Source of the DNA: Planctomycetaceae bacterium
GTDB lineage: Bacteria > Planctomycetota > Planctomycetia > Planctomycetales > Planctomycetaceae
Reading direction: 5' to 3'
Length of the DNA: 59,570 nucleotides
NCBI GenBank assembly: GCA_015485495.1
Contig: WFTL01000170.1
Location: 1-59,570 of the forward strand
The notes below the pieces were generated by a model. It saw only the letters and a list, made by a program, of their open reading frames with translations. It had not been told where the DNA came from and did no database searches. Made by a program: the position numbers and the translations under genes. Below, in pieces: positions 1 through 59,570 of the stretch. Numbering within the stretch: position 1 is the stretch's first letter; each line of letters begins with the position of its first letter.

Positions 1-21
1 CGGCGATGGGCGGTGTGATGT

Positions 22-300
22 TCAGTCGCGGGCCGTGATTTCCAGAAGGTGATAGCCGAACTGGGTTTTCACAGGGCCGTGGACGGTGTTCAGGGCTTCA
101 CTGAACACGACGCGGTCGAATTCGGGAACCATCTGTCCCTGGGAGAAGGTGCCCAGACTGCCGCCCTGGGCGCCGGACGGGCACTGGCTGTGCCGGCGGG
201 CCAGATCCGCAAAATCGGCGCCGTTTTCAATTTCCTCTTTCAGCTTCAGGCAGGTGTCTTCATCAGCGACCAGAATGTGGCGGGCGGAAGCGGTGGGCAT
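22..300 (-). CDS. Parvulin-type peptidyl-prolyl cis-trans isomerase (PpiC-like)
   Basis: A 92-residue protein that is essentially one parvulin domain. Family hallmarks are ARHILV near the N-terminus, the SQCPSGAQGGSLG segment around residues 38-50, MVPEFDRVVF, and TQFGYHLLEI at the C-terminus. It catalyses cis/trans isomerisation of prolyl bonds. There is no signal peptide or membrane segment, so it is probably a small cytoplasmic parvulin and not a SurA/PrsA-type periplasmic chaperone. ATG start at 300; it lies 65 bp downstream of coaB on the same strand and may be the last gene of that run. Confidence 0.9.
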   Translation of the reverse strand: MPTASARHILVADEDTCLKLKEEIENGADFADLARRHSQCPSGAQGGSLGTFSQGQMVPEFDRVVFSEALNTVHGPVKTQFGYHLLEITARD

Positions 301-365
301 GGGGCATCTTCTTTCGATTCAGGGAACAGGGAACAGGCCGGCGGCAGGCATGCTGCATCCGGCGG

Positions 366-992
366 TCAGTGTCCGACAATGGACGTTTCGATGAATTCCA
401 TCAGCCGATCGGCGACGTCGGACTTGCGGCCGTGAAATTCGGCAACGGTTTCCGCATCGGGCGAGAGGATTTCGATGTGGTTGTCCGGCGAGGAAATGGC
501 CGATGTGTCGTTCAGAACGATGCAGTCGCAGCGTTTCATGCGCAGTTTGCGCATGGCGCTGGTGCGCGGATCCTGGGATTCCAGGGCGAATCCCACCACC
601 CAGCGGTGTTCTTTCAGGCTGCCCAGTTCGGCCAGAACGTCGGATGTTTCGACCAGTTCCATGACGATGGGCTGTCCGGTTTTCGTCATTTTGCCGTCGA
701 CCCGCCGGCGGGGACGGTAGTCGCAGACGGCGGCCGCGGCGATCACGCCGTCGCAGGCCGGGAACAGTTCCAGACAGGCGGCCCGCAGTTCATCGGTCGT
801 TTCGATCGAATGGACTTCTGCGCCGTCGGGAACGGGAAGGTCGACCGGGCCGGTGACGAGCACCACGTCGTGTCCGCGGGCCAGAGCCGACGCGGCGATG
901 CTGTAGCCCATGCGGCCGCTGCTGGCATTGGACAGAAAGCGCACGTCGTCGACGTATTCGCGGGTGGGGCCGGCGGTGATCAGGATGCGCAT
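366..992 (-). CDS. coaB: Phosphopantothenate--cysteine ligase (CoaB domain protein)
   Basis: A 208-residue stand-alone CoaB, which joins 4'-phosphopantothenate to cysteine in coenzyme A synthesis. Motifs include ITAGPTREYVDDVRFLSN at the N-terminus, the SSGRMG nucleotide-binding turn, AAAVCDYRP, the KMTKTG lysine motif and the FALES segment. In many bacteria CoaB is the C-terminal half of a fused CoaBC (Dfp) protein. Here it starts (ATG at 992) 12 bp after the stop of coaC, so the two activities come from adjacent, probably translationally coupled genes. The combined length (about 396 aa) matches the usual fusion. Confidence 0.92.
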   Translation of the reverse strand: MRILITAGPTREYVDDVRFLSNASSGRMGYSIAASALARGHDVVLVTGPVDLPVPDGAEVHSIETTDELRAACLELFPACDGVIAAAAVCDYRPRRRVDGKMTKTGQPIVMELVETSDVLAELGSLKEHRWVVGFALESQDPRTSAMRKLRMKRCDCIVLNDTSAISSPDNHIEILSPDAETVAEFHGRKSDVADRLMEFIETSIVGH

Positions 993-1004
993 GAAACAGT
1001 CCGT

Positions 1005-1571
1005 TCAGGAGCCGGCATTCTGTGAGAGCACGTCGACAACGGCCGCCGCGATGGATTCCGGAGCGGCCATCCGTCCGATGCCCGTCTGCCCGCAGCTCAG
1101 CCAGCCGGATTCGGGGTCGACGAACCGGATTCCGTCGTCTCGAAGCCGGGCGACATTCCGCTGCACGGCCGGTTTGTCCCACATGTCGCAGTTCATGGCG
1201 GGAGCGACCAGGACGGGAGCCGTGGACGCCAGCACCGTGACACTCAGCAGATCATCGGCCAGTCCCAGCGCCAGGCGGGCCAGGGTGGCGGCGGTGGCCG
1301 GAGCGATGACGATCAGGTCGGCGCGGCGGGCCAGGCCGATGTGTTCACCGCGGAAATGTTCCGTCGGCTGGAAAAGCCGGGTACTGACAGGCCGTCCGGT
1401 GAGCGCTTCGAACGTGGTGCGTCCGATGAACTGCTCAGCGGATTCCGTGAGAATCACGGACACGCCGGCTCCATCCTGAACGAGCCGGCTGCACAGGTCG
1501 GCGGCCTTCCAGGCAGCGATTCCGCCGCTGACACCCAGCACGATTTCACGATCGGAAAGGACACTGGTCAT
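1005..1571 (-). CDS. coaC: Phosphopantothenoylcysteine decarboxylase (CoaC flavoprotein)
   Basis: A 188-residue FMN-dependent decarboxylase that converts phosphopantothenoylcysteine to 4'-phosphopantetheine. Visible family features are GVSGGIAAWKA at the N-terminus, GEHIGLARRADL with the catalytic-type His, IAPATAATLARLA, PAMNCDMW, and a C-terminal Cys in SGWLSCGQTGIGRM. An upstream start at 1763 would overlap rpoZ in another frame; the ATG at 1571 gives a normal N-terminus and is preferred. It lies 40 bp downstream of rpoZ and 12 bp upstream of coaB. Confidence 0.92.
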   Translation of the reverse strand: MTSVLSDREIVLGVSGGIAAWKAADLCSRLVQDGAGVSVILTESAEQFIGRTTFEALTGRPVSTRLFQPTEHFRGEHIGLARRADLIVIAPATAATLARLALGLADDLLSVTVLASTAPVLVAPAMNCDMWDKPAVQRNVARLRDDGIRFVDPESGWLSCGQTGIGRMAAPESIAAAVVDVLSQNAGS

Positions 1572-1611
1572 GAATGTTTCCGGAAGTCCGGTCCGTGCCG
1601 GGGGGGCACGG

Positions 1612-1908
1612 TCAGTCGGGCAGATCATCCACACCGGGGCCGCCGTCGTCTTCCGTGAGCAGCGCTTCCAGGGCATCGACTTTTTCCGATTCGTCCTGCA
1701 CCGGCTGAACGCGTCCGGACGTGTCCAGGTAGATTTTGTCCTGTTTGACTTCTTCGATGACAATTTCCATCAGATCGCGTGTCGGCAGGTCGACCAGCGG
1801 CTGGGCGCCGCGGTTCAGGGCCACCATGCGTTTCTGCACCAGGGTGGACAGTTTGAACCGGCCGCCCACCTTGCGAACAATGTCGTCTTCTCGAAATTCA
1901 TCCAGCAT
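1612..1908 (-). CDS. rpoZ: DNA-directed RNA polymerase omega subunit
   Basis: A 98-residue small, acidic protein matching the omega subunit, which helps assemble and stabilise core RNA polymerase. Characteristic segments are [20 protein letters not shown] and [18 protein letters not shown]. The acidic C-terminal tail (residues 70-98) is not conserved. Its start overlaps the 3' end of gmk by 11 bp. The gmk-rpoZ-coaC/B order is common in bacteria and supports the assignment. Confidence 0.9.
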
Positions 1909-2503
1909 GCGTTTGTGTCTCCTGGGACCGCAGTATGTCGCCGATTTCCCGGACCGCCCGATCCAGGTCGTCGTTGATCACGATGTATCGATACCGATCG
2001 GCCAGCGTCAGTTCGTCCGCGGCCGTGGCCAGTCTTCTTTGAATAACGTCTTCCGTTTCCGTTCCGCGGGCCCGCAGTCTCCGTTCGAATTCTTCCGGAG
2101 ACGGGGTTTTCAGGAAAATCGTAACAGCCTGCGGGTACTGCTGCATCACCTTCAGGGCGCCCTGGACGTCGATTTCCAGGAATGCCCAGGCGCCGGCCTG
2201 CCAGGCGCGCTGCAGTTCCGACAGCAGTGTGCCGTACAGGTATCCGGATGAAAACACTTCCGCGTGTTCCAGGAACTCCCCTGCGGCCAGCCGGTTTCGA
2301 AATTCCTGGTCACTGAGAAAATAATACGATTCGCCGTCGATTTCGCCGCTGCGGGGAGGCCGCGTGGTGGCGGACACGGCTTTGACCAGCGGTACCGGAG
2401 CGGCGGCAATGAGGCGGTCGACGACCGTCGTTTTGCCGCTGCCGCTGGGGCCGGAAAGGACGACGATGCGGCCATCGTCCGAATGAGTGGTGCCGTCGTT
2501 CAT
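1898..2503 (-). CDS. gmk: Guanylate kinase
   Basis: A 201-residue guanylate kinase, ATP + GMP to ADP + GDP. The P-loop GPSGSGKTT is at about residues 18-26. The GMP-binding segment follows with [19 protein letters not shown], then [17 protein letters not shown] and the [11 protein letters not shown] region with the lid Arg cluster RLRARGTE. Length is normal for the family. ATG start at 2503. The gene sits between yicC (upstream) and rpoZ (overlapping downstream). Confidence 0.95.
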
Positions 2504-2535
2504 AGTGAATGAAAAAGAAGCGGGTCGGCGGATCC

Positions 2536-3414
2536 CTATTCGACATTCTGCAGGATTTCCCGGATCCGTTCGATGGCCGCCTTCATGTCGACCACGCGAT
2601 GGGCGATGGCCACGTTCCCGGTTTTGGAACCGATCGTGTTGATTTCGCGGAACATTTCCTGCCCCAGAAATTCCAGTTTGCGCCCCTGCGACTGATCGGC
2701 ATTCAGAAACGATTCGAACTGCTGCAGATGAGAGCGCAGGCGGGTGATTTCCTCATTGATGTCGCAGCGGTCGGCGTACACGGCGACTTCCCGGATGAGA
2801 TCCGATTCCGACACGGACACGCCGGATTCCGCCACCGCATTCTGCAGGCGTTCCAGAAGTTTCGTACGGTATTCGGCCACCACCTGGGGGGCCAGAGCAG
2901 CGACCGCATCGACCTGTTCGGCAATGGTGCGGCACTGAAGCTGCAGATCGTTCTGCATCTGGCGGCCTTCGGTCTGCCGAAAATGTTCGAACTGATCGAG
3001 GGATTTTCGAACGGCCGTTTCCACGTCCGGCCAGAAGGAATCCACGGCATCCGCTGTGAGTTCCGATTCCACAACCACGCCGGGCAGCGGCAGCAGATCG
3101 CTCACAGTCACCTGATCGGCCGCCTGGTCCGGAAGCGCTGCGAGCTGGCGGCGGTATTCCTGCAGCGTGTCCGTGTCGATGGCAAAGCCGCTGACACTGC
3201 GTGGAAACCGGACCCGCAGGGAGACCTGGACGGCGCCGCGGGCAATCCGCTGCCGGATGAGCTGTTCGATGCGGGTTTCAAAACAGCTCAGCGCATCCGG
3301 CAGCCGCTGGCTGACCTTCAGGTAGCGGTTGTTGACGGCACGCAGTTCCACACTGACGGAAAGGCGTTCCGTTTCGGAGGTGCAGCTTCCGAAGCCCGTC
3401 ATACTCAGCAGCAC
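2536..3414 (-). CDS. yicC: YicC-family endoribonuclease
   Basis: A 292-residue YicC/YloC-family protein. The start MLLSMTGFG is the family N-terminal signature, which supports the GTG at 3414 over the internal ATG at 3402. Other family segments are [39 protein letters not shown] and the C-terminal [19 protein letters not shown]. Some members are reported endoribonucleases affecting sRNA turnover. It lies immediately upstream of gmk, the usual order. Confidence 0.9.
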
Positions 3415-3465
3415 GGTCCGGATCCCGTTGCAGGAGACTGAAAGTGTGTCAGCCGTGTGACACGG

Positions 3466-4020
3466 TCAGGGCTGTTGTGCGTCTGTTTCCGGAGCGGAAT
3501 CCGCTGCCGGCGGGTCGGAGGCCGATGTGTCCGGTTCCGGGCTGTCCGGTTGTTCGGCCGGCGCGTCCGCGGAAGCCGGCGTGTCGGCTGAGGGTTCTTC
3601 GGCGTCCGCATCGGGCGTGTCGGAGGAATCGTCTGTCGAATCGTCGGCGCTGTCCGGGTCGTCGGTGAACACGGGGGCGGCGTCATCGTCGCTCGCGGTG
3701 AATGAGGCCGGTTCGTCGTCCTGCGATGCGGCCGCTTCGCCTTCCTGAAACTGTCCGGCTTCGCTGGCCTTCTGATGACGCCTCATGGAAATCCCCAGCA
3801 GGGCCGACAGCACGATGAAAATCACGGCCACCACGACCGTGATGCGCGTGAACACGTCACCGGCCCGCGTTCCAAAAGCGCTCTGCCCGCCCGCTCCGCC
3901 GAACGCTCCGGCCAGACCGCCTCCGCGGCCCCGCTGAATGAGAACCAGCAGAATCAGAAACAGGCTGGTGAACACGAGGAGAATCGTGAGGATCCAGACA
4001 GTAATGGCTGAAGACATCAT
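3466..4020 (-). CDS. secG: Preprotein translocase subunit SecG with a long acidic tail
   Basis: SecG is an accessory subunit of the SecYEG translocon. Two membrane segments (about residues 6-27 and 60-78) are separated by the Gly-rich loop [17 protein letters not shown] that typifies the family. The ATG at 4020 has a GGGGGAG Shine-Dalgarno 11 bp upstream; a GTG at 4032 would lie directly on that site. The protein is 184 residues, well over the usual 75-110. The extra length is a Ser/Asp/Glu/Ala/Pro-rich tail from about residue 85 onward, predicted to be disordered. Confidence 0.88.
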
Positions 4021-4086
4021 GTGCGTTGACACTCCCCCAGATCAGTCGCAAAGTCCGACCGAAACGCGGCGGGCAGCGGGCTGAAA

Positions 4087-4857
4087 TTATTCGGCGGCAG
4101 CCAGAGAACGGGCGGCATCGACGATGGCCAGAAAGCTGTCGGCCTTCAGGCTGGCGCCTCCCACAAGTGCTCCGTCCACATTGGACTGCTGCATGAGCGT
4201 TTGTGCGTTGTCCGGCTTCACACTGCCGCCGTAAAGGATGCGGATGCGGTCGGAAAACGCCGCATTGTAGCGATCGGCCAGCCAATTGCGAATATGGGCG
4301 TGGGCGGTTTCCGCCTGGTCCGGTGAGGCCGTGACTCCGGTTCCAATCGCCCACACCGGTTCGTAAGCGATGACCAGATCGGCGGCGTCCTGTTCAGATA
4401 TCCCTTCCAGACCTCCGGCCAGCTGCCGGTTGAGAACGGCTTCCGTCTGTCCGGCTTCGCGTTCTTCCAGCAGTTCGCCGACGCACAGAATCACGGTGAG
4501 ATGTCCGGCGATGGCCGCCTGAACTTTTCGGCAGATCGTTTCATCCGTTTCGCCCAGAATGTGCCGTCGTTCGCTGTGCCCCAGAACGACATGACTGCAT
4601 CCGGTGTCGCGCAGCATGGCCACGGAGACTTCTCCCGTGAAGGCTCCGGACGGTTCGTACCAGACGTCCTGGGCGCCCAGACGCACGCCGCTGCCCTGCA
4701 GCGCTTCGCCGACGGGAATCAGATAGGGAAACGGGGGACACACCAGCACGTCCGTTTTCGGGCCGGGATCCGCAGCGGCCACGGCGGTGGCCAGAGCCGT
4801 GCCGCCGGCCCGATCCGTGTTCATCTTCCAGTTTCCAGCGACCAGAAATCGCCTCAT
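4087..4857 (-). CDS. tpiA: Triosephosphate isomerase
   Basis: A 256-residue TIM-barrel enzyme interconverting dihydroxyacetone phosphate and glyceraldehyde 3-phosphate. Catalytic landmarks are all present: Lys in AGNWKMN, His in VLGHSERR, Glu in [11 protein letters not shown] and the phosphate-binding YGGSVKP near the C-terminus. The ATG at 4857 ([13 protein letters not shown]) gives the standard N-terminus. It lies 66 bp upstream of secG on the same strand, at the head of the housekeeping run. Confidence 0.96.
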
Positions 4858-5237
4858 CGAACGTCTCCGCCACGACACACACAGTTCCCGTCACGGATTC
4901 GCACCCGTGCCCGGATCATTCAGAACCGCGGCATCGTAGAGGGAAGGCGGTGCGTTCCCGGCGGCGATTCGCCGTTTTGTGCTGAATTCCCCGAAATCCG
5001 GACGCGCATTCGCTCATTCGGACGGCACCCGCAGCAGGAACTCCGTTTCCCCCAGGGCCGTCTGTCCGTCCGGCCTGCTGTTCGGACACCCCGGCCGAAC
5101 CATCGGATGGGCCGGGGAGGCGGTCTGCTGTGCAGCGGACCGGATTCCCAGGTCCGGGGTTGACGGGCTGCGCACCGGGTGGATACGGTGATTTTGGGGC
5201 GTCCGTTTTTTCATTGGTCCCACGTGCAGGCCCGCGC
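4858..5237. other. Divergent intergenic region between tpiA and the zinc-ribbon gene
   Basis: 380 bp without a convincing gene. Short open frames here lack family resemblance and Shine-Dalgarno sites. It must hold the promoters of the leftward tpiA run and of the rightward 5238 gene; only one plausible plus-strand promoter (5160-5189) is visible. A stretch near 4895-4905 superficially resembles a tRNA T-arm, but no cloverleaf can be drawn. Confidence 0.5.
5160..5189 (+). promoter_or_regulatory. Possible sigma-70-type promoter for the gene at 5238
   Basis: TTGACG (5160-5165), an 18-bp spacer and TACGGT (5184-5189). The -35 matches the consensus at five of six positions and the -10 at the key T, A and final T. 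It would give a 5' leader of roughly 40 nt. Planctomycete promoters are poorly defined, so this is tentative. Confidence 0.3.
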
Positions 5238-6503
5238 ATGCTCATTTTTCGCTGTCGCTGCGGAAAGCAGCTCCGAGCGCAACACGTCCATACGAATCGC
5301 CGGGTCCAGTGTCCGAACTGTGGGGTCGTCATTCGTCTGCGCCGGGCTGCTCGTTCCGAAGCATCTGCGGCATCGGCGGAGCCGAAGGCGCCTTCCGGTC
5401 GTTCGTCGGGCGGTCCGTCGGGCCGCAGGTCTTCTTCTTCTTCTTCTTCTTCCGGCCGGCGGTCGTCACCTGCTGAACGCGGTTCGCGCCGCCGTTCGGC
5501 CCGGCGCCGGAACAGGCCCGTGGAAGCGGATCTGTCTGATGTGGACGATTTCGCACTGGCCGATGAAGCGGTCTTCGCGGACGAGTCCGAGTTCGCCGGC
5601 GGGCTGGATCTGGACATGGTGGGCGATGACGATCTGATCGACGAATTCGTCGGACCGGATGATTTCGCCTTCGAAGACGGAGACGACGCCGTCCTGGAGG
5701 ACCAGGGTGATGCGTGGGATGAAGGCGACGAGTGGGTTGATGGAGAAAACGATCTTCCCGCTGCTTTGCCGAAGAAACCGAAACGGGGCCGGGCAGACGG
5801 GAAAGCATCGGCTGCCGGCGGAAGCCGGTCTGGGAAAAGTGCGTCGCTGCTGTCGGAAACGGGGCTGCCGCCGGTCGCGGTGTATTTCCTGTTTGGTCTG
5901 GCGGGGCTGGTTGTTCTGGGGCTGCTGGGAGGAGCCGGTTTCTGGATGGTTCGCATGCGTGAAGCGCATCAGCAGGCCATGGCGGTTCCCGATACGTATC
6001 ACGAATGGCAGCATCCGAAAGGGCGGCTGTCGGCGCGTTATCCGGACGGATTCACCGTGTCTGATGGAGTGGCGGCCGGCGGCGTGGCTCCCTGGGCAAA
6101 ATTCGAAAACGACGTTCAGGATGTCGTGATCACGATTCGGGCCAGCATGTCGGGGTCGGCGCTGAGCGACATTGCGAAGGCCGGCAGTCAGGCGGTCGGG
6201 GATCTGGCGAAGCTGCCGGACGAAGAAGAACCGGTGGCGGCGATCCACGCCTGGCAGCGGGAAAAGCTGGAAACGGAATTCGACAGCTACGAAGAAACGG
6301 CCCCCCAGGTGATCGAAACGGGTTTCGGCAGCGGTCGGGTATCGGAATTCACACGTACCAAGCTGTTTACGACGGAATACGGGCTGCGGGCGACCGTCAT
6401 CGGCGGGCAGTTTCAGTACAATATCCTCTGCAGGTGTCCAAAGGATCGGCTGGACGAGTACCGGCCGGTGTTCGAAGAAGTCATTCGATCGGTGGGGTCG
6501 TGA
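5238..6503 (+). CDS. Zinc-ribbon, single-pass membrane protein of unknown function
   Basis: 421 residues from the ATG at 5238. An N-terminal zinc ribbon has Cys6, Cys8, Cys25 and Cys28. It is followed by a basic/Ser-rich linker with an eight-Ser run, a strongly acidic stretch (about residues 96-172), a Lys/Arg patch, one transmembrane helix (about 214-238) and a C-terminal domain of about 180 residues beginning YHEWQHPKGRLSARYPDGF. The topology suggests a cytoplasmic zinc ribbon and an outer domain. This layout resembles planctomycete membrane proteins of unknown role; I do not assign a function. Confidence 0.8.
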   Translation: MLIFRCRCGKQLRAQHVHTNRRVQCPNCGVVIRLRRAARSEASAASAEPKAPSGRSSGGPSGRRSSSSSSSSGRRSSPAERGSRRRSARRRNRPVEADLSDVDDFALADEAVFADESEFAGGLDLDMVGDDDLIDEFVGPDDFAFEDGDDAVLEDQGDAWDEGDEWVDGENDLPAALPKKPKRGRADGKASAAGGSRSGKSASLLSETGLPPVAVYFLFGLAGLVVLGLLGGAGFWMVRMREAHQQAMAVPDTYHEWQHPKGRLSARYPDGFTVSDGVAAGGVAPWAKFENDVQDVVITIRASMSGSALSDIAKAGSQAVGDLAKLPDEEEPVAAIHAWQREKLETEFDSYEETAPQVIETGFGSGRVSEFTRTKLFTTEYGLRATVIGGQFQYNILCRCPKDRLDEYRPVFEEVIRSVGS

Positions 6504-6570
6504 TCCATGCGGATGGCGTTCAGTTTTCCCCGCTGAAAACGTACTGAAGATGAAATCCGGGAGTTGTGCG

Positions 6571-7047
6571 ATGAACGATTTTGTATCGAGTTGTGTCTAC
6601 AGGCTGTCTGCGATCCTGACCGCGGTGGCTCTGGCGCTGCCTGTGGGCGGTTTTTCGGCCGTGGCTGCTGCTGAGACATCGGGGTTTTCGAAGTCGGGCC
6701 ACACGACGGACAGTCTGGAAACGGTGAAAAAGCGCGTGGAAGCCGACGAAGCCGTTCTGCTGGACGTCCGGGAACAGTCGGAATGGGATGCCGGCCATCT
6801 GAAGGCCGCTCATCTGCTTCCTCTGAGCGTCATCAAAAAAGGTCAGTTCACGGAGGAGCAGAAGAAGCTGCTGCCGAAGGACAAACCGATCTACTGTCAC
6901 TGTCGCAGTGGCGCGCGCACGCTGATGGCCGCCCGCATTCTGCGGCCCCAGGGGTATGACGTCCGTCCGCTGCGGGCCGGCTACAGCGGACTCGTGCGGG
7001 CCGGATTCGAAAAAGCAGAAACCGGCCCCGCCGATCAGGCTCCCTGA
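6571..7047 (+). CDS. Exported rhodanese-domain protein
   Basis: 158 residues with a signal peptide (hydrophobic core LSAILTAVALALPVGGFSA ending AVAAAE) and a single rhodanese domain. VLLDVREQSEWDAGHL is followed by the active-site loop CHCRSGART, whose second Cys is the expected persulfide-forming residue (about residue 111). It probably transfers sulfane sulfur or binds thiols in the periplasm. The ATG at 6571 has CGGGAG just upstream; an ATG at 6550 would add seven residues. It is 47 bp after the zinc-ribbon gene. Confidence 0.85.
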   Translation: MNDFVSSCVYRLSAILTAVALALPVGGFSAVAAAETSGFSKSGHTTDSLETVKKRVEADEAVLLDVREQSEWDAGHLKAAHLLPLSVIKKGQFTEEQKKLLPKDKPIYCHCRSGARTLMAARILRPQGYDVRPLRAGYSGLVRAGFEKAETGPADQAP

Positions 7048-7070
7048 CGCCCGGGTCGTGGGCCGGTTGT

Positions 7071-7091
7071 TCGTCCGTTCGGGACGGACGA
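7071..7091. terminator. Hairpin between convergent genes, possible terminator
   Basis: Perfect 8-bp inverted repeat TCGTCCGT / ACGGACGA with a 5-nt loop TCGGG, between the convergent rhodanese and patatin genes. No U-tract follows on either strand, so intrinsic termination is uncertain. Confidence 0.35.
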
Positions 7092-7113
7092 CGGGAACGA
7101 TGGCCGCGGACCG

Positions 7114-8253
7114 TCAGGTGATCAGGCGGGCGATCTGGTCCAGGTGGTGCTGCGCGTCCTGCTGACCGATTTCGATGAGCTGTCGGATGTAATCGGGGTG
7201 GAACAGCAGGGTGCTGAGAAAATCGTCGCTGGTATCCTGTCCGCCGCCCAGACGCTGCAGCAGAAACCGGAGTGTCCGCGGCAGGCGATCGCGCAGTTCC
7301 CACGCGAGGCTGCCGATGTCCCGGGACGGGCGGATCACCACCAGGTCCACCGGCCGCAGTTCTGTGGGCGCGTCGGTGGGCAGCAGGCGGAGCAGCCGGT
7401 TGATACGTTCCATGTGGCGGACATCCTGGTCGAGCTGGTCCAGAAACATGGAATTGTAGATTTCCGCCAGCACGGTGGCCGGAGACGGAGGCAGGTCGGG
7501 GCGATCGGAGGAAGGACGTTCCGCGCTGTCATTGAAGTGTGTCGAAATGACGAGCAGCCGGGAAGCGCCCATGTGGACAGCCGGCGCCAGCGGAGCGTGC
7601 AGGCGGACGCCGCCGTCGCCGTACCACTGGTTTCCCAGTCGGACCGGCGGGAACACCAGCGGCAGGGCCGATGAGGCCATGATGTGTTCGATGGTCAGAG
7701 ATGTTTCTGTACTGCGTCGGCCCGGCCGTTCCCATTCGGAAATGCGGCGTCCCGAGAAGAAGGTGACAGTTTCTCCCGTTGCATAGGAACTGGTTGTCAG
7801 GGCCACACCCTGAAGGCGTCCGCGGGCCAGATTGCGGTCGATGGCCGGCAGCGAGCCGTCAGCCGTACTCAGGGCTCGGTGCAGAAAGGTTCGCAGCGGC
7901 TGCGTGTCCACCATTCCGTGAACTGGCCGCAGGCCCGGTGGAGTCCCCAGGCTGAGCTGGAGACCGATTCGAACGACGCGGCTGATCAATGGCAGGGCGT
8001 CGGTTCGGATGACATCATGGATCTGCAGTCCGCACCACAGGTCGGTCAGAGCGGACAGGCTGTCCACGAAGCGGCCTTCGAAGCAGGCCAGGTGTGCCGT
8101 ATTGATGGCTCCGGCGGAAACGCCGCTGAGCAGACGGGGCTGCAGATCGGGAAACTGCGATGCAATGCCGCGCAGGACGCCCACCTGATAGGCCGCCCGG
8201 GCCCCACCACCGCCCAGTGCCAGTGCCAGAGGCCGTTCTTCAGAAGCATTCAT
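7114..8253 (-). CDS. Patatin-like phospholipase
   Basis: A 379-residue patatin-family acyl hydrolase. The oxyanion loop LALGGGGARAAYQ (residues 11-23), the nucleophile elbow GVSAGAIN (Ser46) and the catalytic Asp in YGDGGVRLHAPL (Asp213) form the expected Ser-Asp dyad. No signal peptide is visible. Bacterial members hydrolyse phospholipids or other acyl esters; the substrate here is unknown. ATG start at 8253, 30 bp downstream of leuD on the same strand but probably functionally unrelated. Confidence 0.9.
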   Translation of the reverse strand: MNASEERPLALALGGGGARAAYQVGVLRGIASQFPDLQPRLLSGVSAGAINTAHLACFEGRFVDSLSALTDLWCGLQIHDVIRTDALPLISRVVRIGLQLSLGTPPGLRPVHGMVDTQPLRTFLHRALSTADGSLPAIDRNLARGRLQGVALTTSSYATGETVTFFSGRRISEWERPGRRSTETSLTIEHIMASSALPLVFPPVRLGNQWYGDGGVRLHAPLAPAVHMGASRLLVISTHFNDSAERPSSDRPDLPPSPATVLAEIYNSMFLDQLDQDVRHMERINRLLRLLPTDAPTELRPVDLVVIRPSRDIGSLAWELRDRLPRTLRFLLQRLGGGQDTSDDFLSTLLFHPDYIRQLIEIGQQDAQHHLDQIARLIT

Positions 8254-8283
8254 CGTGTCTGCGAAGTGCGGCAGGGGGTCCGT

Positions 8284-8883
8284 TCAGTCCGGAAAATCGT
8301 TCAGGTAGGGGATGGTGGCCGCGTGAGCGGTGACGGCACCCTGGGCACTGAGAAGCCGGGACAGGTAGTCCCACTGGCCGGTGATCAGAGCCGTGCGGGC
8401 GCTGTCCGGAATCCGGACAGGTACAGACTGACCGCCGGCCGTCACGCACAGGGATTCCAGGTCGACGGTGAGCCGGCAGTCGGGGTTCTGAGTGACCAGA
8501 GCGGCGAGTGTTTCCAGGTCGTTTCGGTCGGCCGTGGCCGCCACGATGCCCAGGGACGCGCAGTTGCCGAAGAAAATTTCCGCATGCGATTCAGCGACGA
8601 TGGCGCGAATCCCCCATCTCATCAGTGACTGCGGGGCGTGTTCGCGGGAGGAACCGCAGCCGAAATTGCGTCCGGTGATCAGGATGGAGGCATTCCGGTA
8701 CTGCGGCTGATTGAAGGGGTGATCGGCATCCTGGGCGCGGTCGTCTTCGAACAGGTGGTCTCCCAGTCCTTCGAACGTCACGCAGCGCAGAAAGCGGGCG
8801 GGGATGATGCGGTCGGTGTCGATGTCGTCCAGGACCAGCGGGATGCCGGTGCCTTCGACGGTTTTGATTTCATTGCTGGACAC
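8284..8883 (-). CDS. leuD: 3-isopropylmalate dehydratase small subunit
   Basis: A 199-residue LeuD, which pairs with LeuC to isomerise 2- and 3-isopropylmalate in leucine synthesis. Signatures are [14 protein letters not shown] near the N-terminus, [18 protein letters not shown] and [15 protein letters not shown]. The GTG start at 8883 is preceded by CGGAGC with about 9 nt spacing. It follows leuC on the same strand after a 102-bp gap that contains a small hairpin. Confidence 0.95.
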
Positions 8884-8937
8884 GTCTGGAAGCTCCGAAA
8901 CGAAACGGGATCCGGTTGATGAATGGGTGTGACGGGG

Positions 8938-8951
8938 CGGCCGTTCGGCCG
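8938..8951. other. Small hairpin in the leuC-leuD spacer
   Basis: CGGCCG-TT-CGGCCG, a perfect 6-bp stem between the stop of leuC and the start of leuD. It could affect mRNA processing or relative expression of the two subunits. There is no U-tract and chance occurrence is plausible at this GC content. Confidence 0.25.
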
Positions 8952-8985
8952 GTGGCCCGGCGTTGTGCGGGGTTCGACCTGGCCG

Positions 8986-10404
8986 TCATACCGGGGCCAG
9001 TGCGAATTCGCGGATATCGGTGACGTGGCCCTGCACGGCTGCGGCGGCCACCATCGCGGGACTCATCAGCAGCGTGCGGCCGACGGGGCTGCCCTGGCGG
9101 CCTTTGAAATTGCGATTGCTGGACGATGCGCAGACTTCGCGGCCCTGCAGGCGGTCCGGATTCATGGCCAGACACATCGAACAGCCGGCTCCCCGCCATT
9201 CGAAACCGGCGGCCTCGAAAACTTCGTGAAGGCCTTCGTTCATCGCCTGTTCGCGCACCTGCTGCGATCCGGGAACGACGATCGCGCGGACTCCATCTGC
9301 CACGCGGTGTCCGCGGACGACATCCGCGGCCTGACGCAGGTCGGAAATCCGGGAATTCGTGCAGGACCCGATGAATGCCACATCGATTTTCGTTCCGGCG
9401 ATCGGGGCACCTTCCTGCAGCCCCATGAATTCCAGAGCTTCGCGAACCAGCGTCTGTTCTTCGGAAGGAAAATCGCTCACATGCGGCAGCTTTTCGCTGA
9501 TGCCTACGGACTGAGCCGGAGTGATTCCCCAGGTGACGGTCGGTTCGATATCGGCCGCGTCGAACTCGACTTCATCATCGAATTCCGCATCGTCGGAAGA
9601 TGCCAGACTGAGCCACCAGGCGGCGGCCCGATCGAAGGAGTCTCCCTGGGGAGCGAACGGGCGCCCGCGCAGGTAGTCGACGGTTGTTTCGTCCGGATTG
9701 ATGTATCCGCAGCGGGCTCCCCCTTCGATGCTCATGTTGCACACGGTCATGCGTTCTTCCATGGACATGGCATCGAACGTGGTGCCTGCGTATTCGTAGG
9801 CGTATCCCACGCCGCCCTGAACGCCCAGTTTTCGGATGATGTGCAGAATGACGTCCTTGGCGAACACACCGGGACTGAGCTGTCCGTTGACCACAACGCG
9901 ACGCACGGCCGGCCGGTTCAGGAACATGGTCTGCGTGGCCAGGACCTGAGCGACGTTGCTGGTGCCGATTCCGATGGCGATGCTGCCGAACGCTCCGTGG
10001 GTGCTGGTGTGGCTGTCGCCGCAGACAATCGTCATGCCGGGCTGGGTGAGTCCCTGTTCCGGACCGACCACATGGACGATGCCCTGGCGTCGGTCGTCCA
10101 GGTTGAGCAGTGTGATTCCGAATTCACGGCAGTTGCGTTCGATGGCCGACATCATCTGTTCGGCCAGTTCGTCCTGAAACGGGCGGCTCTGATCGGCCGT
10201 GGGAATCACATGATCCACAGTGGCGAACGTCCGCTGAGGGAAGGCCACCTGAAGTCCGCGTTCTCGCAGAATTTCGAACGCCTGGGGGCTGGTGACTTCG
10301 TGAATCAGGTGCAGGCCGATGAACAGCTGCGTCTGCCCGTCGGGCAGCGTGCGGACGGAATGGAGATCCCAGACTTTATTGAACAGGTTGCGTGTGTCGG
10401 ACAT
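8986..10404 (-). CDS. leuC: 3-isopropylmalate dehydratase large subunit
   Basis: A 472-residue LeuC, the aconitase-type [4Fe-4S] subunit. Iron-sulfur ligands are in FIGSCTNSR and in the C-terminal [25 protein letters not shown] and [17 protein letters not shown] are family signatures. The ATG at 10404 ([13 protein letters not shown]) gives the standard N-terminus; the frame stays open to 10689 but the extension has no family resemblance. It heads the leuC-leuD pair on the minus strand. Confidence 0.95.
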
Positions 10405-10626
10405 GGAGACTGGATTCTGAAACGGGGAAAGAGCGTCCCGGCCGGTGGACCGGCCCGGTGGACCGGCAGGGGCCGGGATCTGCCGGAAGCGGGACAGTAT
10501 AACGCCGCTGCGACCGGATGTGAGTCCGGAATGTCGGGCAGTTCGGGAATTGGTCACTGGTTCATGCCCGGCGGGCTGCCTATATTCGCTTCCGAACGGG
10601 AACCGCTGCGGGCGTGTGCCGCTTCC

Positions 10627-10652
10627 GTTTCGAAATCTGTCGGTTTCGAAAC
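10627..10652. promoter_or_regulatory. Paired palindromic sites upstream of the cupin gene, possible operator
   Basis: GTTTCGAA (10627-10634) and TTCGAAAC (10645-10652) form an 8-bp inverted repeat with a 10-nt spacer. Each half lies in a copy of the 8-mer palindrome TTTCGAAA (10628-10635 and 10644-10651), 16 bp apart. The site ends 35 bp before the cupin ATG, a plausible place for a dimeric regulator. The rest of the 283-bp leuC-cupin gap holds no gene. Confidence 0.35.
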
Positions 10653-10687
10653 TCCTGAGTGGGTAATGTGATTCGGAAAGTTGCCGC

Positions 10688-11053
10688 ATGACCGGTCAGC
10701 AGAGAATCGCCGGGTGTCCGGTTGCCGATTTTGCGGGCATCGAGCCGGTTCCCTGTCCGTGCGGTCGGGCCCGCCGGGCTTTCGGGGATGTCGAGGAGCT
10801 GCCGGGGACGCTGCATCTGACGGAAATCGGCGAGCAGGCGGCCGTTCATTATCACCGCACACTGACCGAAACCTATTACATACTGGAATGTGCTCCTGGA
10901 TCGTGCCTGGAACTGAACGGGCAGCGTCTGGAGGTGCATCCGGGGATGAGCGTCGTGATTCCGCCGGGGACGCGGCATCGGGCGGTCGGCCGGATGAAGA
11001 TTCTGAATTTCGTGCTGCCGAAGTTCGATCCCGATGACGAATGGTTCGACTGA
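10688..11053 (+). CDS. Cupin-domain protein
   Basis: A 121-residue single-domain cupin. Metal ligands of the first cupin motif are visible in [17 protein letters not shown] (two His and a Glu), and the second motif is [15 protein letters not shown] with its His. Small cupins of this type act as sugar or polyketide modifying enzymes or metal-dependent dioxygenases, so no substrate is assigned. It lies 25 bp before the start of the FAD oxidoreductase and may be co-transcribed with it. Confidence 0.85.
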
Positions 11054-11078
11054 GCGGGGCGCCGGGGAAAGCGGAGTG

Positions 11079-13193
11079 ATGACGTTGATGAGAGCGACGG
11101 CGGGGAGAACCGGCAGCGTGAACGTGCTGTGTCGGACGGCGTGGATCCTGGCGGTTCTGACGGCGGCCGCCGGACAGCCGTGTCGGACACTGGCGAAGGA
11201 CCGTTATGACATCGTCGTGTACGGCGGGACATCGGCCGGGATTGCGGCGGCCGTGCAGGCGGTTCGCATGGGGCGGTCGGTAGTGGTGATCGAACCGACC
11301 GGGCACCTGGGGGGCCTGACCACCAGCGGTCTGGGCTGGACGGACACGGGAGACAAACGGGTGATCGGCGGCCTGGCTCGGGAGTTCTATCGCCGGGTGA
11401 AGCAGCATTACGACGATCCGTCGGCCTGGCGTTTTCAGGACCGTGCCCGGTACAGCCGCTATCGGCCGGATGCCGACGCCATGTGGACATTCGAACCTCA
11501 TGTGGCGGCCGCCATTTTTGAACGGCTGATCGAGGAGCACGGCATTCCGGTGTTCACCCGGGAACGGCTCAATCGAACCGACGGCGTGGTGAAGCGCGGC
11601 GCGCGGATCGTGTCGATCGGGATGGAATCCGGATGGACGGTGCACGGACGGGTGTTCATCGATGCCACGTACGAAGGCGATCTGATGGCGGCCGCCGGAG
11701 TGACGTACACGGTCGGTCGGGAGAGCAATGATCGGTACGGGGAAGTGCTCAACGGAGTCCAGACGAAGCGGAACACGCACAACCACCGTTTCATTCGGGA
11801 CGTGGATCCGTACGTGCGGCCCGGCGATCCGGACAGCGGACTGCTGCCGGGCGTTCATGGAGATCCGCCGGGTCAGGACGGGCAGGGGGACCGCCGGATT
11901 CAGGCGTACTGTTTCCGGATGTGCATGTCGAACGTGCCGGAAAACCGCGTGCCGTTTCGGAAACCGGAAGGGTACCGCGAGCAGGACTACGAACTGCTGC
12001 TGAGAAACTTTGAAGCCGGCGATCTGCGTCTGCCTCTGAGCCTCGGTCTGCTTCCGAACGGAAAGACGGATACGAACAACAACGGCGCCGTATCCACCGA
12101 CTGGATCGGCATGAACTATGACTGGCCGGAGGCCGATTATGAACAGCGGCAGCAGATTCAGGAGCGGCACGCTGCCTACCAGAAAGGTCTCATGTGGACT
12201 CTGGCCGGCCATCCGCGTGTTCCGGAATCGATTCGTGAGCAGATGGCTGAGTGGGGGCTGGCGGCCGATGAGTTCACCGACAACGATCACTGGCCGCCGA
12301 TGCTGTATGTTCGGGAAGCCCGGCGGATGGTCGGGGTTTACGTGATGACCGAACACGACTGCCGGCGGGTGCGGGTGGCGGACGATTCGGCGGGGCTGGG
12401 ATCCTACAACATGGATTCTCACAATGTGCAGCGCTATGTGACGGCCAGGGGAACCGTTCAGAACGAAGGAGACATTCAGGTTTCGCCCGGCGGGGCCTAC
12501 GTGATCAGCATGCGGTCTTTGATGCCGAATCGGGCGGAAGCGGACAACCTGCTTGTTCCCGTATGTCTGTCGGCGTCGCACATCGCCTACGGATCGATTC
12601 GCATGGAACCGGTGTTCATGATTCTGGGGCAGTCGGCGGCCACTGCGGCTGTGCTGGCCGTGTCCGCCGATTCGGCCGTTCAGGAGGTGGCGTATGAGGA
12701 TCTGGAGAAACGTCTGCGGGCCGACGGACAGGTTCTCGACCTGCCTCCCGGATCCAGGCCTCGGGGCGTCATTTCCACGGCCGGCCTGGACGGTGTGGTG
12801 GTGGATGATGCGTCTGCCCGTCTGGAAGGGCACTGGGTGACCAGCACGTCGGTCGGTCCGTTCGTGGAAGACGGCTACCGGCACGAAGGGAACGGGCGTT
12901 TCGGTCCCGCGGCGGCTCATTTCCGGGCGCCGCTTCCGGCGGGGCGGTATGAAGTCCGTCTTTCCTGGACGGCGTCGCCGAACCGGGCCACGAACGTGCC
13001 GGTCACCATCCGGCATGCGGGCGGAACAGACACCGTGCGGATCAGTCAGAGGCAGCCGCCGGCGGAGGACGGGCTGTTCCGTTCGCTGGGGATTTTTACG
13101 TTTTCCGAAGATGTTCCGGCGGAGGTGACGATTGGCAATGAGAACGCCGATGGGTATGTGGTGATCGATGCCGTGCAGTTTCTGAAGCGATGA
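11079..13193 (+). CDS. Exported FAD-dependent oxidoreductase with golvesin-like C-terminal domain
   Basis: 704 residues from the ATG at 11079. A hydrophobic N-terminal segment (AWILAVLTAAAG) suggests export. A dinucleotide-binding start, YDIVVYGGTSAGIAAAVQA, is followed by VVVIEPTGHLGGLTTSGLG. This is typical of the 'FAD-dependent oxidoreductase' family found near polysaccharide-degradation genes in planctomycetes. The last ~130 residues (from about VVVDDASARLEGHW) look like a golvesin/xanthan-lyase-type beta domain, probably carbohydrate-binding. Rhamnulokinase downstream suggests sugar catabolism. The substrate is unknown. Confidence 0.82.
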   Translation: MTLMRATAGRTGSVNVLCRTAWILAVLTAAAGQPCRTLAKDRYDIVVYGGTSAGIAAAVQAVRMGRSVVVIEPTGHLGGLTTSGLGWTDTGDKRVIGGLAREFYRRVKQHYDDPSAWRFQDRARYSRYRPDADAMWTFEPHVAAAIFERLIEEHGIPVFTRERLNRTDGVVKRGARIVSIGMESGWTVHGRVFIDATYEGDLMAAAGVTYTVGRESNDRYGEVLNGVQTKRNTHNHRFIRDVDPYVRPGDPDSGLLPGVHGDPPGQDGQGDRRIQAYCFRMCMSNVPENRVPFRKPEGYREQDYELLLRNFEAGDLRLPLSLGLLPNGKTDTNNNGAVSTDWIGMNYDWPEADYEQRQQIQERHAAYQKGLMWTLAGHPRVPESIREQMAEWGLAADEFTDNDHWPPMLYVREARRMVGVYVMTEHDCRRVRVADDSAGLGSYNMDSHNVQRYVTARGTVQNEGDIQVSPGGAYVISMRSLMPNRAEADNLLVPVCLSASHIAYGSIRMEPVFMILGQSAATAAVLAVSADSAVQEVAYEDLEKRLRADGQVLDLPPGSRPRGVISTAGLDGVVVDDASARLEGHWVTSTSVGPFVEDGYRHEGNGRFGPAAAHFRAPLPAGRYEVRLSWTASPNRATNVPVTIRHAGGTDTVRISQRQPPAEDGLFRSLGIFTFSEDVPAEVTIGNENADGYVVIDAVQFLKR

Positions 13194-13319
13194 AATCGGC
13201 AGGTGATGACAGAATCGGGCGGCCTGGCTGTCCGGCTCCGGACCTGCGGCACAGGCTCAGCCGGGCGGCGGCCGTCTGATGAGTTGTGAACGAATACGCC
13301 GAACGGAGAAGGATTTGGG

Positions 13320-14807
13320 ATGACCGACAGAGTGTTTCTGGCCGTGGATCTGGGAGCGGAAAGCGGCCGCGTGATGGCGGGGCAGTTCGATGGTTCAACG
13401 GTGACGCTGCGGGAACAGCATCGGTTTCCCAACGGACCGGTTGTTCTGGGCGACACGCTCCGGTGGAATCTGATCGGTCTGTGGTCGGAAATCCGCACAG
13501 GTCTGCAGAAGGCCGCATCAGAATGCGGCGGTTCGATCGCTTCGGTGGGAGTGGACACCTGGGGCGTCGATTTCGTTCTGCTGAATCGCAACGATGAACT
13601 GCTGGGTCAGCCGTGGAATTACCGCGATCCGCGAACGGACGGAATGATGCAGAAGGCGTTTGCCCGCGTGCCGCGGGAAACGATCTTCGCGACGACCGGG
13701 CTGCAGTTTCTGCCCATCAATTCGCTGTATCAGCTTCTGGCCATGCAGGAACGGGATCCGGAACTGGTCGCTCAGGCCGCCCGCTTCCTGATGATTCCCG
13801 ACTTTTTTCACTGGTGTCTGTGCGGCAGCCGCGTGGTGGAATTCACCAATGCGACCACGTCGCAGATGCTGAATGCCCGCACGCGATCCTGGGCGGACGA
13901 TCTGCTGCGATCGTTTGAACTGCCCGGGGACATGTTTCCGGAAGTGGTGCAGCCGGGAACGGAGCTGGGTGCGCTGCGCAAAGAAGTGGGAGAATGGACG
14001 GGGCTGAGTCGGCTGCCCGTGATCGCTCCGGCCACGCACGACACCGGTTCGGCGGTGGCGGCGGTGCCCGTGGGACAGACCGGACTCCCCGACCGGGCCT
14101 ACATCAGCAGCGGCACCTGGTCGCTGCTGGGGGTTGAAACGCGGGAAGCCGTGCTGACGCCGCAGGCGCTGGAATACAATGTGACCAATGAAGGCGGAGT
14201 GGACGGCACGTGGCGGCTGCTGAAGAACATCATGGGGCTGTGGCTGGTGCAGCAGTGTCGGCGGGCCTTTTCCCGCAGCGGGCACGATTACGACTACGGC
14301 CGTCTGATGGAACTGGCCGAACAGGCCGTTCCCTTCCGTTCACTCATTGATCCGGACCGCAGCGTGTTTCTGGGGCCGCCGGACATGACGGCGGCCATCG
14401 CGGAAGAATGCCGTCGGACGGGCGAGCCGGTTCCGGAAACGGAAGGACAGTTCGTGCGCTGTGCGCTGGAAAGTCTGGCTTTGAAATACAGCCTGGTTCT
14501 GGGACGGCTGGAAGAGCTGACGGGAGTACCGGTGCAGGTGATTCACATTGTTGGCGGCGGTTCGAAGAACCGGCTGCTGAATCAACTGACGGCTGATGCC
14601 TGTGGACGCCCGGTGCAGGCGGGGCCGGTGGAGGCGACGGCTTTGGGCAACGTGCTGGTTCAGGCGCGGGCTGCCGGGGAGCTGGCTTCGCTGGCGGAGA
14701 TGCGCGACGTGGTGCGGCGATCGGAATCGATTGAGGAGTACGTTCCGAAGAACACCGATGCCTGGGATGGGGTCCGGGATCGGTTCGAGCGGCTGTGTCG
14801 GGAGTGA
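13320..14807 (+). CDS. rhaB: Rhamnulokinase (FGGY carbohydrate kinase)
   Basis: A 495-residue FGGY-family sugar kinase most like L-rhamnulokinase, which phosphorylates L-rhamnulose at O-1. Family segments are [13 protein letters not shown] at the N-terminus, [22 protein letters not shown], the [13 protein letters not shown] region, [11 protein letters not shown] and the ATP-site segment [14 protein letters not shown]. The GGAGAAGGA Shine-Dalgarno lies just upstream of the ATG at 13320. No rhamnose isomerase or aldolase is in the window. Confidence 0.88.
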
Positions 14808-14864
14808 CAGCGTGCGAAAACCCTCTCTGGATTCCGCCGGCGGGCGGCGAATGCGGACTGTCTG

Positions 14865-15818
14865 ATGTCCGATGTTCTGTGGACGATGGAGTCGGTCTGT
14901 CTGGGGCCGGCGTCGCGGCGGCTGGATGGACTGACCGGGGTCATCCGGGCCGGAACCACGGTGATTCTGGGGGAATCGGGGGCCGGGAAATCTTCACTGC
15001 TCAGCCTGCTGGCCGGGCTGGAACGTCCGGACCGCGGCCGTCTGCGGCGGTGTTTTTCGGCCTGTTCGGGCCGTGTGCCGGTTTACTGGGCTCCTCAGGG
15101 AGGCGGCCTGTGGCCTCACCTGACCGTGCTGCAGCATCTGCTGGCTGTGGGAAAAGACGAAAATTCGGCAGACAAACTGCTGGCTCAGTTCGGTCTGACA
15201 GGACGCCGGGCGGCTCGTCCGGCAGAACTGTCTCAGGGCGAACGGGCCCGGCTTTCGCTGGCCCGCGCCCTGGCGGTGCCCGCTCAGGTTCTGCTGTTCG
15301 ATGAACCGCTGAATCATGTCGATTCGCCGCGGCGGGCTTCCGGCTGGACAGTGATTCGGGAATTCCTTCGAGAAACAGGAACGCATCTGGTGCTGGCCAC
15401 TCATGAACCACCCGTGGCCCTGCGGCTGGCGGACGACCTGCTGTGCCTGGAGAACGGGCGCATCATCTGGCAGGGCGACGTCCGGGTGTTGTACCGCGAT
15501 CCTCCGGACGAACGGCGGGGGCGTCTTCTGGGGCCACTCAACTGGCTCACACCGGACGACTGTGCCGTCTGGGAGCTGGAATACGGGCGTTCGAACGCCG
15601 TGCGTCCGGAGCAGCTTGCGGTGGTGCCTGTTGGGCGGGACGAGGCTGTGGGCACAGCAGAAGATTCTGCTTTCGTGGGCGGACTGGCGGAAACCGTGAT
15701 TCGTCACGGGGCAACCGGCCAGGAGCGCCTGTTTGTGCATGGTGCTCAGACAGCCATGCTTCCGGGAACACCGGTGCGACTGAAGCGCACGGAAACAGCG
15801 GGCCGGATGGATGTGTGA
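14865..15818 (+). CDS. ABC transporter ATP-binding protein, no permease adjacent
   Basis: A 317-residue ABC ATPase. Walker A is GESGAGKS (residues 36-43), the Q-loop is in YWAPQGGGLW, the signature is LSQGERARLSLARAL, Walker B is VLLFDEPLNHVD, and the H-loop His is in LATHEP. The ABC domain ends near residue 210 and about 100 more residues follow, somewhat like the regulatory tail of importer ATPases. No permease or binding protein is next to it. It is the first gene of the 14865-33377 array and overlaps the next gene by 8 bp. Confidence 0.85.
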   Translation: MSDVLWTMESVCLGPASRRLDGLTGVIRAGTTVILGESGAGKSSLLSLLAGLERPDRGRLRRCFSACSGRVPVYWAPQGGGLWPHLTVLQHLLAVGKDENSADKLLAQFGLTGRRAARPAELSQGERARLSLARALAVPAQVLLFDEPLNHVDSPRRASGWTVIREFLRETGTHLVLATHEPPVALRLADDLLCLENGRIIWQGDVRVLYRDPPDERRGRLLGPLNWLTPDDCAVWELEYGRSNAVRPEQLAVVPVGRDEAVGTAEDSAFVGGLAETVIRHGATGQERLFVHGAQTAMLPGTPVRLKRTETAGRMDV

Positions 15819-16746
15819 CGGGGGCATCATCCGGGCCGGGGTGCCGTGCCTGGCGGTTGCGGCGGCCGCGGCGGTCATGTTGTCGGTCGGCTGCCGTTCG
15901 TCCGATGAACCGGTTCTGCATTTTTCGAAGATCGACCGCTGGGTCGTCCCGGCGGACGGATCCCGCCTGCCGGCTCCTCGCGGTCTGTATTCCGACCCGG
16001 AAGATCGGGTGTATGTTCTGGACGATGCCGGCCGGGTGCTTGTCTATTCTTCGGACGGCCGGGTGGAGGCATCCTGGCGGATGCCGGAAAGTGAGGCGGG
16101 TCGGCCGGAGGGCATTGTGCGGCTGCGGGATGGCCGCGTGGCGGTGGCGGACACGCATTACCACCGTGTGGTCATTTTCGAAGCGAACGGCGACGTGGAT
16201 CGGATGTTCGGGGAGTACGGCACGGAACCGGGGCAGTTCGTCTATCCCGTGGCGATTGTGGAAGACGACCAGGGGTGTCTGTACGTTGGGGAGTACGGCG
16301 ATCGGCAGCGGGTTCAGAAGTTTCAGGCAGACGGCCGATTTCTGCTGGCGTTCGGGCGACATGGCACGGGAGACGGTGAATTTCAGCGTCCCGGGGCCAT
16401 TGTGTGGGAGGGCGGTCTGGTTTACGTCGTGGATGCCTTCAACGATCGCATTCAGCTTTTTTCGGATGATGGACAGTTTCAGCGGGTCATACGTCTTTCA
16501 GCAGATGTGGATCCGCTGGGGTATCCGTATGACATGCGGGTGTGGGGCGACCGGCTGTACGTGATTGAAAATCGGGCCGCACGCCTGACGGTGCTGTCGC
16601 GGGACGGTACTCTGATCGGTCGCTGGGGGCGTCCCGGTCGTGGCATGGGGGAACTGTATGGCCCGTGGGGGCTGACGGTTCTTTCGGACGGCCGGGTTCT
16701 GATCGCCGACACCGGCAATCATCGGATCGTGGAGCTGACGCCGTGA
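15811..16746 (+). CDS. NHL-repeat exported protein, probably a lipoprotein
   Basis: 311 residues. An N-terminal hydrophobic segment ends LSVGC (Cys28), a weak lipobox, so it is probably anchored in the periplasm. The body is a run of NHL/6-bladed propeller repeats, seen as recurring units of the type GRVLVYSSDGRVEASW, HYHRVVIFEANGDVDRMFG and DTGNHRIVEL. Such propellers bind proteins or ligands. The start overlaps the ABC ATPase stop by 8 bp and the stop overlaps the next gene's GTG by 4 bp, so translation is probably coupled. Confidence 0.82.
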   Translation: MCDGGIIRAGVPCLAVAAAAAVMLSVGCRSSDEPVLHFSKIDRWVVPADGSRLPAPRGLYSDPEDRVYVLDDAGRVLVYSSDGRVEASWRMPESEAGRPEGIVRLRDGRVAVADTHYHRVVIFEANGDVDRMFGEYGTEPGQFVYPVAIVEDDQGCLYVGEYGDRQRVQKFQADGRFLLAFGRHGTGDGEFQRPGAIVWEGGLVYVVDAFNDRIQLFSDDGQFQRVIRLSADVDPLGYPYDMRVWGDRLYVIENRAARLTVLSRDGTLIGRWGRPGRGMGELYGPWGLTVLSDGRVLIADTGNHRIVELTP

Positions 16747-19700
16747 AGCGGGCAGGCAGAATCCTTCGGCGTGTGTTTCCGCCGGCTCGTCGGCCGGTCG
16801 GCGGGACGGCGGTTCTGTCTTTGCTGCTGTTCGCTGCTTCGTTCGCTCTGGTCAGTTTTTCCGTGATACGCGTGCCTCGTGTGTTTCTGACGGAAGACAC
16901 GTGGGTTTTCGGGCTTCCGCGTCCTCAGGTGGAATTTCTGGGGCGGCTGCAGTTCGACGATCCGTGGATGTTTCTGCTGCTGGTGTTCGTGCCGTGGATC
17001 TGGTGGATGCAGGCGGCCGGCCATGCGGGGCTGACTGTCCGCCGGGCGGCGGTGGCCGGATTCGTGCGTCTGTGGGTGGCCGGGCTGCTGATTGTCGTGC
17101 TGGCCGGTCCGCGGTCCGTGCGGACCAGTGATGTGCTGTCGGTCATGTACACGGTGGACGTGTCCGATTCGGTCAGCGAAGCGCGTCAGGAAGCGCTGGA
17201 AGTCGTGGCGGCCACGGCCGCTGAAAAGCCTTCTGCCGACCAGGCCGGTCTGGTGATTTTCGGACGCAGTGCGGCGGTGGAGCTGCCGCCGCGGTCGTCC
17301 TTTCCGTTCGAAAAATTCCTGAATGCTCAGGTCGGACGGGATGCGACCAATCTGGAACAGTCGCTGTCGCTGAGTGCGGCGATGCTGCCGGAAGAACATC
17401 GGGGCCGCATCGTGCTGTTCAGCGACGGGGCGGAAACGATCGGCCGGATGAATGATGTGGTGGACGATCTGCAGGCTCGCCAGATCCGTGTGGATGTCGT
17501 GCCCATCGATTACGAGTACGACCATGAGGTGCTTCTGGAACGGCTCGACCTGCCTCGCTATGTGCGGCTGGGAGAAACCTACGAAGCATCTGTGGTACTG
17601 ACGAGTCTGTCGGCCGGTTCGGGATTTCTGGTTCTGGAGCAGAATGAGGAGGAGCTGGCGCGGGTGCCGGTCGAATTTTCCGCCGGCCGCAGCCGGTTTT
17701 CTCTGCCGATTCAGGTGCAGTCGCCCGGGTACTACGAATACACGGCCCGCATCGAGGTTCCGGCCGGGCGGGACAGTCGGGTGGAAAACAATGAGGCGCG
17801 CAACTACCTGTTCATCGACGGTCCGGGCCGGATTCTGCTGGTGACCGATCCGGAGGGCGATCCGGAAGAATGGCGCTATTTCGAGCAGGCGCTGCGGCAG
17901 GGAGAGCGCCAGGTGGAAGTGATTTCGGCGCTGGAATTTCCTTTGGACACGCTGGCACTGATGCCGTACGACTGCATCGTGTTCGCGGATGTTCCGGCCA
18001 ACGCGCTGCTGACCAGCCAGATTCAGGCGGTGCACGATGCGGTGCGCGATCTGGGCGTGGGTTTTCTGATGCTGGGCGGTCCGAACAGCTTTGGTCCGGG
18101 AGGATATGAGAATTCGCCCATCGAAGACTGCCTGCCGATTTCCATGCAGATCGGCAAAAAGAAGATTCTGCCCAAAGGGGCGCTGGTCATCATTCTGCAC
18201 ACCTGCGAGTTTCCGCGGGGCAACAGCTGGGCCCGGAAGATCACCAAGAAGGCCATCCAGGTGCTCAACGCCGAAGATGAAGTGGGTGCCATCGGCTTTG
18301 GTTCGGAAGGGGACTACTGGATTTTCGAGCTGACTCCGGCCGGGGAATACCTTTCTCTGGTGAAGCAGATCAACGCGGCCGAAATCGGAGACATGCCCAG
18401 CTTCAGCAGTTCCATGAAGATGGGCATGGAAGCGCTCACGAAATCGAATGCCGCGTCGCGTCACATGATCATCATTTCCGACGGAGACGCTCAGCCGCCG
18501 CCGCCCCAGGATCTGCAGGCCTTCGTGGATGCTCAGATCACCGTGTCGACCGTGGCCGTGTTTCCTCACAACGGTCCTCAGGGAACCCGCATTCTGCAGA
18601 GCATCGCGTCGGTGACCGGGGGCCGTTTTTATTATCCGTCGAATCCCCGACAGCTGCCGTCGATTTTCGTGAAGGAGGCCCGGACGCTGCGGCGCAGCCA
18701 GGTTCAGGTGCGGTCCTTCACTCCGACACTGCGGATCGATGATCCGGTGGTGCGTGGTCTGGATGCGCTGCCCGAACTGCACGGATACGTTCTGACATCG
18801 GAAAAGGACGACCCGCGGGCCTCGGTCATCCTGTCGGCGCCGCCGGCGGAGGACGATCCGGTGGCCGCGGAATCCGATGTGGATCCGATTCTCGCCGTGT
18901 GGCGTTACGGACTGGGCGCGTCGGCGGCTTTCACGTCGGACATGACGACCGGCTGGGGCCGGGACTGGGTTTCCTGGGACCGGTTTCAGCAGATGGTCAC
19001 TCAGTTGATCACCCGCATCGGCCGGGTGCGGCGGGAACAGCATCTGCGTGTGTACACCTACACGAACGGAAACGAAGGTGTGATCGTGGTGGAAGACTTT
19101 CACCCGGAAGAAATGCTGCTGGACGTGACGGCTGATGTGACCGGGCCGAACGGGTTCGCCCGATCCGTTGCGGTTCGCCAGACGGCGCCCCGCCGTTACC
19201 AGGTGCGTCTGCCGCTGCAGGGCCGCGGGCGGTATCAGGTGCAGGTGCGGGCCGCGGGCACCGACCGGAACGAAACGGCCTATGCGGGATTCATCGTGTC
19301 GTATTCGCCGGAGTATCTGCGGTTTCGGGCCAATCCGATTGTGCTGCGGGAAGTGGCGGAGCGGACCGGGGGACGGGAAATCGATGTGGATCAGGATGCG
19401 GAGGAACTGACGCAGCAGATTTTCGGCGAACGGAAGCCGCGAACGAGTCAGTCGCGGGTGTTCGACTGGTTTCTGATGATGCTGGCGTGTCTGGTTCCGC
19501 TGGATGTGGCCGTTCGCCGGGTGCAGATCGACGCCGCATGGATCACTCAGCTGTTTCGCCGTCAGCAGCCGGAAGAAGAGGGCAGCACGGTTGGCGCTCT
19601 GCTGGAAAAATCGCAGGCCGTCCGGTCGGCTCTGGCATCCCGTTCAGATCGTGTGGCGGCGGATCCGACCGGTTCCCGCAGCCGGACGGTGCAGCGGGCG

Positions 19701-19901
19701 GACTGGTCGGCGGCACCATCCGGATCGGTCGGTTCGCGGCCGTCGGAACCGTCTGCGGCCGCTGCGCCCTCCGGTGCGGACCCTGCTGCAGACCCTGCTG
19801 CGGACGGCGGGGAGTCTGAAGAGGGCGGTTCCACGACGTCTCGTCTGCTGGCCATCAAACGGCGTCGCGAACAGGAACGGAAAAACCGACGGGATTTTTA
19901 G
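16743..19901 (+). CDS. Two-VWA membrane protein with GATase-like middle domain (cluster 1)
   Basis: 1052 residues from the GTG at 16743, which overlaps the previous stop. Membrane segments lie near residues 22-42, 75-90 and 105-122, with another near the C-terminus (SRVFDWFLMMLACLVPLDVA). A first VWA domain has an intact MIDAS DVSDS (139-143). A glutamine-amidotransferase-like domain follows (FLMLGGPNSFGPGGY, 441-455). A second VWA-like domain begins near 478, but its MIDAS is replaced by HTCEF (486-490). The Ala/Ser/Pro-rich tail holds a short DPAADPAAD repeat. It is a paralogue of the protein at 38076-40721. Confidence 0.85.
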   Translation: MKRAGRILRRVFPPARRPVGGTAVLSLLLFAASFALVSFSVIRVPRVFLTEDTWVFGLPRPQVEFLGRLQFDDPWMFLLLVFVPWIWWMQAAGHAGLTVRRAAVAGFVRLWVAGLLIVVLAGPRSVRTSDVLSVMYTVDVSDSVSEARQEALEVVAATAAEKPSADQAGLVIFGRSAAVELPPRSSFPFEKFLNAQVGRDATNLEQSLSLSAAMLPEEHRGRIVLFSDGAETIGRMNDVVDDLQARQIRVDVVPIDYEYDHEVLLERLDLPRYVRLGETYEASVVLTSLSAGSGFLVLEQNEEELARVPVEFSAGRSRFSLPIQVQSPGYYEYTARIEVPAGRDSRVENNEARNYLFIDGPGRILLVTDPEGDPEEWRYFEQALRQGERQVEVISALEFPLDTLALMPYDCIVFADVPANALLTSQIQAVHDAVRDLGVGFLMLGGPNSFGPGGYENSPIEDCLPISMQIGKKKILPKGALVIILHTCEFPRGNSWARKITKKAIQVLNAEDEVGAIGFGSEGDYWIFELTPAGEYLSLVKQINAAEIGDMPSFSSSMKMGMEALTKSNAASRHMIIISDGDAQPPPPQDLQAFVDAQITVSTVAVFPHNGPQGTRILQSIASVTGGRFYYPSNPRQLPSIFVKEARTLRRSQVQVRSFTPTLRIDDPVVRGLDALPELHGYVLTSEKDDPRASVILSAPPAEDDPVAAESDVDPILAVWRYGLGASAAFTSDMTTGWGRDWVSWDRFQQMVTQLITRIGRVRREQHLRVYTYTNGNEGVIVVEDFHPEEMLLDVTADVTGPNGFARSVAVRQTAPRRYQVRLPLQGRGRYQVQVRAAGTDRNETAYAGFIVSYSPEYLRFRANPIVLREVAERTGGREIDVDQDAEELTQQIFGERKPRTSQSRVFDWFLMMLACLVPLDVAVRRVQIDAAWITQLFRRQQPEEEGSTVGALLEKSQAVRSALASRSDRVAADPTGSRSRTVQRADWSAAPSGSVGSRPSEPSAAAAPSGADPAADPAADGGESEEGGSTTSRLLAIKRRREQERKNRRDF

Positions 19902-19983
19902 ACAAATTTTCGGGTTTCGGTCGTGTCACCACGGTGGGCACGCATCCGGCTGCCTGCGATTCCCCAGATAATGAAAGCTGCCC

Positions 19984-20988
19984 ATGTCCACTGTTCGAAC
20001 TGAAGAACTGCAGGCCGAAGCCGATCAGTTTCGGAACGAGTTTCAGGCGATCCGTTCGGCCGTCGGTGAAGTCATCGTGGGTCAGTCGCGGGTCGTGGAA
20101 GCGGTGCTGACGGCCATTTTGTGCGGCGGCAACGTGCTGCTGGAAGGCGTGCCGGGGCTGGGCAAGACGGAACTGGTCAAGACGCTGTCCCGGGTGCTCG
20201 ATCTGGACTTCAGCCGCATTCAGTTCACGCCCGATCTGATGCCGGCCGACGTGATCGGCACGAACATGATGTCGGCCGACGAAAAAGGAGGCTACCGGTT
20301 CGAGTTTCGCAGAGGGCCCGTCTTCACGCAGCTTCTGCTGGCCGATGAAATCAACCGGGCCACTCCCAAGACGCAGTCGGCTCTGCTGGAAACCATGCAG
20401 GAAGGCACCGTGACCACCGGCGGACAGACGTATCGTCTGGAGCAGCCGTTTTTCGTCCTGGCCACTCAGAATCCCATCGAACAGGAAGGCACGTTTCCGC
20501 TGCCGGAAGCGCAACTGGACCGTTTCCTGTTCAAGGTGGTGGTTCCCTTTTTGTCGCGCGATGAACTGAACGACGTGGTTCGTCGTACGATTCTGAAACA
20601 GCCGGCGGATGTGGCGACCGTGGTGGACGGCCCCCGCATTCTGCACCTGCGGTCGGTGCTGGACCGGGTGGTGGTCAGTGATCCGGTGCGCGATTATGCG
20701 TGTCGTCTGGTTCTGGCCACGCATCCGGATTCGGAATTCGCTCCGGAGAACGTCCGGCGGTTTCTGCGATGGGGGGCCAGTCCGCGGGCAGCGCAGGCAC
20801 TCATCCGGGCGGCCCGCGTTCGGGCGCTCAGCGAAGGCCGTCCGCATGCCGCCTTCGAAGATGTTCGTTATTTTGCGGCGGAGGTTCTGCAGCATCGGGC
20901 GCTGCTGAACTACGACGGACAGGCCGAAGGCGTGGCGGTGCCGGATCTGATCGAGGAATGTGTCGGCAGTCTGCCGACAGAAGCGTGA
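19984..20988 (+). CDS. MoxR-family AAA+ ATPase (cluster 1)
   Basis: A 334-residue MoxR ATPase. Walker A is in LLEGVPGLGKTELVKTL (GKT at about 60-62) and Walker B in LLLADEINRATPKTQSALLE (about 117-136). The sensor region is VLATQNPIEQEGTFPLPEAQLDRF. MoxR proteins act as chaperones that assemble or activate VWA-containing partners. Here four VWA/DUF58-type genes surround it. It lies 82 bp after the two-VWA gene and 3 bp before the DUF58 gene. Confidence 0.95.
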   Translation: MSTVRTEELQAEADQFRNEFQAIRSAVGEVIVGQSRVVEAVLTAILCGGNVLLEGVPGLGKTELVKTLSRVLDLDFSRIQFTPDLMPADVIGTNMMSADEKGGYRFEFRRGPVFTQLLLADEINRATPKTQSALLETMQEGTVTTGGQTYRLEQPFFVLATQNPIEQEGTFPLPEAQLDRFLFKVVVPFLSRDELNDVVRRTILKQPADVATVVDGPRILHLRSVLDRVVVSDPVRDYACRLVLATHPDSEFAPENVRRFLRWGASPRAAQALIRAARVRALSEGRPHAAFEDVRYFAAEVLQHRALLNYDGQAEGVAVPDLIEECVGSLPTEA

Positions 20989-20991
20989 TCG

Positions 20992-21933
20992 ATGCGTCCC
21001 GGGATGCATCCGGGGGGAGTCAGACCGATTGTGACCGGTTCGAATCAGCAGATGACGAGTCTGTTCAGCAACAGCGTGCTGAACCGGATTGAACGCATGC
21101 GTCTGAATCCGCGTCGTCGGCTGACCAATCGCGCTCGGGGCGAACATCTGGCGGGCAAAGGCGGCAGCAGCACGGATTTCGCCGACTACCGCGATTACGC
21201 GGCCGGCGACGACATCCGTTATGTCGACTGGAACATTTTTGCCCGGCTGCGGCGGCCCTATATCAAACAGTTTCTGCACGAAGAAGAACTGCATGTGGTG
21301 CTGCTGATCGATGCGTCAGCATCGATGCTGTTCGACGACAAGCTGCTGCGTGCGGCCCAGCTGGCGGCCGCTTTCGGCATCATGGGCCTGCTGAATACGG
21401 AACGCGTGAGTGTTTACGTGGCGCATCAGGAATCGGAACGCCCGGCCATGCTGCCTCCGGGGACCGGCCGCATGCACATGCGGCCGCTTCTGAGTTTTCT
21501 GGAACAGGCGTCCGGCGGCGGCGCTGTGCCGGTGGAAGAGGCGATTGAAACGATGCTGCGGTTTCATCGCGGCCGCGGGATTGCCGTGGTGCTGTCGGAT
21601 TTTCTGACGTTCCGTGATCTGTCCCGTTCTTTCAACATGCTGTACAGCGCCGGGCTGGAAATCTGGGGTCTGCAGATTCTCGGTCCGTCGGAACTGCAGC
21701 CGGATGTGCAGGGCGACGTGCGGTTTGTGGACTGCGAGACGGGGGCGAGTCTGGATGTCACCGGTGCGGATGACCTGCTGAATGTCTATCACGCTCAGCG
21801 CCACGCGCTGCGCGAGGTCATTGACGGACAGTGCCGGCGCAGAAACGGGCGGTTTCTGTCGACGGATGCGTCGGAACCGCTGGACCGCGTTCTGTTCGAC
21901 CGGCTCTGCCGCAGCGGGTGGGTGCAGAGATGA
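20992..21933 (+). CDS. DUF58 / VWA-like protein (cluster 1)
   Basis: A 313-residue DUF58 protein, the usual partner encoded after MoxR. The DUF58 hallmark STDFADYRDYAAGDDIRYVDWNIFAR is around residues 60-85, followed by a VWA-like segment with MIDAS DASASM in VVLLIDASASMLFDD. No clear transmembrane helix. The ATG at 20992 is used; a GTG at 21031 preceded by a G-rich stretch is an alternative. Its stop overlaps the next ATG (ATGA). Confidence 0.9.
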   Translation: MRPGMHPGGVRPIVTGSNQQMTSLFSNSVLNRIERMRLNPRRRLTNRARGEHLAGKGGSSTDFADYRDYAAGDDIRYVDWNIFARLRRPYIKQFLHEEELHVVLLIDASASMLFDDKLLRAAQLAAAFGIMGLLNTERVSVYVAHQESERPAMLPPGTGRMHMRPLLSFLEQASGGGAVPVEEAIETMLRFHRGRGIAVVLSDFLTFRDLSRSFNMLYSAGLEIWGLQILGPSELQPDVQGDVRFVDCETGASLDVTGADDLLNVYHAQRHALREVIDGQCRRRNGRFLSTDASEPLDRVLFDRLCRSGWVQR

Positions 21934-23798
21934 CGTGGCCGTCTTTCGTGTTTCCGTTCGGCGCCTGGTTCTTTCTGGCGCTTGTTCCGCTGATCGTTCT
22001 GTATTTTCTGCGGCTGCGGCGGCCTCGCCAGGTGATTTCATCCCTGGTGCTGTGGCAGGCCGTGATCGACGACCAGCGGGTGAACGCGCCGTTTCAGCGC
22101 TTTCGCCGCAATCTGCTGCTGCTGCTGCAGGTGCTCATTCTGTGCCTGCTGGTGATGGCTCTGATGCAGCCGTTTTTCAGCGAAGAACTGGACAGCGGGG
22201 AGTACGTGCCGGTGCTGATCGACTGTTCGGCCAGCATGGCGGCTGTCGGCCAGGACGAACAGACATCGCGTCTGGACCGGGCGAAAGACCAGGTGCGGGC
22301 CCTGTTCGGAACAACGAATATCGCCCTGTTTTCGTTCGCTTCCACCGGAAAACGGCTCACGGAGTTCACTCGGGATGAACATCTTCTGCAGCAGGCTCTG
22401 GACCGGATTCAGCCGGTCAGTCTGCCGGGGCGTCTGGACGATGTGCTCCGCGTGACGGCCGCATATGCCAGGACTCATCCGATCGATCGGGTGATCGTGT
22501 TCACGGACGGGAACCTGGCGGAAACATCTCCCGTGGAACTGCCGTTCACGCTGGACGTGCGCCGCGTGGATGTCGGCGGCCCCAATGCGGGAATCACGGA
22601 ATTCAACGCGCGCCGCACGGGACCGGAAGACTGGGATGTGTTCGTCCGCGTGGCCGGATCGGGGCAGGAACTTCTGGAAACGAAGGTGCAGCTTTATCTG
22701 GACGGTCGGCTCACTGCTGAGGACACGGCGGAAGTCGCCGTGGACGAATCGGAACGGTTCGTGTTTCCGATTCAGGCGCATCGTCCGGTGCTTCTGGAAG
22801 TGCGGCTGGTGCCGCAGTCGGAGGATTCTCTGGCGGCTGACAACGTCGCCTGGCTGAGCCTGCCGGAAGCCCGGGATCTGCGCGTCCGCGTGTCGCCGAA
22901 TCTGTTTTCCTGGCAGCATGCGCTGCAGGTGCTGCCGCGCATCGACATGGATGCCGGGGAACAGTCGAAACGGGCCGCATACGATCTGATGATCTGCGAC
23001 AGTGCGGATCGGCAGGGCAGCGAAGCGCCCGTCACGGTGTACACGGGAGTCATTCCGGATGACCTGCGGGACCTGCTGACGATCGAGGAAGATTTTGCCG
23101 AGGTGGTGGACTGGGACCGCACTGCGCCGATTCTCAGCCATGTGCGGCTCAGTCAGGTGAGCATCGGGCAGCAGGTGATTCTGGCATCCGGAGCCGATGA
23201 GGGGGATCTGGAAGAACGTGGCTATGAAGTCCTGGTGCATGGAGCCACGGGGCCTTTGCTGCTGCAGAAACGGCAGGGGCTGAATGTGTCCTGCTATTTC
23301 CTGTTTCACACGGACAGGTCGACGCTTCCGTACCGCGTGGCCTTTCCCGTCCTGGTGAGCAATGTCGTGGAGACGGCTCTGAAGCGGGCGTCTTTGTCGG
23401 AAGTGTCTGCTGCGCCAACCGGCGTTCTGCCTCCGGTGGCCGTGGAACCGAATCGGGAGTACACGGTGCGGACTCCGACCGGCGAACGATTCCAGGTCAC
23501 TTCCACGGCAACCGGACTGCTCACGGGGATCCCCGCGGCGGCTGTGGGCCGCTATGACATGCTGGATGGAGACGACGTTGTGGCGTCGGTGGGGACCGGT
23601 CTGCTGAGTGCGCAGGAAACGAGTCTGGCGGCCGTGGAAGAAATCCGGTTTTCGGAACTGAGTGTCGCCACTCAGGAAGCCGCCGAACCGCGTCCGGGAA
23701 CCGAACAGCCGCTGTGGTGGATTCTGGCGGCTCTGGCGTTCGTCTTTCTGCTGGCCGAGTGGTGGTATTTTCAGCGGCCGCGGGAGGCTGTCGGATGA
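21930..23798 (+). CDS. BatA-like VWA membrane protein (cluster 1)
   Basis: 622 residues from the ATG at 21930, which overlaps the DUF58 stop by 4 bp. The N-terminal BatA-type double-helix region is FPFGAWFFLALVPLIVLYFL and LLLLLQVLILCLLVMALMQ, followed by a VWA domain with MIDAS DCSASM (VPVLIDCSASMAAVG). A beta-rich region follows, and a C-terminal transmembrane helix near PLWWILAALAFVFLLAEWWY. The architecture suggests a VWA domain held at the outer face of the inner membrane. Confidence 0.88.
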   Translation: MTWPSFVFPFGAWFFLALVPLIVLYFLRLRRPRQVISSLVLWQAVIDDQRVNAPFQRFRRNLLLLLQVLILCLLVMALMQPFFSEELDSGEYVPVLIDCSASMAAVGQDEQTSRLDRAKDQVRALFGTTNIALFSFASTGKRLTEFTRDEHLLQQALDRIQPVSLPGRLDDVLRVTAAYARTHPIDRVIVFTDGNLAETSPVELPFTLDVRRVDVGGPNAGITEFNARRTGPEDWDVFVRVAGSGQELLETKVQLYLDGRLTAEDTAEVAVDESERFVFPIQAHRPVLLEVRLVPQSEDSLAADNVAWLSLPEARDLRVRVSPNLFSWQHALQVLPRIDMDAGEQSKRAAYDLMICDSADRQGSEAPVTVYTGVIPDDLRDLLTIEEDFAEVVDWDRTAPILSHVRLSQVSIGQQVILASGADEGDLEERGYEVLVHGATGPLLLQKRQGLNVSCYFLFHTDRSTLPYRVAFPVLVSNVVETALKRASLSEVSAAPTGVLPPVAVEPNREYTVRTPTGERFQVTSTATGLLTGIPAAAVGRYDMLDGDDVVASVGTGLLSAQETSLAAVEEIRFSELSVATQEAAEPRPGTEQPLWWILAALAFVFLLAEWWYFQRPREAVG

Positions 23799-25921
23799 TG
23801 TGTGGATCTGTGAGGGCACTGCCGGAAGCTGTCGCCTGGCTGCTGATGTGTCTGACGGCGACGGCGGCGGCAGCGGAGCGGCCGCCGGTGGTGCGGATGA
23901 CGATGGAGTCGATGGCCGTGCGGGGCCGGTCCGGCGGGCCGATGAGTGTGCGGGTCCGGCTGGAATACAACCGGCCGCAGATTCTGGAAGGCCGTCTGGT
24001 GCTGACGTTTTACGATGGATTTCGGACGTCCGGCGACCTGCTGTTGACTCAGCGCATCGAAGGCATCGTGCTGCACGGGACGGACCGGGTGTTTCACGTG
24101 CTGATTCCGCCGCTGCCGGAAGCGTACAACGGCAGTTATGAAGTGGAGGCCTGGTTCGAAACGGACAGCGAACGGATTCCGCTGTCCAGCAGTCGTACGT
24201 ACCGGGATCCGCCGGATCCGTTTACGATTCTTTCCGGCAGTACGGGCATGCGGAGTCTGGTTCTGGCTTCGGTAAGCGGATCACCGGATTCGCGCTTCAT
24301 GACGGGGCCGCGGCGGGGTCTGCATCGGCTGCTGTCACCGGACATGTTCGTTTCCCGCGGACAGGTGAGAAGCGGTGAGGTGACGTGGTCGCCGTCGATG
24401 CTTTCGGCCGAAGATCTGCCCCAGGATCCTCTGTTTCTGTGCAGTTTCGATGTGGTGCTGCTGTGTGAACGGGCTCTGGCTCGCAGCACTTCCGAGCAGC
24501 TGGAGGCTCTGCTGACCTGGACGAAAGCCGGGGGCAGCCTGTGTGTTGTTGCGGAAGAAAACGGACTGGCGGTGCGTCATGTGTCGTTTCTGCAGGAACT
24601 GCTGCGAGATGCACCGATGGATGTGCTGATCGGACGGGACGGCCGTCTGATGCTGCCCCGGGAATCGGACATTCCGGCGGCGTATGTTGAACTGGGACGC
24701 TGTGTCGTGCTGCCGGCGTCCCGTTCGGTGGAATCTCTGACGGCGGACCAGACGCGCTGGATCCGGGACTTTCTCTGGAGAGTGCGGGGGGTGGGTCTGT
24801 GTCCGGCGGCGGTGCCGGACAAACCGCAGGCTGCCGGTCCGGCAGATTCTGCGGCCGGCGTTTACGACTACGAACTGCCCGGTGAGCGCCCGCTGATGAT
24901 TGCGATCTACGGTCCGTTCCTGCTGATGCCGGAGGATGTGCAGATGGTGCCTTTTCCGGTCATCATCGGTCTGCTGACAGCCTACGTGCTGGCGGTCGGT
25001 CCGCTGGACTACTGGCTGCTGGGCCTGTTTCGGGCCCGGAAGTACACCTGGGTGATGTTTCCGCTGGTCACGGCCGTGTTCACACTGGCGATCGTCCAGA
25101 CCGCCCGGTTTTATCTCAGTTCGAATGAGACCGGTGGAGAATGCCGCATCACGGACATCGGCCGGGATGGGCGGCCGCTGCGGGAATCCGTCCTGGAGCT
25201 GGATTTCATCGGCACCAGCGCCGACGTGGACCAGTCGGTTCAGTCGGGAATGATGAGCTGCCAGCGGAGCGCGTTTTTTGCCTCGGGACTGCCTTCCCCG
25301 CGTGATGTGTCGGTGAGCGGCAGGTTTCCGCAGGATTACACATTCCGCCGGCGCCTGGAGCAGTGGGTTCCCGACATCACCCGATCGCTGACGTTTTCCC
25401 CGCGGGAAATTTCGGAGCTGCTGTTCCGGTCCGGATCGGAGGGGGAGGCTGCCGGGCCGCCGGACTGGTCGGATGCGGAACTGGTGACCACGGCCGGCGG
25501 CCGGGAGCGTCTGAGACGCTGGCTGGATGAAGTGTTTGCGGGACGCGTGTTGTCAGCCGGGGTCTACCATGGACGGGACGAATACGTGCTCACAGGAACG
25601 CCGATTCTGTCGAGAATCGACGACTCAGCCGGACGGGCGATCCGGATGCGCTGGCTGACGGCGTTGAGTGAGGGACAGCGATTTACAGAATCGCTCCGTC
25701 GTGACTGTCTGCGTTTCATGACGGGCAGTGCGTGCTGGGGCCAGCGGGCTGGATTTCGTCGATGGGTCGGGCAGGTGTCTCCCGGCGGTTCGGCTTCCAT
25801 GGAAGATGTGGTTGTTCTGGATAATCAGAATCCGGATCAGTGGCTGCTGGCCGTTCTGCTGGAAACCGATTCCGGTTATCACCTGATTCGAAGGCTCTAC
25901 TGTTGTCCTCAGACCGATTAG
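23795..25921 (+). CDS. Exported two-TM auxiliary protein of the first ABC module
   Basis: 708 residues with a signal peptide (core AWLLMCLTATAAAA). The N-terminal half is beta-rich and includes a GATase-like stretch, LEALLTWTKAGGSLCVVAE. Two membrane helices lie near residues 388-410 (PVIIGLLTAYVLAVGPLDYW) and 417-438 (YTWVMFPLVTAVFTLAIVQT), then a C-terminal domain of about 260 residues. The GPLDYWLL turn between the helices recurs in membrane proteins encoded beside ABC-2 exporters. It overlaps the BatA-like gene by 4 bp and lies 75 bp before an ABC ATPase. Function unknown; an auxiliary exporter subunit is my inference. Confidence 0.7.
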   Translation: MMCGSVRALPEAVAWLLMCLTATAAAAERPPVVRMTMESMAVRGRSGGPMSVRVRLEYNRPQILEGRLVLTFYDGFRTSGDLLLTQRIEGIVLHGTDRVFHVLIPPLPEAYNGSYEVEAWFETDSERIPLSSSRTYRDPPDPFTILSGSTGMRSLVLASVSGSPDSRFMTGPRRGLHRLLSPDMFVSRGQVRSGEVTWSPSMLSAEDLPQDPLFLCSFDVVLLCERALARSTSEQLEALLTWTKAGGSLCVVAEENGLAVRHVSFLQELLRDAPMDVLIGRDGRLMLPRESDIPAAYVELGRCVVLPASRSVESLTADQTRWIRDFLWRVRGVGLCPAAVPDKPQAAGPADSAAGVYDYELPGERPLMIAIYGPFLLMPEDVQMVPFPVIIGLLTAYVLAVGPLDYWLLGLFRARKYTWVMFPLVTAVFTLAIVQTARFYLSSNETGGECRITDIGRDGRPLRESVLELDFIGTSADVDQSVQSGMMSCQRSAFFASGLPSPRDVSVSGRFPQDYTFRRRLEQWVPDITRSLTFSPREISELLFRSGSEGEAAGPPDWSDAELVTTAGGRERLRRWLDEVFAGRVLSAGVYHGRDEYVLTGTPILSRIDDSAGRAIRMRWLTALSEGQRFTESLRRDCLRFMTGSACWGQRAGFRRWVGQVSPGGSASMEDVVVLDNQNPDQWLLAVLLETDSGYHLIRRLYCCPQTD

Positions 25922-25996
25922 CCGCCGGCGGTCCGGTCGGTTCCGGGCAGTCGTCTGGCCGGCGTGTCGTTTCCTTATTCTGTTGTTGAGTGTTTT

Positions 25997-26977
25997 ATGT
26001 CGCAGACAGAGACCGGTACGACGGATTCTTCAGCGACGGCAGAAGCGCCGGTTGTCATGATTCGTGATCTGTCCGTTCGGTATGGGTCGGTGGAGGCGGT
26101 GCGCGGGATCGATCTGAACATTCCCCGCGGGGAGGTTTTCGGGTTCATCGGGCCGAACGGGGCGGGAAAATCGACGACCATTCGGGTGCTGGCGACTCTG
26201 CAGCCGCGGTTTCGCGGAATGGCGATGGTGTGCGGACTGGATGTGCTCAGCCAGCCGCAGGAAGTCCGCGAGAAAATCGGTTACATGCCCGATTTTTTCG
26301 GAGTGTATGAAGATCTGACGACTCTGGAGTATCTGCATTTTTTCGCGGCAGCCTGGAAACTGCCTGTGGCGCGGCGGCGACAGGTCATCGACGATGTCCT
26401 GTCGCTGACCGATCTGACGCACAAGGCGGATTCTCCCGTGGACGGTCTTTCGCGCGGCATGAAGCAGCGGCTGGCACTGGCCCGGGTTCTGCTGCACGAT
26501 CCGGAACTGCTGCTGCTGGATGAACCGGCCAGTGGTCTGGACCCGCGGGCCCGTATTGAAGTCCGCGAACTGCTGGTGGCGCTGAAGGACATGGGCAAAA
26601 CGATTCTGATCAGCAGCCACATCCTGCATGAACTCAGTCAGTTGTGCACGCGCATCGGCATCATCGAAGCCGGGCAGATGGTGGCTGAAGGATCCCTGAA
26701 GGACATTTTCCGCCGGCTGCAGCTTCTGCGTGTGGTGCATGTGCGGTTCGAAGATCCGGCGGCGGATCTGCGGGAACGTATCGGACGGATTCCTGGAGTG
26801 GCATCTGTGGAGATCCAGATCGATCGCTGGGCCGTTCACCTGCATGAAGATCAGACTTCCGTGGCGGATCTGCATCAGGCGCTGGTGGATGAAGGTGCCC
26901 GCATCAGCATGTATCAGCCGGAAGCGATGGATATGGAAACCGCCTTCATGAAACTGACGGAAGGCAGAACGGCATGA
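25997..26977 (+). CDS. ABC-2 type exporter ATP-binding protein (module 1)
   Basis: A 326-residue ABC ATPase of the exporter type. Walker A is GPNGAGKSTT, the signature is GLSRGMKQRLALARVL, Walker B LLLLDEPASGLD, and the H-loop His is in ISSHILHE. The ATG at 25997 is preferred; a GTG at 25964 in frame is possible. Its stop overlaps the permease ATG by 4 bp. It closely resembles the ATPase at 30850-31821, sharing the unusual GLSRGM signature and the LDEPASGLDPRARIE block. Confidence 0.92.
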   Translation: MSQTETGTTDSSATAEAPVVMIRDLSVRYGSVEAVRGIDLNIPRGEVFGFIGPNGAGKSTTIRVLATLQPRFRGMAMVCGLDVLSQPQEVREKIGYMPDFFGVYEDLTTLEYLHFFAAAWKLPVARRRQVIDDVLSLTDLTHKADSPVDGLSRGMKQRLALARVLLHDPELLLLDEPASGLDPRARIEVRELLVALKDMGKTILISSHILHELSQLCTRIGIIEAGQMVAEGSLKDIFRRLQLLRVVHVRFEDPAADLRERIGRIPGVASVEIQIDRWAVHLHEDQTSVADLHQALVDEGARISMYQPEAMDMETAFMKLTEGRTA

Positions 26978-28842
26978 AGAACCGCCGGAAGACAGGCCGT
27001 GGTTTTTTCGAGCTGCCTCTGCTGCGGCGGGAACTGACCGAAATGGCGCAGCGGAAAAGGACGTATGCGGTGCGTTCCGTGGGAGCTGTCGTGCTGCTGG
27101 CCGGCACAGCGTACGGGCTGTCTCAACTGTCTTTCGCTCTGAGTACAGTGCCGTCTGCCGGCGGCTTCTCGCCACTGACCGTTCTGGGGACCGGGGGGGC
27201 TTTGTTCCGGATGCTGGTTCCGTTTCTGTTTCTGGCGGTGCCGCTGCTGGCTCCGGCGCTGTTCGCTCCGGCCATCACATCGGAAAAGGAACAGAACACG
27301 CTCGGCATGCTGCTGATCACCCGTCTGTCTCCCTGGACCATTGTTCTGGAGAAGTTCCTGAGCCGCCTGGTTCCTCTGGTCAGCGTTCTGATGCTTATCA
27401 GCCCCGTGCTGGCATGGCTGTATTCACTGGGCGGCATGGAGTCCGGAGAACTGTTCGGGGTGCTGCTGCTTCTGTCTGCCGAATGCCTGCTGTTCGGGTC
27501 GCTGAGTCTGTTTTTGTCGGCATGGTTTCCGACGAGTGTGTCCGCGTTCACTGCGTCGTATCTGCTGGCCGTGTTTCTGGTGCTGTTTGGACTGATGGCT
27601 GTTCCGGTAACCGGGTTTTCCATCTGGATCCTTTCGATGTGGCCGTCGACCGTGGTTCCCGGGAGGGTTGTGTCCACGCAACCGCTTTGGTGGTTTGCTG
27701 TTCAGAGCCTTGTTCCGTTCCTGCTGTCATGCGGTTTTCTTGTGGCTGCGCGTGTGGTGGTGGTGCGTCGGGCCTTTGCATCACCGTCTTCGCTGGTGAT
27801 GCGACTGTTCCGTCGTGTGGACGAGTTCTACCGGCGGCTCAACGAGCGAACGACCGGCGGAATCGAAGTGATTCGGGAATCGGACAGGCTGCCGGGCGAT
27901 GATCCGATCGCCTGGCGGGAGCGTACCCGCAGAGCGCTGGGACAGGTGCGCTGGCTGGTCCGCGTGCTTCTGGTCCTGGAAACGCCGACTCTGTTTCTGT
28001 GCGTACTGCTGATCGATCCGACCATCAGCAACCGTGTGATGGATATTCTGGAAGTGATGCTGCGTCTGCTGGTCGTGGCGCTGGCTTCGGTGAAGGGGAC
28101 CTCGTTGTTTTCTCAGGAACGTGCCCGTCAGACTCTGGAACCGCTTTTGTCCACGAAACTGACAACCCGGGAGATTGCTTTGCAGAAGGTGTCCGGAACC
28201 AGTCGTCTGCTGCTGGTGCTGACCATACCGCTGACGACTGTGATTCTGACCAAAGCTTACATGGCCTGGCGGGGCGATCTGGTCCGTTCGGCCGTGTATG
28301 TGGTTCTGAGCACTCTGCTGATTGTGCTGTTTCTGCGCATCGCCGTGTGGCTGTCGATGATGGTGGGGATGGTGGTGCGTTCTCCCACGCGGGCCATCAT
28401 GGTGTCCCTGGCAGTGGTGTTCGGATCGGCTGCCGTGGCCGGGGCGCCCGTTTTTCTGGCGGGTGCGATCGGGGCGAAAGGACTCGTTTCGGAACCGGAA
28501 GCCGTCTGGCTGCAGACGATTCTGCCGATCTTCAGTCCGCTGCATTCTGCGGGGATCATGGATGGGCTGATTGCCGCCGGGCGGACGACGGTTTATGAAT
28601 TCATGCGGTCCCGGGAGACATTTGTGACGGACGCCGCGGTTCTGGCGACTGCCGTGGCCGCAGTCGGTGTGCATGCGGTGTATCTGGTCGGCATCCGAAG
28701 TTTTGTCCTGAACAGAATGCCGCGTCTTCTGCAGCGACACGATTCCCCGGTGAAGCCGCCGGATCGTGTGTTTCGAAGTCCGCTGTGGGAACGACTGTTT
28801 TCCGGTGTGCCGTTCGTCCTGAACCGACGGAGAAGACCGTGA
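26974..28842 (+). CDS. ABC-2 type permease (module 1)
   Basis: A 622-residue polytopic membrane protein with roughly a dozen hydrophobic segments in two halves separated by a hydrophilic region (about residues 275-330). The ITSEKEQNTLGMLLITRLS segment after the first helices is the ABC-2 permease signature and recurs in divergent form (FSQERARQTLEPLLSTKLT) in the second half, so this is an internally duplicated permease. It overlaps its ATPase by 4 bp upstream and the next gene's GTG downstream. Confidence 0.85.
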   Translation: MKNRRKTGRGFFELPLLRRELTEMAQRKRTYAVRSVGAVVLLAGTAYGLSQLSFALSTVPSAGGFSPLTVLGTGGALFRMLVPFLFLAVPLLAPALFAPAITSEKEQNTLGMLLITRLSPWTIVLEKFLSRLVPLVSVLMLISPVLAWLYSLGGMESGELFGVLLLLSAECLLFGSLSLFLSAWFPTSVSAFTASYLLAVFLVLFGLMAVPVTGFSIWILSMWPSTVVPGRVVSTQPLWWFAVQSLVPFLLSCGFLVAARVVVVRRAFASPSSLVMRLFRRVDEFYRRLNERTTGGIEVIRESDRLPGDDPIAWRERTRRALGQVRWLVRVLLVLETPTLFLCVLLIDPTISNRVMDILEVMLRLLVVALASVKGTSLFSQERARQTLEPLLSTKLTTREIALQKVSGTSRLLLVLTIPLTTVILTKAYMAWRGDLVRSAVYVVLSTLLIVLFLRIAVWLSMMVGMVVRSPTRAIMVSLAVVFGSAAVAGAPVFLAGAIGAKGLVSEPEAVWLQTILPIFSPLHSAGIMDGLIAAGRTTVYEFMRSRETFVTDAAVLATAVAAVGVHAVYLVGIRSFVLNRMPRLLQRHDSPVKPPDRVFRSPLWERLFSGVPFVLNRRRRP

Positions 28843-30827
28843 CCGCATTCTGGTATGGCACCGGCAGTGCCGTTTCTGCTGATCGTCCCACGCACCGAAC
28901 GCCCGCCGGGATGTCTGCCCGCGCGATGCTGATCGGAGCGGTGCTGTGTTTTTTTGTGTGTCCTGCCGACGCTCTGCCGGCGGCGGAACGGGATGAGGAC
29001 CTGATCACGGTAGAAGACAAAATCTGGGGATTCGACGGGCGTGTGGAAGTCGGGCAGTTCAATCCGGTTTCGATTCTCATCGACAACCGGACCCAGGACG
29101 CCGTCGATGAAATCGCTGCTCTGTATCGGGTGGGCGGACTGACCGGCAACGTCAGCGGTCGGCAGGTTCAGCCGGTGTTCCTTGGTCCTGGTGCGCGTCG
29201 CTGGGTTCAGTTCTATGTATACGTGTCCGTTGAGGATCACTCGGAATGGCAGCTCGAACTGGGGGGGCGGCGACTGGCCCGTTTCACGCAGCCGAAGTTC
29301 ACTGCGCAGATCGAAAATCAGAAAGACAGGATCTTTCATCCGGTGGTGGTCATTCTGGATCCGCCTGGAGCCACGACACGCCGAACGGCGGCGGTGCGGC
29401 GTTTCCCGGCAGAAATTTTTCCGCCCTGGGCCACGGCGACTGTGGGACTGCACGCGGTGTTTCTGGATCACGCTCCGGACTGGGAGGTGCCTCGGCAGGA
29501 AGCGTTTCTTTCCTGGCTGCGGCGCGGCGGACGGCTGAAGCTGCTGAAAGGATCACAGGGAGCCTGGCCCGTGTTCGGCGGTCGACTGGCTGTACTGAAT
29601 TCGCCTTTGAATGAATTTTCCGTCGGGGCCGGGAAAGTTGAACGCCTGGACCTGCGACGAACGCAGATTTCGGAAGCGGACGTGGCTCGTGTGGAGGCGG
29701 AAATCAACGGACCGACGGATTCAGAAGACGAACTCGACCCGACCACGGTCCGGAACACGCAGTTGTACGGCAATCCTTATTCGCTGTACCGATTCAGTCC
29801 GTCGTGGATGGATGAGCACTGGTTTGAACAGCTCAGACATCTGACTCAGCCGAACCATCCCTGGCTGCTCATTTTTCTTCTGGGAATCGTGTACATCGGG
29901 CTGCTGTTTCCCGGCTGCTGGGTTCTGGCGCGGCAGAAGCGGCATTTTCTGATCATTTACGGCACGATCGCCGCTCTGGCTGCCGTATTCAGTGTGCTGT
30001 TTCTGATCATCGGCCGTCGCGGGCATGGAGAAGATTTCTGGCTGCACACACTGGCCGTGTCCCGTATTCAGGACGACGGGTATCAGAATGTCCTGGAGTG
30101 GGATGCGCTGTTCGTGACGACCGGTGACAGCTACGCGATTTCTGCGGAAGATCAGCAGGCCCTGTTTGCAATTGCGGAAACCGGTCAGGCCAGCGGAGCG
30201 GTCATGACTGCGGGCAACCGGGGGCAGCTCCATGTGCCCATTCCGCCGTTCAGCAGCCAGGGATTTCTCTGCCGCCGCCGGATGCCGGCTCCGGACTGGG
30301 ATCTGAAGCTGGTTTCGTTTCGCTCAACAGGACCCCGCCGTGTCGAAGCGGTGCTGCAGGGCGGTCCCGGTTTTCAGATCGATCCGGATTCCCAGGTCGG
30401 TCTGCTGCACGACCATCAGATGTACCGGATGAAATACGATGCTGCGAAACGGCAGCTCACCGTTCAGGCATCCATGGGGAATCTGAACAGATTCTGCAGT
30501 GGTTTCCTGAATGAGCACTACATGAATTTCGGGTGGATGTCGTATACGGACGACGGCGACGCTTCGTTCTACCAGAATGTTTTCAACGGTCTGGTGGTGC
30601 GGTCTCTTCTGGAAAACGGCGTTCCCGACCCGACGACGATGCGCCTGATGCCGGACCGGGTTCGTCTGTTCGTCTACACGGACGCTCCGGACAGTCATTT
30701 TGTCGATGTGAACGTGGATTGCCGCAAAGAGGGACGCGTGCTGTACGTTCAGGATTTTCCTCTGTTGACCGGCGACCGTCAGCCACCGGCCGAATCCCCG
30801 GCCGCTGACCGTTCCGGGGACGGCTGA
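28839..30827 (+). CDS. Exported two-TM auxiliary protein of the second ABC module
   Basis: 662 residues from the GTG at 28839, which overlaps the permease stop. A hydrophobic export segment (AMLIGAVLCFFVCPADA) is near residues 29-46. A beta-rich N-terminal region with a GATase-like stretch (EAFLSWLRRGGRLKLL) precedes two membrane helices near 342-362 and 370-391, and a C-terminal domain of about 270 residues. The layout parallels the protein at 23795-25921, so the two look like position-equivalent partners of the two ABC exporters. No known family is confidently assigned. Confidence 0.68.
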   Translation: MTAFWYGTGSAVSADRPTHRTPAGMSARAMLIGAVLCFFVCPADALPAAERDEDLITVEDKIWGFDGRVEVGQFNPVSILIDNRTQDAVDEIAALYRVGGLTGNVSGRQVQPVFLGPGARRWVQFYVYVSVEDHSEWQLELGGRRLARFTQPKFTAQIENQKDRIFHPVVVILDPPGATTRRTAAVRRFPAEIFPPWATATVGLHAVFLDHAPDWEVPRQEAFLSWLRRGGRLKLLKGSQGAWPVFGGRLAVLNSPLNEFSVGAGKVERLDLRRTQISEADVARVEAEINGPTDSEDELDPTTVRNTQLYGNPYSLYRFSPSWMDEHWFEQLRHLTQPNHPWLLIFLLGIVYIGLLFPGCWVLARQKRHFLIIYGTIAALAAVFSVLFLIIGRRGHGEDFWLHTLAVSRIQDDGYQNVLEWDALFVTTGDSYAISAEDQQALFAIAETGQASGAVMTAGNRGQLHVPIPPFSSQGFLCRRRMPAPDWDLKLVSFRSTGPRRVEAVLQGGPGFQIDPDSQVGLLHDHQMYRMKYDAAKRQLTVQASMGNLNRFCSGFLNEHYMNFGWMSYTDDGDASFYQNVFNGLVVRSLLENGVPDPTTMRLMPDRVRLFVYTDAPDSHFVDVNVDCRKEGRVLYVQDFPLLTGDRQPPAESPAADRSGDG

Positions 30828-30849
30828 CAGTTTGACCGATTTTCTGCGA

Positions 30850-31821
30850 ATGGATATTCCGATGCCTGCTTCCGCTGTTCCCGCCATTCAGGTGGCCGCC
30901 CTGTCTCATGCCTTCAAAGATCATCAGGCGGTCAGTCAGCTTTCCTTTTCCGTGATGCCGCAGACGATCCACGGGTTCGTCGGTCCGAACGGAGCCGGCA
31001 AGACGACGACACTGAAGATCATCTGCACGCTGCTGAAACAGACGGCCGGGGACGTTCAGGTGTTCGGTCGCTGTGTACGCACCGAAGCGGTGGCCGTTCG
31101 CCGAATGATCGGTTTCATGCCCGATCACTTCAGCATGTATCGACAGATGACGGTGTTCGAATACCTGGACTTTTTTGCCGCCGCCTATGGCCTGCCGCCG
31201 GCACAGCGGGATCAGGTGATTTCCGATGTGCTGACTCTGACCGACATGGACGGCCGTCGCGGCGATCTGGTTGGCGGACTGTCCCGCGGGATGCAGCAGC
31301 GGGTCAGTCTGGCCCGGGTTCTGGTCCACGATCCGGACCTGCTGCTGCTGGATGAACCGGCCAGCGGACTGGATCCCCGGGCCCGCATCGAACTGATGGA
31401 GATTCTTCGGGAACTGCGTCGACTGGGGAAAACCGTGTTCATCAGTTCTCATATTCTCAGTGAACTGGCGGAACTGTGCGACAGCGTGACGATCATTGAT
31501 CGCGGGCAGCTCCGTTTCAGCGGACCGATGGACACGCTGCTGCAGGAAGACGAGGAGGAGCCGGTGTTCGTTCTGATGCTGTCGCATCCGGTGGACGATG
31601 CGGCCGATCGACTGACGGCACTGGCCGACGTGACGGGGGTGGACGTTTCAGAACACGGCGGTGCGAAGGAACTGCACGTCCGGGCGCGAACCGGTACCGA
31701 TACGAACCGTCTGCTGGCGGCCGTGGCCGATCTGAACCTGCCGCTGCTGTCGTTCAGCCGCCGCCGTCGTCGGCTGAATCAGGCCTTCATGGATCTGACG
31801 ACCGAGGGAGTCCGCTCATGA
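30850..31821 (+). CDS. ABC-2 type exporter ATP-binding protein (module 2)
   Basis: A 323-residue ABC ATPase. Walker A is GPNGAGKTTT, the signature is GLSRGMQQRVSLARVL, Walker B LLLLDEPASGLD, and the H-loop ISSHILSE. The ATG at 30850 is used; a TTG at 30832, 5 bp after the previous stop, and an ATG at 30862 are alternatives. The last ~80 residues form the usual exporter C-terminal extension. The stop overlaps the permease start by 4 bp. It is very similar to the module 1 ATPase. Confidence 0.92.
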   Translation: MDIPMPASAVPAIQVAALSHAFKDHQAVSQLSFSVMPQTIHGFVGPNGAGKTTTLKIICTLLKQTAGDVQVFGRCVRTEAVAVRRMIGFMPDHFSMYRQMTVFEYLDFFAAAYGLPPAQRDQVISDVLTLTDMDGRRGDLVGGLSRGMQQRVSLARVLVHDPDLLLLDEPASGLDPRARIELMEILRELRRLGKTVFISSHILSELAELCDSVTIIDRGQLRFSGPMDTLLQEDEEEPVFVLMLSHPVDDAADRLTALADVTGVDVSEHGGAKELHVRARTGTDTNRLLAAVADLNLPLLSFSRRRRRLNQAFMDLTTEGVRS

Positions 31822-33377
31822 AGGGCGCTGTTTCCGCCCTGTTCAGCTGGTCGCTGCGATCTGATGCGGTGTCCTTCATGCCGCATGTGGTTCGAGGCGG
31901 TTTCGCTCTGTTCGTGCTGCTGTCCGTGGCCATGGCCGTTCTGGACGTGTTCGGAGTCGTGGGGCCCGGGCTGGAATTTTTTCGGTCGATCTGTTTTCTG
32001 AACGTCGTGCTGATCACCGTGGCGGGAATGAGTTATTTCGTTTCGGCCGTCACGGAAGAAAAAGATGCGGGAACCCTGTCTCTGCTCATTCTGGCCGGCG
32101 CTCCGCCGACCGGCATTCTTCTGAGCAAATCGACATCCCGACTGATCGGCGCTCTGATGCTGCTGCTCATTCAGATGCCGTTCACCTTTCTGGCTGTGAC
32201 GCTGGGAGGCGTGATGTGGGAACAGGTGCTGGCGGCTTACCTGGCTCTGGCCGCCTGGCTGTGCCTGGTTGCCAATGCGGCGCTGCTGTGTTCGGTGATT
32301 TCCGCCTCGTCCGCTCGGGCAGCCGGACGGGCCACGCTGCTGCTGGTCACCCTGTTCGTGTCGGACCCGGCTCTGAACGCTCTTCAGGCGAAAACTCTGC
32401 CTGCCTGGGTGCCTTCTGAAGCGCCCCAGGCTGCCCGATGGCTGCAGGAGGGACTGCAGCCGCTGCTGGTCACGCACCGTCTCGACACCGTTCTGTCTCC
32501 GGTCGGCACGACGGCTCTGACAGACCGCCAGTTCTGGTGGTCACTGGTTCTCAGCGCCGGCCTGTTTCTTCTGTCCACGCTGCTGTTCCGCCGTGTGCCT
32601 CTGTCGGCCCCGCAGAGTCTGTCCCGGTCCGGACGGAAGTTCCGGCGGCTGACGGTCAGCCGGGCCTGGAAATGGTTCATGCTGTGGAAGGACTTCCATT
32701 TTTTTTACGGTGGCGTCCCGGCCATCGTTGCCCGCTGTATCATCTATTTCGGTCTGATCTTCGTTTTCGGGGTGCTGCATCGTCTGGCTGTGCCCGGATC
32801 TTCCGTCGGGCTGTCGCACGACCTGACGATTTCCTGCTTTCTGCTGCTGCTGTGTGCTCTGTCGGTGGAATGTCTGGTCGCAGCAGACGGCGTGCTGTCT
32901 CAGGAAATCCAGCAGAATGCCCTGGTTCTGCTGCATCTGCTGCCGATCCGACCGCGATGGCTGCTGCTGCAGAAACTGGCGGCCGGTACGCTGTCTTTGA
33001 TTCCCGGTCTGCTGGCCATGGCGGTCCTGTTCCGAAACGGTTCGTCGTCCATTCTGAGTTTTGTGTCCCCGTCTGCGGTGGTCATGTATCTGTTCGATGT
33101 GCTGCTGTGTGTGCATCTGGTTCTTCTGCTGTCCCTGTACTCCCGCTGGATCGCGCTGCCGGTGGCTGTGTTTCTGACGCTGGCTTCGAATGCCTGTTTC
33201 CCGTTCATTCTTCTGGGGGCTGTCGGTCCAGCGCTGAATCCGGCTGGCATCAATGAGCCGACGTCGAGGGCTCTGATAGTCACCATCGTGAACGTCATCT
33301 GGTCGTGGATGTTCGTGCTGCTGCCGCTGGAAATCCAGATCGCGCGCACCTGGAACCGGCGGGCGGAACAGTCCTGA
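31818..33377 (+). CDS. ABC-2 type permease (module 2)
   Basis: A 519-residue polytopic membrane protein with about a dozen hydrophobic segments. After the first helices the VTEEKDAGTLSLLILAGA segment is the ABC-2 permease hallmark, and a related QEIQQNALVLLHLLPI segment occurs in the second half, again showing a duplicated layout. It is the last gene of the 14865-33377 array, convergent with the PPOX gene 39 bp away. Confidence 0.85.
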   Translation: MKGAVSALFSWSLRSDAVSFMPHVVRGGFALFVLLSVAMAVLDVFGVVGPGLEFFRSICFLNVVLITVAGMSYFVSAVTEEKDAGTLSLLILAGAPPTGILLSKSTSRLIGALMLLLIQMPFTFLAVTLGGVMWEQVLAAYLALAAWLCLVANAALLCSVISASSARAAGRATLLLVTLFVSDPALNALQAKTLPAWVPSEAPQAARWLQEGLQPLLVTHRLDTVLSPVGTTALTDRQFWWSLVLSAGLFLLSTLLFRRVPLSAPQSLSRSGRKFRRLTVSRAWKWFMLWKDFHFFYGGVPAIVARCIIYFGLIFVFGVLHRLAVPGSSVGLSHDLTISCFLLLLCALSVECLVAADGVLSQEIQQNALVLLHLLPIRPRWLLLQKLAAGTLSLIPGLLAMAVLFRNGSSSILSFVSPSAVVMYLFDVLLCVHLVLLLSLYSRWIALPVAVFLTLASNACFPFILLGAVGPALNPAGINEPTSRALIVTIVNVIWSWMFVLLPLEIQIARTWNRRAEQS

Positions 33378-33416
33378 ACGGACGGCCGCAGACGGACGGT
33401 GTTTCCCGGTGTGCAT

Positions 33417-34004
33417 TCAGTGCGGCATGCCGGATTCGTTTTCCGGGTGGTTGTCCGGTGCCAGGCGAATGCCGGGAAGGCCGTCCAGGCTGACAGCATT
33501 CTTTCGGCGCTGGTAATCGGCCAGTCCGTCCGGTCCTTTGCTGCGGCACCAGCGCATCAGGTCCGGGCGCTGCCCCTGGAACGACATGAGGGGCACTCCG
33601 AATCCACACGTCCGCGACACGCGCCGGATGTCGATTGTGATCACGGCCCGCACGCCTTCGGTGGATGGAAAGGGGGCTGCGGCGTCTGCGAAATCCGGGT
33701 CGGCGGCTTCCGTGACGCGGCCGGTGCCATGCAGCCGGACGATTCCCGGTTTTCCTTCGAAGGCACAGAACATGACCACGATCCGGCCGTTTTCCTTCAG
33801 ATGAGCGACCGTTTCGATGCCGCTGCCCACGTAGTCGATCCAGGCCACCTGGTGTGGGCTGAGAATCCGAAACGAATCCAGTCCTCGGGGCGACAGGTTG
33901 ACGTGTCCGTCTGCGGCCAGGGGAGCGGTGGCGACGAAAAACATCGGCTGCCGCCGGATGAAGGCGGCTGTGGCCTCATCGATGGCAGTCCGGTTATCGG
34001 CCAT
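33417..34004 (-). CDS. Pyridoxamine 5'-phosphate oxidase-family flavoprotein
   Basis: A 195-residue PPOX-family split-barrel protein, probably FMN-binding. Typical segments are FFVATAPLAADGHVNLSPRG near the N-terminus, VAWIDYVGSGIETVAHL, and GRIVVMFCAFEGKPGIVRLHG in the core. This subgroup is not the PLP-biosynthetic PdxH; members reduce small molecules or have unknown roles. ATG start at 34004. It lies 36 bp downstream of the GNAT gene on the same strand. Confidence 0.85.
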   Translation of the reverse strand: MADNRTAIDEATAAFIRRQPMFFVATAPLAADGHVNLSPRGLDSFRILSPHQVAWIDYVGSGIETVAHLKENGRIVVMFCAFEGKPGIVRLHGTGRVTEAADPDFADAAAPFPSTEGVRAVITIDIRRVSRTCGFGVPLMSFQGQRPDLMRWCRSKGPDGLADYQRRKNAVSLDGLPGIRLAPDNHPENESGMPH

Positions 34005-34040
34005 GTCGGGAACTCCGGCAGCAGTCCGGGAGGGAAAAGG

Positions 34041-34499
34041 TCACCTGGTCAGTTGGTATGTCAGACGCTGAAAACGGGTGTCGGGTTTCCAGCCGGCCGA
34101 TTCATACAGGGCCAGTGCGGCGGTGTTGTCGTTCAGGACGGCCAGGTCCAGGCGGACGGCATCCAGGGATTCCGCGAATCGGACGGCCGTTTCCAGCAGC
34201 AGCGTGGCGATCCCTGTCCGCCGGTCCGATTCTGCCACGAACAGGTCGTTCAGCTGCCAGACCGGTGCCAGGGCCACGGACGAAAACAGCGGATAGAGCT
34301 GAACGAATCCGACGGCGCGCGATGCGCGGCGGGCGAAAAAGAGTTCCGACTGGTTCTGCCGCAGCCGCTGGGTGAGGAATCGGCGGCATCCGGCCGGGTC
34401 GCTGGCCTGTCCGTACCAGCAGCGGTAGGCATCGAACAGCGGTGCAACCTCCCCCGCGTGGTCCGGCTGAGCATGAATGATGGAAACATCGTCGGTCAT
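34041..34499 (-). CDS. GNAT-family N-acetyltransferase
   Basis: A 152-residue GNAT acetyltransferase. The acetyl-CoA pyrophosphate-binding motif is ESDRRTGIATLLLETAVRFA, preceded by the WQLNDLFVAE strand and followed by LDLAVLNDNTAALALYESAGW, a typical GNAT C-terminus. The acceptor substrate cannot be told from the sequence. ATG start at 34499, divergent from thyX with a 208-bp gap in which I see no gene. Confidence 0.88.
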   Translation of the reverse strand: MTDDVSIIHAQPDHAGEVAPLFDAYRCWYGQASDPAGCRRFLTQRLRQNQSELFFARRASRAVGFVQLYPLFSSVALAPVWQLNDLFVAESDRRTGIATLLLETAVRFAESLDAVRLDLAVLNDNTAALALYESAGWKPDTRFQRLTYQLTR

Positions 34500-34707
34500 G
34501 GAACAGAAGCATCCTGAAAAACCGAAGCACGGGGAATGCCGTCTGTTTCGGACGGACCGGTCGGGCCGAAAAACGGCTGTCCGGCCGGATCGGCGGCTGC
34601 CCGGCGGTTCTACCCGATGGAAATGCCGACTTCAAATGCCTACATTCTGAAGCCTGCTGACGACAGTCCGGATGTCTTCCGGTCCCGGTACGATTCACAG
34701 GAATCTC

Positions 34708-35616
34708 ATGAGTTCACAGGAAAACGCCGGTTCCCCGGCCGATGAGCTGCGCTGGAAAAAGTTCCCCGTTCTCGATGACGGATTCGTCTGTCTGGTGGAC
34801 GTGATGGGAGACGACAGCAGTGTCGTCCAGGCGGCCCGCGTCAGCTATGGTGCCGGAACGAAAAAGGTATCCGACGACCGGACGCTCATTCGCTACCTGC
34901 TGCGTCACCGGCACACGACTCCGTTCGAAATGGCGGAAATCAAGCTGCTGGTCCGCGTGCCCATGGACTGCTGGCGGCAGTGGATTCGGCACCGCACGGC
35001 CAGTGTCAATGAATACAGCACCCGGTATTCTCTGGCGATCGATGCGGCCCAGCGGACCGCACCCGGCGAATGGAGAACGCAGGCGGCCGGCAATCGCCAG
35101 GGAAGCGAAGGAGTGCTGCCCGAAGAGGTCGGGCGGGAGCTGAGCCGGCAGGAAGAGGAACTGCAGGACGAGATCCGGGAGGTGTATCAGCATCGGATCG
35201 CCGTGGGAGTGGCCCGGGAACAGGCCCGTAAGGATCTGCCGCTTTCGACATACACGGAAGCGTACTGGAAAGTCGATCTGCACAATCTGCTTCACTTTCT
35301 GGCTCTGCGCATGGACCACCACGCTCAACTGGAAATCCGGCGTTATGCCACGACGATCGGAGAGCAGATCGTGCGTCCGCTGTTTCCGGTCGTCTGGGAG
35401 GCCTTTCTGGACTACCGCATGAAGGCCCTGTTTCTGACTCGTCTGGATACGGAAGTCATTCAGCGGCTGGCGGCATCCGGAGACGCGGTTCCATGGTCCG
35501 AGGACGCCTTCCTGGCCGCTCAGGATCCCGCCTGGCAGGGGCTGCAGCGGTGCCGCGAACGCGACGAATGCCGCGATAAACTGCAGCGACTGGGACTGAT
35601 GGAGTCTGCATCATGA
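34708..35616 (+). CDS. thyX: Flavin-dependent thymidylate synthase
   Basis: 302 residues. ThyX makes dTMP from dUMP using FAD and methylene-tetrahydrofolate. The defining RHRxxS motif is present as RHRTASVNEYSTRYS, with upstream HRHTTPFEMAEIKLLVRVP. The ATG at 34708 (MSSQENAG) is chosen over in-frame 34672. It heads a five-gene run ending in cmoB; the next gene starts within its stop codon (ATGA). Confidence 0.95.
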   Translation: MSSQENAGSPADELRWKKFPVLDDGFVCLVDVMGDDSSVVQAARVSYGAGTKKVSDDRTLIRYLLRHRHTTPFEMAEIKLLVRVPMDCWRQWIRHRTASVNEYSTRYSLAIDAAQRTAPGEWRTQAAGNRQGSEGVLPEEVGRELSRQEEELQDEIREVYQHRIAVGVAREQARKDLPLSTYTEAYWKVDLHNLLHFLALRMDHHAQLEIRRYATTIGEQIVRPLFPVVWEAFLDYRMKALFLTRLDTEVIQRLAASGDAVPWSEDAFLAAQDPAWQGLQRCRERDECRDKLQRLGLMESAS

Positions 35617-35930
35617 ATGTGCCGTCTGAGAATTCCTGTCCGATGACCCGCACTCAGGTGCTGGACGCGTATTTCATGGAACACCGTGCCCGGCTTCTGG
35701 ACATCGCCGCCTTTCTGGACCGGCTGGATCGGGCGGCGGGCGAACCGGAAGACGATATTCGGGAAACGTCCTTCCGCCGGGCTCTGGAGATCCTGACGGA
35801 CGGTCGGACAGGGCGGGCCGGCCGGATTCTGACCATGCTCAGCGATCAGACGACGGAACTGCCGGTTTCGGCGGCAGGGATGAAAGGGGCGATCGGAGCG
35901 CCTGTGTCGCTGACGGGAGACCCGTCATGA
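35613..35930 (+). CDS. Small hypothetical protein between thyX and a TatD-like hydrolase
   Basis: A 105-residue soluble protein without a family I can name. The predicted helical part is about residues 12-75 ([22 protein letters not shown] through LEILTD), and the tail is Gly/Ala-rich. It overlaps thyX upstream and the TatD-like gene downstream by 4 bp each, which strongly supports it as a real, translationally coupled gene. Confidence 0.7.
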
Positions 35931-36739
35931 AATACATCGATCCGCACATCCACATGGTGTCGCGTACGACCGATGACTACCAGCGGATGGCTCAGGCCGG
36001 CTGCATTGCCGTCACGGAGCCGGCTTTCTGGGCCGGGTTCGACCGGTCGTCCGTTCAGGGGTTTTACGACTACTTCCGGCAGCTCACCGAGTATGAACCG
36101 CGGCGGGCCGCTCAGTTCGGCATTCAGCATTTCACCTGGCTGTGTATCAATCCCAAGGAAGCGGACGATCCGGGGTTCGCTCGTGAGGTCGTGTCTTTGA
36201 TTCCCGAATTTCTCGACTGTCCCGGTGTTCTGGGGATCGGGGAAATCGGACTGAACAAGAACACCCGCAACGAACTGACGATTCTGGAAGAACAGATTCG
36301 TCTGGCCGAAGAACACGGGCAGATGGTGCTGGTCCACACGCCCCATCTGGAAGACAAACTCAAGGGCACCCGCATCATCATGGATGCCCTGGCGGCCAGC
36401 CGCATCGATCCGGGCCGCATTCTGATCGATCATGTGGAAGAACACACCGTGGCGGAAGTGCTGGACCGGGGATTCTGGGCCGGCATGACACTGTACCCGG
36501 ATACGAAAGTCACGCCCCAGCGGGCGGTGGACATCATTGAAATGTACGGCACCGAACGCATCTGGATGAATTCAGCCGGAGACTGGGGCTGCAGTGATCC
36601 TCTGGCTGTCCCCAAAGCGCGGCTGGAAATGCGGCGGCGCGGGCATGCGGTGGAAATCATTGATCGCGTGACGCTGAACAATCCGCTCACTTTTCTGGGA
36701 CAGTCAGAACGTTTTTCCGTGGACGTGGAATCGGCATGA
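35927..36739 (+). CDS. TatD-like metal-dependent hydrolase
   Basis: A 270-residue amidohydrolase-fold protein. The metal-site pattern is DPHIHM (HxH) at the N-terminus, GEIGLN (Glu), [17 protein letters not shown], and [10 protein letters not shown] (C-terminal Asp). The order and spacing suit the TatD/TIM-barrel metal-dependent hydrolases, though it is divergent from typical TatD DNases. The substrate is unknown. It overlaps neighbours by 4 bp on both sides. Confidence 0.8.
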
Positions 36740-37143
36740 ACAGAGACCCGCAGATCGACGCGTTTCTTTCCGGATCTCCCTTCGCCGTGGTGGGGGCATC
36801 GACCGATCGGAACAAGTACGGCAACCGGGTGCTGCGGGCGTATCTGCAGAATCATCTGCCGGTGACTCCCGTGAATCCGACCGCCGACCAGGTCGAAGGT
36901 CTGCCGGCGGTCCGTTCGCTTCGCGAGATCGACCACCCGCTGCACGGCATTTCCGTGATCACTCCGCCGGCCGTCACCGAACAGGTCGTCCAGGACGCCA
37001 TTGCGATCGGGGTTCCTCATATCTGGATGCAGCCGGGAGCCGAAAGCACGGCCGCCGTAGCGGCTGCCGAAGAAGCCGGGATCAGCGTGATCCACAGCGG
37101 CCCCTGCGCGCTGGTGGTGCTCGGGTTCCGTGATGCGTCCTGA
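36736..37143 (+). CDS. CoA-binding protein (YccU-like)
   Basis: A 135-residue CoA_binding_2-type Rossmann protein. The nucleotide-binding N-terminus is [22 protein letters not shown], followed by [32 protein letters not shown] and IWMQPGAES. The molecular role of this family is not established. It starts in the TatD-like stop (4-bp overlap) and overlaps cmoB by 11 bp. Confidence 0.88.
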
Positions 37144-38182
37144 AAACGCCGGTTCCGGCGGTCGGGCGGATTCGGAACTGCTGACGTCGGCCTGGAACGG
37201 ACTGTCTTCCTGGCTGCCGGCAGGATCGGGTTTGGAATGGGCCGCCCTTCTCAGCCGGGCGGCGGACGATGCTCTGGTGTCTGTTCGTCATGGTCAGCAG
37301 GGCGACTGGGCTGCTCTGCTGAAGATTCTGCCGACTGCGGACGCACCATGCTGGGGCATCGAAGACGGACGGGTGGCGGTCGAAGCGCCCGGATTGTCCG
37401 ACTCCGATCGCAGCCGGGTGGCGGATGCCCTGATGCGTCTGCGTCCCTGGCGCAAAGGTCCGTTTCAGATCGCCGGAACCTTCATCGATTCCGAATGGCG
37501 GTCGGACTGGAAGTGGGATCGCATCGCAGGATGCACGGACTGGCGCCATCGGCGCGTACTGGATGTGGGCTGCGGGAACGGTTATTTCGGGTGGCGGATG
37601 CTGGCGGCCGGCGCCGAATCGGTTCTGGGTCTGGAACCGTTTCTGCTGTACGTGGTTCAGCACGCCGCCGTGCGGCGCCTGGCGGATCCCGCGGCTCCGC
37701 ACGCTGTGGTGCCTCTGACCGATGGCTGTCTGCAGACCTGTCCCGGGATATTCGATCCGGTTGTGTCCATGGGGGTTCTGTACCACCGCACCGGCCCTGT
37801 CGATCATCTGCTGCTTCTGAGAAATGCGCTGAAACCCGGCGGCGTGCTGATTCTGGAGACACTCATCATCGACGATCCTGAGCCGCGCGTTCTGGTTCCT
37901 CAGGATCGTTACGCCCGAATGAGAAACGTGTGGTTCATTCCGTCTGTGCCGATGCTCACCCGCTGGCTGCAGCGGACCGGGTTTCGGGACGTCGAAGTCG
38001 TGGACATCACGCCGACGACCGTTCAGGAACAGCGTTCGACGGACTGGATGACGTTCGAATCGCTGGCCGACTGTCTCAGCCCGCACGATCCGTCCCGGAC
38101 CGTGGAAGGCTGGCCGGCACCGCTGCGGGCGGTGGTGCGGGCGGTTCGGCCGCCGACCGGTTCGCCCCGCGAAATGCTCTGA
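37133..38182 (+). CDS. cmoB: tRNA (uridine-34) carboxymethyltransferase CmoB
   Basis: 349 residues. CmoB transfers a carboxymethyl group from carboxy-SAM to 5-hydroxyuridine-34 of tRNA. The family block LRPWRKGPFQIAGTFIDSEW followed by RSDWKWDR is clear, then the SAM-site RVLDVGCGNGYFGWRML, and YHRTGPVDHLLLLRNAL. ATG at 37133 (GTG at 37130 also possible). No cmoA is nearby. The 3' end overlaps, antisense, the last 107 bp of the two-VWA gene at 38076-40721. Confidence 0.9.
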   Translation: MRPENAGSGGRADSELLTSAWNGLSSWLPAGSGLEWAALLSRAADDALVSVRHGQQGDWAALLKILPTADAPCWGIEDGRVAVEAPGLSDSDRSRVADALMRLRPWRKGPFQIAGTFIDSEWRSDWKWDRIAGCTDWRHRRVLDVGCGNGYFGWRMLAAGAESVLGLEPFLLYVVQHAAVRRLADPAAPHAVVPLTDGCLQTCPGIFDPVVSMGVLYHRTGPVDHLLLLRNALKPGGVLILETLIIDDPEPRVLVPQDRYARMRNVWFIPSVPMLTRWLQRTGFRDVEVVDITPTTVQEQRSTDWMTFESLADCLSPHDPSRTVEGWPAPLRAVVRAVRPPTGSPREML

Positions 38183-40721
38183 TCAGCCCTGTCGGCCGGA
38201 CACGTCCGTCCATCCGCCGCAGAGCCACGTCGACCACGTGCAGCAGCAGGGCCAGAATCAGCAGCGCCGGCCACAGTTCGACGGGTCGCCGGGCGGTGCG
38301 TCCGTCCTGAGCGAACACCTGAGTCGGATTGTCCAGAACGCGGCCGCCGGAAACCTGAGCCACCTGGCGGAGCAGGGTGTGGTGCACGGGCAGCAGCCGC
38401 AGTTCCGGCCGGTAACCGACAGAAAACCCGTGCGTCGACTGACACAGAATGCGGTTCTGCAGGCGGGCTCGCAGTGTCAGAGACCAGAGACCGGTCTGCG
38501 GTGTGGACACGTCCGCCTGATAACGTCCGGGGGCGGTCTGCCGCAGCGTGTGCTGCGACGGGCGAAGCCGGGGATCGAGCAGTGTGATGTCCACATCGGC
38601 CTGGCTGATCCACGCTCCGTCGCGGTCGGTGATGTCCGCGGTGATCCGCGTGGTGCTGCCGATTCGTTCCGTTCGGATGCGGACCGATTCATCGGTTTCT
38701 GTGCGCAGCAGGTGACGCACGGTCTGGGCCCAGAATCGGCCGAATCGGGGCCAGGCGAGCCATTCGGCGGCCCAGCGGTCTGCGACGTCTGAAGTGAAGG
38801 CGGCCGTCATGCCCAGTCCGTACCGCCACCAGGCCAGCAGAGGGTCACCGGATTCCGTGGTGAGAATGACTTCAGCCGTGGATTTTGCCCGTGTGCGGAC
38901 GCAGCCCAGCAGAAAAGGGGCGGTGTTCATGTCCACCTGCTGCAGCACGCGCGTGGCGCGCACGAGCTGCGGCAGAAACGGGTCTTCGTCAATGCCCGAC
39001 TGAGACGCGGCCACGGTTTCGCGTGCGAAAATGCGGGGGATCTGTTCAGGATCGTCGGTGAAGTAGAAGCGGCCGCGTCCGATGCGGGTGATTTCTTCCA
39101 GCAGCGCGCGGTCCGCATCGGCGCCGACCGCCACGGCCGACACCGTGATGCGGGCTCCCGCCATGGCGGCCGCGATCCCGGAAAAATCACCTGGAGACGA
39201 CACGCCGTCTGTCAGAATGAGGACGTGTTTCAGACGCGCTGCCGTGCCCTGCAGCATTTCGAACGCGGTCTGCATCGCCGGATACATCGCGGTGCCTCCC
39301 CCGGCCGACAGACGGCCGATGCGGGCATCGATGGGCCCGTCAGAAACCGGCCGCAGCGGGCTGATCACGCGCGTCTGTTCGTCGAAGGCCAGGATGGCCA
39401 TCTGATCGCGCGGTCCCAGAACCTCCACGGCTCGCTGCGCGGCGGCTTTCGCCATGGCCAGTTTCGTGCCGTCCATCGATCCGGAACGGTCGATCAGCAG
39501 GACCATGGCCAGTCCCGGCCGGTTCTGCTGATCTTCGACATCGCAGTGAACCGGCAGGATGGTTTCCAGTGGTGTCTGGTGATATCCGCCCGGGCCGAAG
39601 GATTCCGGCCCTCCCACCATCAGCATCCCGCCCCCGGTTTCGCGGACCCACAGGGCGGCCAGTTCCATCTGCTGTTCGGACAGGTCTGTTGCCGGCACAT
39701 CCGATATGATGAGCAGATCATAGTTCTGCAGGTCGGACAGACGTTCGGGCATTCCTGCCGGCGGCCGCACATCCACGGGGATGCCTTCCTGCCTCAGCAC
39801 GCGAAGAAACTCGCGGACGCGGTCTGCGTGCCGTTCGATCATCAGAACGCGGGGAGGAGCCGTGCTCCGGACCACCGCCGATGCCGCATTGTTTTCCAGC
39901 ACGGTGTCATGCTGCGCCCCGGAAAAACGCACCGTGAACTCCGCCAGCCGCTGATCCTCCAGCGTCTGTTCGAAACGGAAGGTGTTCGTGCCGGCATGCA
40001 GTGGCTGGTGCCGGCGGGCAATCAGATGGGGCCCGCGGTACAGTTCCAGGAATCCGTCGTCGTCGTCCGTGGCGTCGATCACCGCGTCGATCACAAACGG
40101 GGCTCCCTGACGCACTGTGTCGGGGGCGCGGATTTCGGACACCAGAACGTCCCGGGTGCGCCGTGGCGGAATCGCCAGCACATCGACCGGAATCCCGGCG
40201 GCTGCGGCTGCCGAAACCGCATGTCCCGTGGTCTGATTGCCGTCGGACAGCAGCACCAGTCGCGGGACACGGCCGGACGGGATGCGGGCCGCCCCCGCGA
40301 GAATCGCTTTTTCGATGTCGGTTTCCTGGTCATCGTTCACCGCCTGTTCCGTTCGAACGGATGACTGCGGCGGAACCGCCTGGACCGCTTCGCCCGGTTC
40401 CGCTGCGAACGGCAGGATGACTGCGTGGCAGTTCGGTGGAGGAGCGGGGAGGGCGGCCAGGAGGTCGTCTGCCGCGGCCGCGTCCACACTGCGGCTGACA
40501 TCCAGAAGGAACACGACTGTCTGATTCCGGCTGCCGATGATCCACGTCAGTCCTGCGGCCGCCAGAACAAGCAGTGTCAGAATCAGTGATCGGACCGTCA
40601 GGTGGATCCGCTTCTGACGGAGAGATCGGTCGACCAGACTGCGGCGGGAAAAGACGACAGCCAGCACAAGAAGCGCCGGCAGCCACAGAAGCATCCAGGG
40701 ACGTGCAAATTCCGGCGTCAA
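38076..40721 (-). CDS. Two-VWA membrane protein with GATase-like domain (cluster 2)
   Basis: 881 residues from a TTG at 40721 that overlaps the previous stop (TTGA). The N-terminal FARPWMLLWLP is the expected membrane start of this family, so TTG is favoured over ATG at 40694. Helices lie near 10-25 and 44-62. VWA 1 has MIDAS DVSRS (74-78), the GATase-like segment is MLMVGGPESFGPGGY (366-380), and VWA 2 has an intact MIDAS DRSGS (411-415). A C-terminal helix precedes a Pro/Ala/Ser tail that overlaps cmoB. It is a paralogue of the 16743-19901 protein. Confidence 0.85.
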   Translation of the reverse strand: MTPEFARPWMLLWLPALLVLAVVFSRRSLVDRSLRQKRIHLTVRSLILTLLVLAAAGLTWIIGSRNQTVVFLLDVSRSVDAAAADDLLAALPAPPPNCHAVILPFAAEPGEAVQAVPPQSSVRTEQAVNDDQETDIEKAILAGAARIPSGRVPRLVLLSDGNQTTGHAVSAAAAAGIPVDVLAIPPRRTRDVLVSEIRAPDTVRQGAPFVIDAVIDATDDDDGFLELYRGPHLIARRHQPLHAGTNTFRFEQTLEDQRLAEFTVRFSGAQHDTVLENNAASAVVRSTAPPRVLMIERHADRVREFLRVLRQEGIPVDVRPPAGMPERLSDLQNYDLLIISDVPATDLSEQQMELAALWVRETGGGMLMVGGPESFGPGGYHQTPLETILPVHCDVEDQQNRPGLAMVLLIDRSGSMDGTKLAMAKAAAQRAVEVLGPRDQMAILAFDEQTRVISPLRPVSDGPIDARIGRLSAGGGTAMYPAMQTAFEMLQGTAARLKHVLILTDGVSSPGDFSGIAAAMAGARITVSAVAVGADADRALLEEITRIGRGRFYFTDDPEQIPRIFARETVAASQSGIDEDPFLPQLVRATRVLQQVDMNTAPFLLGCVRTRAKSTAEVILTTESGDPLLAWWRYGLGMTAAFTSDVADRWAAEWLAWPRFGRFWAQTVRHLLRTETDESVRIRTERIGSTTRITADITDRDGAWISQADVDITLLDPRLRPSQHTLRQTAPGRYQADVSTPQTGLWSLTLRARLQNRILCQSTHGFSVGYRPELRLLPVHHTLLRQVAQVSGGRVLDNPTQVFAQDGRTARRPVELWPALLILALLLHVVDVALRRMDGRVRPTGLIRAFRGANRSAAEPPAPPPAAVPASLPRSGTDRAG

Positions 40722-42661
40722 TCCAGACTCCTTCTCTGATACAGAGCCCAGTCGACGGTCAACACCAGGGCAGCGCAGGCGACGAGCCAGAACCAGACCG
40801 GCCGGCTGCGTCCGAACGGCTCCGCCGCAGACCGGTTCGGGATGATCTGGCGGTTCCAGGGACGCAGGTCCGATTCCCGTTCGCCGTTCGGGTTGACCGC
40901 GATGAACCGTTCGTCACCGACCGCGGCGGCACGGGGCCGCAGCCGGTAGATTCCGGCTGCGGACAGCGGGCCGGCCTGCAGCAGGCGGAATCCGTTTTTC
41001 TGCCGGTCCGGCGCCGTCACGTTCGCCAGGGGAATGGTCCGTCCGTCCGGACCGATCAGCAGCCATTCGACAGAATCGTCTTCGGCCGGCACCGGCAGGG
41101 TGATGGTGTCGCCGGCGACGGCGGCTCCCGGATACACATCGGACCGGCCGCTCAGGTGGTCCAGGGCGCTGCTGATGAGAATTGGAAAGGCCGTGCGAAA
41201 GGCCAGGTCGCCTGCTTCCAGATTCACATTCAGCAGCAGACACCGGTGCGGGAAACGGGGAATGTCGGCATAGACGGGAATCTGGTCTGCCGTGGACACC
41301 AGAACGGAACCATCCGGACACCGCAGGTCCGCAATGTTCTTCAGAACGACATTGTCCAGTGTCACGCCGGCCATCAGAGGCGGATACCGGCGGGAGGAGG
41401 TCAGAACAGGATCGGGGATGCGTCCGCGAATGTCCCAGAAATCGGACGGGGCTTCCGGGTCGATGATCAGAACAGGCCGCTCCGGAAGCGGGTCGGGAAC
41501 CAGACGGTGCAGGACAACAATGGAATCCTGCGGCCACTGGTCCGGAAGGGTGTTGCGGACGGTCAGGCGTGTGAGCGGAGCGGCACGCAGAACTTCCGTC
41601 AGGAACAGGCTGCCCGGGGTGACCAGCAGCACATCGCGGATCTGCCGTTCCGGAAGGACGGACCAGGCGGTGTTGTCGAGAGCCAGACAGTCGATCGGCT
41701 CCGGCCGGCCAGGAGGATCGGACTGCAGGTTCGTCAGGTGAGCTGTCAGAAGTCCGCCGTCGACCGATGCCCGACGCAGACTGCGGGTTTCCGTTGCCCC
41801 GGGAGCCATCCGCAGTGGAACGACGTCGGTGATGTGCTGATTCTGCCGAACCACGACGTCGCATGTGACGGTCCGGCTGGACGCGTTCGTGCAGCACAGC
41901 AAAAGATCGTAACTGGCCGGATCCGTCAGGCTGCGGCGTGTGTGAAATCGTGTCAGACCGATGTTCGGAGAAGAATGGCCGGCGATGAGAATCTGAGACA
42001 CGGCGATGCGTCTGCTGCTGCGGTCCGCTGGTTCGTTGTTCGATGGTCCGTTATGCGGCGGTGCGGCGTTCCAGGGATCGCAGCCGTCGGTGACCACGAG
42101 GATTTCCGAGCGGGTGTGGTCGCCGCACAGGCGGGTCGCCAGATCGACGGCCGCGGCCAGGTCGGCCGGACCATCCTGCGGCCGGATTTCTTTCAGAGCT
42201 TTCCGGAGCAGATGAGGATGTCGGCTGACGGGTGCGGCGATGACCGGAGGCGTGCCGGTGACGACGAGAGCCGCTTCGTCATCCGGATGCCGATCGGCCA
42301 GGACGTCCCGGATCGCTTCGCGGGCCGCTTCGAATCGGGATGGGGCGATGTCGGTGGCCTGCATGCTGGCCGAACGGTCCAGGACGACGATGAGACGTCG
42401 AGGAACGGAGTCCTGTCCGGGCAGCCGCACGTCGGCCAGTGCCAGAACCATCATTGTCAGCAGCAGCAATTGCACCAGCAAAGACACGGGCCGCCGCAGC
42501 CGCTGCCACCGTGTGGCCAGAGGATGGTGATTTCGAACGGACGTCCAGAACAGCAGCGTCGGGACCGGAACGCGCCGAACAGACCGCTGCAGCAGGTACA
42601 GACCGATGATCGGGATGCCCAGCAGCAGCCAGAACAATGCGGCAGGAGAAGCGAAGGACAC
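40718..42661 (-). CDS. BatA-like VWA membrane protein (cluster 2)
   Basis: 647 residues from the GTG at 42661. The BatA-type start is FASPAALFWLLLGIPIIGLY, and a second helix is SLLVQLLLLTMMVLALADV. The VWA MIDAS is DRSASM in LIVVLDRSASMQATD. A long beta-rich region and a C-terminal helix near VWFWLVACAALVLTVDWALY follow. Same architecture as the 21930-23798 protein but in the other cluster. It overlaps the next gene by 4 bp. Confidence 0.87.
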   Translation of the reverse strand: MSFASPAALFWLLLGIPIIGLYLLQRSVRRVPVPTLLFWTSVRNHHPLATRWQRLRRPVSLLVQLLLLTMMVLALADVRLPGQDSVPRRLIVVLDRSASMQATDIAPSRFEAAREAIRDVLADRHPDDEAALVVTGTPPVIAAPVSRHPHLLRKALKEIRPQDGPADLAAAVDLATRLCGDHTRSEILVVTDGCDPWNAAPPHNGPSNNEPADRSSRRIAVSQILIAGHSSPNIGLTRFHTRRSLTDPASYDLLLCCTNASSRTVTCDVVVRQNQHITDVVPLRMAPGATETRSLRRASVDGGLLTAHLTNLQSDPPGRPEPIDCLALDNTAWSVLPERQIRDVLLVTPGSLFLTEVLRAAPLTRLTVRNTLPDQWPQDSIVVLHRLVPDPLPERPVLIIDPEAPSDFWDIRGRIPDPVLTSSRRYPPLMAGVTLDNVVLKNIADLRCPDGSVLVSTADQIPVYADIPRFPHRCLLLNVNLEAGDLAFRTAFPILISSALDHLSGRSDVYPGAAVAGDTITLPVPAEDDSVEWLLIGPDGRTIPLANVTAPDRQKNGFRLLQAGPLSAAGIYRLRPRAAAVGDERFIAVNPNGERESDLRPWNRQIIPNRSAAEPFGRSRPVWFWLVACAALVLTVDWALYQRRSLD

Positions 42662-42705
42662 AGTTTCGTTCCAAAAAACCAGAGCGCCGGCGGCAGCGGC
42701 TGTCG

Positions 42706-43578
42706 TTATGCCGACCGTTTCATCATCTGCATCACCAGTTCATCATAGGCCGTGTGACTGGCTGCCTGCATGCATCCCAGATGATGACGGAGGCAGTAGT
42801 TGCGAACAGCCCGCTGATGGCTTTCGAACTGCTGCCGATATTCTGCCTGCATCTGTTCGGTGACGGTGACGTGCAGAGTGGTTCCGGTTTCGGTATCCAC
42901 CAGCCGGGCGTCTCCCAGCAGACTCGGTGCGGCTTCTTCGGCGGCGTGGAGCTGCACGACCAGGAGATCGGTTCCGCGGTATCTGAGCTGATCGAGGGCG
43001 GTTTCGAAGCCATCCGGGTCGTACAGATCGCTGATGACCACAACCAGGCCGGTCTGCTTCGGCGAATGCAGAAGCTGACGGACGGCTGCGGCAGTCGATG
43101 CGACGCCGTCGGCCAGAGGCAGGTGTTCCAGGAATTTCATCAAAGGCAGGATGCGGGCCCGTCCGCGGGTGAGGGGAAACCGCCGGGTGACATCAGGGCC
43201 GTAGCCCAGAACCGTGACCCGATCGAAATCACTCAGGGCGATATACGCCAGCGCGGCGGTCACCTGTCGGGCCAGATCAAATTTCGTTGGCCGGCCGAAG
43301 TCCATGCTGCGGGAACAGTCCAGCAGGAAGCCGACGTGCAGATCCTGTTCTTCGTGGAAGCGTTTGAGCAGCAGATCGCCGAAGCGGGCGTAGATCGTCC
43401 AGTCGAGATCGCGGACATCGTCACCGGGCGTGTACTGCCGGTGGTCGGCGAATTCGATGCCGCCGCCGTGGCGGCGCGAGCGGCGCTGAGCCAGCAGCGA
43501 TCCGCGGAACACCCGCCGTGAAACGAGGGACAGGTATTCCAGACGCGTCAGAAAATCGGAAGGAAACAGTTCGGACAC
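42706..43578 (-). CDS. DUF58 / VWA-like protein (cluster 2)
   Basis: 290 residues from a GTG at 43578. The DUF58 hallmark IEFADHRQYTPGDDVRDLDW is around residues 40-60, followed by the VWA-like MIDAS DCSRSM in VGFLLDCSRSMDFG. No membrane helix. It is 28 bp downstream of the MoxR gene and 44 bp upstream of the BatA-like gene, the standard order of MoxR clusters. Confidence 0.9.
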   Translation of the reverse strand: MSELFPSDFLTRLEYLSLVSRRVFRGSLLAQRRSRRHGGGIEFADHRQYTPGDDVRDLDWTIYARFGDLLLKRFHEEQDLHVGFLLDCSRSMDFGRPTKFDLARQVTAALAYIALSDFDRVTVLGYGPDVTRRFPLTRGRARILPLMKFLEHLPLADGVASTAAAVRQLLHSPKQTGLVVVISDLYDPDGFETALDQLRYRGTDLLVVQLHAAEEAAPSLLGDARLVDTETGTTLHVTVTEQMQAEYRQQFESHQRAVRNYCLRHHLGCMQAASHTAYDELVMQMMKRSA

Positions 43579-43606
43579 ATCAGTATCCGGCGGGGCTGGA
43601 AAACGG

Positions 43607-44629
43607 TCAGGCAGAGGGAGAAACAGGATCCGGCAGCGTGTCGAGAATCTGATTCAGGATATCGTCGGGACGCACGTTTTCGGCCTGACCTTCGAAGTTG
43701 AGAATGATGCGGTGACGCAGAACCGGCCGGGCCGCCGCGTTCAGGTCTTCGCAGCATACGTGGAAACGGCCGTCCAGAATGGCGCGAATCCGGGCTGCCA
43801 GAATGAGTGCCTGCAGTCCGCGGGGACTGGATCCGTACTGAACGTAACGGCGGGTGATTTCCGGAGCATTGGGGCGGTCCGGGTGAGTGGCCAGCACCAG
43901 AGCAATGGCCTGTCGCCGGATGTCGTCGGCAATCGGCACCCGACGGGACAACGCCGTCATCTCCAGAATCCGGCGGCCGTTCAGAACCGGATCGGCCCGG
44001 ACTTCCGTGGATTCGGTGGTGCGGTCGAGGATGGTTTCCAGTTCCTGAGCCGAAGGATACTCAACCAGCAGTTTGCAGAAGAAGCGGTCGAGCTGGGCTT
44101 CCGGCAGCGGGTAGGTGCCTTCCATTTCCAGGGGATTCTGTGTGGCCATGACGAAAAACGGCTGCGGCAGCAGGTGCGTGGTGCCTCCGGTGGTCACAGA
44201 ATGTTCCTGCATGGCTTCCAGCAGAGCGGACTGGGTTTTCGGAGTGGCCCGATTGATTTCGTCTGCCAGCACGATGCTGGCGAACAGCGGTCCTTTCTGA
44301 AAGCGAAACACCTTGCCGCCGCTGCCGTCATCCACCGCCACCGTGGCACCGATGAGATCGGCCGGCATCAGGTCCGGAGTGAACTGGATGCGGCGGAACG
44401 ACAGGTCCAGAGCATCGGACAGCGTGCGCACCAGCAGCGTTTTGCCCAGCCCGGGTACGCCTTCCAGAAGCACGTGTCCGCCGGCGGTCAGAGCGATCAG
44501 GGTGTCGTCGAGAATGGATTCCTGTCCAACGATGACGCGGGCGATTTCGGATCGCAGGCGGGAAAAATCGGACCGAAACTCCGCCAGCCGACCTGCCAGT
44601 GCGTCCGCATCCGCATCCGTATCCGCCAT
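43607..44629 (-). CDS. MoxR-family AAA+ ATPase (cluster 2)
   Basis: A 340-residue MoxR ATPase. Walker A is in LLEGVPGLGKTLLVRTL and Walker B in VLADEINRATPKTQSALLEAMQE, with the conserved MATQNPLEMEGTYPLPEAQLDRF. A short Asp/Ala repeat (DADADA) follows the start Met. ATG at 44629, divergent from the nuclease gene at 44752 with a 122-bp spacer that should contain promoters for both. It is the first gene of the 44629-38076 cluster. Confidence 0.95.
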   Translation of the reverse strand: MADTDADADALAGRLAEFRSDFSRLRSEIARVIVGQESILDDTLIALTAGGHVLLEGVPGLGKTLLVRTLSDALDLSFRRIQFTPDLMPADLIGATVAVDDGSGGKVFRFQKGPLFASIVLADEINRATPKTQSALLEAMQEHSVTTGGTTHLLPQPFFVMATQNPLEMEGTYPLPEAQLDRFFCKLLVEYPSAQELETILDRTTESTEVRADPVLNGRRILEMTALSRRVPIADDIRRQAIALVLATHPDRPNAPEITRRYVQYGSSPRGLQALILAARIRAILDGRFHVCCEDLNAAARPVLRHRIILNFEGQAENVRPDDILNQILDTLPDPVSPSA

Positions 44630-44751
44630 GTCCCTGCTGTCCGATCTTCTGATGATTGCATTGCCTGGAACACCAGGCGATTCTTGAAGGCCCGGCAGTG
44701 TTTGTCCAGTGCATGGGAGGAGGCGATCTGTCGGGGCAGGAGAACTCGTCT

Positions 44752-45609
44752 GTGATCAGACCGTCTGCAGACAGTGCGTCGGCCGTTCGAATGCGGCCGT
44801 GTTCCGCGATCATCGTCGTGTCCGCGGTGGTGGTCTGCCTGATGTTCATGCCGCCGGCGATTCGGGCCGATGACCGACCGATCAATGCGGCTCAGGCGGA
44901 ATTTCTGCGACGCTTCGACCGGATTTCCGCGGCCGGCTATGTTCCGACCGGGCGGCCGGGCGACACAGGTGTCGGCTACACTCTGGAAACTCTGCTGGGC
45001 GTGCCGGAAAACAACGATCCCGGAGGGGATTTTCTGGGGATTGAAGTGAAGGCCTGGCGGATGACGGACGGCCGCAACGATCGCCAGCGGCCCATGAATC
45101 TGTTTCTCAGAGAGCCGGTCTGGATCGACGGGCTGACGGCCGCGGAACGGGTTCGGCGGCGCGGGTACATCGATGAACAGGGACGGGCGGCCTGGTACCA
45201 GACGGTGTCCTGCCGCGAAAACACTCATGGGCTGCGTCTGAGCTGCGATGACCGGGCCGGCTGTCTGCTGCTGCTGGATGACGCCGATGCAGTCGGATTC
45301 TGGACGTACGACGTGCTGGCCCGGCGCCTGGCGGAAAAACACCGCTGCGCGGTTTTCGTCGGCGCCCGTTCACGCGGCCGCGGGCGCGGGGAAGCCTTCC
45401 ATTACCGGACGGTCGACTGGTGTGAGAAGCCGTCGGTCACGCGGCTGCTGGACCTTGTCGATCAGGGTGACATCGTTGTGGAACTGCGGATGCACGCTGT
45501 GTCGGACACGCGCGTGCGCAATCACGGAACAGCATTTCGTGTTCGCCGCCATCGGCTGACCGACCTGTACGAATCGGTTGTCCGCCTGCGGCCTGCGGCC
45601 GGTCAGTAG
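44752..45609 (+). CDS. MvaI/BcnI-family nuclease-like protein with apparent signal peptide
   Basis: 285 residues from the GTG at 44752, which has AGGAG 9 nt upstream. A hydrophobic stretch (about residues 18-34) ending PPAIRADD looks like a signal peptide. The body matches the MvaI/BcnI restriction-endonuclease family: GVGYTLETLLGVPENN, then GGDFLGIEVKAW, giving the catalytic D93-x4-E98-x-K100, and HGTAFRV near the C-terminus. No methyltransferase is nearby. Starting at ATG 44848 instead would give about 253 aa without the leader, a typical length for cytoplasmic family members. Its stop overlaps the convergent gene by 7 bp. Confidence 0.75.
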   Translation: MIRPSADSASAVRMRPCSAIIVVSAVVVCLMFMPPAIRADDRPINAAQAEFLRRFDRISAAGYVPTGRPGDTGVGYTLETLLGVPENNDPGGDFLGIEVKAWRMTDGRNDRQRPMNLFLREPVWIDGLTAAERVRRRGYIDEQGRAAWYQTVSCRENTHGLRLSCDDRAGCLLLLDDADAVGFWTYDVLARRLAEKHRCAVFVGARSRGRGRGEAFHYRTVDWCEKPSVTRLLDLVDQGDIVVELRMHAVSDTRVRNHGTAFRVRRHRLTDLYESVVRLRPAAGQ

Positions 45610-47354
45610 GTGCAGTCGATGCCCAGCCGAAACGTGTGCTGGTAGAAGCTGTCGCGGCGCACGTTGAGCGTGGGAAAGATGCCGGCCCGCGGATTGGACT
45701 GCCAGACGATGGACGACTGCGGTTCGGCCACTTCGCCGATCCACAGGAACGTGTATCCGGCCTGGAAGGTCGCGTTTTCCAGAACAGGCATGTCTCGAAG
45801 TACGGGGACGTGACCGAACAGCGGAATGCGGGCCGTGAACGACTGTTCGAACAGCGGCGACACGTGCGTTGTATTCCGGGCGTCGGTGAAGGCGTTTTGT
45901 GTGAGCTGACCGTTCGATGTGGATGTGTCGAACAGAGCCCGCAGAATCTGGTTGCCGGTGACCGGATCGATGGCGAATTCGTCTCCGTCGGAATCGTTGT
46001 CCTGGGTGGCCGCGAAACTGCCGATGTTGTCACCGGCCAGGCGAACGCGTTCCCGGTTGATCATGGCTCCCACGCGGGTTGATCCGACAAGCGAAATGCC
46101 GGCCCGTTTTCCCAGGTCGTAACTCACACCAAGCTCCGGACCGGCCAGATCGCTCTGCACCAGACTGTTGACGAAGGCGCGAATCAGCAGTTCGTTGGAC
46201 AGATTGAACGATTCGTAGTCCCCGCCGCCGCCGGCTTCTTCGATATCGTCCACGAAAAAGTCTCCATCGTTGTCGACGCGATCGACCGCCTGTGGATCAT
46301 CAGAGATCGAATACACCAGTCCCGAATCGATGCCGCGGAAGAAGAACCCTTCGTTGACCTGCATGTAGCGGCCGCCGATCAGGCCTCGGAACGTGATTCC
46401 ATGGCGTTCCTCAATCGGTGCGGTTTCCAGTTGTCCCCCGGCCGCCCACGTCTGGACACTCTGCCGAATCGAAAAATCGATGTCGAACCGCTGATAGGTT
46501 CCTCTTCCCAGCAATGTCGGGTCATCCAGCGGCAGACTGAGCGGCGAGAGGAGGGTGCGGTCGAAAATGTCCGTGGCGTTGCCGCGGATCGCGAAATCCA
46601 GAGCATCCAGGTCCAGAGCGTCGAAGGAAGTACCGTCCATCAGCAGCAGTCCCAGAGCGATTTCCAGGTCGGACGTGTCCCGATGATTGTTGAACACCGG
46701 TCCGGGATTGCCGATTCCGCCGGTCAGGCCCAGGACCAGGGAATCCACTTCATCGCCGCGAAACCGTTCCCGGTCTTCCCGGGCACTGAACTGTTCGGAC
46801 TTTTCGCCGTTCCAGAATCCGAAAAAGGATGCCGTCCAGCCTTCCCGGCTGTCGATGCTGGCGGTGACTTTCAGTCCGTCCGTCGTCACCTGCGGAATCT
46901 GCGACATCAGCGGCGGGAAGAACATCCGGTAGGTGATGACCTGCGGTGATACAAACTGGCCCATTTCGTCCGTGGCCAGAGTCGGGGCGTTCGGGTCTCC
47001 CACCTGGTCACTGGTTCGCCGTGTCCGGCTGCTCAGCCATTCCACCTGAACGCGGTAGCGGTAAGGACGACCGCGCGGTTCGAAATGACTGACGGTGTCC
47101 TGGAACCACAGACCCTGCTGATTGACGTGCTGCTGGCTGGCGTATTCGTAGGGTGACAGATAGGGGTGCGGCTGAAACGAAGACGGCATGCCAAAATACG
47201 AAACACCGGCGGCTCCGGATCCCGGAGCTCCGGCAGAAACGGCCGGACTGCCTGCTGAGGGGACACCGCCGAGTCCCTGCGCTGCTGCACTGGCCGACAT
47301 GGTCATCGCCAGCAGTAACGGCAACATGGTTTTCATACGGTGCCTGATCCGCAT
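45603..47354 (-). CDS. Putative outer-membrane beta-barrel protein (BBP7-like)
   Basis: 583 residues from the ATG at 47354. Signal peptide core MLPLLLAMTMSASAAAQ, then an Ala/Gly/Ser-rich stretch and a long series of alternating amphipathic strands ending GIDCTY, as expected of a barrel. GYTFLWIGEVAEPQSSIVW near the C-terminus resembles planctomycete BBP7-type barrels. Two loops are Asp-rich (VDNDGDFFVDD and DNDSDGDEFAID) and look like calcium-binding motifs. The family call is by resemblance only. Confidence 0.65.
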   Translation of the reverse strand: MRIRHRMKTMLPLLLAMTMSASAAAQGLGGVPSAGSPAVSAGAPGSGAAGVSYFGMPSSFQPHPYLSPYEYASQQHVNQQGLWFQDTVSHFEPRGRPYRYRVQVEWLSSRTRRTSDQVGDPNAPTLATDEMGQFVSPQVITYRMFFPPLMSQIPQVTTDGLKVTASIDSREGWTASFFGFWNGEKSEQFSAREDRERFRGDEVDSLVLGLTGGIGNPGPVFNNHRDTSDLEIALGLLLMDGTSFDALDLDALDFAIRGNATDIFDRTLLSPLSLPLDDPTLLGRGTYQRFDIDFSIRQSVQTWAAGGQLETAPIEERHGITFRGLIGGRYMQVNEGFFFRGIDSGLVYSISDDPQAVDRVDNDGDFFVDDIEEAGGGGDYESFNLSNELLIRAFVNSLVQSDLAGPELGVSYDLGKRAGISLVGSTRVGAMINRERVRLAGDNIGSFAATQDNDSDGDEFAIDPVTGNQILRALFDTSTSNGQLTQNAFTDARNTTHVSPLFEQSFTARIPLFGHVPVLRDMPVLENATFQAGYTFLWIGEVAEPQSSIVWQSNPRAGIFPTLNVRRDSFYQHTFRLGIDCTY

Positions 47355-47554
47355 CGATCTACCCTTTACCAGCCAACAGTTTTTCTGGCTTGTTCCGCCT
47401 GTCCCGGCCGGCCGTATGGAACGGCAGTCCGAGCGCATTGAGACGGTCTTGAGGCTAGTATCGGTCAGGCAATTTGCGAAACTGTAGGGATTGTTCAGGT
47501 TGTACGGCTTTTTCCGGTGCGGCAGGATTCGCCGAACTGCGCCGGGCAGCGGCG

Positions 47555-49093
47555 TCAGAACACCGGTCCCGGCTGCCAGGGACAGAATTCTTCATCCCCG
47601 ATTCCCTGCCGTTCGCTGAGCGTCGGTTCGCCGCTCGCTGTGGCGATGATCTTCTCGAAGACCCGCTGTCCCACCTGTTCCACCGATTCGCCTTCCAGAA
47701 TCGTCCCGGCGTTCAGATCCATGTCGTCCGACATGCGTTCATACAGCGGAGTGTTCGTGGCCACCTTGATGGTGGGGGACGGCTTGCATCCGAAACAACT
47801 GCCTCGTCCGGTCGTGAACACCACCACCTGAGCACCGCCCGCCACTTTCCCTGTCACGGATGCCGGGTCGAATCCCGGGCTGTCCATGATCACGAACCCC
47901 GATTCCGTGACCGGTTCAGCGTACTGGTACACGGCTTTCAGCGGAGTGGTTCCGCCTTTGGCGATGGCTCCCAGCGATTTTTCGTAGATGGTCGTCAGGC
48001 CTCCCTGCTTGTTGCCGACCGATGGATTGTTGTCGATCGAAACACCGTGGCGAGCCGCATAGTCTTCCCACCAGCGGATTCGTTCCAGCAGGCGGCGCCC
48101 CACCTCCTCGCTGACCGCTCGTCGGGTCAGCAGATGTTCGGCACCGTACATTTCCGGCGTTTCCGACAGAATGGCCGTTGCCCCCTGAGCCACCAGAAGA
48201 TCAGCGGCGATTCCCACCGCCGGATTGGCCGTGATGCCGCTGTTGCCGTCGCTGCCGCCGCATTCCAGAGCCACCTTCAGTTCGGAAACCGGAATCGGTT
48301 CCCGAACCACGCGGCCGGCTTCCGGAAGAAGATCCCGCAGCACGCCCGCCGCCCGATCGACGGTTTTGCGAACCCCCCCCGTTTCCTGGATATTGATGAC
48401 CAGGGGAGGTGCTTCCGGAGAGTTTTCCGAACCTCCCAGTTGAACCAGACCGTGCTGTTCCTGCAGGTAGCCGGCCTGAGCGGTTTCGCATCCCAGTCCC
48501 AGAATGAGGCAGGCAGCGACGTTGGGGTGTCGGGCGAATCCGGCCAGAGTGCGGTTCAGACGCTGATGATCGTCGTCTCCGAATGCCATCGCACAACCGG
48601 ATTTGTGGACGAGTGGAACGATTCCGTCGATGGTTGGGAAATCGCCCAGGTCGGTCTGAGCGAGGCGCTGAGCCACGTAGCGGGCGGTGGTGGCCGAACA
48701 GTTGACCGTGCTGATCAGAGCGATGTAGTTGCGGGTAGCTGCCCGGCCGTCCTTTCGGCGAATTCCCTGGAACGTGCGGGGAGCCGCTGCGGGCGGTTCG
48801 TGCAGTTCCGTGCCAAATTCGTAGTCCTGACCGGCTTTCGCCGCCCGCACATTGTGGACATGGACCCAGTCGCCCGGTTCGATGGAGCCGGAGGCATACC
48901 CGATCGTCTGCCCGAATTTGATGATCGGATCGCCGGATTCCAGGCGGGTCAGCGCCACCTTGTGTCCGGCCGCGATGTCTTCTTTCAGGACAACCTGACG
49001 GCTGCCGATGGAAATCGGCGTCCCGGCCGGTTGGCTGACCGTGAGAACGGCCGTGTTGTCGGAAACATGCAGACGCAGGGCAGATGAATTCAA
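47555..49093 (-). CDS. uxaA: Altronate dehydratase (UxaA-type)
   Basis: 512 residues in the UxaA/galactarate dehydratase family, which dehydrates D-altronate to 2-keto-3-deoxygluconate in hexuronate catabolism. An N-terminal SAF-like domain is followed by the catalytic domain with NYIALISTVNCSATT, HKSGCAMAFGDD, GLGCETAQAGYL, ALECGGSDGNSGITANPA and FTTGRGSCFGCKPSPTIKVA. A TTG at 49093 with AGGAAA about 9 nt upstream gives a normal N-terminus (NSSALRLHV); the frame extends to an ATG at 49216. No other hexuronate genes are adjacent. Confidence 0.88.
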   Translation of the reverse strand: MNSSALRLHVSDNTAVLTVSQPAGTPISIGSRQVVLKEDIAAGHKVALTRLESGDPIIKFGQTIGYASGSIEPGDWVHVHNVRAAKAGQDYEFGTELHEPPAAAPRTFQGIRRKDGRAATRNYIALISTVNCSATTARYVAQRLAQTDLGDFPTIDGIVPLVHKSGCAMAFGDDDHQRLNRTLAGFARHPNVAACLILGLGCETAQAGYLQEQHGLVQLGGSENSPEAPPLVINIQETGGVRKTVDRAAGVLRDLLPEAGRVVREPIPVSELKVALECGGSDGNSGITANPAVGIAADLLVAQGATAILSETPEMYGAEHLLTRRAVSEEVGRRLLERIRWWEDYAARHGVSIDNNPSVGNKQGGLTTIYEKSLGAIAKGGTTPLKAVYQYAEPVTESGFVIMDSPGFDPASVTGKVAGGAQVVVFTTGRGSCFGCKPSPTIKVATNTPLYERMSDDMDLNAGTILEGESVEQVGQRVFEKIIATASGEPTLSERQGIGDEEFCPWQPGPVF

Positions 49094-49424
49094 TGGAATG
49101 GCTTTCCTGCTGTTGTTCGGGGCGATGGCGTCCGGCAACACGGAAAAGGAGGCCGGCGACTGCCGGAAGTGTGCGGAGCGGCTCCTGGCGAATCCAGCGT
49201 CTGTCAGCGGAATCATGCGTATTTTACGATTCCACCGGGCAGGACGGGCCCGGATCTTCGCGGTTGTCGGTGATGTCTGTTCGGCCCGGTTTCCGAAGTA
49301 CCGGGTTGGTGGCGGGCGAGGAGGATCGCCATTGACCGAAAAACGGGTTTCGCGTTATGAGGATCTGTGGCCGATTCGGAGATCCGGCCGTCCGGGAACG
49401 CCGATCAGGGATGAAGGCATCAGC
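49094..49424. other. Divergent intergenic region between uxaA and the ketosynthase pair
   Basis: 331 bp with no convincing gene. Frames from both neighbours stay open into it but show no family resemblance. A candidate plus-strand promoter lies at 49332-49361. The leftward uxaA promoter is not recognisable. Confidence 0.5.
49332..49361 (+). promoter_or_regulatory. Possible sigma-70-type promoter for the ketosynthase operon
   Basis: TTGACC (49332-49337), an 18-bp spacer and TATGAG (49356-49361); five of six and four of six matches to the consensus boxes. It would give a leader of about 57 nt before the ATG at 49425. Confidence 0.35.
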
Positions 49425-50693
49425 ATGCGCAGCTGTCAGGACGATCACAGACGCATTGTCATTACCGGGATCGGTGTCGTGTGTTCTGCCGGGCGGACGG
49501 CCGAACAGTTCTGGAAGACACTGACACGGACTGCGTCCGGAACCCGGCCCGGCGGTGCCGCGGATTTTTCCGGAACCATCGACGATTTCGGCGACCTGCC
49601 GGCTGACAAACGCCGGGCCATCCGCAAGTCGCTCAAGGTGATGAACCGCGAAACCCAGATGGGGGTGGCGGCCGGTCAGCAGGCTCTGGCAGATGCCCGC
49701 ATCCTGGACGTCTGCGATTCCGAACGTGTGGGCGTGTGTTTCGGTGCGGACAATGTTTCCATTCAGCCGGACGATTTTGCCGGCGGCATTCGTTCGTGCC
49801 TGACGGACGACCGGCAGTTCGACAGCACGCGCTGGGGCAGTGACGGACTTCCCGAAGTGGCTCCTCTGTGGCTGCTGAAATGCCTGCCCAACATGCCGAC
49901 CTGTCATCTGGCGATCATCAATGACCTGCGGGGACCGGGCAATACAATCACTCAGCGCGACGTGTCCGCCAATATGGCGATTGCCGAAGCGGCCCGCACG
50001 ATTCGCTGCGGAGCGGCCGATGCGGTGCTGGTCGGTGCCACGGGGACCACGCTGACGGCCTTCAGCCGTCTCCGCGCCCGGCTTGAAGGCGACATCGACG
50101 ACGAAGGAATCTGCCGGCCGTTCGATCGGAAGCGAACGGGTCCGGCACCGGGTGAAGGGGCCGGTGCTCTGGTGCTGGAAGATCGGGACGGGGCCGTGCG
50201 CCGCGGTGCCCGGATCTACGGTGAAATCGCGGGGGCCGCCGCGGCGTCCGCTGTCGACCGGAACCGTCTGTCGGGATGCCGAAAAGCGGCTGCCCGTGCT
50301 CTGCAGACGACGCTTCGTCAGGCCCGTCTGTCGCCGACCGATGTCGGCCACGTGCACGCTCATGGTCTGGGAACGCCGGATTCCGATCTGGCTGAGTCTC
50401 AGGCCATCGGTCAGGTTTTCGGCGATGCGGCTGCGGGACTGCCGATCGTGGCGGCCAAAAGTCATCTGGCCAACGCCGCATCCGGTGCCGGGATTCTGGA
50501 ACTGATCGCCAGTCTGCTGGCGGTGCAGCATGGTGTTCTGTTTCCGGTTCTCAACTGCGATGAACCGGACCCGGAATGTGGTGTGGATCCGGTGACGGAC
50601 CGGGAAACGGCGGCCGGAGACAGTTTTCTGAACGTGAACCTGTTCGGTCGGGGGCTGGCCAGCTGCGTGGCCGTGCGGGCATTCGCGGCGTGA
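49425..50693 (+). CDS. Ketosynthase-like protein lacking the catalytic Cys (chain-length-factor-like)
   Basis: 422 residues with the thiolase/ketosynthase fold: IVITGIGVVCSAG at the N-terminus, PFDRKRTGPAPGEGAGALVLE, and HAHGLGTPDSD. At the nucleophile position the sequence reads TITQRDVSA, so Arg178 or Asp179 replaces Cys. The usual GH after KSxx is KSHLAN, so the second His is gone; His313 is kept. This is the pattern of chain-length factors (KS-beta) of type II systems. The active KS-alpha gene follows 15 bp downstream, probably as its dimer partner. The product is unknown. Confidence 0.82.
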   Translation: MRSCQDDHRRIVITGIGVVCSAGRTAEQFWKTLTRTASGTRPGGAADFSGTIDDFGDLPADKRRAIRKSLKVMNRETQMGVAAGQQALADARILDVCDSERVGVCFGADNVSIQPDDFAGGIRSCLTDDRQFDSTRWGSDGLPEVAPLWLLKCLPNMPTCHLAIINDLRGPGNTITQRDVSANMAIAEAARTIRCGAADAVLVGATGTTLTAFSRLRARLEGDIDDEGICRPFDRKRTGPAPGEGAGALVLEDRDGAVRRGARIYGEIAGAAAASAVDRNRLSGCRKAAARALQTTLRQARLSPTDVGHVHAHGLGTPDSDLAESQAIGQVFGDAAAGLPIVAAKSHLANAASGAGILELIASLLAVQHGVLFPVLNCDEPDPECGVDPVTDRETAAGDSFLNVNLFGRGLASCVAVRAFAA

Positions 50694-50708
50694 TCCGGGA
50701 GACATACT

Positions 50709-52028
50709 GTGAAACGGCGAGTCGTGGTGACCGGACTGGGCTGTGTGACGCCGATCGGCAGTACGGTGGATGATCTGGCTTCCGGCCTGTACGCCGGACG
50801 TGTGGGAGTCGGCCGTCTGAGTCTGTTCGATGCGGATCGCTTTCCCGTGCGCATTGCGGCAGAAGTCCGCGGCTGGGATCTGTCGGCTGTTGGTGAAGAT
50901 CCGCGGGCCTGGCAGCGGTGTCCCCGGCAGACGCAGTTTGCCATCGGAGCCGGGGTTCAGGCGGCCCGGCAGGCGGATACGGGTGATGGACGCATTCGGC
51001 GGGAACGGTTCGGCATTTACCTGGGATGCGGCGAACCGTTCGAAGATTTTCAGATGTTCACCCGCACGGTTCAGGAATCGCTCACAGCCGACGGATGTTC
51101 CGACGCACAGTTCACGGAACACGCGCTGAAAATTTTCGACCCGGATGCCGAACGGGAAATGGAACCGGACATGCCGGCCATTCATCTGTCCGAACGGCTG
51201 CACGCGGAAGGGCCGGTGGGCAACTGCATTTCCGCATGCGTGTCCGCGACGCAGGCCATCGGTGAAGCGGCTCGTCTGATTCAGTTCGACGAAGCGGACG
51301 TCATGCTGTGCGGGGGAGCGCACAGCACGATCCATCCGTTCGGAGTCACCGGGTTTCAGCGGCTGTCCGCACTGAGTCAGCGGAACGACGACCCGCAGGC
51401 TGCCGTGCGGCCATTCGACATCGATCGCGACGGATTCGTGATCGGGGAAGGTGCGGCGATGCTCGTGATCGAAGAACTGCAGCATGCTCTGAATCGCGGC
51501 GCCGACATTCTGGGCGAAATCACTGGCTACGGATCCGCTCAGGATGCCTGGCGGGTCACGGATTCCCATCCGCAGGGACGGGGCACGGCGGCCGCCATGC
51601 GGCGGGCTCTGGCCGATTCCGGACTCAATCCGGACGACATCGGTTACATCAATGCGCATGGAACGGGAACCGTCGTGAACGACAAGGTGGAAACCCATGC
51701 GATCCGACAGGTGTTCGGTGCGCAGGCTTATCGCATTCCGGTGTCCAGCACCAAGAGCATGCTGGGGCATGCCACGACGGCCTGCGGAGCCATTGAAGCG
51801 GTCGTGTGCCTGATCAGCCTGAATTCCGGAGTGATCCCGCCGACGGTCAACCATGACAACCCCGATCCCGAATGCGATCTCGATTACGTCCCGCACACGG
51901 CCCGGGAATGGGCATGCCGGCATATGCTGACGGACAACATCGGTTTCGGCGGACAGAACGCGGCGCTGGTGATTTCCCGATACGACGAAGCGTCTTCCGG
52001 CCGCGTGTCTCTCAGTCGAGCAGCCTGA
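50709..52028 (+). CDS. Beta-ketoacyl synthase II-type (active KS partner)
   Basis: 439 residues from a GTG at 50709 with GGGAG just upstream. A complete condensing-enzyme triad is visible: Cys177 in ISACVSATQ, His317 in NAHGTGT, His354 in KSMLGHATTACG with Lys349. FabF-like elements include VVVTGLGCVTPIG and PFDIDRDGFVIGEGA, and there is an unusual stretch (about 110-165) before the active site. It performs decarboxylative chain extension on an acyl carrier. The adjacent KS-beta-like gene suggests a heterodimer; no acyl carrier protein is in the window. Confidence 0.88.
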   Translation: MKRRVVVTGLGCVTPIGSTVDDLASGLYAGRVGVGRLSLFDADRFPVRIAAEVRGWDLSAVGEDPRAWQRCPRQTQFAIGAGVQAARQADTGDGRIRRERFGIYLGCGEPFEDFQMFTRTVQESLTADGCSDAQFTEHALKIFDPDAEREMEPDMPAIHLSERLHAEGPVGNCISACVSATQAIGEAARLIQFDEADVMLCGGAHSTIHPFGVTGFQRLSALSQRNDDPQAAVRPFDIDRDGFVIGEGAAMLVIEELQHALNRGADILGEITGYGSAQDAWRVTDSHPQGRGTAAAMRRALADSGLNPDDIGYINAHGTGTVVNDKVETHAIRQVFGAQAYRIPVSSTKSMLGHATTACGAIEAVVCLISLNSGVIPPTVNHDNPDPECDLDYVPHTAREWACRHMLTDNIGFGGQNAALVISRYDEASSGRVSLSRAA

Positions 52029-52035
52029 GGGCTGT

Positions 52036-52054
52036 TCTCTCTCTCTCTCTCTCT
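52036..52054. repeat. (TC)9T dinucleotide microsatellite upstream of the dehydrogenase gene
   Basis: 19 bp of uninterrupted TC alternation between the KS-alpha stop (52028) and the dehydrogenase ATG (52072), followed by GAAAAG and a C4T6 tract. Slippage would change the leader spacing, not a reading frame. Confidence 0.9.
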
Positions 52055-52071
52055 GAAAAGCCCCTTTTTTC

Positions 52072-53313
52072 ATGGCATCATTCGGCGCGTCTTCGTTCGA
52101 ACGGTCTGGTACACCGGCTTTCTCCGGTGAGAATCGCCCGCCGGTCCGCACGGTGGGCATTCTCGGAGCCGGTGTCATGGGACGGGGAATCGCGTCCGTC
52201 AGCGCCGCGGCCGGAATCCAGGTTCGCATTTTCGATCCGGATCGGTCGGCGGCGGAAGCGGCGGTTCTGAACATCCGGTCGACCGGGGCACCGGCCGACC
52301 GGACGGATGTCCGGGGCGTTGACGACCCGGCCGCACTGACCGATGCCGATCTGATCATCGAAGCGGTTCCCGAACGTCCGGAGATCAAGACGTCGGTCCT
52401 GGCCGGCATTGAGCCTGCACTGTCTCCGCGGGTCCCCGTCGTGTCCAATTCGTCCAGCCTGTCGATGACGGACCTGTCCCGGTGTCTGCAGACGCCGCAG
52501 CGATTCTGCGGACTGCATTTCTGTCATCCGGTGTCCGACCGACGGCTGGTGGAAATTGTGCGGGCTGAAGCAACCTCTGAGGTGATTCTGCAGACGGTGC
52601 GGGATTACGCCGTGTCTCTGGGTAAGTCGCCGGTCATCGTTCCCGACACGCCCGGCTTCGTCCTGAATCGTCTGCTTGTCCCGTATCTCAATGAAGCGCT
52701 CGAACTGCTTCTGGAAGGTGTTTCCGTGGAAAGACTCACACAGGCCGCCCGGGAATTCGGACTGCCGACCGGGCCCGCGGAACAGCTTGACGAATTCGGC
52801 ATCGACGTGGCTCTGCAGGTGGGAAGCACGCTGTATCGGGCCTTTCCAGATCGTGTCGTGCCGTCGGAACTGCTCATCGCCCTGTACAAATCCGGCAGGC
52901 TCGGATGCAAGTGCGGCAGCGGGTTTCATTATGACGATGGCCGGTTTCAGGCAGATCTGACGGAGGATGTCCGGCAAATCATCGACCAGCGACGTCGCCC
53001 GGCCCAGGCGGGCACGGCAGAGTCGATGCCTTTGCGGCTGTTTCTGCCCATGCTGCTGGAAGCCGGTCGCATGCTCAGTGAACAGGTGGCGGACGATGTA
53101 TCTGTCATCGATCGGGTGCTGGGCGATGGTCTGGGAATGACCGACCGGTTCCGCGGCCTGTTCGGCTGGGCGCAGATTCAGGGACGCTCCCGACTTCGCG
53201 CTGCGGCGGCCGAACTGCGGGCGCTGGGCGGGCGATTCGAAGTGCCGCCCGGGTTCTGGAAGACCGTGTCCCCGTCCGGGGCGCGGTCCCATCACGGCGG
53301 GCGAGCGGCCTGA
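52072..53313 (+). CDS. 3-hydroxyacyl-CoA dehydrogenase family protein
   Basis: 413 residues. The NAD-binding Rossmann motif is GILGAGVMGRGIA and the catalytic His is in CGLHFCHPVSDRRLVEIV, as in the HAD family. IEAVPERPEIK and PGFVLNRLLVPYLNEAL mark the central domain, and a second C-terminal 3HCDH domain (LFLPMLLEAGRMLSEQ through GMTDRFRGLFGW) follows. It corresponds to the dehydrogenase part of FadB/FadJ without the hydratase. Next to the KS pair it probably reduces or oxidises a beta-hydroxy intermediate of that pathway. The Shine-Dalgarno is weak and lies by the TC repeat. Confidence 0.88.
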   Translation: MASFGASSFERSGTPAFSGENRPPVRTVGILGAGVMGRGIASVSAAAGIQVRIFDPDRSAAEAAVLNIRSTGAPADRTDVRGVDDPAALTDADLIIEAVPERPEIKTSVLAGIEPALSPRVPVVSNSSSLSMTDLSRCLQTPQRFCGLHFCHPVSDRRLVEIVRAEATSEVILQTVRDYAVSLGKSPVIVPDTPGFVLNRLLVPYLNEALELLLEGVSVERLTQAAREFGLPTGPAEQLDEFGIDVALQVGSTLYRAFPDRVVPSELLIALYKSGRLGCKCGSGFHYDDGRFQADLTEDVRQIIDQRRRPAQAGTAESMPLRLFLPMLLEAGRMLSEQVADDVSVIDRVLGDGLGMTDRFRGLFGWAQIQGRSRLRAAAAELRALGGRFEVPPGFWKTVSPSGARSHHGGRAA

Positions 53314-53356
53314 TTCACTCTGACAGCGGACCCGCCGCGTGTTTCCCGGAGATTCA

Positions 53357-53398
53357 CGTCCGATCTGCGACGTCCGATCTGCGACGTCCGGACTGCGG
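53357..53398. repeat. Short tandem repeat of a 14-bp unit
   Basis: CGTCCGATCTGCGA occurs twice exactly (53357-53370 and 53371-53384), then a third, degenerate unit CGTCCGGACTGCGG (53385-53398). It lies in the 276-bp gap between the dehydrogenase and phosphoesterase genes, which otherwise holds nothing recognisable. Confidence 0.8.
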
Positions 53399-53589
53399 CC
53401 CGGTGCACGGCATGACAGCGTGACCGGCCAGGATGGCCGAAGGAAGGGGAGGGGCGAAAGAGGATGGGGCCGGGGGACTGTTGTCTGCCTGCGGCGGGAG
53501 CAGAACGGGTTCTGCTGAGGTGAGTGGCCGGGATTGGTTCTCCCTTTTATGATCGAAACAGGGGAAGGAAGCCGGAGAGAGGATCTGCG

Positions 53590-54756
53590 ATGCGACGAGT
53601 CGTGTTTCTGTTTCTGTTCACAGGTGCACTGCCGATCGCTGTGGGGGCGGATATCACGCGCATCTGGCTCACGCACCGAACGAACGATCCGGGCAGAATC
53701 GTCGTCAACTGGATGACCGATGAGCCGGGTGATTCGGTTGTTCGATTCGGGCGGACGAAGGAGTGCGACCAGGAAGTGCGGATCGATGAACACACCAGGC
53801 TGCACCACGTTGAGATTCCTCTGACGCATCGGGACATCACGTACCACTATTCGGTGAGCAGCGGTGATCAGCGGTCCGCCCGAGCTAAGTTTCGGGCCTG
53901 TCCGACGGACGTGCTGCGAGTGGCGGTCGTCGCGGACTGGCAGGGCCGGCCCGACCTTTCGGCCGTGATGAAGGATGATGTGCATCTGCTTCTGACGGCT
54001 GGTGACAACATTGCCCGCCTCTGGGATCGGTGCGGTCCCGGTACTAAGGACTGCATCGAACCGTATGTGACGCTGATCGATACCTATCCTGAGCTGTTTC
54101 GGTCGACACCGTTCATGCCGGTTCCGGGAAACCACGACCGGGAAATTCGGCCTCGGGGCAGACGGCCGCCGGATGAGCCGGTTTACGACGTGGAAGCCAC
54201 GGCGTTCCGGAGGTTTTTCGAACTGCCAGGTGACGAATGGAAATGGCATTTCGACGTGCCGGAATTCGATCTGCGGTTCGTGGCTCTGGACTTCAGCCAC
54301 ATTTCCGACTTTGGCACGACGTGGCAGACCTGCCATGGATATGATGAGCAGTCCAGGCAGTTCCGCTGGTATTCGAAGCTGATGGAGACGCCTCCTGCAT
54401 TTGTTGTGACGATTCACAACGAACGGAATGCTGACGTCCGTCGACAGGCCGGCGGCCGCTGGCACACGCTGTTCCGGCGAGGCACCTGCTGCATCACGGG
54501 ATTCGGTTATTTCGCTGAGTGGGCGGAGGTGGACGGGCTGTCCTTTTACAACACGTCTCTGAACGGACGTGGCAGACGGTATCCGGACCCGGAATCGCGG
54601 TTTCTGGCTGGTGAGGACAGCTACATTCTGCTGACGGTACAGCGTGGTGGTCCGATGACGGTCGAAATCAGGAATCTGAAACGTGCTGTACTTCACCGAA
54701 AGGTCTACGGGCGGCCTGCGGAAGCGACAGGCCGGTTCCGCCGTCGGTCGTACTGA
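53590..54756 (+). CDS. Exported purple-acid-phosphatase-like metallophosphoesterase
   Basis: 388 residues with a signal peptide ([17 protein letters not shown]). An N-terminal fibronectin-like domain (residues ~22-100: [18 protein letters not shown]) precedes the phosphoesterase domain, as in purple acid phosphatases. Metal motifs seen are Asp116 (VVADWQG), GDN (Asp139), PGNHD (His182) and VTIHNE (His276). The terminal GHxH motif is replaced by GFGY (304-307), so metal binding may be altered. ATG at 53590 after GGAGAGAGGA. It may hydrolyse phosphoesters outside the cytoplasm; activity is uncertain. Confidence 0.75.
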
Positions 54757-55142
54757 GTTTTCCGGGAAACCGGTGTCGGACGGAGTGTTCCGACGGAAAG
54801 AAAGCCGCGGACTTCGGTATTGGGACAGCAGGGGCGGTACGGGACGTGCGCAGGAGGCCGACCGTGTGCCGCCGGGTGCTGACGTACCGGTCGTAGGCGT
54901 GGCAACGGTGGGATGCGGCTGTTTGCTTCGGATCGGCCGAAGCGGCTGTCGATCCTGGAGCAGCCTGGCCGGATGACCGATACGAACAGCAGAGCAGGAC
55001 TGTTTCGCAGGTGATTTCCGGTGATTGTCGGTTCCGGACCGGCCGGATCCGCCGGGCGGGCGTCTCGCGGGCCACAGTGTCATGGAACGGGTCTGTTTTC
55101 GGCCTGTTGTTCCTGTCGGGTTTCCTGCCGAGAGATGGCATC
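54757..55142. other. Gene-free stretch with two hairpins
   Basis: 386 bp without a convincing gene. Two stem-loops are visible: GTCGGA/TCCGAC at 54775-54794 and GCTTCGG-ATCGG-CCGAAGC at 54925-54943. Neither has a U-tract. The promoter of the CBS gene should be in the right half, but no clear -35/-10 pair is seen. Confidence 0.5.
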
Positions 55143-55652
55143 ATGTCCGGCACACGAGTTTCCGATCTGATGTGCCCCTGTGCGCTGCAGACGATCCAGG
55201 AAGATACGACGCTGCGGCAGGCAGCCCGGATCGTTCTGCAGACCGGACTGGAGACGCTGCCGGTGACCGGCCCGCGTGGTGAATTGGTCGGTCTGGTGGC
55301 TCAGTCCGCTCTGATTCGCGAACTGATGCGGTCGCACTCATCGACCGACACGGTCCGTCCCATCGTGTCCCGTCATGTCGAATCGGCCCGGGACACGGCG
55401 GAGATCGATGCGGTTCTGCCGTTGTTCCGATGTGCGGCTGTCACGCTGATTCCGGTTGTGGACCGCACCGACCGTCCTGTGGGGCTGGTGCATCGCCGGG
55501 ACGTGATTCGCTACCTGCTGGGAGAAGAACGAACAGACGCTGAAAGAGGATGGCCGGACCACCGGGCAGCCGGCGGTCCCTATTTTCTCAGCGATCGTTC
55601 GACGACCGCAGAGAGCCGGACGGCTGACGACGCCCCGGATCTGCCTGCCTGA
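55143..55652 (+). CDS. CBS-domain pair protein
   Basis: 169 residues containing two CBS repeats: VSDLMCPCALQTIQEDTTLRQ through GELVGLVAQSALIREL, and VRPIVSRHVESARDTAEID through RPVGLVHRRDVIRYLLG. CBS pairs bind adenosine nucleotides or S-adenosyl compounds and act as regulatory modules. There is no attached enzyme domain; the tail (~130-169) is low complexity. ATG at 55143; an upstream start at 55011 has no support. Convergent with the uracil-DNA glycosylase. Confidence 0.85.
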   Translation: MSGTRVSDLMCPCALQTIQEDTTLRQAARIVLQTGLETLPVTGPRGELVGLVAQSALIRELMRSHSSTDTVRPIVSRHVESARDTAEIDAVLPLFRCAAVTLIPVVDRTDRPVGLVHRRDVIRYLLGEERTDAERGWPDHRAAGGPYFLSDRSTTAESRTADDAPDLPA

Positions 55653-55687
55653 ACGTCGCATTCGAACGAGCCTGAAGGTGTGCGGTT

Positions 55688-55707
55688 CCGGCCGAATTCC
55701 GGGCCGG
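55688..55707. terminator. Weak hairpin between convergent genes
   Basis: CCGGCC (55688-55693) and GGCCGG (55702-55707) with an 8-nt loop, in the 61-bp gap between the CBS and uracil-DNA glycosylase stops. No U-tract follows. Confidence 0.25.
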
Positions 55708-55713
55708 GCGGGG

Positions 55714-56550
55714 TCATTCCGGCAGCGGCAGACCGAGCTTTTTCATCAGGATTTTCATGTCCTGCCAGACGTCCTTTTTGGCAGACGGATTGCGCAGCAG
55801 GTAGGACGGGTGATACGTGCACAGGACCGGAATGCCTTCGTAATCGTGAAAGGAACCGCGGAGGCGGCCGATGGGACGTTTTTCGTTCAGCAGATTCCGG
55901 GCGGCCACGGTTCCCCAGCAGACGATGTATTCCGGCTGCACGATGCGGATCTGAGCATCCAGGAATTCACGGCAGTTGGCCGCTTCCTGCGGCAGCGGGT
56001 TGCGGTTTCCCGGCGGCCGACAGCGCAGAATGTTGCAGATGTACAGTTCTTCCCGTTTCAGGCCGCAGGCTTCGATGATGCGGTTCAGAAGCTGACCGGC
56101 GCGGCCGACAAACGGTTCGCCCAGCCGGTCTTCGTCGGCTCCCGGAGCTTCTCCGATGAACATGATCTGAGCGTCCGCGTGTCCGACTCCAAAAACCGTC
56201 TGATTGCGGGTGTCGGCCAGAGCCGAACAGCGGCGGCATCCGGCCACCACTTCAGCCAGACGGCACAGGGCTTCGGACTTCTGTTCGGTGGTTTCCGGCG
56301 ACTCGTTCAGAATGTCTGCGGTGGCATCGAGCATGGGAACCGGCTGAATCTTTTCGGGCTGCAGTTTTTCGGGAGGAAGCAGACGTGAGGAGCCGGCATG
56401 GTCCGACCGGCGGGCTGCCGGAGCCGACCGGGACCGGGGCCGCTTTTCGCGTACCGGAACCGGTTCGGGAAGGTGGACTTTCGGCAGGAACGTCACACCG
56501 GCCGACTGCAGAGTTTCCAGATACTGTTTCCAGATACGCCGGGAACTCAC
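55714..56550 (-). CDS. Uracil-DNA glycosylase, family 4 ([4Fe-4S])
   Basis: 278 residues from a GTG at 56550 that has AGGGG 6 nt upstream; an ATG at 56667 would add 39 residues without family support. The C-terminal ~200 residues are a family 4 UDG: GEAPGADEDRLGEPFVGRAG (uracil pocket), CNILRCRPPGNRNP, and HPSYLLRN. Iron-sulfur ligands are CRRC and a C-x15-C pair. It excises uracil from DNA in base-excision repair. The N-terminal ~100 residues are Pro/Arg/Glu-rich and probably disordered. Confidence 0.9.
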   Translation of the reverse strand: MSSRRIWKQYLETLQSAGVTFLPKVHLPEPVPVREKRPRSRSAPAARRSDHAGSSRLLPPEKLQPEKIQPVPMLDATADILNESPETTEQKSEALCRLAEVVAGCRRCSALADTRNQTVFGVGHADAQIMFIGEAPGADEDRLGEPFVGRAGQLLNRIIEACGLKREELYICNILRCRPPGNRNPLPQEAANCREFLDAQIRIVQPEYIVCWGTVAARNLLNEKRPIGRLRGSFHDYEGIPVLCTYHPSYLLRNPSAKKDVWQDMKILMKKLGLPLPE

Positions 56551-57006
56551 GAAACGCCCCTGTTGAGAATCAGGACGATGGAGGCCGTCCGGAACGGCTC
56601 GTGTGAACACCTCAGGCGAGGCTGCCTGAACAGGGTGGAGCATACCGCATTCGGACGAATGTGCCACCAGGTGCTGTCAGAGGAGGCAGTTCTGGAAAAG
56701 TCTGCGGGGCGGGGAATCCGTTCCGATTGCCGAATCTGTCATGCGGACGGTTTCGGTTCGTGTGAGGAAAATGAGAAAAACGGATCCGGTGTCGGGGAGA
56801 ACGGAATGAGGCCGCCGATACGAACGTCTGGATCAGACGGATTTCGCCGTTTGCGCGAATCGGTGAGATCTGCCGGTGATTCACGATTGCAGTGACTCCG
56901 AATCATCGCGTGGCAGCCCAGGGAGGGCTGGCGAAGCAGTCTCAGGAGGGGGAGCAGACTGCTTCGTGTGTGTTTCCAGAATTCTCGTGTTCAAGGAAGT
57001 GATGAG
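56551..57006. other. Intergenic region and porin leader
   Basis: 456 bp between the divergent glycosylase and porin genes. The left part would encode the N-terminal extension of the glycosylase if its upstream ATG were used. The right part carries two tandem hairpins (56914-56966) and the porin Shine-Dalgarno AAGGAAG (56993-56999, 7 nt before the ATG). No clear promoter is seen. Confidence 0.55.
56914..56966 (+). promoter_or_regulatory. Two tandem hairpins in the porin 5' leader with purine-rich loops
   Basis: Hairpin 1: CAGCCC/GGGCTG with loop AGGGA (56914-56930). Hairpin 2: perfect 11-bp stem CGAAGCAGTCT/AGACTGCTTCG with a 13-nt loop rich in AGGAGGGGG (56932-56966). They end 40 nt before the porin ATG. 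The loops resemble exposed GGA motifs of the kind bound by CsrA-type regulators; they could equally protect the transcript 5' end. Confidence 0.55.
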
Positions 57007-58284
57007 ATGATCCGTCGATCATGGAAGACATTCCTGGCGGGCATGGCGATGGCCGGACTTTCCGTGTCCGGATCGGCATTCGCCGGTGAGGAGTGCTGTA
57101 CCCCGACCTCCTGCGGTCCGGACTGCAACCAGTGTGAAGAAATCTTTTCCGGCGCCTGTCAGGATCTCACCGATCAGCTTGCTCAGATGAGCTGCTGCAG
57201 TGAATCGTCCTGCTGTGCTCCGGTTTCCGTTCTGGAATGTGCCGAAGATGCCTGTGGCGAAGGCTGTCTGACCGGTGAGAGCGGCAGCGGGATCAATTTC
57301 GGCGGCTGGGTCCAGATGGGCTACCACGACGGCGTGACACCGAACGGGGTCACTGCTTTCGACGCCGGTTCCTTCAACAACCACCCCAACCGGCTCAATC
57401 TGCAGCAGGGCTGGCTGTACGCTGAAAAAGTCGCTGACGGAAGCAGTGGTCTCGACTGGGGTTTCCGCATCGACACGATGTACGGTGTGGATGCCGCTGA
57501 CACTCAGGCATTCAGCAATCCGGTGAATGCTGCCGGACTGCCGACCGGATGGGATACCAGTTTCAACAATGGTCAGTACGGCTGGGCGATTCCTCAGGCG
57601 TACGTCGAACTGGCCCAGGGGGACTGGAGCGTGATCATCGGTCACTTCTATACGCTCGTCGGATACGAAGTGGTTCCCGCTCCCAACAATTTCTTCTACA
57701 GCCATTCGCTGACGATGTTCAACAGCGAACCGTTTACGCACACCGGTGCGGTGGCCACGTACACGGTCGATGACGATACGGAAATCTACATGGGCTGGAC
57801 GGCCGGATGGGATACCGGGTTCGCCCGCCGCAACGACGGCAGCAACTTCCTGGGCGGATTCAGCACCGCACTGGGCGACAAAGTGACGTTCACGTACATC
57901 ACCACGGCCGGAGAATTCGGAGCTCGCAACAACGGGTATTCTCACAGCATGGTGTTCGACGTGGCGGTCAGCGAGAAGGTCAACTATGTGCTGCAGAGCG
58001 ATCTGGTGTCGACGAACTCACCAACCACCGGTCCCTTCGCCGCTCCTGGCGAAGACGTGGGGATCAACCAGTACCTGTTCTACACGGTGGATGAAAAAAT
58101 CAAGCTGGGAACCCGTGTGGAATGGTGGAAGCGAGACGGCAACTCTCAGTATGCCGCAACCTTCGGCGTCAACATCAAGCCGATGGAGAACCTGATCATC
58201 CGTCCGGAATGGCGGTACGACTGGAGCGTACCGGTTCTGGGCACCGAACCCACCTTCGGTGTGGATGCGATCCTGACGTTCTGA
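57007..58284 (+). CDS. Outer-membrane beta-barrel porin with Cys-rich N-terminus
   Basis: 425 residues. Signal peptide to about residue 26 (cleavage after GSAFA). The mature N-terminus (30-87) holds 13 Cys residues, then none occur in the rest. From ~95 a series of amphipathic beta strands (INFGGWVQMGYHDG to GVDAILTF, ending in Phe) marks a barrel, most like OmpL/BBP2-type porins of planctomycetes. It probably forms an outer-membrane pore, with the Cys segment crosslinked to itself or other envelope proteins. A strong Shine-Dalgarno and a downstream terminator suggest high, monocistronic expression. Confidence 0.82.
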   Translation: MIRRSWKTFLAGMAMAGLSVSGSAFAGEECCTPTSCGPDCNQCEEIFSGACQDLTDQLAQMSCCSESSCCAPVSVLECAEDACGEGCLTGESGSGINFGGWVQMGYHDGVTPNGVTAFDAGSFNNHPNRLNLQQGWLYAEKVADGSSGLDWGFRIDTMYGVDAADTQAFSNPVNAAGLPTGWDTSFNNGQYGWAIPQAYVELAQGDWSVIIGHFYTLVGYEVVPAPNNFFYSHSLTMFNSEPFTHTGAVATYTVDDDTEIYMGWTAGWDTGFARRNDGSNFLGGFSTALGDKVTFTYITTAGEFGARNNGYSHSMVFDVAVSEKVNYVLQSDLVSTNSPTTGPFAAPGEDVGINQYLFYTVDEKIKLGTRVEWWKRDGNSQYAATFGVNIKPMENLIIRPEWRYDWSVPVLGTEPTFGVDAILTF

Positions 58285-58313
58285 GAACGTCTGTCGATTC
58301 GGGAATGACGGGG

Positions 58314-58350
58314 CGGCCCGGCTTTCTTCACCAGGAGGCCGGGCCGTTCT
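58314..58350. terminator. Terminator-like hairpin downstream of the porin
   Basis: Perfect 9-bp stem CGGCCCGGC (58314-58322) / GCCGGGCCG (58338-58346), 15-nt loop, followed by TTCT on the plus strand. It lies 30 bp after the porin stop and between convergent genes, so it may act for both. Confidence 0.6.
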
Positions 58351-58400
58351 CTGCGCAGAAAGCGGATGCGGCCCGGAACCTTCCAGGTGGGATCAGCCGG

Positions 58401-59444
58401 CTACCAGCGGTCGATCGGGCCGGAGGGAACCGAAATGCGGGCATCCGTCAGAATGCCGCTGCGGTTTCCGTCCACCGGTCCTTCCTGGCGGATCTTCAAC
58501 AGGGCGGCATCGAATTCCGCACGTGTTCGAACCTTCTGAAAATCACCCCGCAGCCGTTTGCGCACCCGCATTCCCTTGAGATACCAGTGGGCCATTTTTC
58601 GGAACAGAACGATGGCCCGCTCGCTGCCGAAACGCTTTTCCAGAAATTCGAACTGACGAATCATCAGCTCCAGACGATCATCGAACGAACCGGCCGGCGA
58701 CCATCGCCCGGTTCGTTCCCATTCATCGAGCTGCCGAAAAATCCAGGGATTGGCCAGTGCCGCACGGCCGATCGAAACGGCATGGCAGCCGGTCTGCCGA
58801 ATCATTTCGGCCGCATCGGCCACACTGCGGACGTCGCCGTTTCCCACGACGGGAATGCGTTCCACCGCGTCCACTACCTGGCGGATGCCGGACAGGGAGA
58901 CCGAGCCGCTGAATCCCTGGGCGCGTGTGCGGCCGTGAATCACCACGGCACAGACGCCCGCCTGTTCGAACTCACGGGCGAAAAACGGAGCCGTCAGATG
59001 CGTTTCATCCCAGCCCAGACGCATTTTGACGCTGACCGGGATGCGAACGGCATCCACCACTCGTGTGACCAGATCGATCGCCTCATCGGCCCGGCACATC
59101 AGTCCGGCACCGGCGCCGCCACCGGCAATCCGCTGCACCGGGCAGCCCATATTCAGGTCGATCGTATCCACGCCGGACGTTTCCAGAAACTGAGCGGCCG
59201 CGGCCATGGCACCGGGGTCGCTTCCGAATATCTGGACGGCGAACGGACGATCCCGTTCGTGCGTTTCGATCATCTGCATGGTCCGCTCGCTGCGGGACAG
59301 CAGAGCACGACAGCTGATCAGGTCCGTCGTGGCCAGTCCCACACCGCCCAGCGTCCGCACGATCACCCGGAACGGCAGCGTTGTGAAACCGGCCAGAGGC
59401 GAGAGCAGATATCGGGTGGGAAGGCGCAGCGAGCCCCAGTGCAC
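58401..59444 (-). CDS. tRNA-dihydrouridine synthase
   Basis: A 347-residue Dus-family FMN enzyme reducing uridine to dihydrouridine in tRNA. The N-terminal LLSPLAGFTTLPFR, the catalytic Cys in NMGCPVQRI, VSVKMRLGW, VVIHGRTRAQGFSG and VVGNGDVRS with GCHAVSIGRAAL are family signatures, most like the DusB group. The GTG at 59444 gives a normal N-terminus but has a poor Shine-Dalgarno, and the frame stays open to the window edge, so the true start may lie further upstream. Confidence 0.9.
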   Translation of the reverse strand: MHWGSLRLPTRYLLSPLAGFTTLPFRVIVRTLGGVGLATTDLISCRALLSRSERTMQMIETHERDRPFAVQIFGSDPGAMAAAAQFLETSGVDTIDLNMGCPVQRIAGGGAGAGLMCRADEAIDLVTRVVDAVRIPVSVKMRLGWDETHLTAPFFAREFEQAGVCAVVIHGRTRAQGFSGSVSLSGIRQVVDAVERIPVVGNGDVRSVADAAEMIRQTGCHAVSIGRAALANPWIFRQLDEWERTGRWSPAGSFDDRLELMIRQFEFLEKRFGSERAIVLFRKMAHWYLKGMRVRKRLRGDFQKVRTRAEFDAALLKIRQEGPVDGNRSGILTDARISVPSGPIDRW

Positions 59445-59570
59445 CGGACCGCGGAATGCCGGACGGACAACCGTATCGGCATCGGTCGTCGTTCCGCAGT
59501 GGTGATCGGCGGGATCCGTGCTGGAAACAGAACCGCGAATGGGGCTACTCCGGCGGAGGCTGTGCGGGGC
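59445..59570. other. Right window edge, nothing recognised
   Basis: 126 bp upstream of the dihydrouridine synthase. The frame of that gene stays open to the edge. No promoter or other gene is visible. Confidence 0.4.

Follow-up and report, generated by a model that had tools for sequence, protein, structure and literature searches.

Restriction enzymes are usually regarded as proteins of the cytoplasm, kept from harming their host by methylation, and those of the MvaI/BcnI kind normally act inside the bacterial cell. The locus analysed here raises the question of where, and against what, a nuclease of this family would act when it begins with an apparent signal peptide and has no methyltransferase gene beside it. 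The window, by which we mean the whole 59,570-nucleotide stretch of DNA analysed, is contig C170 of a planctomycete genome (G000; 4.67 Mb, 180 contigs, 98% complete) in which the nuclease gene is the single PF15515 gene. The features on which the analysis turns are as follows.

43607..44629, minus strand: gene for a MoxR-type AAA ATPase, divergent from the nuclease gene (AAA_3, 205.8 bits)
44738..44742, plus strand: Shine-Dalgarno sequence AGGAG, 9 nt upstream of GTG 44752, read from the sequence
44752..45609, plus strand: gene for a predicted exported MvaI/BcnI-family nuclease of 285 aa, GTG start, with a clade-conserved leader
44752..44868, plus strand: Sec-type leader, residues 1-39, predicted from hydropathy and flank charge; predicted cleavage PPAIRA/DD, site placed by eye
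44809..44841, plus strand: hydrophobic core IIVVSAVVVCL, from hydropathy, with PPAIRA/DD next
44908..45570, plus strand: MvaI_BcnI nuclease domain, PF15515 positions 2-227 of 227, from Pfam and the AlphaFold2 model
45028..45051, plus strand: catalytic motif DFLGIEVK (D93, E98, K100), the D-x4-E-x-K motif, from alignment
45517..45540, plus strand: RNHGTAFR motif, residues 256-263, RNHG[TS][AC]FR in the clade
45603..47438, minus strand: gene for a 611-aa protein, convergent with the nuclease gene, with a signal-peptide-like start and no Pfam match
47555..49216, minus strand: galactarate/altronate dehydratase-family gene (PF20629, PF04295)

The protein read from the GTG begins MIRPSADSASAVRMRPCSAIIVVSAVVVCLMFMPPAIRADD. 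The original prediction, made from the letters of the window, had placed an open reading frame from GTG 44752 to 45609 behind a good Shine-Dalgarno sequence, and this was borne out by the AGGAG at 44738-44742. The divergent gene was confirmed as MoxR by its AAA_3 match (206 bits at 43607-44629, minus strand), across a gap of 122 bp, and the GVGYTLETLL, D-x4-E-x-K (DFLGIEVK) and (RN)HGTAFR motifs are all present in the nuclease translation. The MoxR gene, syntenic in G001 also, and the 611-aa gene are neighbours that we do not propose as parts of the nuclease system. The convergent 611-aa gene, followed by the dehydratase gene, lies beside the nuclease in G000, G001, G103, G308 and G352, and these shared neighbours show that in those genomes the nuclease has been passed on vertically at one constant position.

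We used profile, sequence and structure comparisons to assign the protein to a family. It matches PF15515 end to end (positions 2-227 of 227; 130 bits, where the cut-off is 25; E-value 1.6e-37). Pfam offers nothing else at E up to 0.001, and nothing meaningful came from NCBIfam. A phmmer search of the PDB returned R.MvaI (3.7e-14) and R.BcnI (3.6e-5) and no others at E up to 1, and in PADLOC the best model, that of a restriction enzyme of 405 aa, was matched over positions 166-397. The AlphaFold2 model of the nuclease (pLDDT 91.8, from 31 aligned sequences) aligns with MvaI (2oaa_B) at a VIA Z of 25.4 and an rmsd of 2.7 over 230 residues, and with BcnI (2odi) at Z 23.0 and an rmsd of 2.9 over 220; the next fold family is MutH, at Z 8.4. 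Two motifs, D-x4-E-x-K, which we take to be an active-site motif of the family, and RNHG[TS][AC]FR, are both intact in all 16 intact members of the clade described below. The description of D-x4-E-x-K as an active-site motif of the MvaI/BcnI family comes in part from PMC4081073. Judged from its sequence and predicted structure, the protein is a full-length member of the MvaI/BcnI family with an MvaI-type fold and intact PD-(D/E)xK-type catalytic residues. A MutH-like repair role was considered and rejected, given the Z of 8.4 against 25.4 for MvaI and a leader that makes repair implausible. A secreted toxin aimed at competitors was also set aside, as PF15515 is the only domain found.

Relatives were gathered with PF15515 and protein searches, which found them in 5 of 59 and 17 of 397 genomes (own genome included), and with the profile over 170 genomes of the window's family, of which 19 gave a match, those of G022 and G275 being of another type. 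An alignment used as query against the genome contigs returned 39 loci; the window protein alone, used in the same way, returned zero. The phage collection gave no match to the nuclease, and the plasmid matches comprised 10 records, each below 60% identity. Maximum-likelihood analysis of 36 nuclease domains splits off the 16 leader-bearing rows by one branch with support of 100/99. Because these rows form one clade, export, if the leader is genuine, is an ancestral trait of the clade. Going by record titles, its members belong to Planctomycetaceae, Pirellulaceae and a single genome labelled Verrucomicrobiales; for G571 the placement goes no further than the family of G444. Several handles hide redundancy or damage: G446 and G420 are apparently one genome, with identical contig coordinates, L103/L105, L092/L093 and L119/L120 are near-duplicates, and L094, L108 and L110 among the leaderless loci are short, broken nuclease frames. 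G022, G275, G362 and G680 are not counted as exported carriers. The G022 protein (L004/L041, contig C52) is a longer, different PF15515 protein (469-aa frame); its gene and a PF00145 methyltransferase are about 1.1 kb apart, the usual restriction-modification arrangement, inside the window's own family.

We assessed whether the leader has the properties of a signal peptide from its conservation, its hydropathy (the top Kyte-Doolittle mean of any 11-residue stretch in the first 45 residues) and its flanking charge. The window protein reaches 3.39 over 11 residues, and the flank N-terminal of the core has a charge of +3, counting the amino terminus as 1, against +1 in the 25 residues beyond the core. 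Third-position GC is alike in the leader (0.78 over 40 codons) and the nuclease part (0.73). A hydrophobic N-terminal segment is present in 18 of the 18 clade proteins read, with maxima of 1.53-3.39. Among 23 relatives outside the clade the maximum is 0.32-1.53 and mostly comes from the internal GYTLETLL motif, the only exceptions being a Gluconobacter pair (L092, L093) and L102. The two ranges, from a table that leaves aside L096, L099, L106, L107 and L110-L113, touch once, where L080 (1.53, start uncertain) equals the two Gluconobacter proteins. In all 16 intact clade members the flank before the core carries more positive charge than the 25 residues C-terminal of it, which by the positive-inside rule would put the nuclease outside. 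In five Pirellulaceae members the leader ends, by eye, in a lipobox-like cysteine (VAGC, TTGC, CVGC, LLGC and VSGC). A scripted lipobox scan flags three of these five proteins; VAGC, TTGC and VSGC match the usual lipobox pattern, CVGC and LLGC less so, each having another cysteine at -3 or -4, and PF08139 scores L135 at 10.6 bits, under its cut-off of 20.

The positive n-region, hydrophobic core, plausible cleavage site and conservation across the clade are the features expected of a Sec-exported protein, and export is strongly inferred from them; we regard it as very probable that the nuclease leaves the cytoplasm. The exported-nuclease reading put forward in the original prediction is therefore supported, in that all 17 other clade proteins read keep the leader. 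That prediction had also named translation from ATG 44848, which would remove the leader, as the start that would speak for an ordinary restriction enzyme; the leader stands, as ATG 44848 lacks a Shine-Dalgarno sequence, and none of the alternative ATGs at 44791, 44842 and 44848 is preceded in the sequence by one comparable to the AGGAG before the GTG. The same observations bear on the reading in which the protein is an ordinary cytoplasmic Type II enzyme, its leader being either mis-annotated or a membrane anchor that leaves the nuclease facing the cytoplasm. There is a precedent for the latter in SNIPE, a membrane-held nuclease that faces the cytoplasm according to PMC13190303. However, the charge bias found in 16 of 16 proteins runs contrary to what PMC13190303 reports for SNIPE, an N-out topology, and the leader shared by all 18 clade proteins read, the five lipobox-like endings and the lack of Shine-Dalgarno sequences before the leaderless ATGs of the window gene also argue against a cytoplasmic location.

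The clade also carries the marks of selection on the enzyme and of repeated loss. In the two pairs in which dS is unsaturated in the nuclease part (the other three pairs being saturated), dN/dS is 0.10 and 0.05 in the nuclease part against 0.30 and 0.40 in the N-terminal part. These values indicate that the nuclease is under purifying selection, with a leader that changes its letters and stays hydrophobic. Copies are broken or fragmentary in five relatives (G001, G002, G032, G175 and G261; G175, counted as a broken carrier, retains a 34-position fragment with an E-value of 5.5e-4), and the nuclease of two more, G385 and G352, has a stop or frame break. Thus, the nuclease is dispensable.

We next considered the absence of a methylase, the second half of the original prediction. 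For METHYLTRANSFERASES near by, two models detected no C5 or amino methyltransferase at any of the 16 clade loci within flanks of up to 4.5 kb, several of which are shortened by contig ends. The adjacent methyltransferase of a classical Type II system is thus found at 0 of 16 clade loci, and at 21 of 22 leaderless cellular loci. The latter neighbours comprise eight of C5 type, 12 of amino type and one broken PF00145 gene about 760 bp off (L099); the sole leaderless locus lacking one, L107, lies at a contig end. The amino-type model was trained on seven of the 12 amino-type neighbours, and of the eight such neighbours that were compared with Pfam, six exceeded the cut-off of a Pfam methyltransferase model. 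The count leaves aside L089, L111 and L113, and seven viral relatives stand outside the 22. On the gene content of these flanks, the leaderless cellular kin are ordinary restriction-modification pairs and the leader clade is without such pairing. In the viral relatives (L114-L120) the MvaI/BcnI-family nuclease is likewise leaderless, and the two models detected no methyltransferase in the available flanks. A further observation concerns an Omnitrophica locus, L097:7463-9367 (minus strand), where a single frame near a leaderless MvaI/BcnI-family nuclease joins a LexA DNA-binding domain, an S24 peptidase and an amino methyltransferase; this fused frame could place restriction under the control of DNA damage.

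We extended the search to the whole genome, using PF00145 and PF01555, and found matches only on contigs C109 and C43. A METHYLTRANSFERASE in trans is encoded at G000:C109:6178-7332, the only PF00145 gene of the window's genome, between a Na+/H+ antiporter gene and a tRNA-dihydrouridine-synthase-like frame named from its sequence. Thus, the claim of a solitary nuclease with no methylase holds locally, within 4.5 kb, and fails genome-wide, which makes the suggestion that none is needed doubtful. The C109 protein is 45% identical to E. coli Dcm over 361 aa and shares its recognition signature, [RK]GNGFG...RTLSARY[YH]KDG.E...PRRL; its best PDB matches are 3lx6 (288 bits) and 3me5 (287), both named only 'cytosine-specific methyltransferase', against 182 for M.HhaI. 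The other candidate for a hidden cognate, an amino-methyltransferase of the sort that neighbours many leaderless relatives, is unlikely: the one PF01555 gene of the genome, on C43, scores 17.8 bits with the model built from those neighbours, against 142-693 at the model's own loci. This C43 gene (L044:5027-7105, minus strand) encodes a 692-aa N4/N6 DNA methyltransferase whose C-terminal part appears by eye to be GIY-YIG-like.

The Dcm-like gene accompanies the nuclease well beyond this genome. It is present in 15 of 16 intact nuclease carriers, including the carrier labelled Verrucomicrobiales, and the signature was found in all 11 carrier methyltransferases read (of 15), G308 differing by one letter. 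In the window's family the gene occurs in 15 of 17 carriers, broken ones included, against 28 of 153 other genomes (18%; p 1e-8), or, counted by genus, in 7 of 7 against 8 of 51 (p 2e-5). The two carriers without it are G002 and G365, the latter intact, 89% complete and with no PF00145 match. In a second family the counts are 5 of 5 carriers against 6 of 236 others (2.5%; p 7e-8), or 11 of 241 overall. These Fisher tests ignore phylogeny, which is their chief weakness. The 43 of 170 genomes scored as Dcm-like comprise 39 with a match of at least 320 bits, a threshold chosen after viewing the list and under which the non-carriers G009 and G134 (170-173 bits) fall, and four with split genes (G226, G349, G439 and G441).

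The presence of the Dcm-like gene and its association with the nuclease in two families suggest that the nuclease may have a trans partner. The association could also reflect shared ancestry or lifestyle, the exported nuclease acting alone. Carriers cluster in certain genera, and non-carriers of those genera (such as G195, G266, G343 and G387) often retain the same methyltransferase; wherever the positions of both genes are listed, they are on different contigs or separated by more than 100 kb, and Pfam detected no restriction gene among ten neighbours of five trans-methyltransferase loci. Ancestry alone does not readily explain why the pattern is repeated in a second family, one that seldom has the methyltransferase, or recurs in the genome labelled Verrucomicrobiales. 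Nor does it readily explain why the methyltransferases of carriers come from different branches: in the five Pirellulaceae carriers they fall on two (100/100 and 100/99), whereas the nucleases fall on one (96/93), which indicates that the trans partner there is one that has been exchanged, yet is always present. We therefore lean slightly towards a functional tie between the exported nuclease and the methyltransferase, and consider an association through ancestry or lifestyle quite possible, if somewhat short of an even chance.

The methyltransferase also supplies a case for a cytoplasmic enzyme, of which it would be the cognate: it is present in trans in nearly all intact carriers, and its predicted site agrees with the CCWGG of MvaI-type enzymes. 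Set against the leader, the charge bias and the lipobox-like endings, this still leaves the cytoplasmic reading very improbable.

The agreement of sites raises the matter of what the nuclease recognizes. CCWGG is read by EcoRII and UbaLAI, methylated by Dcm and cut as CC^WGG by MvaI. UbaLAI is a Type IIE enzyme in which a B3-like effector domain precedes an MvaI-like domain. Inside the clade, a sister group (L081, L083, L085 and L086) carries some 155 additional residues, placed after the leader and ahead of the nuclease, to which Pfam has no match. In the AlphaFold2 model of L086 (pLDDT 84), the one member of the group modelled, the extra domain has a B3-like fold, matching the UbaLAI B3 domain at Z 11.4, the EcoRII effector domain at 11.1, BfiI at 10.3, LlaJI.R1 at 10.2 and plant B3 domains at 8.0 or less. 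BfiI and LlaJI.R1 read sites other than CCWGG, and because their domains match nearly as well, the extra domain is not enough to assign the site, although the indications together lean towards CCWGG. This near tie lowered our estimate both for CCWGG and for the explanation as a whole.

We also counted CCWGG in genome samples of 188-400 kb. The site is under-represented in three intact carriers, with observed/expected ratios of 0.72 in G103 (L191-L210), 0.83 in G571 (L251-L270) and 0.85 in G308 (L231-L250). In the window's own genome the ratio is 1.02 (rank 26 of 32), that is, not under-represented, and in two genomes with a broken nuclease it is 0.98 (G001) and 0.99 (G002, in which no methyltransferase was found). 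CTTGG, the deamination product of CCWGG, is not raised in G103 (0.75). The counts lean in the expected direction, but with no avoidance in the genome of the window and no rise of CTTGG in G103 we draw nothing from them, and a CCWGG-type specificity of the nuclease appears about as probable as another one.

The results so far would suit a further reading, in which a restriction fold has been reused for nutrition or the processing of extracellular DNA, with no role in defence and no need of methylation. The leader and the lipoprotein-like forms, the absence of an adjacent methyltransferase, the stable vertical locus next to metabolic and envelope-type genes and the patchy losses are all in keeping with such a scavenging nuclease. 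However, an enzyme specific for a short site would be an odd choice for degradation, the reading leaves the association with the Dcm-like methyltransferase without a reason, and the sister group retains a B3-like DNA-reading fold. We consider scavenging unlikely, though less so than a cytoplasmic enzyme.

The explanation that we favour, by a modest degree, is that the protein is a Type II endonuclease from the MvaI branch, relocated from the cytoplasm, and restricts foreign DNA at the envelope; restriction at the envelope as its role, taken by itself, we hold to be an evenly balanced proposition. The suggestion of the original prediction that the enzyme could act on incoming or environmental DNA, possibly in the periplasm, agrees with this favoured reading. 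A fuller scheme, which we offer tentatively and rate below its parts and as less likely than not, is a compartmentalized restriction-modification system in which an exported or lipid-tethered site-specific nuclease and a solitary Dcm-like methyltransferase in trans form an envelope gate against unmarked DNA that spares the DNA of kin. A single origin is envisaged for it, in which the leader was gained and the neighbouring methyltransferase lost.

In the favoured explanation, Sec would take the nuclease across the inner membrane. The enzyme would then be free in the periplasm in Planctomycetaceae and in the genome labelled Verrucomicrobiales, and tethered as a lipoprotein in Pirellulaceae. Outside the cytoplasm it would fold as a monomer and cut double-stranded DNA at a short site, likeliest CCWGG or one much like it. 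It would attack DNA that is passing through the envelope or lodged there, such as phage genomes, DNA taken up from outside and DNA from lysed neighbours. The chromosome would be protected mainly by the inner membrane, with the Dcm-like mark as a probable second layer that guards against the cytoplasmic precursor and marks the DNA of kin. MvaI is not known to be blocked by Dcm-type methylation, and protection in trans may for this reason not work as drawn. The nuclease would cut one strand and then the other, as MvaI and BcnI, according to PMC4081073, cut one strand at a time.

If the exported clade is what it seems, place would be a second way of handling the danger of restriction. A small soluble enzyme would then allow restriction at the envelope to be tested directly. 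Solitary Dcm-like methyltransferases, long a puzzle as to their role, would gain a function, and DNA uptake might be subject to a kin filter.

Comparison with known systems places the nuclease between familiar enzymes and an unfamiliar location. R.MvaI (CC^WGG) and R.BcnI (CC^SGG) are monomeric Type IIP enzymes of PF15515. The window nuclease shares their fold, domain length, catalytic D-x4-E-x-K and end-to-end profile match, is 25-26% identical to both over the structural alignments, and differs from them in its Sec-type leader and in flanks without a methyltransferase. With the Type IIE enzymes UbaLAI and EcoRII, the sister proteins have in common a domain before the nuclease, B3-like in L086, and unlike them begin with a signal-peptide-like segment; the window nuclease itself has no B3-like domain and so lacks the Type IIE layout of UbaLAI. 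The trans methyltransferase resembles E. coli Dcm in sequence and signature, but the hosts belong to different phyla, its specificity is predicted only, and Pfam detected no Vsr-type gene among the ten neighbours of the five loci scanned.

For the location, our literature searches on exported, secreted or periplasmic restriction enzymes and on planctomycetes, whose scope did not extend to older and subscription papers, returned no report of such an enzyme among the matches listed. Among those matches the nearest published idea is SNIPE, which in PMC13190303 is described as a membrane-bound nuclease with GIY-YIG and DUF4041 domains that cuts phage DNA during injection. In both systems (for SNIPE, according to PMC13190303) self and non-self would be told apart by their position at the envelope. 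However, the window nuclease has PF15515 only, with neither GIY-YIG nor DUF4041, and thus a restriction-enzyme fold that is predicted to face outward. The comparison suggests that what is new here is not the family, which is already known, but the predicted redirection of an MvaI-type restriction enzyme to the envelope.
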